From Brachyhypopomus gauderio (Eukaryota > Chordata > Actinopteri > Gymnotiformes > Hypopomidae): DNA of 64,000 nt. The notes under the pieces were generated by a model, which had not been told where the DNA came from, made no database searches, and worked only from the letters and a program-made list of their open reading frames with translations. Both the position numbers and the translations under genes were made by a program. Each line of letters starts with the position of its first letter. Position 1 is the stretch's first letter. Location: contig NC_135222.1 of assembly GCF_052324685.1 (NCBI RefSeq), positions 4,131,749-4,195,748 on the forward strand. The letters run 5' to 3'. Positions 1 to 64,000 of the stretch are shown in pieces.

Positions 1-617
1 CATCTTCTGAAATGGAACGATTTGTTTTTACAGCGCAAGAGTTATGTTGCCACCACGTAGCAGACATACAGTGGTCACTTATGTGACTTTATGGACGCTC
101 CGGAAAATTTGAGTGAAAATACGCGTTATACAAAATACACCCAGGTGTTGTATGCCAAACCTGAAACCCCCCCTCCCTCCCCCGGGAACTCAGGTGACCT
201 GCTGAAGAGGAGCGAAAAGTGTTGAAACCAAAATTCAGACGGACAGGTGAACCGACAACAGAGAGAAACACCTCCTGTAAGAGAAACACCTCCCCTAAGA
301 GAAACACCTCCCCTAAGAGAAACACCTCCCGTAAGAGAAACACCTCCCCTAAGAGAAACACCTCCCCTAAGAGAAACACCTCCCCTAAGAGAAACACCTC
401 CCCTAAGAGAAACACCTCCCGTAAGAGAAACACCTCCCGTAAGAGAAACACCTCCCGTAAGCCGGTACCTGCAGAATGTACTGAGTCAAGGAGACGGAGG
501 GGAGAGGAGACGGAGGGGAGAGCAGCGTGACCGGACTTTACAAGCAGGAGAGAGGAGGACAGAGGAGGGAAAGGGAGGGGGGTAGACCGGGCGGGGGGCT
601 GGGCGGACTGAACAACT
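1..617 (-). other. map2k2: map2k2 3' UTR and downstream flank
   Basis: This stretch lies downstream of the map2k2 stop codon on the minus strand. It holds an 18-bp minisatellite (262-459) and G/A-rich sequence around 480-600. I see no AATAAA on the minus strand here, so the end of the transcript cannot be placed and may lie outside the window. The short open frames are products of the in-frame 18-bp repeat and are not genes. Confidence 0.55.
262..459. repeat. 18-bp minisatellite, 11 copies
   Basis: Eleven tandem units of the form AGAGAAACACCTCCCSTA follow one another without gaps. The variable base is C or G near the 3' end, and the first unit reads CTGTA. The period is a multiple of three, so all frames stay open on both strands, which produces repetitive pseudo-ORFs (PKRNTS and EVFLLG repeats). 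It lies in the presumed 3' UTR of map2k2. Confidence 0.95.
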
Positions 618-7403
<6,786 letters not shown>

Positions 7404-9303
7404 GACTGACTATTATAGGCGTTGGCTATTTTATTTTACTTTATTTAGAGAGATGAACCACTGAATTGTCGCAACTGGAATTATTTATCCTAAAATCAAA
7501 ATAGCTGTTAAAAAAAAATTCAAAATTTTCCGAAGGCCTAATTGGAAGAGCCCGTCATGCTTATTGAAGGTCTATCAGTCTGACAAGCAGCGAGTAGGCG
7601 GATGACAGGAAGACGCCAGAAGCGCTTCTCGCATGAACGTACGAGCATTTGCTAGTCGTAAACCTCGCTGACTTGCAAAGCTGTTTATTTTAGGGTCTGT
7701 ACTAACGTTTCAGAAGAATACATCGTTGTAACGTTTATCTTAGAAACAGCTGCCAGAAGAGGAATCGCGCCTCGCGTGACGGCCCTGGCTTCTCGGTGCT
7801 CCAGCACACATAGGAAGCGCCGCCGGACAGACGTCCTCGGGTCCCTGTCCTCGGACACTCGACGTCTCCTGTTCACCGAGAGACCGCGACATAAAGCATG
7901 TCGGAGTGTCTGCTGTCGATGTGTGACTGTCTTTCAAAATTCCGTTTAAACTCTTCATAAATTTGCAGGAAAAAAAAAAATCCGGTACAGGAAGCAGCTC
8001 TCCCAACAGGAGGAAGCTTTCAGCGTCTCGCGAGATTTCGTGCAGAATACAAACTATCGCGATAAAACGGTTATAAAGGTCTCACGGCACGGTAGAATAA
8101 AAGCGGAGGGTGCCCCGCTTCTTAAATACGTGGTGTCTGTTCACAAAAATAACCAACGACTAGACCGGCTCGATGAATCCACGTTTCCACGTTTCAAAAC
8201 CAAGAAACATGCTAAATGGATAGGTTTAGTTAAGAGAAAGTGACTAATAGAGATTCACTGATCTACAAATCATTCGTTTCCCTGAATTTCGTGTCCTCCG
8301 ATATTCAGATCGCAGGATCTGCGAAAACGTTTTAAAACTCAAACGAGGAACCGGTTTCGTCCCAGTCTTCACATGGCATTGGTCCAAACACACCAGTGTG
8401 TATGAAGCCTATTACAAAAGCGCCAGGTTTGCTGACGAAATTACAAATATACAAAAAAGAATAGGCTATATGTTGTTAATGGCACATGGTGATCTACGTA
8501 TTATAGCTAGAAGTATTACAGGAGAATTAAACGTTTTATCCCATGTTAATAACTGCACAAGTCTCAAAGCATTTCAGTTTATACATGACATTTTAGAACT
8601 TTATTTATCTTGAGGTAGGCTATGCGTGCGAGGGACACTGTGTAATCTGCGAAATATGATTTCTCCTTATTACGGATGAGTTATATGATGACACTGGGTT
8701 AGTGTAGTACGTAGTGAAATAGACAAATGTCTTGTTCGTATTAAAGCCAAAGCTTCCAAATGTACGCAATTTGAACACACGTAAATGTTCCGTGACTGGG
8801 CCACGCACCGTCCCTATTCCGCTCGCATCAAGTTGCAAGCACATCCCGACATGCGTTTATTGCGACGACTACACAGCCAGTGACCTCTAGTGGACAGATC
8901 GAGCAATTGCCTTTGTTAAATTAGCTCAAACCTCATTTAATCTCTAACAGGGCACCTATGGTCAAATAAGATTATATATTTCATGTGAAGTGGTTAATTA
9001 TTTAAAGATAAGATCTTAAAACACACGTGAAAGACAAAAGTTAAATGTTTTTAAAATCAGTTTAATTAATTGCACACAAATGACACGTTAAGAGTATGAC
9101 TTCCTTAGAATGTTTACACTTTTTCAAAACAGGGACATCTGAGTACGTGTTTCTACGGCCAAGTCCAACGCTGAGGACATGACAGGATTTCAGTGACTTA
9201 TATAACTCTTATGAATGTGGCAATATCCACCCACTAACATTTCAGTTATTTAATTCCACCCACTTCAGCAATTGGAGGCAATTCAGAATTTGATAAAATA
9301 TTA
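7404..9303. other. Intergenic: map2k2 promoter side and pias4 downstream flank
   Basis: Contains the presumed map2k2 promoter and 5' UTR (GC-richer from 7560 to 8060, with CpG-containing words such as TCTCGCGAGA at 8026-8035, a palindromic element found in many vertebrate housekeeping promoters). The remaining 8100-9300 is AT-rich. Small open frames at 8040-8243 and 8398-8613 match nothing I recognise. Confidence 0.4.
8026..8035. promoter_or_regulatory. TCTCGCGAGA palindromic promoter motif
   Basis: A perfect 10-bp TCTCGCGAGA palindrome sits about 620 bp upstream of the map2k2 start codon. This motif is known from TATA-less vertebrate promoters. Assignment to map2k2 is by position only. Confidence 0.45.
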
Positions 9304-12209
9304 TTTATTAATTTTTTTATTGGCTTTTAATATGAACATATAAAAAGACACAACAAACAAAACATTTACATCAAGGATTGCAAGCCACTGCCCATGCTGT
9401 CATAAGCACTGTAAGAAGGGACTCCACTCCTGCCCCAAAGAACTGCAGGTCAGACCCATTTTATCATCCATCACCTAGCAGGTTACTCAAACATTCTAAC
9501 CTTCCCGACTGTTGCAAAGCTGAAAATCTGTTTGTGTCATCAAACATCCAATGGACACATAGACTTCTATTTTTCCCCTACCCACTTCTCTTAGAATGGA
9601 TCTGCATATAAGAGGCTTAACATGGAAATCTATTTCAAGAGGGTCCTACATTTTAGCTGCAGAAACAAAGAGAGAGAGACCACACAAATGTAGTCCAAAT
9701 TGATGCACAAACTACCACAGGGCCCTGTGCAGAGAAAAATATGCCATAACCAGCATGTCTCTCTGCCGAAATGTGAAGTTGGGGAGTATTAAGGAACACA
9801 TGGAAGACCATGCAGACGCACACAAATCAAAATAATATCGAAATTGACTTTATCCATGGCTAAGACATTCCCTTGCACAAATGGAATACAGTACTGAGCG
9901 TCTTCAAGTCACATTTAAGGACAATTTATAGAGGGGGGAGGGGTGGGGGCCAAAATCAAACCAAGGCAAGCAGGCCACCAGGAGCAGTGGAAATAGCGCA
10001 GTGGTTTCCATCAAGACTGGAGCTTTCAAATTAAAAGCATGAAGCTTAACGGTTTGTTTTGGAAAACATTTTTTTTTTTTTTGTGTGAATCAAATCCATT
10101 ATGAAGAATATGCTTAAATCAATGATTATAACTCATGACCCAACGAGAAAGGAATCAGACTAATAACTTAGGACTTTTGAAGGGGATCACTAAAGTCTGC
10201 TTTTACGAGTGCTGCTCAAGGGTCAGTTCCTTTCCCCCTCCTCTCCGTAACTGCACTTATTTGCTAGGAACGAGTGATCCCAGACTCTGACCGAAGTCGG
10301 GGACGCAAGTTCTGAGAACAGGATAGTGTCTCCGTGATATTCCTGCGGATAGACGGCCCGCACGCCGGCCGAGTGTCAGGGCTTCGTTGCTCAACTGCTC
10401 CAGTGAAATCTCCCACCTGCAAAACTGATGGGCGGCCAACCAGCAAGGAGCCTGTGCAAATAAACAAGCCTGACAACAACATTTCCTTACAAAAAAGGAA
10501 AAAAACTAAACAAAAAGGAAGAAAAAACAAACAAAAAAGCCCTATAATCACTGCACTCATCTGTAATGCCAAAGGCTATTTTAAAGACAAATAATAGAAC
10601 CAATGAAGTTTCATTTTGATGACAAAAAAAAAAACAAACATTCGAAGAATATTGCATGTTATATGAATACCAACTTCACATCAGAAAATGAAGCAAAAAT
10701 GTACCCATCTCACATCAGAACAAATAGCATCCAACAGCACTTCTGAATCACGGGCTTCACAGTGGAAACTAATTCTCCCATCACTCACAAGCGAAACCAA
10801 GTGTCCCACCGCAAACAGCGTCTAACCCCATGGTCACACGCCTGCTCGAGTTCATGCTGTCAGTAAAAGTCCAGGAACTGAAACTGGTCTATGGCCATTT
10901 GGCTTCTTGGCATCGGGGTGGGCATCTGCACAATCCTCTCTGCCCCCCACCAGCCCCCCCTGACAAATTAAAAGTCCTCATTTAAAGCAGTCCTACTTGA
11001 TCTAAATCATTGCTCCCCTTCACAGTCTTAACCGAGTAACCCAATAAGAGTGGGAATCAGAGACCTGCAATCATTCGGTAATGTTCTAATGTTCATATGT
11101 AATCATTATGTCCTACTGTACAATATTTACCTGATGGAACAACAGTTCCAGTAAGGATCACTAACTGAAATCCTTGTGTTCCAAACGTTGACCTTTGACG
11201 AGAAAGTACTCCTTTTATATTTAGTTAATTATGAGCAAACCTGATTGGAAATCCAATGCTTATGGCGAACTTCAGGGCTGTGTTAGTGATACAGAAAAGG
11301 GCACCACAAATAAGTGTAGTGAATGAGCTCCCTCCAGTGTTACTGCACAAAACACAAAACAACAAACTCAAATCAAGTCAGGTTTGCCTTTAGACTGAGG
11401 TAGGTTGTCAATTTCTGTGGACAAAGGAGCAATACAAGGGGAAACAGAAATAAATACATAGAGGGGAAAAAACAAAAACAGGAAAAAAAAGAAAAAAAAA
11501 ACCCAAAACCCCCTTAGTTTCCAAATCCGACTGAACCATGCATAATTACTGCAACATCTGAAAGTTGTTTTGGCTTTATGTTGATGGCAATTCTATATCA
11601 AAGCCCAGTGATAATGCCTCCATATGAGCTGTGGGTGGTACAGTTAGACGGGAAAAACAAACAAACAAAAAAACATGGGGGGGAAAAAAAAAAAAAAAAA
11701 AAAAACTCAGCACTGCTTTTGATCTTGCGATATTGCCAACATTTGGAGAAGAGCAGCATCTTTAATGAGCATCTCCTCACACAACTGAACAATGGTGAAA
11801 GCTGGAAAGCCTGACTGTGAGGCTAAGTGGGGCAAAAACAACAACACGTAGTGGAAGTGAATGAGAAAGGAATGCGGGTGGTTGTAACTCCTCCATAGTA
11901 ATTTAAAGGGAGAATACAGTATTCAGATGCTGAGGAGAGAAGATGGCTTTTAGAGGGCCTCAGTGGGTCTCCAGTGGTGTCATGAGGATGCCCATCTGCT
12001 CCAGAGGTCAACAGCTTAGGTTTGTGCATGTGTTCAGGTGTCTGCGAGTGTTTCAGGGGCAAATGTGTTTTAGGAGAGGAAAAAACAGGAGATTGGGGAG
12101 GTGGTGGTGGGGGAGGGGACTCTTCTGAAATTCCAGGGCTCAGATCTGACCCGTCCACCCCCCCCTCCTTTCCCCCCAGGTCTCTCTCAGTCTGCAACTC
12201 CAGCCTGCC
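9304..12209 (-). other. pias4: pias4 3' UTR with candidate poly(A) signal
   Basis: About 2.9 kb of non-coding sequence follows the pias4 stop. A minus-strand AATAAA (TTTATT at 9304-9309) is the candidate poly(A) signal at its far end. Several A-rich and T-rich runs are present, including A23 near 11682-11704. No other gene is recognisable. Confidence 0.5.
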
Positions 12210-14605
12210 TCAGTATGCAGTGACCAGGTCTTTGTCGTAATCGTATCGGCCCCTCTTGGGCGGTGGACTGTCCTGGCTGTCCTCTGTGTCCTCGCTGTCT
12301 CCAGCCCCCCCTCCTCCCCCCTCCTCGTCCGACGAGTCATCCAGAGTAAGGTCCACCACGGCCCCGCCTCCCGAAGCACCACCCGGCCCGGCCACACCCA
12401 CCGCCGGCCCGCCCGACACCGACTTCCCCGTCTGGCTCGTGCTGCTATGCGACGGGGAGTGGCCGTTAGCCTCGGGAACACCTGACGTGGGAATACGGAA
12501 AAGAAGACGGATTAACAAGAGCGCTACGAGATCTAAAACAGCTCAGGTAGAAGTATTTCTCGGGAGTTCCGTGGTTTTTTTAGTAGCAGAAGAAATCACG
12601 TACATATATCCACCAGCGGATACTCTGGAGTGCGACTGCTCTCCCTCTCTCGATCTTTGTCCTTCTCGTCTCTGATGGGTCTCCACGAGCCATCGGTCAA
12701 GTACTCGATCTCCTCCACGTCCTCCGTCTCCTTCAGGATCTCCGACAGCAACCTGGAACAGGAAAACTGGCAGCTTATAGTCGACCGCACCCCCCAACCT
12801 TCACACCCCCCCCCCCCCCCCGGCCACGGGGGCGCACAACATACGGCGTGTCCCTCCACTCACCCGTCGATGGTAAGCAGCTCGTACGGAGCAGGCTTGT
12901 CGCACACGGGACAGGTCCACGTGGGCTTCTTTTCGTTCATTTGCAGGAAGAAGACGGCATCGAAACACTGCAGGTGCGCGCAGGTGAGTGCCCGGCACGG
13001 CACCCCTAGCCGCATTTTCACCAGCTGAGGAGACGTGGAGGGACGACGGGGGGGTCACTTACTGTCCCCAGAGGTGCAAGTTCATCAGAGTATCAAACAG
13101 CATACTAGCGATTTTTTATATAAATATTCCAACTAAAGTAGAAGTCAAAAGATTCCATCTTCTGCTTCATACTGCTGCAAGGACATATGTGGACATGTGA
13201 GGCTTGCTAAATAACAATCCTGATCTGATTCAGATCCAAAGGTAAATTTTTATAGGCCAAAATATTCAAATATACCAATAAAGCAGAAAACTGAAATCTT
13301 GTTTAGGTTTGTAACCACTGCTGTTAAAAAGGAAACTCACCTTGCAAAAGGAAACGTATTAAAGGGGAAAACATACCGGGCAGATGAGAGACACTCTGAG
13401 TCCTGTAGTGGCAATCTCACTGTCAGGATCAAAACGCAACTTGTCCTGGACTGCAAGCAAGCAAACAAAGCCATGATCTGCACGGGTTCACCTCAGTCCG
13501 ATCACCCCAACCTCAGCGGATGGGAGTAGAACGGAAAAACACTGGTCCAAATCTGAATCAGGTTGCCGTCCCACACGGGTGAGGGAGGGGTCAGGGGTAA
13601 CCGCGCGCCCCGGGGACTCACTGCGTTCACGGCATCGCTCCGCATTCTCCACCGAACAAAGTTTGAGCTGGTTGAAGAGCTCAGCAGATGTGAAGACCCT
13701 CACCAGGTACACGGCCACAGAGTATCTCTGCATATGGGATCACAGCAAGAAGCCACACCCACTCAGTGACCACAACGTTCACATTCCTGCAGCACAATGA
13801 CATTTCGTAGGCCTGCTTTCCTCTTTGCCAAGCTATTTTGGTTCATGCCAGGTTAAAAATAAATAAATTAATTTTTTCGGTAATAATGAGGTCATGCTAC
13901 AATAGCCCGAGGAACCAAGTAAAGAACTAGAGTTTGATTTCTCTCCATCATAGTTTTATGGGTTTGCCTCTTCAGAAGAACACCGTGAGAAGGCTTTTAC
14001 GTCAGCCCAATGTTCTAATATATTAACCAACTCATCAGCTTCATCAATCTTTTAAGATTCACCTGATGTGTCCATTTTAAAATTACAAAGCAAATAAAAC
14101 AGAATATTCATAGACACAGTGTTATCCTAGGAATAGTGTTGAAACAGGCATTTCATTCAGCCTGTAAAGCCTCGAGGTTTGGGTGCAAACGTCCAATGTA
14201 GCTCCTGAGAAGACTTGCAGTGGTAAAAATACATTTTGTATCAAATGAAGTGTGTCGTCTTACAAACGAGGTGGACCAAGACCGTTCAAATGCTTCAGTG
14301 TGCCTTTTAGCAAACTACCTTTCCGAAGTTGCCCCACGTGATGGTGACGCGGTTGGTGGCTGTGGAGAGGTGAAGCCAGGGGGTGATGTTTACTGGACGA
14401 CAGGGTCGGCGAGGCTCCACTCCTGGCTTATTGGATGGGTAGTAACCCTGGCAACAACAAGTGAAGAAACGACAAAATAAATAAATAGGCAAATGTAGAT
14501 TTAAGCAATCTTGTTAACATTCAATATTAATTTAAGCACAGTAAAAGGACACCTTTAAGGGTTTTATTCCAAAGACATAGATCACAACCATTTCCTCATT
14601 TTTTT

Positions 14606-14693
<88 letters not shown>

Positions 14694-17050
14694 AATCACA
14701 CATATATGTGTCTATAATTTAATCCAAAGTATAGTTTGAAATAAAAGGCCTTAACTGGAATGAGTTGAGGGACAGTTTCTCAGACCCAGAAATTCCTAAT
14801 GATACAGCATTGGCACCACAAGCATAATCCATGCTCAGGAAAATAGCCTTTACAATGATCATTTACTCCCACCAAATGAGGTAGAAGTAGTTAGGCAGAG
14901 TGAGGAAGTAATAATTACATGGTCCTCACAGGCCAGATTCAAGTTTCAATTGTATTCATCCAATGAAATGTCGCAGTCTTGCTATGCAAGTAACCAAATC
15001 ACTAGTTCATGAACCCAAGGGAAATCTCACCGGAACGTGACAGTAGGACTGATTCACTTTGACAGCGATGTTGGGAGGGTATTGATCCTCCTGGACACCA
15101 TTAGAGTCTGTGTAACAGATTCTGAAAAAGATAATTAAAAACAAGAATTTCACGGCCATTTTCCAAATCCAACAGAAAAAAGTTCATCCAAACCTCCGAC
15201 AGACTTACCTAAGAACCACCTGGACTGATTTCACTCCTGGGCGAAGTTCACTAAGAACACAAGGGTAGAGAATAAAGTTTATACTTTTTACCAATCCATT
15301 TTGCCTCATCATTTAACATTGTAAATGTGTAAACATAAAAGCCAATTAAACACTATGAGCAAACTGCCCAGAGGAGACCCATATCTTATTTTTGCCCTTT
15401 CACTGCCATTTCTCACCTGGAGTTTCGGATCTGGTCCACCTGGCTCTGTGTTAATTCAAAAACACACTGACTATCCTGTAGTTTCTCACTGTTCTGAGCA
15501 ACTGCAAAGCATGGCAAGATTGGATCAAAAAAAAAATTTGGATCAGATTTTTTAACCTGGCAACAAACAAGAGTGACAATGAGGACCTGTCACATGTTCT
15601 TAATAAAACGTGACATACTTAGCTCTGTGGGTGGTAACAATGTTTCTAAGTTGTGGTAGAAAGGCAAGGCCACTAGTTTAACTTCGGCAGCTGGAGGAGC
15701 GGCCAACTTGGGCATGCCGTTGAGGTAGTCTGTGCCCTGTGTGGCGCCTCGAGGGGAGGAATTGAGGCTCGGATAGGACACTGCCTGCACTCCTTCGGGG
15801 CGGCGGGCGGCCAGCCACCCGGGGGCCTTGGGGAATCGCGTCTCGTAGAGCTGCCGCACGTTCTTCAGGAGCTCTGGGCTGTATTCCGTCTGTACCAGCC
15901 GCAGCGCTCGGCCCACCAGGTCCTGCTTTAGCCCACTTTTACTGCGTCCCATTGAGGCCAGCAGCGTCTGCAGGTCAGACACCCGGAAGCTCTTCACCAT
16001 GTTCTGTCCACAGCACCGACGGAGAGACAAGGACAGAAACAAATGGAGTGCATGTTTAGATGCTTTCAGATTGTGCAATGACATTTTAAATAACCAGACA
16101 GACTTGGCTGATCCATGGTGACGTCTTCACAAGGTGCTGCAAAGGGACCAAAATTACATATTATATTCTAAATGACATAAAACTATTACTTTCTCATAAA
16201 GTTACTGACTGAAATGAAAAGCAGTCTGCGGTGTGAACTTCCACGATCCCGTAGGATCTCGTGACTTTAACATTGTGTATGTTGAAAATATTACTTAACT
16301 CACTTAACCAAGTACATAAAACTGCTTATGTGATTTTTTTTCTTCTGGCCTGCAAATAACCAAAGCTTTGTGATTGTATTTAAAAGGCCTGTGTTGCAAA
16401 TTATGCATCGACTGTCAAAGTACCCAAATATAGCCAACTGCCTCCAAACCCATGTCTGTTGTCAGCCACATGGTAGGTTAACTTGCACTAGACAACCATG
16501 CACCATCATAAACACATGCCAACGTTATACATCATGCACTAGCAGACGGCTAGCCAAGAGGCACGAGTACTATTGTAGTGCAAGCAGCTTCACTTCTTGT
16601 TGTGAGAACGTCCAACCTGACATGTCAGGACTATGTTATTAAAATGACAGTTGCGTCTATCTGGAAAATTTTCAAGTTCCCAAATAGGCGTGATGTTCAA
16701 AAGATGGACCTCGTCGCCTTAGTTTCGCGCCTAGATCGTGTGCTACTGTTTTTAACAGTCCCATCATTCATTTCCACCAACGTTAGCCTGCTAGCTGCTA
16801 GCAGACAAGTGAGACAGCTATGCTAAGCTAGTTAGCTTACGTCCCTTGCCCCGGCACAGACACAACTGCCAACGCAGTTTAGGGAGTACCAGTGAAAACA
16901 AATTAAGATAACACTACACAACCTCCAGTTCAGGTTTAGTTGTATTCAGATGAAAAGAAACGAGTCTCTCTTGGCCTTGTGACCGGTTTTATTTTCCACA
17001 TAAAAAAGATCTCATTTACTCACCATCGCTTCTACCAGTTCGGCCGCCAT
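12210..17050 (-). CDS. pias4: PIAS4 (PIASy), SUMO E3 ligase, complete (11 exons)
   Basis: Nuclear E3 that transfers SUMO from UBC9 to transcription and chromatin factors. Coding exons: 17050-17024, 16003-15619, 15501-15417, 15250-15209, 15121-15031, 14447-14319, 13727-13622, 13450-13377, 13024-12864, 12752-12604, 12481-12210. The joins stay in phase and give 506 codons (human PIAS4 has 510). Domains: SAP near residues 12-45 ([20 protein letters not shown]), PINIT region with [18 protein letters not shown] zinc-binding cluster in [14 protein letters not shown] and [11 protein letters not shown], and an acidic C-terminus with a SUMO-interacting motif [13 protein letters not shown]. Exon 10 must use the donor GTACGT at 12603; an upstream GTGGAT would break the frame. 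The C-terminal tail is richer in Gly/Ala than the human one. An (AT)n microsatellite (14608-14692) lies in intron 5. Confidence 0.97.
14608..14692. repeat. (TA)n microsatellite in pias4 intron 5
   Basis: More than 40 uninterrupted TA dinucleotides lie between pias4 exons 6 and 5. Confidence 0.97.
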
Positions 17051-17054
17051 CTTC
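17041..17054 (-). promoter_or_regulatory. YY1-type element AAGATGGCGGC overlapping the pias4 start codon
   Basis: On the minus strand the sequence around the initiator ATG reads GAAGATGGCGGCCG. This contains the full YY1 core AAGATGGCGGC, the arrangement known from TATA-less promoters where YY1 binds just downstream of the transcription start. It implies a very short 5' UTR, if the site is functional. Confidence 0.55.
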
Positions 17055-18597
17055 ACAAAGCAGCCCCGCGAGAGCCAGAAGCGAAAGGCGGCAGCGCACC
17101 AATGAAAAGCACAGAAGGCTTTCGGTGCCAGCGCGGACGGACCAATCGGCGTACGTCAACGTCACAAAATGGACGGGGCTAAAGAGAAAGAGGCGTGAGT
17201 GCAAGGGTTTAAAAAGACAGTGCGCTTAAAAAAAAGAACGCTCACAGCTAGGTCTTCCCTTCCTGTTAGGCCTCTCATTCCTGTAAAGCTGCCCAGTGCT
17301 GTCTGAACCTCAAAGTCTAACTTGTCCACTTTAATAGCCTGGTGTAAGGGCGAAAGCACGTCATATTTTGAATTCATGTTCGACACGAGCATAGTGCATG
17401 CCGCGTGAAGCGGGAAAGAGCGCGTGGCTCCGTCGACTCCATTCCGTGGCAGGAAAATCCATTCCATAAGTTGTAGGAAGCCAAACAATGAGGAATAAAT
17501 GCTTTGTTTAATCTTTACGTTCAGTTATTTTGAATCCCCACTTGGACAACCAAATAGGATTCATCAATAAGTTGTGATCTTTACACATTATAGAATACTG
17601 TAAGATACGACAGAACTCCTTAACAGCGACAGCAGTGGATAAAAACAGCTTAGAACAGAAAAATCAATTTTACACATTCCTCAACCAACTCCATCTCGTG
17701 TTTTACTTGCCCACTGCCGGTGGTGGGGGAGGGGAAGAATGTTGAGAACACTGGTGTAAAAGAATCAGGGCTATGAATTGTCAGCATTGGTCTGATAAGG
17801 GAAAACCTCCTGTATTTAATTTGCAGGTCAACGACAAAGTCATCTTAACCAATAATCAACAACAGTAATGTATTATGTAAATGCAAACATACTGCTATAT
17901 ATTGCAGTTCTTGGGTGATAAACGATCATGCATTGTGTGAGAAGAGTCAGTACATTTCATTAAAATTTTAAATGTCTATTGTGGTGGTGATTGACGATCT
18001 CGCCACACACGATGTTGTCTGTGGCAAAGGAATAGCCCAAGCTGTGGCCTCGTGAAAACATTTTCTATCTTTTTTCTCTGATGCAAATTCATTAAGACTT
18101 TATCTCAGAAGTCAAGTTTTTTTCTTAATAGAAACTCCTATTCAGTTTCCTCAATGTGCCACGATTTTTGCTTTTAGTACACTTACCAGCACGCTAGTAT
18201 TTCTTAGCAGTGCACCGCACAGTTCATCTGGGCACACCTAATATGAGCTGTGAGACTGCTGTGGCTGTGAGACTGCCTTCCTCTCAGTTATCATCCCTGT
18301 GAAGATCTCTGTAGTATCCCCACTTTAGTCATGTTGAAAGCCAAAGGCAGTGAACCTGTGATGGAAAAGCCACATGTGCATTCATACCTGGACCTTGCCA
18401 TTTGTTTCTCGTGTGTATGATACAATAATACAGTGAGACTTCACTGGATTGAGACTTCACTGGAGTGAACACAAGTGACAAATTATTAAACTTTTTATAC
18501 ATTTCAAGTCAGCATCTGGCAACAGATTAGGAAGCCAACCAAGTCAAAACATGCTAACATATTACAAATGAAAGCATAGAGTCTGAAAAGGAATGTT
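17055..18597. other. Intergenic between pias4 promoter and scamp4 3' end
   Basis: The first 400 bp upstream of pias4 are CpG-containing, as expected of a promoter; the rest is AT-rich. An open frame of 108 codons at 17162-17488 (minus) has no recognisable motif and was not called. Confidence 0.4.
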
Positions 18598-19711
18598 TTT
18601 ATTAAAGTAAAACAGTAACATGTTACTTATGAATGTACAATCTCATCAAATATATTCAGTCAATTGCTGACTTACACATTAAGAGTAGAGATGAGAAGAG
18701 TATTTATTGAAAAAATATCAAACTCTTGTGATCCGACAAAGGACAAAAAAGGTGAAGTTGTAAAAGATCCAGCCCTATACTAACAAAAAAATTTCAAATG
18801 CAAGAATCTGCAGCTATTCTGTAAACACAGTGGTCCAGGTAACATACTGATGAAAATGAGCTGGAACACTGGCTAAAGGAATGTACACTTTCACAGCATG
18901 GCACCAACATTAAAAACGGTGGTTGTCCTGGAGAACAGCAGCACTGAGCAAAGTGAGAATTCTGAGCAATTGAAATTGTGAAATAGAAATTGTGAGAATG
19001 AAGCAAAAATAGTAATAGCAATTCTGTCTAGATATGCATGATCGTGTCCTCATGCATTTAAAGATCTTTAAGACATGCGATAGCAGAAGGCATTTTAAGG
19101 TGCATCTCCATTTTGGAGATTAGGCACAAATTTTGAACAGTAACATGAACATCACTGAGAGGGGAAACGAAGCCAATGTCATCTTAAAAACATGCAAGTT
19201 TATGCACATCTCCAATGCATAAAAGGACTCAATAACTGAATCATGACAGTTCCCGATGAATGTCAAATACCTCTTAAACGCAAGATACACATTTTTAAAT
19301 GGTTTGGAAATCTACATAGTTCCAACAAAACATAAAAATATGAATTCATGGCTTCTGTTCTGAAACATGAAGGGTGCAATTCTGCTTTACATAGTGTTAC
19401 AATGTCAACATTTTGAATAAAGACTTTGCAAGCTGCCACCACCTGAGTGTGAGCAGTGTCTCATCAACATGACTTTCATCCAGTAATATAATTTCTACTT
19501 CTGCAGGTATGATTGAGAAGTGGGCAATGCAACATTTCTGTGATGCAAATTGTAAACAGAAGTTTACTTCTGTCCATCGTAGGACCGTCTTCTTGCCGTC
19601 GGTTTGCCATCACTGTAAGTTTCATGCCTTTAGTGTTGAGATAGGGGGCTGCAGAGACACCCACTATGGGTGGGGGGGGAGGTACACTCTGGCACCATCT
19701 AGCTTTCACTT
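18598..19711 (-). other. scamp4: scamp4 3' UTR with poly(A) signal
   Basis: Non-coding AT-rich sequence follows the scamp4 stop. A minus-strand AATAAA (TTTATT at 18598-18603) is a plausible poly(A) signal about 1.1 kb downstream of the stop. Confidence 0.5.
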
Positions 19712-22700
19712 TTACCATGGTCTGCTGTCTGGATAATTGGGCACAGCGGCCTGGGGAAGACTGGGACCGCTCTCCGCAACGGTTTTAAAGGCAGCTTCTC
19801 TGGCAGGGGCACTCTTCCACACCCCAGTGCTCCACTCATCCTGGGCACGCTGGAGGCTGCCTCCCCCACCACGGTAGAGCCGGTGAATCTGAAAGGACAC
19901 ATACAGAAACGTCACCTCTGCCACACACCTGGAACTTATTATTCTGCACAGACATCTAATACTAAACAATGCTGCACAGGACATTTTAAATTATGATGCT
20001 GGTAAAATTTAACTGTTTCCCATTACAGTGTATTTACACATAGGAAAGAATATATATTGACTATGTACTTTGGACATTTAATACAGGAAGGACCATGTTT
20101 AAAGAATGTCTGGCATATCTCACCCTGATCAGAACAAGTACCATAAGTCCTGAGACAATAGTGAATAGCACAGCTGAGAAGAGCATAATCACACCTGACC
20201 CCACATTAGTGCTGAAAAACGTCACTGTTGCTATCCAGCCACTAGAGGGAGGTATAAGGAGGGGAGAAGAAGACAGGGGATGTGTTAGAAATGGCCTACT
20301 ATATACTACTCACATACTGACTGGTCCCCAAATCAATATGTAACCAACAAATTTGTACAGTACATGAAAGACACCCAGATGATGTACTACTCCAGTTAAA
20401 TATTCCAGTTCATGACCATCTTTGTGGTATACCACATCCTAACAACAGTGGCAGAAAATCTTTCAATAGTTGGTACCTTCATATGTTAGTTTGACACTAT
20501 AGTTTTTGCATTTGTTGCATACTTGATACTTTACAGCATACCAGCTTTTGGTACAAAGTATTCTGAGTGCAGTATGCAGGAGGCTATATCGAACATAACC
20601 CAGGTTAGTCATTACCTTGCCATAACCTTTACACAAATCTTGTGACGATGACTATTAGAATTCATAAACTTCCCAGGTTGAACTAAACCTTGTGGAATGC
20701 CTTAATAATAATAATAAAAAATATAGCCGCAAGCGGCGATTGGCGGGTTCACACAAAAAAAGGCAAAAAAGCCCAAAGGGTCTTTTAGACCAACAAATTG
20801 GCCTCTTGGCCTCAATAGGCAAAAAGAACCCCAATAGGTCCTTTAGACCCAAAAGTGAATAGAAGCTGTTTGAGTGGAAAAAATGCATAAGTAAATCAAT
20901 GTGACAAAACATTCAATTCAACTGAGGCACTAAAGGCCCAAAAGGATCAAAATAATGTGTATTGGCAAAATGATTCAGATCACAGAACTAAATCACATGC
21001 TGAGATCAGCTTTGTGTGCGTTTCATGTGAGCAATTGTTTTCAGTCAGTTTCGGTGTTTGGCCACTAGATGGAGCCCAAGTACTATCATACTGATATCTC
21101 ATTATTCTCAGTAATGCAATGACATTTTGGTGAATTAAAAGGTTCATTTCTGGTCAGGCAGTGCACTTTTTGTTATGAGATGTAATTGCAATGTTATAGA
21201 CCTCATTGATCTGAATCATACAAGCCCCATTACTTGTCTGTATTCTGCATAACAAGATTGCTGCGTGAGTTTTTATGATTTCTCAGGTTTTTGGGTACTG
21301 TAGCGCCTCCGACAGGCCAATTTGAACCAAACTTGGCCTACCTCACAAGGACCTCAGTCTATAAAAGCCTTTCAAATTGGGAGTTGATCACTTACATGGT
21401 TTATGAGTTATAGCAATAAAGGTCATTTATGGCATGGCCAGAAGGATATAATGGAAAAATTGACCAATCAGACAAAAAAAATGCAACATTTTTTCCTTAT
21501 TTAGTTAACTACAGTGTCTACAGATTATGCCTATGCCATTTTTGCCATCATTGGATCAAATTCCCAGGACTAGTTCTTAAAGAGCTATTTTCAAACAATT
21601 GATGAATGTGACAAAAGTATGCATTTTTTAATAGGACTTGTAATTGCAAAGTTGTCAGGTCTACTGCAAGGTATAAAATGAAACAAGTTGCATGTTCCTA
21701 AGTGATAATTTGGAGGAGTTATGTATGATTTTCACAAATAGCGCCACCTAGTGGCCAGATGTTTCAACACTGCACAGTATGACACATAGTCCTGGGATAT
21801 GTACAGTGATGAGGTTTCATGTTGATTGGCCAATGGTAAGTCTGTCAAATGGCCAATTAATTCAAATAAAAATTAATTGGCTCATGGCGGCCATGTTTTT
21901 TGAGCGATGAGGTCATCATTGTGTGCCTTGATACCACTTGGGCCCCTGATGATGCCTGTAAAGTTTGGGCTTGATGTGACTAATGGTTTCTGAGAAACAA
22001 ATTTCCCCATGTTATAGCGCCCCCTATTGGACAATCGTGGCCAGCTTTGACCTGTGACCTCTGAGTCATGTGCCCTAACAACTGATAAATTTTCATAAAG
22101 ATAGGTCAAAGCATTGCTGAGATATAGCTGCTGAAGTCAATTTGGCCACGCCTCAGAGCTATTGATTGACATGTGACAACCAGACGGTATACCAATGTCA
22201 CAGTTTTGTTGATGTTCCTTGATAATGAGATTCTTGTGAATATTTTGACACCAAGATTGTGGTGATCAGATGAAAAACCAGGGACTAGTTTAAAAAAGTA
22301 GGTTTTGCATATTATGCAAATTAGCAAAAAATCTAAGTAGGCGGAGCTTAATGGTTCTTGAGGCTTTTTTGTTTGTCTGGAGCCAAGGAATGCACCTGAA
22401 GTGGAATTTTGTGTCTAGGACCTACGGGGTGGGAGATATGAATCCAAACGCAAAATGCTGCGCTATAGCGCCACCATGAGGCCAATTTGGGTGTCTGTAC
22501 TTAAGCACGGTCCCGCAAACAGACTACACCAGTCTGCCAAGTTTGGTCTCCCTGCGCCTTACGGTTTAGGCTGCAGTATGCGTTTTATGCGGAGAAAAAT
22601 AATAATAATAATAAGAAAGAAAAATCCGAGCAATAACAATAGGTTTCCCACACTATGTGTGTGAACCCTAATAAAAACACTTTTTTCCTGAAAGTCACAG

Positions 22701-23714
22701 CAGGTCAATCTTCTCGTGAGCCCATATTATAATCAGCAAACATACACTAGTGCTAGACAATACGATTCAAAGGACAAAACCTCTGACATTCTGAAAAATA
22801 CATTTAGGAGGCTTATCTGCAAAAAGACTCACAGCTTTGGTCATAACAAAAATTGCAACCAGTATCCCTAATGTGTTCGGAGGAAACTCACCTTGCACCC
22901 CAGCCTTTAAATCCTAAGGTCTGAATAACGGCAACAACACATTGAAGAAAGAAAATAAAAAAGAACATCATGAAGTTACACGAGCTGTCGGCCCTGCAGA
23001 AGAACACAAACCAATGAGTTTAAATAGTGTTTATTTAGACATAATGACTGTGTACTTTAGCTCTCCCCACCCTCTGGCTTTACCTGAATGCTTTGTAAAG
23101 CGTCCTGAACCAACAGATGTAACTACAGGGGCCGAACAGCGCAAGCCAGAGAAGAGCAAAGCCAAAATTTTCCACTCCACCTCCTCCAGCCCACCAGGCT
23201 ATGCAAGACACCACGTTGACACATAATGTAATCGAGTACACTAGGAAGAAAGGAATGTGAAACATCGTTATTGTTCATAATACTAAACAGATAAGCTTCA
23301 CAGCCATATCCAGGAGGATACAGTCCTGCTCAGCAGCTGTGCATGAGGGTGGGACGCATGTACCCCTCACACTACTCATATGATGCATTAGGTTGGCTGG
23401 TGTATGGTCTATGCCACTGCTTGTATATAATCTCTGTTGCTTACACATCCAAAGGTGGTAAACTCTGCGAACGATCTGGCGATGAGCATCAGGGATTTCT
23501 TCGTCGAAGTTTTGATAGAAACATGGCTTAATTCGCACAAATCCAGGCAGAGGTGGAAAGTTGTTGGGTCGTTCTGAGAGAAAAGTAGACCTTATTCAGG
23601 CAGACTGAAGGAAGTTGTTCATTAATACGCGTTTAGTCTTAAAAACAGAGGTAAAGTACACCACTAGCTAAAGTAAATCAATGTTTCCATCACACCAGGT
23701 TACTCACCCGTCAT
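19712..23714 (-). CDS. scamp4: SCAMP4, secretory carrier membrane protein 4, complete (6 exons)
   Basis: Four-pass membrane protein of recycling and secretory vesicles. Coding exons: 23714-23708 (only 7 nt), 23573-23445, 23240-23084, 22993-22892, 20241-20124, 19888-19712; they join in phase to 229 codons, the human SCAMP4 length. Recognised by the N-terminal NNFPPLPGF and KPCFYQNF motifs, the four hydrophobic segments ([71 protein letters not shown]), the cytosolic loop between TM2 and TM3 ([11 protein letters not shown], the SCAMP E-peptide), and the short C-terminus [19 protein letters not shown]. The N-terminal NPF repeats and leucine-zipper region of SCAMP1-3 are absent, which marks SCAMP4/5, and the C-terminal tail favours SCAMP4. 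The start ATGACG|G sits in a tiny exon that an ORF scan would miss. Intron 4 contains a 2-kb interspersed repeat. Confidence 0.94.
20701..22677. repeat. Interspersed repeat, about 2 kb, in scamp4 intron 4
   Basis: The segment is bounded by an inverted pair GGGTTCACACA (about 20745) and TGTGTGTGAACCC (about 22658), with AATAATAATA runs near both ends. Near the left edge is GCCGCAAGCGGC. The interior has several 'gcgccacctagtggcc'-type blocks typical of a repetitive family seen in many fish genomes (from memory). No long ORF is present. The class is unknown; it behaves like a non-autonomous element. Confidence 0.6.
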
Positions 23715-26700
23715 TTCGATCTTGCTTCACCGTTATGAAATAAATACAAAATGAGAAAGGAAGGAATAATAATTATAGTGAGATGGCCAAGGTTTCATCG
23801 ATGTCAAGTTAGTATTTTATCATTTCGGGTAGATATCTATCTAACAAGACAACATATAATAATACCAATGGCAGCGAATCTAGCTCATTACAACCAGCAA
23901 AGCTCCCAGATGCTGTGCTACTAATCAACATGCTAAACGTTAGCCTGGTGCTAACCAGCTCCCCCCAGAGCTGCAGCGCTGACGAAGCGAAACAATATCA
24001 AATACTTCCTTCTTACTGCACACCGAGGCCATGTAATACACGGCCAAAAAACATACCTCTGATGTTTTACTGCGACTATCATTCTCACTGGAGTTATACA
24101 GAGAGAGAGATAAATATAACACCTACCTGTTAGGACGCTGGCTAACGTTAAGGATGCGGTCCGGTCGGTCCCGTAGATAACGGGAAATTGTTTCGGCATA
24201 CTTGTAGGAAATGTAGTTCTAAGATGCATCAAAAATAGCTTTGTCCCGCTCACTAAAACAATGCACGAAACTACAGATCCCAGGCCGTGATAAAAAAAAG
24301 GCGTATTCCCAGTACTTGTGACTTCTTAGAAAGTTTGCTTATTTTGTATTTTAAAGCTGGCGTCGATCCAATAGTTCATATGAACGTTTCATTCTATCTT
24401 TCTAACACCATATATGAATAATTAACTGAATAATCAATTCACCAACATATTTTGTGTTTCTCGTTTGTTTTGGTCCCTTTTGCGTTACAGCTTTTCAGTG
24501 CAATATTCGGAAAACATTCCCTGAGGACATTTTATCATACAAAGCACCATCACATTTCTAAATGATTGGGGTAAACTATTGCTTTACTAGTTCTGCAAGA
24601 TTCTGGGCCAAACATGGTGTACTCATGGCACTGTTATGGGAAGGGTAAGACTACTGTAGGCTACAACCGCCCTAGCTGTAGCCTGCAGGAGGTAAAGTTG
24701 AGGTTTGGCACGGCGTTTGGACTTTGGGCCCATATGCAACATACCAATGTGAAATATCTAGTACGGCATTTATATTTTGTAAACGGCCACATTCGAGACG
24801 TGGCTGTGTTCAAGTGCTTTCGGATTCGGACAACGGCGATATGTGGCCCAGATGAAAAGAGATGTGTGAGAACTGGACCATTACATGTTTGCTATCTGGG
24901 TATGATGTTAAAATTGCCATTGTAGAAGTACATTAAGAATTTATATAGTTATGTGCCTGAGTAATTTGTCTAAGGGTATAGAGAATGGTATCCAGGGTAT
25001 CTAGGGTATGCAGAGAATGATATTACGACCAAAAATATATAGTATTATGATCAGAACATATTTTAGAGGGTCGTGGGATACGGTTTTCAGTCTTCTTGCT
25101 TCATTCAACACAAAGTGGAGTTCCCTAAATGGTTTTGGGGAGTATTCTGCAGAATTCCAGTTAGTTGAAAGTGTGCTAGAATTAGTTCCACCATGTTTTG
25201 CGCTACATCCTCTCCCAGTTGCTAAACTACACTCAGACAATATTCCAACTAAGCAGTGGTCCCACGAGCAGAGGCAAACACAATAATCAGACTTCATTTA
25301 GTTTCACAAAAGACCTTTGACCTTATAATAGCCTTATTCTTATTCCATAAATGACCCACGGTTGGTTGGTTGGTTGGTTTGCATAATTTGCAACTTTTAA
25401 AGAGGTTATTAGTGGCTCTTAATGATCCAGGGATACAGTTTTAGTTAAGTCTTGCTTTTGTGGCCACAAAATGAGCATCAAAAACTACAAAATGTATTCT
25501 ATGAATAAGGTATTCTATGAAGTCCAATAAGTCACCAATTGATTTAGACAGAATCTCTCCCCTTCTAATGTAAAGCCTGCAGTCCTTGTGTTGAATGTGA
25601 AGTGGATGTTCAGACTTTGAAGCTCGTCATTATACAGAGTGAATCAAGAAGCATCTAACGTATTTGTAGAGACCATAGAGGCCATCACAAATGTCATTAA
25701 AACACTTAATATTAAAACACAAGATATTGATGTATAAGAGATCTTACCTTATTGCCTATAGAAATGAGAACAAGATATGCACCTTCTTCTAGGGGCTGGA
25801 ATGAACTAGTTATCCTGGAGGGAGACCATCAAAACATATAAATAACATATAAATAAAGAAATATTCTTCACAAACCATGTAGAATGGTCTAACCGAGATC
25901 CTAACTGAGGGTGGGGTTACAGGTATATACACCTGTGTAAGGGGACTTTCCCTTTTGGTGGGATGTGTTAAGCTTTGCAGCCAACAGATGGCAGTAGTGA
26001 GACATCTGATGGGACATTAGAGGCTATTACGAAAGGCTGTGTGTTGCACTCAGTAATGACCTAAGCTTTAAGCCCTTATGTGTTTACAAAACCGTGTTCT
26101 GTCATCTGAGAATTATACTCAAGGTGCATGATGTGCTCTCAATATTTATACATGCTATTTTTACATACTGTTTATGCATACACATAACTCATGTCATGAG
26201 GAGTGGAACTACTGGAATGTGTATGTTACCAGAGCACTCCACCTCAAGACAGCAAATGAGATTGACATGCAAAATAACCGGAGCATATTTTCATTTGTTT
26301 TCAAACGGCAGCACTAGTTAGCTTTTTGTTGTAAAATAATTAAATTTTATGTTAATTTGTGATCTTCAAAGGCCTTTATGGTATTTCTCTTTTTGATTTT
26401 CCATTATAATTTTATTTTTAATTCATTTATATTACATCTATTTGTAGTGCACTTTGCAAGCCTTTTTAAAGAGTACAATATAATTCAAGCTTATTATTAT
26501 TAGTTTTGTATGTTTTGATGTGGAATTTGGAAAATGGAAGCATATATACATTTAATAAAAGTAGTCAGTAGAACAGAAGACTGAGGGGGCCACAGGTCAT
26601 AGGCATCTACTCAGATACATGTTTATCAATTATTTTATTGCTCAAATGAAACTGAAAAAAAACAAGATTTTACTGTGGTGATAGTATGAGCTCATTGAGC

Positions 26701-27141
26701 ATTCCTGGTGCAGGAAATTGTGTTTACAGAGCAACCCCAATAAAATGTAAGTAGATTTTTAGCTATATAAGGTGCTACTTCTCACTGTAAGAATTAAATG
26801 AATTCCTTCTGTTTTGTCTGCAAAGGAATAGTCGAGAAAAATGTTGTTGTCCACATTACCCAATACCCTCCTCTATTCAATGCTGCTTTCCGAGCGGGCA
26901 TTTTTTACGGATTGATAGCGACACCCAGTGGAGTTTGGGTGTATTTCAAGTACTAATCAGTGATACCACCAAAAACCACAGACAAAACAGAATGTTTCAG
27001 TTATTTTGGCTAATTACATTGAAATTCACTTGAAAGATTGAGAAAACCCTTCGCCACAGAGGTGGTTATATTATTTCTAAAACCGGGAAATGCGGCTAAT
27101 GATTTGCACAACATAGTTGAACAACTTAGAGTGAATGATAG
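23715..27141. other. Intergenic upstream of scamp4
   Basis: The scamp4 promoter and 5' flank lie within about 23715-24270. The remainder to 27141 is AT-rich. A 103-codon frame at 24614-24925 has no recognisable domain. A short (GGTT)n run occurs near 25362-25380. Nothing else could be supported. Confidence 0.35.
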
Positions 27142-27472
27142 TGTGACGTTCGGTGCGGCGTGAAGGAGGAGACACAGATCCTTCTGTGGCGACAGACGTC
27201 ACTTTTATTTTCACACACAGATAGCGCACGTAGAACATTTAACTGACACGGCAACGTGTAGACTTTAAACAACGACGAGCACAGGACACTGCGCGAGCGC
27301 ACATTAAATAGACAAACCACATAAGCCCCACGTGATTACGAGACGAACCACAGGTGAGACGGATTATCACAAGACACAACCACACCCACGGAGATCCACA
27401 GACGCAGACGAGTAGACGTAGACGACGTAAACACACACCCAAAAGGGAGGGGCCGGGGTCCTCAACGTGACA
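27142..27472 (-). mobile_element. Solo LTR (copy 1), minus strand
   Basis: The ends are TGTGACG...CGTGACA, i.e. TGTCACG...CGTCACA on the minus strand. It is a close relative of the element at 35504-35842 in the opposite orientation. On the minus strand it has a GTCTATTTAATGTGCGC promoter-like box and an AAAATAAAAGTGACG poly(A)-signal region near the 3' end, as expected of an LTR. Flanking 5-mers GATAG and GATAT agree at four of five positions, consistent with a decayed target-site duplication. No internal retroviral or retrotransposon genes are attached. Confidence 0.75.
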
Positions 27473-27623
27473 GATATAATACTCAGTGGCACACTGTAAT
27501 AAACAGACTGTCACCGGCTCACAGTTTTTTAGTTATCATATTACTGGTGATTTGGATGGAATGACAATTGCTGGCAAACATATTGTGATGAGCTAATTTG
27601 TGGGAAACACCAAGCTGTTTTTG

Positions 27624-27945
27624 AAGGAGAAGAAGAAGAAGAAGAAGAAGGAGAGAACAGAAGAAGAAGGAGCTGAAGAAGAATGAGAACGAAGAAAAGA
27701 AGAAGAAGAAAAAGGAGGAGGTGAAGACTAAGAAAAAGAATGAGAAGGAGGAGAAGAAGAAGAAGAAGGAGGAGGAAAAGAAGAAGAAAAAAAGAAGGAG
27801 AAGAAGGAGAACTAGGAGAAGAAGGCGGATCAGAAGAAGAAGAAGGAGGAGGAAAAGAAGAAGAAAAAAGAAGGAGAACTAGGAGAAGAAGAAGGAGCTG
27901 AGGAAGAATGAGAAGGAGGAAAAGAATAAGAAGGAGAAGAAATTG
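27624..27945. repeat. Polypurine (GAA/GAG) tract
   Basis: About 320 bp are almost purely A and G, mostly GAA and GAG triplets with a few AACTAGG and AATGAG interruptions. Imperfect longer-period repeats are present (GAAGAAGGAGAACTAGGAG occurs twice). It lies about 0.7 kb upstream of the presumed chaf1a promoter. Confidence 0.93.
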
Positions 27946-28555
27946 GTTGGAAGCTATTGGCTGGGTCTCTTATATAACTTCTCTCTGCACAGGTTGAATA
28001 TCTGGATTCAAGTGATTACCATTTCAAACTGGTTTAGAAACAATTTAGTTCTAGACTCAAATGACAAGCCATACTGTTAACAAGATTTGCAAAATGTCAT
28101 GTTATTCCATCTGGCTCGAATATGCTGTTGGGGTTGTTGTCTTTCAATTGACAACAACATCTCTTCAGTCAAAGGGATCAATCCCTTCATCTTTTGTATA
28201 CTTTTATTGGATGTGTGTGCAATTTTTTATAGATCAGATAGTTCTGTACTTATTTTTATTTTTGCTTTAAACATCTCTTCTTTATGTTTACTTACAAGAA
28301 AGAAAATTAAAAGAAATATGTTCTTGCTAAATATCATATTCATAATATTCTGAACACTTTTGACAATACTCAAAGCAACTACTGTATTACTGCTAATGTA
28401 TTCTACCTTTATGACTCATGAGGAGAAAGGAGACTCCAGATGTCTATTTATTATAAACTGTCATACGTCGCTGTTGTGTAGCGTATTTGTTGACGTAATA
28501 TTTTTTTCGTTAAAAAAGACAAGAACGAGGACCAATCGCTTGATTTTCCGTCTTT

Positions 28556-28730
28556 GCTGACGAATTGTGCCATTACCCAATCAGCAGCGCTGAGGAAGGT
28601 TCGCAACAAGCTCCCGCCAATTCTGACTAGAGCGCGAGGGAGTCAGCGGGGACGTGAAGTTCGAGTCGCGAGGAGGTGTAGAAAACACCGTTTATACGAA
28701 ACACGAAACGACGGTTGGTTTTGTGTTCTT
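28556..28730 (+). promoter_or_regulatory. Putative chaf1a promoter: CCAAT box and E2F-type site
   Basis: ACCCAATCAG (CCAAT box) lies at about 28575-28584. CTCCCGCCAA, the reverse complement of an E2F core TTGGCGGGAG, lies at about 28610-28619, in a locally GC-rich segment about 1.05 kb upstream of the chaf1a ATG. A second TGGCGGGAG is at about 29330. CCAAT and E2F together fit an S-phase gene such as chaf1a. The transcription start is not determinable here; 5' UTR exon(s) probably lie between 28620 and 29669. Confidence 0.5.
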
Positions 28731-29669
28731 CGAGGAGTACCGAGTCAACGAAAAACTGGGGTTTCGTTTGAAGTGAAAAATCTCATTAGCTTTATCTTTT
28801 AAAAAAATCTCCACGTAAACACTTTACTTGTGAACTCTTCAGGCTAGCGAAGCGCTAACCTACGGATGGTGGTGGTGATGCTTGCGGCCGAAGACCCATC
28901 GGCGGACGGGCCTTTAGCCTCCACGCCACGGAGAGGTGTGAGCGGGACCAGTTTGATACACACACCGCAGCGGTTTATGACCTTCACGTCGAGATATAAC
29001 CGAGCTAACCACCGCGACACGTTCATACGGGCGCAGGATTAGGTTTTGTAGAACAATACACTCTTCTAGCGAGCTAGTTGGCTAATTGTTGTGAACGAAC
29101 AGTTGAATCTTCTCGACAGTTTTGGTAACCGGTTCCCTCGGCAGCTGAACCACTAACTAGTCAAGTCCCAGAATAAATGCCTCTTGGACCTGGCTGTCGA
29201 TGTTTAGGGTACATAATTTACAACAGACCTTTAGGGTGCCTGCGTGAACTTTTACTTCAACTGTTGGCAGCTAAGCGCAGCCTGGCCCGGGCCTGCTAAC
29301 AGCACCTCCACACTCCGGTGCTGCTTGAATGGCGGGAGAGCGAAAGCAAACAGTTTATTATATAGACCGATTAGTGCCGACGGGCTGCTGTAACATTTGG
29401 TCGCCTTTTGTATCTTGAAACCTTGTTGGATGTGATTGTAAACTGTATTTTAGCGCGGGAAACGCTTGTCTGTTTCAAATAGAAGAAACTATCCACTAGT
29501 AAGTTTTAAGTAGCAAGTTTTCGCTGTAGTCAGAATCAAAAGACGTATTTAATTTCCATCATATAACTTATTTACACTTAACCTAGCGTGTGCCACCGTT
29601 TAACATTATAACTTGATGTTAAACAGGTCATACAAAGCCTGCTCATTCAATATATTTTGCGGTACAGGT

Positions 29670-32600
29670 ATGGATTGCGTGGACAAAGCAAATACTGCCA
29701 CCAAGAAGCTTGTTCAAGGTAAAAAGCGCCTGCAATGTCGACGCAACTACACATTTACCGTGTCGTGTATTTCATTTTTGCAAGAATTTTTTAATGGTTT
29801 ACGTCAGTATGTTAAGAGCAGAACGTGTGAATTTTGAATGAAATTAAGTATGTAATGTATTGGTAACTGCGTTTAGTATTTTAAACCTATTTATGACTAC
29901 GCAAGTTTTTGAATTGGATTAGCTCATAACCACTTCAGTTCGAAATGGAGCTGTCAAACAGTGCACTCCTATATAACCACTATATTTTGGAAATGACTGT
30001 ACATTTAAGACCTTAGATGATTTTGTTTACAGAATCCAGTAGTCACATTATCTGCAATGTAAATTGTATGTTTTGAAAATATAGCATTACATAGCCATTA
30101 ATCAGTATGGAGTCTCTAACGATTTTTGATGGCTTTGTTTTGTGCATTTCTAATTATTTGTTGAACTTGGTCTCATTTTCTATCTAAATTGTTATGATTT
30201 CGTTCCAGCCCGTCTTCCTTTCAAACGTCTTAACCCAGAACCCAAGGCAACAAATGAGACCAAAAGGACCAAAACAAAGGCTTCTGGTCCACCTACTCAT
30301 GAGCCCAGTGCTTCTGATGGGGAGAACGAAGAAGACACGCTCCTCCTGAAGCCTAGACCTGGTTTGATTAACGGCTGCGGACCTCTTGATGGTTTTATGA
30401 GAAGGGCCAAGTGTCCTCCGGTAAGCTCTGTTCCTGTAGTCATGATTGACCTAACAGAGGACTCAAATTCCACCGATGCCTCTAAGCGTCAGCCTCCTGC
30501 TCCTGAAGTTGCCCCGTGCCCCCTTATGGGTGAGGCCACAAGACCTACCCTGGCTGCCACACAGGAGAAAGAACCCCAAACGTCCCCCGTCACCTGCTCG
30601 CCGTCAGTCGTGAGTATTGAAACAGACAAGGCGGACGACGGCGTCACTCTCCCGACGATGGACAGCACTCTGGAGTCTGAACCGGAGACAGAACCACAAC
30701 ACCAGGAGACAGACGTGAGTCAGGAGAACGTCTCTGCACTCTCCCCCATGTCCACCAGCTCCGTCTCAATGGTTGAGAGCTCACCAGAGCCCAGCAAGAG
30801 CACACCGACCACGCCCGCCTCAGTGAGTTCAAGTATGAGGTTTCTCTGCATCCTCTGAGCGTTCCAAAACATTCCAGCTAATTGGGGGTTTAATGGTCGG
30901 TATCTTGTGGCTGATTAATTGCTCTTGATGAGTTGCTGTTGAATATAAAGTGTGGGAAAAGTGATTAAGTAGAGCTAGGGCAGAGATAATCAAATGATAA
31001 TCAAAATCAAATTGGTGCTTGCTGCTATTAATTGATGTTAAAGCATGTGCATAGAGAAATACTTTAAAGTGGGAAGCAGTATTACCTTCACTTCTCAGTC
31101 CAGCTGCTAACCAAGTCTGCTTTAAGATCATCTGTAGGACGGTGCTGAAGTGACTGAATGATGTTTTCACAGTACAGACCTGTATATGTCTTGTAGGAAA
31201 TTAAGTATTAGGCTCATGAATATTTCTCATGTAACTTAAGTTAAAATTGCTGATTTCTTAATATAATTGATTTGGAAGCATGCAATTTGTTTTTAAATGC
31301 TTGATAAAGCTAATTCTACTAGGGGTGCAGTCAGTATGAAAGTTAATTTTGACATTATATTGCAATCTAATGCATTTACATGGTAATAGGACTAATATAA
31401 CTAGCTTGTTTAATAAAAAGTATTTTCCTTCACATAGGCATCAAGTTCGAATGCAGAGCAGAAACAAATAAAAAGACGTTCATTAAAGGTAAGATTAATG
31501 CCGAGTTTCATCAGGGCATTGACAAGTTTAGTTAGGCGTAGTTGTGAGTGACCTGACCCCCTACCTTTACACAACATCTGGCAATAGTGGCTTCACCATT
31601 AACCATTGCTATATACAGCTTTATAAAGTTGTGCGTTTGTTGTGAAGCTGCGAACCTCCTTCCCGTGTGCACCAGAGCCCCCAGGAAGAAGAGAGGCAGC
31701 GGCAGCGCGATGAGAAGGAGCGTCAGAAGCAGGAGGCCAGGGCGGCCAAGGAGAAGCAGAGAGAGGAGGCCCGCAAGCAGAAGGAGGACATGAAGAGAAA
31801 GCGGAAGGAGAAGAGGGAGAAAGAGGAACAGGAGCGACGGGAGAGGAAGGAGAAGGACTGCAAGGAGAAAGCGGAGAGATTGCGGGTGAAAGAAGAGCAG
31901 CGCAAAGTGAAGATGGAGTGAGTCGGGTTCTTAACATGCACCAGAGTGTCATAATTGGTGTCCTGTGTGCTTTTCTGTTTAAAAATATTTTTACTTATTT
32001 ATTTTAGGGCTAAACTTGAAGAGAAGAGAAAAAAAGAAGAGGAGAAACGGTTGAAAGAAGAAAAAGAGGTTTGTTCCCACAATCACTTTTGAGCTTCCAT
32101 GAAAGCCTTGGGCCTATCTGTGTATAATTTAAGTACGCTGAACTTTCAGTAGGAGAGCATTTCTTGCTTGATGTATACATCATGCCTCAGAGGGCTGTTC
32201 AGATCACAAGTTTCTTAAAATAGATGTGTCAAATCTAGCATTCATGTATCTCGGTTCTTGTTTAATCTGTCTTTAGAGACTCAAAGCTGAAAAGGCTGTG
32301 ATTACCCGATTCCTGCAGAAACCCAAGACTCAGTTAGCACCAAAGGTGAGAAACCAGCTGCACATGGTGGCCTCCTATATTGTTCATTGGACATGTATAT
32401 CTAAACATGTCTAGACCTAGTCATTCTATAATGCTATATTTTACTTTTTTTTTCTCACTCCAATAAATATCTTGTGTTTTGCATATAGGATGTACATTTG
32501 TTTATCCAACTTGAGTTCAATGCCATTGTGTTTCAGACCCTGGCGTCTGTCTGTGGGAAGTTTGCACCCTTTGAGATCAAAGAACACATGACGCTGGCTC

Positions 32601-35600
32601 CCCTGAGACGAGTTCAGTGTGAGGACCTGCTGCTGGAGCAGCTCGATCGGTACCTGACCGAACCTGACAGCAGTTTGGACTGCCTGAAGGACTGGATAGA
32701 ACACAAACCCCGCAAGTCTGGTGCCACCAAGGCCAGACACAGTGACACCATGAGTTCGGAACACAGGTAAAGCTTTGCAAATCGAGCATGAGCTCTACAT
32801 GTGAAATGTACATGGCCATTTTACAAGTTACTCAAATTATGCTAATTACAAATGATGAACAGAAGAAGCAAATTTAGTGTTGGCAGCCAGTAAACTATAT
32901 ACATACATATACAGGTGCTCAGTAAATTTGAATATCAAAAAATGTAATTTATTTCAGTAATTCAAGTATTTTAAAAAAATGTGAAACACATCATGATGGG
33001 GCTCGTCCAAGACAACACAGATTGTAGAAACTTCACCTTAAGGAGCTAGACCTTCACCTAGACCTCAAGTAGCTTGGATTGTGTGCCTCCCCACTCTTCC
33101 TCCAGACTCTAGGAGCCTGATTTCCAAATGAAATGCAAAATTTACTTTCATCTGAAAACAACACCTCGGACATGAAAATCTGTCACCTTTCGCCGAAATT
33201 CGCCTTTTTGAAGTTGAAAAGGGTGACGTACACGAATTGTACGTGAATCAGAGAATTGAATCAGAGGAGTTTTTTGGGGGGGGGGGCTGGGTTGGGAGAT
33301 ATTTTATATTTATATATAAATATATAATCATATAGACTTGATAAGCAAACAGAGCACTTCTGAAATCGGCAATATCAATGACACAGTGGCCAGCAATTTC
33401 CGCCCAGAACCATCATTGAGTTCAAATTGCGTCCAATCATACGAACGTTCTTCATTCATGTTGTGAAGCAGGACCGAGTGCTATCTACTAAGGCTGGGCG
33501 ATATGGAGCAAAAATAATATCTCGATATTTTTTAGCTGAATGGCGATATACGATATATATCTCTATTTTTTCTTCCCAAAAGGTAATAACAAAGAGGCAG
33601 TAATAAGTCAAATCTACGTCCCAAATGAGTTGCGCGAAGAAGAGAGGCAGGACAGGGTGGAAGTTGTTAAAAGAGAAACTCAAGTAAATTCACTATTCAG
33701 TGTTGTGCGTGAACGAGTTCAAAAGAACGCGTTCATTGAACACGCTCATTTTTTCGTGAACGTTGAACTGAACGAAACACATTTTTTAATAACTTGAACA
33801 TGAATTAGTTCACATTATGTGTCATGAACGGTAGACATCACTGTAAATGAACGTTGGAATTTGTTTCCATTGAAAACTGAGTGACATCTGTTTTCTCTTT
33901 TGAAACGCAACGAGAGAAAGTTCCTCCCTCCTGTATTCTCGCTGGTGCCGCTTAAATCATGCATCACCATCATCAGATGGTTTTGACGTTGTGTGCGCAA
34001 TGCATTGTGGGCAACGTAGTGTCCGCATGAGAATAGTTAACATACTGGCTAGTTAATAACATACTGGCTTCCGCACGACGTTACCCGTGATGAATTGCAG
34101 CAGAGCGGGGTAGGCATAGCACTTATAAGAACGTATAGTGATTTCTAGCTTGTAGTTGTCACGTCTGGCTCCGCCCCCTTCTAGTCTCGTCGTTTTTATG
34201 TTTTCCTTGTTCTTGTTACGCCCCTCTGTTTCAGCTGTTCTGTGTTAGCTTGTCTTAGTTTTACAAGTGTGTGTGTGTGTGTGTGTGTGTATTGCCTATG
34301 TCCAGACTATACCTTGAGGGATCATTGTCGTTTCTTTAGCTCCTAGTTGGTGTGTATATGTCCAGACTATACCTTCGGGGATCATTGTCGTTTCTTTATT
34401 TCCTAGTTGGATGTGCACGGTATTCACGCCTTATCTGTGATTCGTGGTTTTGATTAGCTTCGTGTATTAACTTGTGTATGGTTAAAGTCTCTGTTCCATT
34501 TTCAGGTTCGTAGTGTTTTAGGTTTTCAGTTCATGTTTGGTCTCCGTGTTCTCTAACGTGATATCGTGCCTGGCAATACATGTATGTTCTGTTAGACTTC
34601 ATGTTCATGTATGGCCGTTACTTGCTTCCCGTGTGTTTGTTCATGTCAGTGTATGTAACAATTAGTTGTACTCTTGTGTTTGGTCTAGTTTTGTGCCCTT
34701 GTCATTTCCGCTGCTTTTTAGTTTTTAGTGTATTAAGCGTTAGTTCTCTATTCATCATCCCACGTCATTCGCGGTCCACTCGCGTGTCGTCTGCAACTGT
34801 AAGATGTGAAATAAAATCTAATGAGATTGTACTATCTACTTCGCATTTGTGTCCGCCCCTTGATTGCGCAACAGCCAAATCGTGAAAAAAGTATTTGAAT
34901 ATCTCACGAAAAAAGTAAAATTAACTGAACTTTGAACGTGAACTGTTCATGACATACTTCCACACTACTGATGTAGCTCCTCGTTTAGGAACTAAATCAT
35001 TCACAGTGTGAGCACTGCTGCTCTCTCCGCTGTTGGCCTTGTTTATTTTGCGCGCTGCACGTACAACCTGCGTCCTTGCGTCATAATGTCGCGATATAGC
35101 GAAATCCTATCGAATAAAGAAATGTACACAGTAAAAAATGAAGTGTTAAATTAACACCTACAGAGTTGAATTTAACTCCGTTTCAGATAACATTTGGTCC
35201 CACTCCAAAACAGTGTTAACTTCACTCTATAGACAGTGTTAGATTTTCAGAGTAAATTTAACTAAAAATTGAGTTAATATTAACTCCAACATGTGTTGAA
35301 ATATTTAACACTGTGATTTAATAACACGGATAGAGCAATATAATAACATTATATCAGAGTTACTTTAACTCTAAAAAAGGTAAAATATTTACACTTTATT
35401 GTGTAATTGCATTTAACCTTAATGGAGTTGCATTTAGTATTTGCTACATTTAATTGTAATAATTGGATCAAATTGCCCATTACTGTAATTATCTTCTAAA
35501 AACTGTCACGTTGAGGACCCCGGCCCCTCCCTTTTGGGCGTGTGTTTACGTAGTCTACGTGCATCGTCTGCGTCTGTGGATATTCCGTGGTGATGGCTAT

Positions 35601-38600
35601 GTCATGTGATAATCCGTCTCACCTGTGAATCGTCTCGTAATCACGTGGGGTTAATGTGATTTGTCTATTTAATGTGCGCTCGCGCAGTGTCCTGTGCTCG
35701 TCGTTGTCTAAGTCTACACGTTGTGTGTACCTGTTTATTATTCGTGCGCCGATTGCGCAATAATTGTAAAAATAAAAGTGACGTCTGTCAAGACGAAATA
35801 CGGATTCTGTGTCTCGTCCGTCTGTCGCCGCCCAGCGTCACAAAAACAAAAAACAATAACTCAAGATCCAAATAAACTCAAAGATACAAATAAACCTTGA
35901 TTGATTGAAGATGAAAGTAATGCAGCATTTAATGACATAATAAAACACTGCACAAACATGTGCAAACATTGCTTATCCTGTGCCATTGGATACTAAAATA
36001 ACTTAAAATAAATACATCAGTGACCAAATGAAAAATTACTAATTTACCAAAGAAAACAGTATGGGACAATCAACAGTGCGGTGTCATCTGTTTCATATGA
36101 CCTTTGTATGTCAAAAGGCCTATGATAACACAGGCTATCAACATGAAAAAAACAAAAATCATGTTTTGACTTATTCACTTCAAATGCATGGAAATGTTCT
36201 CGAAAAGCTACAGTAATTAAAGGCACAGTGAGCAGCAACAATCTTTCATGTACTATCAGAACAGAATCAATTATATAAAACAGAGGCATTTCAGATTCGA
36301 CTTTACCACAGATAACCAAGTTTGGGCGATAAACAAACCCATGATATTTAGCCCAACTCACTTTCAAAACCTGAGTGCTACTGGGCACCTGCATTTCCGT
36401 GGCAATTCCAGAACCTCCTTTTACCACATTCAAAGACACCATTTTTCCTGGACCCATGTCTAAACGTCTAAATGTTGTTGAGGACTGCCAACTGTTTGCC
36501 ATGTGATTTTGATGTTTTTTTGCCAATGTTTTGGTAATGTTTTTAAATGATTTAAGTTGTTTTTTAAAAAAATTATGTTTGCCCTCATACCGCATACACC
36601 AACTATGAAGGACAGGTCCAATTTTTTGGATGCAGCGAGGGTAATGGATAAGAAAATGGTGTTTTGGTAAAAGTTTTTTCTGAGGAAACAACTGCTTGAA
36701 CAGCTTATGATGTTCCACAATTAAGTGCTTCAAATAAACGCTCAGACCTTGAGATAACTTGGGTGAGAAAACAATGTTAACAATCTGGAGTAATAGAAGA
36801 AGAAGTTCCCAGTGTTTGTCGGTGGAAGTTAACAAATCTCCAAAGATGAGAGGAACATTCCTGAGTAAGCACCATGACTGCACTGCATTCAAGCCCAGAT
36901 CATTAGAACTTTCACATAAATTTAAAGTTGCTGGTCTATTATTTTTTTCCATGAATCCATAATCAAAACTTTGTATTCGTAAATACAGTTCTCCTGATGT
37001 TATATGTCTTTCCTTCAAATAGACAAATAACAACTTTAATTCGTACTGGGCAACCCCTTCTAACACATCATGCATCACATCAACTGAGAAGTTCTCAGTT
37101 GTGTGAAAATACTGCAATGAGTTCAGCAAACATGAACTCTTTACACCAAAAACATGAGGAAGTGATGGATTCATTGTCATCTCTTGACAGTGAGCATTGT
37201 GAATTTCTTTTGTGCGCAGTACTATCTTAGGAGAATCTTCAGAAAATTCAGTTTGAAAGTCATGTTTTTCTGCTAAACAAAACCTGCAGCAGTACCTTGC
37301 ATTGAAGGACTCCACCAGACCAAACAAACAATGTAAAGCCAGATTATCACCAGTAACTTGTACAACACTGCCACGAATATGACCACCATAAAATGGAATG
37401 TCAATACCATCACACTCCAAAATTTTAATGTCTTGAACAACAGGAGCAAGAATTGCATTAAAACCATACCTTTTAAGATCCTGAACATGAAACAAGGCAC
37501 ACAAGTGTATATTAGCTAGACAAGAATTCCATTTTGGAGAGAAGTTTCGCAAAGTAAAATATATACCACCCAATTTATGAATACCTCGCTTGGAACCAAG
37601 AGGGTTTGCCACCTCAAAATCATCATAGAAAATTTGGATTTGAAGAGTGTGTCTTTCTATTGAGAACAGAGGGTGACTTTTAAAAAAAGATCCATCACAA
37701 ATATCTCCAAGTTTTGAGCTGTTGGGACATGTTGTTTGCAACATTTCTGGGGCATACTGGCTTTTAAATATTAACTGCAAAGTAGACAAAATTGGAACAT
37801 ACATGAATTTGTCTTGAACTACTTTTTGATCATATGTTCCAGTTTTTTTGTTTAGTCTTGTGTCAAATCTTGAGCCAATTACACATTCAACTGGTTCTAC
37901 AGTTTCCCACTTGTCTGTTAAAAATTTAGATTGCTTGTATTCAGAATTTAGAACCATGAAAGGATTCTCTATCTCATCAAAACATGCTTCAATCTTTTTG
38001 CACATTTCAGGTTGTCTGTCATCATTACAGACAACCTTAATCACCTTTTCTTTAGCATGTTGATGAATATCTTGGACAATATCCTCCATAGAAATTACAA
38101 CGGAATTCACTAAACTTTGACTAACTCCTGCTGTCTTCAGATCAGCTATTACAGATGCACAGCTATTAACAAGGTCAGGAAAAGAAGACAGCCCTGACTC
38201 GGACTCTACATTTTCAGCTGACACATCATCTATGGCATTACAAATGTTGAGGTCACTTTGAGAACTTGCAAAATCACCAATCTGTTCAATATCTAATAAA
38301 CTGTTTACATGGCACTTGTTAAGATGCTTTCTGAAACCAGAAAAGCTACCAAAAGAACGTGAACATCCCACTTGACCACATTTAAGATAAAGTGTCCTTC
38401 CCGTACAGAGTCCATGAATAACCTTAAGATGTTTGACCAAGCTGTTCGGACTTCCATGGTCACTTTTACAAAGGAAACACCTCATATTTTAACTTTTGTT
38501 TAATGCAACATTCTGGCTCTTAACTCTGCAACTCGAGGAGTCTCCTTTGTTTCACCCATGTCAATGTTGTAGATAGTTGTTTGGACAAAAGTGAAAAAGT

Positions 38601-41600
38601 TGTTCAGGCAAGAACTGTAAGACGTACCGAAGACGAAATGTGCCTTAAAGAGTTCGTCAAAAGCTCCCACTGAAGCTGTTGCCTTGCATGGAAGTGCATA
38701 TTTGTCGATCACAATGAAGTAGGCGTGAATGTTGTTCTTTGTGGGTCCCAGGGCAAGCAGATAGGGCTGACAGCTTACTTTGATGGTGTCTAGGTGCTGC
38801 TGCACACTGGTTCCAACCTATAATGGAAACAAATTGAAATGTTATATGACCAGTTTATTATTTCAAATATCCTTGCAGTGTGCATTACATTAGTGTTGTA
38901 ATAACAACTTACCTTTTGAAATCTGATGAGCTGATCTACAGCTTGAGATGCAGACATCTTTCCGGGGCGTTTTTTTCCTTGTGCAGATGGTGGTAATAGA
39001 TGCAACAACAGCATGATTGCAGACATGTCACTGTCCCAGGCTACTGATCAGTAAAGAATTGTCAAGTTGACATAATATCACAATTACATTAAAATGAGAC
39101 ATCAACAAAAAACCTGCACCATTACAAAAATAAATTGTGTACCTACAAGAAATATTAATGTCAAGATACAATAGCACACATACCATGCTCATCTTCATTA
39201 GCAGACTCAGCATTTTGCAATAAATCCAGTAGAACTGAGGTTGCTACAAGTCCATGGCTTTCCTCCATTATTTTTCTTTTAAAGGTTGTTGGCCACCTTT
39301 CCAGGAACTTGTTAGATGTTACCTCACCAAACAGAAGTCTGAAGTCTTGCTCTATCTGAAATGCAACAAACACAAACAAACTAAAATAAAAACAAACACG
39401 ATTTCATGAGTGATCTCTGCAATGTAGTGATTAAAATAATTTAAATACCAGTCCTGGTGTGTCCAGGAACCGTGGGAAGACAGAAAAGACATCTGCTGAT
39501 TTGTTTGCATCTTTAATCATTGCTTGGCGATAAGAGAAGGTAGTTTTCATCTTGGAACGGACAGTGCCTTCATCAGCAGAGTATCTCAAAACAGCAATGG
39601 CTGCTTCCATGTCCTCATCAGTTGGCACTTCATCACTGGTGAAGGGTTGTCGGCCACAACCTGGTCCACCAACTTCAGACAAAACAATGTGATAGCCTCT
39701 TGAATGCACAGTTCTCAGCTTATAATCTTATATTAATCATTAATATATTATTCATTATTGAACTTACTTTTGGGCGATTTGCATCCTGTGGCACCTCTTT
39801 CTTCTGCTGTTTTTCTTTGTATGGTCTTCAATCGCCAAGCCAGATATCCAGATCCACTTTCTGGATCATAGTAATGTTCCTAAATAAATAAAAATTAATG
39901 CATAACTGCATCTTTTACAAAATATTCAAGGTGGCAAAAGTGGAATGACGTTTGGGAAACCTAAGCAACAAAACAAAAGCGGCAATAAACCTCTATTTCA
40001 TTTAGTACAAATATTTTAAGCATGTGAATTGAGAGAAATGAAAAATATCTGTACACTTTAAAACAATGAGATAATAGTTGCCAAACTATTTTAAAAAAGA
40101 GAAGTTGCATCACAGATTATGAAAAATTGTGAAAAATATTCTAAAGTTGCACAGAATGGCTGAATACATTAATATATTTACACATGAAAGTGTGAATATG
40201 TGATTAATATTGCACTTTTACTTACATATCCATGTTGGGAATATGGATCCTCCAGATAAGGAAACAGCCCAACTATTCCCTGTGCATACATCACCCTAAC
40301 ACTCTTCGGAGGAGATGTCCTGTAGGGAAGGTATATAAACTCAATCAAGCAAATTTAACTTCAAAAATAAAAATGATTACTAAATAGAAAAGACAAAATT
40401 TCTTCACCATAAACATATGTCCGTGCTTACCCATGTGTTTCTGTCATCTCAGCGGCAAGTATATTTATCATCTGTCTTCTGGTGGGATCTGTCAAGGTTT
40501 TGGTTTTTGCATACTCTTGCATAATTCGTTCACCACCAGGTTTCGATGCTAGGATTTTTTCAATCAACTTTGGATTGGAAGTAAAATTGGAAAATAATTA
40601 GCTCAAAAACAATCCCCATCCAAAAAATAAAATAAAATTAAATTAAATACCTACCGCTTTTGCCTCACAGTTTATTCGACATGGTCTTTTAGCTTGGCTA
40701 CTTTCGCCAGTGGCTGCTTCTGCATCCGGGTCACAGGAAGTTACGGTTAGAATAATGGTGTCATCAGATCTTACAGATGATGAGGATGACTGAGAGGCGC
40801 CTGTGAATTCTAAAATATAAACATAACAGAAACATTCAGTAAAATGACATGGATTTAAAAAAAGTACAATACAGACATAAAGAAAACCTGTATCAAAGTA
40901 CTTGGTTTTATAGTAGCTGTTCCACTTTATAATAACATTTTAGTAGTAGTAGTAATGATGCATGATTACCAAGTTCTTCATTAGCTAGAGTGACTCGAAA
41001 AGTTCCAGGTGACTCCTTTGCAATGTCTTCAAAGACTTCAGCATCAATTTCTGTGTCTGATTGGTCATACACCTTGATGTCTGGCAGTCTATCCTCTGGT
41101 ATGTTAAATTTGGAATGCACTGTAAAAAAATACAAACATTTAATTCACAAAACGAGCACACTTATTTTAATTAACCTATAGTTTTAAAAACAATACTGAT
41201 GCAAGAAAAAGACGGCAGTATCATATGGAGCCTTGATTTTAGACATATAAAACTGTAGAAACTTCATTGACACACCTTCTTTCAAGAAAGCCTCAAATGT
41301 GAGTTCGGGGAGCTTAACATATTTTTGCTCTCCCCCAAACCGAACACGTACTAACATGTTGAATCTGTAGAAAAAAAAACAATGAGTAACAATTAAACCA
41401 ACGAAAATTTAACATTTAAGAGTTTAAGGTGGCACCTGCACTAACTGCTACCCCACGTAATGAGGAACAGCACAGCGAGATTATAAGTAAAGTACAGTGA
41501 TCCTTCGATGCTTCACGCTTCAGTGGCTTCGCTGGTTTTCATAAGATATTAATGAATTCGATCGGCGGAAAATATATATATGGTAGCGTGTCGGCGGGAG

Positions 41601-44338
41601 TAAGAATGCCACGCAGGTTTTGCATAATCTTTCCAACACTTTTAGAGAGAAAGAGAAGTTATACATGCACTCAACTCCCTTGTTCTGACCTTTTTCATAC
41701 ACCGTTCAACCTAGGTCATCACTCCCTCAACACAACCTGAATACGGTGTGCCTTACCAGTGCTAGATTAAACGCAAGTGACTACAGAACAAACCCGCAAA
41801 TTTTATGTAGCATAAACGTGTGGGGAGGGTTTATAAAGCCTTAATATAGTGTATATATACTTCTTTACGATTTTCGGTTATCATTCGGATAAATGAGGGA
41901 TTACTGTACATTTATTGGAGGATGATAACTGGTTGTATGTCCTCGATATGACTCTTGAACAAGCAAATATAGCTTACATTTGCTTACTTTTTATGTTTGA
42001 GTCGACAATAAAAATGAAGAAACTCGGAAATATTAATCAAATGTGTATTTTTTATTCCTTGACAAACAATTACAAAACTAAACTCATACCAACTGACAAT
42101 CTATAGGTCTATATAGTAAGTAGCCTAAGCTCCGAATTGTTTATGCTAACTTCCAAGCAACCAACTAAAATTTAGAGCTAACTGGTAATTAAACTCTCAC
42201 ATTTCAGCATCACTAAACGGAAAGCTAACTTCATCTCTTATAGAAAAGAAATGCTACAATTTGTTGTTCGAAACACAGAAAAACACAGTACTTACTAGTT
42301 TTGCAGCTTGAAGCTCGAAGCAGCACCAAATAGACCACATTCAGCATTCAGGCGCGAATTTTACACTCTGAAGAGTAAAGGTTTTCATTGTACATTTTAT
42401 GAATTTAACACTTGGTTTTAACTCCACCTTTAGATTGCATTTACACTACATAGTGTAAAAAGTACTCATTCTGGATTTAAATAAGTTAACTCTGAAGTAT
42501 TAACACTCCATTTTTTACTGTGTACCGGTATTTTTGTAAACGATATTATATCGCCCACCCCTACTATCTACACCGGGGACAAGGCAGAACAGCGTACATT
42601 TACCACTACATTTACCAGATCGTACATTTACCAGATCGTACATTTACCAGATCGTACATTTACCACTACATTTACCAGATCGTACATTTACCACTACATT
42701 TACCAGATCGTACATTTACCAGATCGTACATTTACCACTACATTTACCAGATTGTACATTTACCAGATCGTACATTTATCAGTGGATTTACCAGATCGTA
42801 CATTTACCAGTGGATTTACCAGATCGTACATTTACCAGTGGATTTAATTGGGTTATTAATGGTTTCAATAGTTTTCATATTTTCTGGTTACTGCCATTCG
42901 CCACAGTGTTGAACACAGTCAGAGCTAGCCACAAGCTCTGAGTAGGTAGATAGATGGGCCTATTAAGTTTGCATCAACCCCGTGTAGTTAACGGTGACAT
43001 CAAATAAGAAACAAGATTTTTTTTCTAGTGTCTCTGTAGTTCTTACTGGTGAATCCAGGGACGTGTGAGGATAACATTCGCGCCAGGGCTGAAAAAGTTG
43101 AAGATGAAGTTGTAAACTCTTGTCGTTTGATAGCCTACCCTGTGCTTTAGCCCATGTAAGAAAATAAAAACACGTGAACCCTGGTATGTTTTACACTCAT
43201 TTTTGCCACTGATGTATTTATTGGTTCATTAAGATGTAATGGTTTTAACTGAGCCATCTGGAATGGCGAAAGCGGCATCTCGCGTTTACTGATCTGCCTC
43301 CATCCATTGACAAGACAGGTCAATATTTTACGCTAGCGTCCCTGCAGGTCTAAAGTGAGAAGTAAACTAATCCGCACTCTGCGTTCCAATGGACTACTCT
43401 TCTTACTCGCACCCCTCCAAGTTAAAAGCTTTTTTTTTTTTTTATCTCAGAATCTGACAGTGTTTGAATGTCATGTCTGATATGTATTATGTTTAGTATA
43501 TCTATGTTCAATGGTTCAATTATTATTGTTCACTTCTTAATAAAATATGGACAGCACAAGATGCATGTGGTGTGTGAGTGAACAAAGCTGGTTGTATATA
43601 GAGTGGCCACTTTTCAGTATTGCTTTAATTGCTTTAATTTTGGTATTTTTACTATTATGGATTTTATTATATTCGGCATATATTATATACCAGTAGCAAA
43701 CCGTGACCATTAAACCTGGAAATTTTTTTTTCCTCTCCTAATAAACTGCAATAAAGAAAAAACCGAGATGACAGTATAGCTTTAGAAACGCAATAAACAA
43801 TAACATTTGTACTAGATAACTTGTTAAGCAAAATAAGTTTCCAAACAAAATAAGTTTTCACAGCTCCGTGGTTCTCTGAAGCGGAATATGTAAATGAGGA
43901 CGTCAAAGGACTAAATCGAAACTAACTAGCGGTGGTGCTAACGACAGCTAGCATCGCCACAGCGGGCGGAAATTATCATACAGTTAAGCCCGCCCACTAA
44001 GAGGGAAAATATGATTGGTCAATTTTACTGTCATTTGAAAGTGGTATTGCACTGAATTATTACTGCCAGGCCCTCTGTAAATGAACAGCGGGCATCACAG
44101 TGCTGATAGGGGGAGACACAGGCTCACAGGCTTCCACTTAACCCCTCACCTTCCAACACAGATTGAATAGACACGGGTGAATAATTTATTTGCTTACATT
44201 TTTGTAATTTTTTAGATGTCTATTGTAAAACTGTAAGTAGATCAAATAAAATTGGATAATTATATATATATATAATGTTTTAAGAATATTTTAGGCCCTC
44301 TGAGAGGGCGTATAGGGCCCTGACGGTTCCCCACTGAG

Positions 44339-44417
<79 letters not shown>

Positions 44418-44422
44418 ATCTC

Positions 44423-44493
<71 letters not shown>

Positions 44494-47237
44494 ATATATA
44501 TATAAAATTTTCATGCCTGATAGTGTTATATCAAGATCAAAATTGTGCAGTCGTCTACCAGGAAATTTTAGAGCACTTCATTCTTCCCTTTGTAGACAAG
44601 CTTTTTGGAGATGGAAATTTCATTTTCCTGCAGGACTTGGCACCTGTCCACACTGCCAAAAGTACCAAACTTTGTTTAATAACCACAGTATCGCTGTGCT
44701 TGTTTGGCCAGCAAACTCTCCTGACCTAAACCCCATAGAGAATCCATGGGACATTGTCAAGAGTAAAATGAGACACCAGATCAACAACGCAGATGAGCTG
44801 AAGGCTGCTATCAAAGCAATCTGGGCTTTCATTACACTTCAGCAGTGCCACAGGCTGATTGCCTCCATGCCACGCCGCATTAATACAGTAATTCGTCTAA
44901 AAGGAGCCCCGACCAAGTATTTAGTGGATTTACTGTACATTACTGTACGGGGCACTTTTCAGTAGGACAACGTTTCTGAATTAAAAATCTTTTCAGTTGG
45001 TCTTATGTAACATTCAAATTTTCTGAACTATAATTTTAAAAAATTTAATTCATTTCATTGTTGATTTACATTAGTTCTAAAACCCTAGATCAGTGAAAGG
45101 TCCCTCACCTGGTAAGTCTGCTGTGCTTCGTCATCAGGGACTGTGTGATTGTCGGTGATGGTCCAAAACAAGACGGAGTTCCTGATCGCAAACGTTATGG
45201 ACGAATGAAGCTTCTGCATTTTCATGAAAACTATCGCCCCGCCTACTGGGGCACTTGGAGAAAAAAAAGCTTGTCCATCTCCTCCCGCTGCCCGTTCAGA
45301 CAGGACAAGGTGAACACCTCCGCACACACCACACGCATTTGAGGTGGACACCTCCGCACACTCCACACGCATTTGAGGTGGACACCTCCGCACACACCAC
45401 ACGCATTTGAGGTGGACACCTCCGCACACACCACACGCATTTGAGGTGGACACCTCCGCACACACCACACGCATTTGAGGTGGACACCTCCGCACACACC
45501 ACACGCATTTGAGGTGAACACCTCCGCACACACCACACGCATTTGAGGTGGACACCTCCGCACACACCACACGCATTTGAGGTGGACACCTCCGCACACG
45601 CCACACGCATTTGAGGTGGACACCTCCGCACACGCCACACGCATTTGAGGTGGACACCTCCGCACACGCCACACGCATTTGAGGTGGACACCTCCGCACA
45701 CACCACACGCATTTGAGGTGAACACCTCCGCACACTCCACACGCATTTGAGGTGGACACCTCCGCACACTCCACACGCATTTGAGGTGGACACCTCCGCA
45801 CACACCACACGCATTTGAGGTGGACACCTCCGCACACACCACACGCATTTGAGGTGGACACCTCCGCACACACCACACGCATTTGAGGTGGACACCTCCG
45901 CACACGCCACACGCATTTGAGGTGGACACCTCCGCACACGCCACACGCATTTGAGGTGGACACCTCCGCACACGCCACACGCATTTGAGGTGGACACCTC
46001 CGCACACGCCACACGCATTTGAGGTGGACACCTCCGCACACGCCACACGCATTTGAGGTGGACACCTCCGCACACGCCACACGCATTTGAGGTGGACACC
46101 TCCGCACACGCCACACGCATTTGAGGTGGACACCTCCGCACACGCCACACGCATTTGAGGTGGACACCTCCGCACACGCCACACGCATTTGAGGTGGACA
46201 CCTCCGCACACGCCACACGCATTTGAGGTGGACACCTCCGCACACGCCACACGCATTTGAGGTGGACACCTCCGCACACGCCACACGCATTTGAGGTGGA
46301 CACCTCCGCACACGCCACACGCATTTGTCTGAAAGTCATGGAAAAGTCATGGAAAAGTCATGGAAATTAGTTGTCAAAAAAGTGTATGAACCCTGTGTTT
46401 GTTTTCTCATTAATAATAGTGTGTTCTTTATTATGTTGACTAGTAGGACAGTTAAAATATGATTGTTTATTCATGTTAATATCTGGAAGGATGACAAACA
46501 TGCAGCATAAGCATTTGAGAATGAGGGAATGCTTCTGTGTAGACAGAAAAGTGGGTGCTAATGATGGCTACAAAATTCATTTGTAAGTGGGAACGATCGC
46601 TTCCCCCTTCATATGCCTCACAGTGGTTTAGTCCACTGACCCCTCCCCTCCCCCTCTCCATATCCCTCAAATGGTTTGTTCAAGCAGGGCCACAGATGGC
46701 ATCAGTAAGGTTTGGGCAGAATTTTCTATAATTTTTCAAGGTTGGATGGTTTTTTTCCCTCTATTTTTTAAAAGTATTTTATTTTTAATTTTAATAAAAT
46801 TTAAATTTTTATTTTAATGTTGCTTTGTGTTGCAGGTTTGAAAAGTGCTGGAATTTAGGCTAAAGTACTTGAAATTGCTTGAAATTGTAACTAGTTTGTT
46901 TCACAACAACTAGCTGTCTGACTGAACAGTTCTCGTTTTAAATTAATAAATACGAGCCTCTTGTAATTCCAGGACGAAACGTGAGAGAACGTGAAGACCT
47001 AAAGATTGGCCGTTTTGAAAATAAACAACCATTAAATAATGTGATAAAGGCGAATTATTTTGAGTATATGCATAAATATTTAACTTAATTAAGTTTAACG
47101 AGCTGGGAAATATTGAAATGGACCTTTAAAGTGACGTACAAATGCTTGAATTCCACCTTATAAAGGTGTATGAACCCTGCAAACATGACTTTGTTCATTG
47201 CGCTGAGGTCGTATATATGCACAGAAGACATGAATGA

Positions 47238-47268
<31 letters not shown>

Positions 47269-50200
47269 GAACTGCTGGACTACGAGGTGGACAGTGATGA
47301 AGAGTGGGAGGAAGAGGAGCCAGGGGAGTCTTTGTCCCACAGTGAGGGGGTGAGTCATATCGTGTCCGTGAGGGCAATACTGCAAGAAGTCTAATTCAAC
47401 GTGATGACTCCAATGGTTTTGATTTTTGAAAAATGTTTTCAAAAGATGGATGTGTATTTAGGAGAATGAAAAGTCTTCAGTGTTTATGGGCAAGAGCTTT
47501 TATTGTTTTGCAGTAAAGTGTTGGTCTTGATTTTGTTATGGCTTGGAGCAGTACTAAAGTGTAGTGATGTAATGATGACTCTAATGTACCAGGATGAGGA
47601 CGATGAAGGAGGGGATGACGACGACGACGATGATGGATTCTTTGTGCCACATGGCTACCTGTCCGATGGGGAAGGAGCACTTCAAGATGAGGTCTGTCTG
47701 GCTGACCTCTTTCTGACTAGAGTAAAATGTCATATAGTAATCTCTTAACTGCTGAAGCTTATAATTATGTGTATATTTTCGTTCAAATGTTTTATTACTT
47801 TTTCATTCAAGTGTATTGAATGTATTTTTCTAAGTTTGATGTAGTTTGTACTTAATGGTAATGAGTTTGTTGTAGTTTATTCTTGATTTAAAATGGTGTG
47901 ATTTGGTTTGACAGTACCCTGGCTATGGTCACTGAGGTGTGGCTCTGTGTGGGGGTGTGGTCTGTGTGCTTAGATGGGCGGTGATCCAGAGAAACAGAAG
48001 GTACGACAGCGACTGAAGGCTCGAGAGTGGGATGAGCTGATGGCTGAAAGGAAGCTGAATGTGCTGGTGCCAGTGGTGGTGGGCTGTGTGTGGCAGGGGG
48101 CGGAGCCTCTGCCAGACCTGCTGCCGTATGCGGTATGCATGCTGGAGCCCCTCCCAAGGGAGGAGCCTCGGACGCCTGAGGATGATGCCTCAAGTCAGCA
48201 GAGAAAAGAGCAGCGTGAGTTTATTGGTCCTGGCTACATGTGAGATGATGTGGTGTCCAGTCTCTCAAAATGTATGTGCCTGGTATCATTGAATCACTGT
48301 AATTGATTAAATCTGGCTGAGTAGACAACGAAACTTTCACGTAGCTGGAAGGTTTAAAACTTTAAAAAGTGTCTTTATTGCCTAACAGCGATTATAATGT
48401 AGTGTGAATGAGCACATTTCAAAATGAATCGACAGTTTACACTTCCTCAAGTGTTGCGCAAATCGATTTATATTTTAAGTAACTACACTTGAGTCCTGAA
48501 GCCCTAGGCTAGCGTTGCTGTTAAGTTTTATTTTAGTGATTTTCATGATGGGATTGATGTAGCTGTCCAACTGACCTCATTTACTGACTTTAGATCATTT
48601 TCTTTATAACAGACAAAAACATTTGAAGAAACGTGTGCCCTGTTGGTATAAATATGACCGCGGCGATCTCTGTTGACTGCTCGGTCCTGATGGGATCTCT
48701 CAATGTTTCCCTGCTTGGCTCTCAGTTCTCTCCCAGCTGCTGCCGTTACTCCACGGCAACGTGAACAGCAGTAAGGTCATCATCACGGAGTTCCAGGAGT
48801 CCTGTCGTCAGCGCACGGCCTCGCAGAGCGGCAGCCCTCAGGGCTCTGACGTCGTCCCCCCTCGGTGAGGCGCTCCACACCACTGTTAGAGAAAAGCCAA
48901 AGCATCTCTGTGTGTATCTGTGTCTGTCTCTGTGTGTATGAAGTCTGTTCTTGCGTGTCCATCATAGATGTTAAAAGTTTAGGACTGAAGGGAGGCGGGT
49001 ACGCCATTGGTGTCCAAGCCTGGCGAGTTAGCAAGAAGTCAGAACGGATTATAGTGGCTTTACGCCAAGAGGATTGTAGTGGCTGTTGATACCTGGCCAG
49101 TGTGTATCGTCTCTTCTTGTTGGGTGTCGAACGCCTCATGAATGTGGCTTGTAGCTCATTCGCCAGTGCAGAGTGAAAATAAACACGGTGACATAGCCTT
49201 GTAGCTTCCCGTGACGCAGCACGGCGGCCTTTTAACTTGTACCGTGGTTTCGATCCTCACTCAGGACTCACGTGAAGCGTCTCATAAAGGAGAACGCGGT
49301 GTATGAGAAGCGCTCGACCTACAGGCGCTGCTGCTGGTACGTGCACGCCGATGTGCTGGCTCGCTTCGGCCAGGAGGCCCTGCCCGTGCCCTGCAGGTGG
49401 ACCTACCTCACCCCCGGGGCAAATGTGGCCCGTGACGACCCCGCAGGGCAGCCGGCGGGGACGCAGGGCACCTCGCCCACCACGCCCCAGTCCGCCTCCT
49501 CCACACCCTCCAACAAGAGGAAGAGTGCTAGCAACCACTCCATCACCAAGTACATGAAGAGATGTGGCAACCCTGAACAGGTGGAGACTTTATTTTTATG
49601 CACCATGTAGATTGTTTGGCTCTGTGTAGATTTTGATGCATATATGTAGTTGGCAGTGTTGCTTAGTGTTGGTGTCGATTTGCCATTTTTATGGGCATTA
49701 AAGAGAGTGGAGCTTAAGTCCTGAGGTCTGCCCTGTGCCCCATAGGCTGAGACTATGGAAACTGATGGCTTTCAAGCAGATACTGAGGATGATGATGACG
49801 ACTGCATTATTTTGAGCGAACAGTCTGGTAAGTCCAGAACATTAAATCCAAGTGTTTCAGAAACCAAGATTAGTCCTAACCCCAGGCTAAACGGGACATT
49901 CAGTGATGAGGAATTGCCGCGGGCATTTTGATTTAGTTTACAACTAGTCTTGATCCATGACCAGGAACCCGGCTTGGAACCATAGACTATATACAATGAT
50001 GCGTCACCGTTGAGTTTAAAAAGTCAAAGGACTATTAGGAAGTTTAATGTGAGCTAGCTAGCATAGATTCCTAATATGAGGGCATTTCAAGTCAGCTAGC
50101 TCGAATTTGCTGTCAAGCGCATCCAAGACGTTTGATCTATTAGATGTCGATCATCGCAGCCATTAGCTGTCGATCACGTCATTGCCACACCCCTTTAAAT

Positions 50201-50636
50201 AACACCAAATAACTTGCGATAACGATATATGTTTATTGTAACGAAAAACACTGGAAGAGGTGGTAATGGAAGGGGCTCTGAAAGAGTTGACGTAACAACT
50301 GCCCGATAAACTTATTTGATGTGTAATAAAATTTAGTTTATGGTCTGAGCCATTCACTTACAGGGGAATGGGCGGGGTTTAAAGTACTGCAGACGGAGAC
50401 GTCACTTTTCACCTGTTGTCATTCAGTCCATTTATATACACGGCCAGTTGTAAATGTACAGATATCAACTACACGGAGAAGAGCCAAAACAGTGACTGAC
50501 TTTCATTCTTGATCCAGGATCTCCCGAACAAGATGGCTCCACCCCTAAAACGGAAGCGAAGAGCACAACGCCAATGGACACAAACCCATGTGATGCTGCT
50601 CTTACCCTCCCCTGCCCCACACCAGCTACAGCCTGA
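29670..50636 (+). CDS. chaf1a: CHAF1A, CAF-1 large subunit (p150), complete (15 coding exons)
   Basis: Large subunit of chromatin assembly factor 1, which deposits H3-H4 on newly replicated DNA by binding PCNA. Coding exons: 29670-29718, 30209-30822, 31438-31488, 31676-31917, 32008-32068, 32277-32345, 32537-32766, 45138-45309, 47269-47349, 47593-47691, 47974-48214, 48726-48864, 49265-49580, 49746-49827, 50518-50636. All joins keep phase: 854 codons (human 956). Visible: N-terminal PCNA-binding KKLVQARLPFKRLN; SUMO-interacting motif VVMIDLTEDS; KER coiled coil (exons 4-6, Lys/Glu/Arg rich); second PIP-like ITRFLQKPKT; the KFAPFEIKEHM block; RMKLLHFHENYRPAYWGTW; the acidic ED domain (LLDYEVDSDEEWEEEE through DDDDDDDGFFVPHGYL); and the C-terminal winged-helix region (LLPLLHGNVNSSKVI ... 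RLIKENAVYEKR). Intron 7 is 12.4 kb because of nested transposons. The donor of intron 8 adjoins a minisatellite. Confidence 0.97.
32915..33195 (-). mobile_element. Tc1/mariner remnant (minus strand)
   Basis: The minus strand reads FSDESKFCISFGNQAPRVW, the block around the first catalytic Asp region of fish Tc1-like transposases. It then runs after a large deletion into terminal sequence ending at ACAGGTGCTCAGTAAATTTG near 32915. Stops and the internal loss show it is dead. Confidence 0.75.
34157..34883 (+). mobile_element. LTR-like segment inside the hAT left arm
   Basis: It starts TGTCACGTCTGGCTCC, carries a near-duplicate of about 50 bp at 34301-34350 and 34359-34409 (CCAGACTATACCTT...), and has GAAATAAAATCTAATG as a poly(A)-signal-like region near 34808. 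This resembles a solo LTR. The right boundary is unclear and no matching target duplication was found, so the call is tentative. Confidence 0.4.
35504..35842 (+). mobile_element. Solo LTR (copy 2), plus strand
   Basis: The ends are TGTCACG...GCGTCACA, with a perfect 5-bp duplication AAAAC on both sides (35499-35503 and 35843-35847). GTCTATTTAATGTGCGC at about 35663 and AAAATAAAAGTGACG at about 35769 look like promoter and poly(A) signal regions. It is the same family as 27142-27472. It lies in the non-coding left flank of the CMC element, so it arrived after that element. Confidence 0.88.
36044..38485 (-). CDS. Transposase of the CMC/EnSpm-like element (813 aa, single ORF)
   Basis: Intact uninterrupted ORF. 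The N-terminus carries two C2H2-like fingers: C3/C6/H19/H24 and C36/C41/H54/H59. An acidic, Ser-rich linker follows to about residue 150. The central domain contains the motif DVMHDVLEGV near residue 469, comparable to the conserved Asp-x-Met-His block in transposases of the CACTA/Tnp2 type. Near residue 632 is WCMRYEGKHNFFKK, a candidate position for the catalytic Glu. Further conserved-looking blocks are ARYCCRFCLAEKH (a CxxC just before it) and HHFLIHYPRCIQK. Its ATG lies 14 nt beyond the stop of the upstream gene of the same element, so it may be translated from a bicistronic or alternatively spliced RNA. Expected action: nuclear, binding the CACAG termini to cut and paste the element. Family level is inferred from memory of motifs. 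Confidence 0.85.
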   Translation of the reverse strand: MRCFLCKSDHGSPNSLVKHLKVIHGLCTGRTLYLKCGQVGCSRSFGSFSGFRKHLNKCHVNSLLDIEQIGDFASSQSDLNICNAIDDVSAENVESESGLSSFPDLVNSCASVIADLKTAGVSQSLVNSVVISMEDIVQDIHQHAKEKVIKVVCNDDRQPEMCKKIEACFDEIENPFMVLNSEYKQSKFLTDKWETVEPVECVIGSRFDTRLNKKTGTYDQKVVQDKFMYVPILSTLQLIFKSQYAPEMLQTTCPNSSKLGDICDGSFFKSHPLFSIERHTLQIQIFYDDFEVANPLGSKRGIHKLGGIYFTLRNFSPKWNSCLANIHLCALFHVQDLKRYGFNAILAPVVQDIKILECDGIDIPFYGGHIRGSVVQVTGDNLALHCLFGLVESFNARYCCRFCLAEKHDFQTEFSEDSPKIVLRTKEIHNAHCQEMTMNPSLPHVFGVKSSCLLNSLQYFHTTENFSVDVMHDVLEGVAQYELKLLFVYLKERHITSGELYLRIQSFDYGFMEKNNRPATLNLCESSNDLGLNAVQSWCLLRNVPLIFGDLLTSTDKHWELLLLLLQIVNIVFSPKLSQGLSVYLKHLIVEHHKLFKQLFPQKKLLPKHHFLIHYPRCIQKIGPVLHSWCMRYEGKHNFFKKQLKSFKNITKTLAKKHQNHMANSWQSSTTFRRLDMGPGKMVSLNVVKGGSGIATEMQVPSSTQVLKVSWAKYHGFVYRPNLVICGKVESEMPLFYIIDSVLIVHERLLLLTVPLITVAFREHFHAFEVNKSKHDFCFFHVDSLCYHRPFDIQRSYETDDTALLIVPYCFLW
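38500..41357 (-). CDS. Accessory protein of the CMC/EnSpm-like element (10 exons, 523 aa)
   Basis: Spliced gene reconstructed by hand: exons 41357-41276, 41119-40970, 40809-40655, 40567-40431, 40319-40226, 39879-39768, 39672-39449, 39355-39184, 39040-38913, 38817-38500. The donors are GT and the acceptors AG, and the sum (1572 nt) is open throughout. The N-terminal about 75 residues (MLVRVRFGGEQKYVKL ... VYDQSDTEIDAEVFEDI) look like a ubiquitin-like/PB1 or CIDE-N type fold. A Ser/Thr-rich linker follows, then blocks DPTRRQMINILAAEM, GIVGLFPYLEDPYSQHGYEH and YYDPESGSGYLAWRLK. From memory these resemble a large uncharacterised teleost family often labelled SAMD3-like. The last exon encodes a compact C-terminal domain (VSCQPYLLALG ... 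YALPCKATASVGAFDEL). A role as a TnpA-like terminal-repeat binder or assembly partner is inference from its place in the element. Confidence 0.8.
42591..42845. repeat. Minisatellite of 13- and 16-bp subunits
   Basis: Alternating units ACATTTACCAGATCGT (16 bp) and ACATTTACCACT (12-13 bp), later mixed with GGATTTACCAGATCGT. It starts 20 bp right of the hAT target duplication. The 130-codon frame through it is a product of the repeat. Confidence 0.9.
42846..44253. other. chaf1a intron 7, unassigned interior
   Basis: AT-rich intronic sequence without recognisable coding or repeat-family signature. The stretch 43910-44000 is richer in GC and may be an old insertion. Confidence 0.3.
44339..44490. 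repeat. Adjacent (TA)n and (TC)n microsatellites
   Basis: A (TA) run of about 38 units (44339-44416) is followed, after ggatctcga, by a (TC) run of about 33 units (44424-44490). They directly precede a Tc1 remnant. Confidence 0.96.
44520..44965 (+). pseudogene. Tc1/mariner transposase remnant (C-terminal part)
   Basis: The plus strand encodes, with one frame change near 44690, the distal half of a Tc1-like transposase: YQEILEHFILPFVDKLFGDG, FLQDLAPVHTAKSTK, then WPANSPDLNPIENPWDIVK (the DPN/E region) and CHRLIASMPRRI to a stop. The N-terminal half is missing and a frameshift splits the catalytic core, so it is dead. It is closely related to, but opposite in orientation from, the remnant at 32915-33195. 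Confidence 0.88.
45310..46326. repeat. 34-bp minisatellite, about 30 copies, abutting chaf1a exon 8
   Basis: The unit GAGGTGGACACCTCCGCACA + CGCCACACGCATTT repeats without spacers. The main variable site is CACAC[G/A/T]CCAC-like: G, A or T variants. Two units have GTGAAC instead of GTGGAC besides the first. The last 13 units are all the G variant, while the proximal 17 are mixed. The first unit begins at the GT of the exon 8 splice donor. Because 34 is not a multiple of three, three units make 34 codons and all three minus-strand frames stay open for over 1 kb, giving spurious Cys-rich ORFs. Confidence 0.97.
46327..47240. other. chaf1a intron 8, distal part
   Basis: Starts with three direct copies of AAAAGTCATGG-like words (46333-46366). 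Sequences AGTGTATGAACCCTG (about 46380) and GGTGTATGAACCCTG (about 47165) form a direct pair about 0.8 kb apart, suggesting an AT-rich interspersed repeat between them. No coding potential was seen. Confidence 0.4.
47239..47266 (+). promoter_or_regulatory. TG-repeat splice acceptor of chaf1a exon 9
   Basis: The acceptor of exon 9 is preceded by TGTGTGTTTGTG followed by TG repeats up to TTAG|GAACTG. Only short T runs are present, so the usual pyrimidine tract is replaced by a UG-repeat in the RNA. Phase and protein homology (LLDYEVDSDEEWEEEE) fix the acceptor. Confidence 0.8.
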
Positions 50637-52180
50637 GGCCTAAAACCTCATCTGTGTGTGTGTCTCTCTCTGTGGGGTAGGTGAGGTGACTTACAGTCAC
50701 AGACAATACACAGTATTAAAGGCCCCTCAAATGAGCAGTTATGCCATTTAAATGTTAAATAAAGCTTTAGATAGTCCACTGTAATATATAATATATGAGC
50801 AGTGGGCAGTTTTAAGCAGTAACAAGGTTCTTTTGAAGAGGCAGCTGTGTTGTTGTTCTTAGCACCACTGCTGACTGGTGGTAAGGCTTGTGAACAGACT
50901 ATAGGTGTCCGGGCTCCTCTGGTATACAGTGGTGAAGCCCTTAAAACAAGTCTTCAAATGTCACACCCTTGTCTGACCAGGAGTCGTAGCTGTCTGCTGG
51001 ACTTGTAGCTAGCTCACTGTCGGCCTTTTTAAAAATATACATAAAGTATATATATATTTGTGTTTTCCCAGAATACTTGAACTGGTTTATTTCATTAAAA
51101 AAAAATAATGATTGTTGAAAAATGTATCGCACTTTTATATGCCTTTATTGTTCTTACTGTCATCTTGGCTCATGTCTATACCTGCCTGTGTTAGTTTAGT
51201 AGGGCGTTTGTAACCACATACCGTACAATTGCTTTATGTTCCCCAAGCTGCTAAAAGTGTAAATTATATTTCAAACATCTATGAAGTGTAACACTTGAAG
51301 ATTTGTTAGTGGTGGAAATGGGTAAGAATCAAAAAGGTTATAAACTGGACATTTGTGTTGGCATTAGAAAACATTCTCCAGGATAATATGCAGCATAGTT
51401 TTACAATTGATTGGTGTCTTAATACTTCTTTGAATAAAGGATTATTTAAAAACTAAAAATTTAATGTGAGCTATAAGGTGACAAGAGACATGGTGTGCTA
51501 AAGGGATTGAGATTGGATTAGAGTAGTGAAAAGGGTGGGGGGCGTGTCCTTTATCTGCACATTTTCACAACAGAAATCCGATGGTGCATCCTTTAACTTT
51601 TATTACATACAACAGATTAGTTTAAGCAACAGAGCACAACAGTGGTACTGTAGACAGCACAAATATATATTTTCTGTTCCTTCCATCAGTTTTAACGAAA
51701 ATCTCATCATTGTGAAAACAAACCAGTACTTTTTAGCAAGCAAGTTGTTACTTTGTGGTCCTCTATTACTGCTGTGACCCAGGGACAGATGCATACTGTA
51801 ATGCCTACTTGGGAAAATTTTTATAATTGACAGTTTAGTGTTCTATTTTCGCTCTCTCGAAAAAAGGAATGGACATTTAGTGTTTTGTGAGGAGGTCGGC
51901 AGTTGTCTTGGTTTTGTCAGATCAGTGTGATCAAGGGTGTGTTTAAAATTATGCACCTCTGAAATGGTAAGAGGTAAACACATGAAAGTTTTCCACTTAA
52001 AACTCTTTCTGAAACATCCACATAAGCTGGAGTTGTTGCCTGTAAAAAGAACGTAGATTTTACATTTTATTTTTTGTAGCAGTGCTTTACTCTGTTCCAT
52101 GTTTAATGGACTTGTTTTAAAAAACATATTTGGAACAGCATTTGGTGTGGTAAAATACAAATAAAGATAATGGACCATTT
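50637..52180 (+). other. chaf1a: chaf1a 3' UTR with three candidate poly(A) signals
   Basis: AATAAA occurs on the plus strand at 50758-50763, 51433-51438 and 52160-52165. The first gives a short 3' UTR of about 150 bp; the last would bring the transcript to within a few tens of bases of the ubxn6 end. No other gene is visible. Confidence 0.5.
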
Positions 52181-52209
52181 GTACAGCAGCATCACAGTGC
52201 AGAAAATAA

Positions 52210-52215
52210 TTTATT
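52210..52215 (-). terminator. ubxn6 poly(A) signal
   Basis: TTTATT on the plus strand is AATAAA on the minus strand, about 290 nt downstream of the ubxn6 stop codon. It is the nearest canonical signal. Confidence 0.6.
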
Positions 52216-52502
52216 CTCTAGTACATATACAATAAACTTAATACTTAAGTTTTCTTTTAAAGGCAAACTCGTTGCTTAGGTAACGACGTGACCGTGCTTT
52301 GCTCTGTTTGAGAAGCAGCTGCACGTGCGCACAGGAGCCCATTGACGAACCCGGGTGGCTTCATCACCCCATCAGCGCGTTCAAGGATGCTCGGGCACCT
52401 CAGGGATGGGCTTCCGGCAGAGAAATGTGGTGCGGTCAGAAGAGCGGGAAAAGGCCCAGGACAGAAGAGCGTGCGGAGAGGGGGGGTGGACGGCGCCTGC
52501 AT

Positions 52503-59345
<6,843 letters not shown>

Positions 59346-60244
59346 TTTTATTCTGGTAGTGTGAAAAGAAAACAGATGCTTTGTAAGTCATACAAAACGT
59401 ATAGTAATCTGTTTACATCGATGGGAAGAAGCGCCTTCTCTGCAGGAAATGGAGCGCCCCGTGAGTGGAAACAGCGCCCTCCAGCGGCCGGGCTGTACGA
59501 GCACACCTGAATACAAACGCCTGGTCGTGTTCTCAACACAGTCCCAGGAGTCCATTCTCTGTACAGGTAGGTCGCGCCCCCTCAGTCAGCACATCTTATT
59601 CATTACAGAAATGTGTAATTATTGAGAATTATATAATGACATTATAACTTTGAATCAGTTAAGCGAGAACAATTCCCAATCGTAAAGTGCATGGGTATCC
59701 CAGATCTGAAGTGGAGGGCCACTGTTTCAGTCCACCAAACGCCACTGAACTAAACTTTATTAACCATCGTGTACGACTACTTCCTGACACACAACTGTCA
59801 GGGATTTTGATATTTATTGGATGTAGTCTCAGTTAGATATTACTTGACATCTTTACATTGTTGTAACAATTTAAAATCTCATCTTTAAGAGTTCTTATAT
59901 TTGCTAACAAAAATCACTGACCTTTAGTGCAATTTTTTTCTTGAATTTCGTTGCTTTGAAATGATATTACTTAATTATGATAATAATCCGAGCACGTCCA
60001 CGGTGTATACACATTGTAATTTCTCATTGGTCCAGGGCAAAGATTGACAGACAATGTGACCTATGGGTGGTGAGCGGCGGGCGGGACATCCGTTCTTGCG
60101 CTCAGTTAGCGGAAGCTGGTGCTGGAACCAACCGCCTAACCTCGCGTTGTAGAGGTCCTGTGTCGGGTTGAAAACGGGCTGCAGGGAGATAAACAGCGCT
60201 AAAATTAAGAAGAAAATAGAGACGGTGCACAAAGAAGCGAGGAC
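59346..60244. promoter_or_regulatory. Divergent promoter interval ubxn6 / hdgfl2
   Basis: The two start codons face away from each other over 899 bp. GC-rich ends (59430-59580 and 60050-60240) flank an AT-rich centre. CCAAT-like ATTGGTCC lies at about 60028-60035, near hdgfl2. Two separate promoters or one bidirectional promoter are both possible. Confidence 0.5.
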
Positions 60245-63922
<3,678 letters not shown>

Positions 63923-64000
63923 GCAAGGCCGGCTCCAGGAAGTGTGATTTTGTTTTACGCCGCCCCTAGCATTCTGCCGCGTAAAACCCTAGCGTTATTT

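Follow-up and report, generated by a model that had tools for sequence, protein, structure and literature searches.

A probable, recently active two-protein CMC transposon in a knifefish and the conserved SAMD3-like superfamily of its second protein

The window, a stretch of 64,000 nucleotides from the Brachyhypopomus gauderio assembly (GCF_052324685.1, contig NC_135222.1, positions 4,131,749 to 4,195,748), contains an element (Table 1) that we think is best explained as a recently active, cut-and-paste DNA transposon of the CMC clade that works through two proteins, a transposase that would cut the DNA and a second protein that would serve as a TnpA-like partner in pairing the ends. We hold this reading to be fairly probable. 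As read from the DNA, intact ends and 2-bp target duplications enclose an open transposase gene and an open, spliced second gene, and the genome holds four full copies. CMC/EnSpm elements are already known from fish and other animals. So far as the literature searched shows, what is new is that the partner belongs to one conserved superfamily that includes annotated SAMD3-like proteins, together with the combination, in a very young element, of such a partner and a RAG1-fold, BAH-tailed transposase.

Table 1. Features of the element and its surroundings (positions in the window).
Feature	Position	Strand	Remarks
Complete transposon, 7,396 bp	35127..42522	.	Ends and three near-identical full copies with differing flanks
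TA target-site duplication, left	35125..35126	.	
TA target-site duplication, right	42523..42524	.	
Left terminal inverted repeat, 23 bp, CACAGTAAAAAATG...	35127..35149	+	
Right terminal inverted repeat	42500..42522	-	22/23 match to left end
Left subterminal array, 10 GWGTWAA, either orientation	35143..35394	.	
Right subterminal array, 8 GWGTWAA	42360..42506	.	
Transposase, 813 aa, single ORF	36044..38485	-	222 homologues at E up to 0.001
Two C2H2 zinc fingers, residues 3-59	38309..38479	-	Ligand conservation
RAG1-like DDE core, residues 101-676 (D288, D380, E634, CxxC 400/403, H609/H614)	36458..38185	-	
C-terminal BAH-like domain, residues 673-806	36068..36469	-	
Second protein, exon 1, start ATG	41276..41357	-	
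Second protein, exon 2	40970..41119	-	
Second protein, exon 3	40655..40809	-	
Second protein, exon 4	40431..40567	-	
Second protein, exon 5	40226..40319	-	
Second protein, exon 6	39768..39879	-	
Second protein, exon 7	39449..39672	-	
Second protein, exon 8	39184..39355	-	
Second protein, exon 9	38913..39040	-	Acceptor giving NCBI model
Second protein, exon 10 and stop codon	38500..38817	-	14 nt ahead of transposase ATG
CAF-1 p150 (chaf1a) domains bracketing element	30154-32767 and 47974-48240	+	

The element lies antisense to chaf1a inside one of its introns, as the CAF-1 p150 domains on both sides bear out, and its termini read CACAG...CTGTG. The preliminary description had reported 23-bp inverted ends flanked by TA and an apparently intact two-gene transposon, and the ends, the open genes and the full-length copies agree with it. 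Its assignment to a CMC/EnSpm-like group holds as regards the CMC type; the element is not a canonical CACTA element, because the duplication is 2 bp long and the terminus is CACAG.

Searching the 796.5-Mb assembly with a 14-bp piece of the terminus gives 32 exact matches, whereas the reversed control pattern gives 15, and this abundance of chance matches is what might favour an older host locus, or an unrelated pair of neighbouring genes, lying between chance CACAG repeats. Eight of the 32 matches belong to four complete elements, one at each end (C12, the window copy, with C55, C70 and C275, each of 7,381-7,396 bp), and a ninth marks the right end of a fifth copy, C18, in which the transposase is open, the right end complete and the first 10 bp of the left end missing; all eight inspected matches outside elements lacked further similarity and are not elements. 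A more diverged relative, C72, has an internal deletion. The three other full-length copies are 99.92-99.96% identical, each with different flanks, and all four full copies encode an 813-aa transposase and an open second protein (523 aa in three; 519 aa, in frame and with all splice dinucleotides intact, in C70). Two of them have empty sites. The C275 copy splits an exon encoding what we take to be a small-GTPase P-loop motif, and its flanks, joined by a single TG, match 40 scored places at 100% (139 candidates), while the C55 copy splits a minisatellite whose flanks hold, by count, 25 exact units with a single TA. The duplications are 2 bp in all four copies, TA in three and TG in one; a 4-bp duplication, GTAC, suits the window copy only, the remaining copies having TA, TA and TG. 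The four duplications and the two empty-site comparisons thus indicate precise insertion with a 2-bp duplication, and since one insertion in four is at TG, TA is a preference and not a rule. Three further complete copies with precise ends, at 99.9% identity, and the empty sites refute the chance-neighbourhood reading, to which we give next to no weight.

The transposase is open, as first described, and carries the VDVMHDVLEGV block and, at its N-terminus, a pair of C2H2 fingers. Seven of their eight ligands (C3/C6/H19/H24 and C36/C41/H54/H59) are identical in every member of the 46-sequence family alignment with a letter at the site, and H59 is kept in 44 of the 46. In the core, which has the RAG1/Transib transposase fold, D288, D380, E634, C400/C403, H609/H610 and H614 are invariant in 46/46 members. 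This arrangement is that of the CMCT clade, for which the available part of PMC12730594 gives a DD..E triad whose second D and E enclose CxxC and H(3-4)H, termini that are CA...TG in most cases, and target duplications of 2-5 bp; the CACAG...CTGTG termini and the 2-bp duplications of the four full copies fall within the same description. Pfam and PDB sequence searches with each element protein singly gave nothing useful. At the family level, 22 of the 46 aligned members match Tnp2 (Transposase_21) at E values of 1 or less, the best being 7.9e-6; the protein encoded in the window does not. The BAH-like tail is possibly a chromatin-reading domain; a BAH domain joined to a transposase or CACTA element was not found in the literature, among the matches listed.

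The second gene comprises ten exons with GT/AG borders that join in phase, as had been proposed, to give a 523-aa product with no internal stop, and this product is identical to isoform X2 of the B. gauderio NCBI model LOC143528675, whose annotation as uncharacterised had been correctly anticipated. An alternative acceptor 3 nt away would give a 524-aa protein. The N-terminus has a ubiquitin fold of the CIDE-N/PB1-like kind, which resembles signalling and oligomerisation domains, and residues 80-523 gave no convincing match in fold searches of PDB or viral libraries, though they may yet have a known fold; the single match of a PDB profile search (E 0.27) was judged to be chance. Between the window and C72 copies, the exons of this gene are 97.1% identical (792 bases) and the introns 95.5% (865 bases), with 13 nonsynonymous and 9 synonymous changed codons against a neutral expectation of 2.9 to 1; these sequences give a slight hint of selection acting on the gene.

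We considered how closely the two genes are associated beyond the window family. From the transposase side, 30 loci were fetched with 1.5-kb flanks, out of 55 scored and 444 candidates. Five of these are the window family, and the next 13 pieces represent 12 distinct elements (47-58% identity) in eight families; in 10 of the 12 (6/8 families) a relative of the second protein lies upstream in the same orientation. Only L020 and L026 depart from this, and L026 has a second-protein exon about 1.8 kb upstream, beyond the fetched DNA. At the 12 more distant loci, which share 28-36% identity and fall into five families when their DNA is compared, a related ORF lies directly downstream in every case, so that the gene order in these families is swapped relative to the window family. 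As controls, the first 35 kb of the window and eight loci around chance matches to the terminus showed no relative, and to the right of the element only P0148 matches, through its residues 433-510; the P0148 record is also labelled as a Tc1-type DDE. From the side of the second protein, a transposase lies on the same strand at 18 of 20 distinct fetched loci (five of the window family, seven already found from the transposase side and six new), and none was seen beside it at L066 or at L070, a derivative of C72. Adjacent locus tags pair the two proteins in Coilia grayii and Synaphobranchus kaupii, and in Corythoichthys intestinalis both are placed on one contig by the equal length of their contigs. 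At the fetched loci the second protein is thus not usually found without the transposase, nor do the recently moved full copies lack it, and the earlier proposal that transposon cargo accounts for many annotated fish genes is supported for the B. gauderio genome. This retention suggests that the second protein may be needed for mobility.

Transposons capture genes, and NCBI names relatives of the second protein for the host gene SAMD3, so the protein might be a captured, dispensable passenger. We regard this as improbable, since it is open in all four full copies and adjoins transposases, at the fetched loci, in 6/8 nearer and 5/5 distant families. Moreover, its two transposon branches are far apart: the window protein family aligns with the SAMD3-like family from N- to C-terminus over 439 columns at only 22% identity (hhalign probability 97.4, E 1.6e-11). 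This alignment supports remote homology, over nearly the full length, to proteins named SAMD3-like; proteins of this kind occupy the second-gene position in sister transposon families of the same genome. The SAMD3-like label of the preliminary description therefore stands at superfamily level. Teleost SAMD3-like proteins are named after a SAM-domain host gene, yet none of 32 members tested with Pfam has that domain, a further point against capture, and it is not among the Pfam families matched by 53 members of the second-protein group. Four of the 32 match PB1 (best 3.6e-5) and seven Coilin_N (best 0.0045). At least 20 SAMD3-named proteins occur among the 120 matches listed, none of them with a precomputed Pfam domain, and Xenopus has SAMD3-like members (P0291, P0311). 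The name suggests that human SAMD3 may share the SAMD3-like region.

The arrangement of the ends bears on what the partner might do. GWGTWAA occurs 18 times in the terminal 520 bp (left 330 and right 190) and three times in the 6,196-bp interior; when the end sequences were shuffled base by base 2,000 times, the count averaged 0.47 and never exceeded 5, a contrast that is overstated because the motif was chosen post hoc from words enriched in the same ends. In the two-protein model that we favour, the 813-aa protein would act as recombinase: with its C2H2 fingers and RAG1-like core it would bind the CACAG ends and cut them through D288/D380/E634, while its BAH-like tail would contact chromatin. 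The second protein, as a conserved partner, would play the role of plant TnpA: it would bind the GWGTWAA repeats at both ends, as TnpA does in maize, multimerise through its ubiquitin-fold N-terminus, and thereby unite the ends and present them to the transposase; it might relieve silencing as well. Both products are probably expressed from a single transcription unit, whether through alternative splicing or as a dicistronic mRNA, because the second-protein stop lies 14 nt before the transposase ATG and the gap is 9-26 nt at ten related loci with both codons readable (L017, L018, L021, L022, L023, L024, L029, L055, L067 and L071, several of them copies of one family; the count leaves out L025 and L057, with unreadable codons).

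Alternatively, the chemistry could be carried out by the transposase alone, with the second protein a transposon-borne regulator or anti-silencing factor that reactivates the promoter or opens chromatin. The likeness of the ubiquitin-fold domain to signalling domains and the BAH-like tail of the transposase would be in keeping with such a role, and plant TnpA is also regulatory, according to the available part of PMC1636069. The motif array is, however, present at both ends and not merely at one promoter end, and the pairing is kept in five distant families with the gene order swapped, as with a structural partner. We consider a purely regulatory function unlikely, and retain the end-pairing partner as the better account.

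Compared with EnSpm/CACTA elements, such as maize En/Spm with TnpA and TnpD, the window element shares CAC...GTG termini, two proteins, dense subterminal repeats (for the post hoc motif) and perhaps, to judge from the 22 matching members of its family, a DDE transposase of the Tnp2/Transposase_21 kind. It differs in its CACAG rather than CACTA terminus, its duplication of 2 bp rather than 3 bp, its two adjacent genes and, going by description, its ubiquitin-fold, SAMD3-like second protein. SmTRC1 of Schistosoma, a CACTA-type TRC element, is similar in having 2-bp direct repeats, perhaps also in its Transposase_21 domain, and in having a short, TnpA-like product without a transposase domain; in the available part of PMC1636069 no relatives of that product were detected in other elements, whereas the window protein, again distinguished by description, belongs to a family conserved across fish elements. 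ESTA, fungal EnSpm-like transposons of the CMCT clade, likewise have TA duplications and a RAG1-like transposase; the families described in the available part of PMC12730594 carry a TET/JBP gene, in contrast to our fish element, whose family has one of four insertions at TG. With Transib and RAG1-RAG2 (ProtoRAG) the element has in common the transposase core fold, a DDE with an inserted CxxC/H-H zinc motif, and the two-gene layout. Its termini and 2-bp duplications are different, its partner does not resemble the kelch-PHD RAG2, the possible chromatin reader is a BAH-like fold within the transposase itself, and a PDB-sequence profile search with the transposase, a single method, returned neither RAG1 nor Transib at E up to 10.

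The element thus adds a further type of transposon in which a recombinase of RAG1 fold is joined by a second gene, and may inform thinking on how RAG1 acquired RAG2. We tentatively suggest, as a possibility to which we attach rather less than even confidence, that the CIDE-N/PB1 and SAMD3-like protein is an obligate partner, of ancient origin, of the CMC transposons of vertebrates, a RAG2 analogue and the long-missing equivalent of TnpA in animals, and that vertebrate SAMD3, a salmonid/pike zinc-finger fusion and a knifefish helicase-linked array are separate domestications of it. The slot of the second protein is filled by one recognisable conserved family, and its role is therefore directly testable with a very recently moved element. 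A link between SAMD3 and transposons was not found in the papers searched, though Repbase may contain an entry on the second protein, and goes unmentioned in the available parts of PMC8945855, PMC9004415, PMC9341512 and PMC4411706. Fish genes named SAMD3 or SAMD3-like need checking, as some may be transposon copies; SAMD3-type names appear, in the available part of PMC8945855, among association candidate genes for intermuscular bones in carp.

Among the relatives of the second protein, several from salmonids and pike, 830-902 aa long, carry C2H2 finger labels (P0172, P0173, P0174, P0178, P0182, P0183, P0187 and P0188). In the two that we read, P0172 and P0188, zinc fingers are fused to second-protein sequence, partly doubled, and we regard the salmonid and pike proteins as candidate products of a host-transposon fusion gene. 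Within the B. gauderio genome, one second-protein-like exon has twelve clustered matches, including locus L072 (C1:49177000-49180000). At L072, the single cluster member read, this exon is followed on the same strand by an exon that we take to be DEAH-box-helicase-like, an arrangement that makes the pair a candidate domesticated fusion.

In carp, one report names a gene called Samd3 as an association candidate for intermuscular bones (PMC8945855); it would be worth checking whether this Samd3 is a transposon copy.

The exon interrupted by the element copy on contig C275 raises a separate matter. A 200-bp stretch containing this P-loop exon, which is presumably that of an RGK-like small GTPase of the Rem/Rad/Gem type, is matched with 100% identity at 40 scored places (139 candidates); the observation concerns contigs C121, C77, C47 and C16 of the assembly (G000) and locus L011. 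The matching places lie about 9-52 kb apart and, if not an assembly artefact, would represent a large amplified array in an electric fish.

Inside the left part of the element, window positions 35503-35842 match 27142-27473 on the opposite strand at 82.7%, probably as a dispersed repeat that the element carries.

Repeats to the right of the element and clusters of the second-protein-like exon
Feature	Coordinates	Position
Tandem repeats, TTTACCAGATCGTACA-type units	window 42600-42900	directly right of element
Longer repetitive stretch	window 45088-46357	about 3 kb further right
Second-protein-like exon clusters	C1:48.9-49.2M, C7:26.9-27.0M, C17:18.9M	

A public record gives Sarotherodon galilaeus members of the transposase and second-protein families (P0045, P0047, P0185) the names alpha-tectorin, RAD51-associated protein 1 and fibroblast growth factor, which is misannotation of transposon genes. 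The ferret, Mustela putorius, is also listed as a source of fish transposon proteins (P0096, P0098, P0130), and these entries are likely contamination or mislabelled records.
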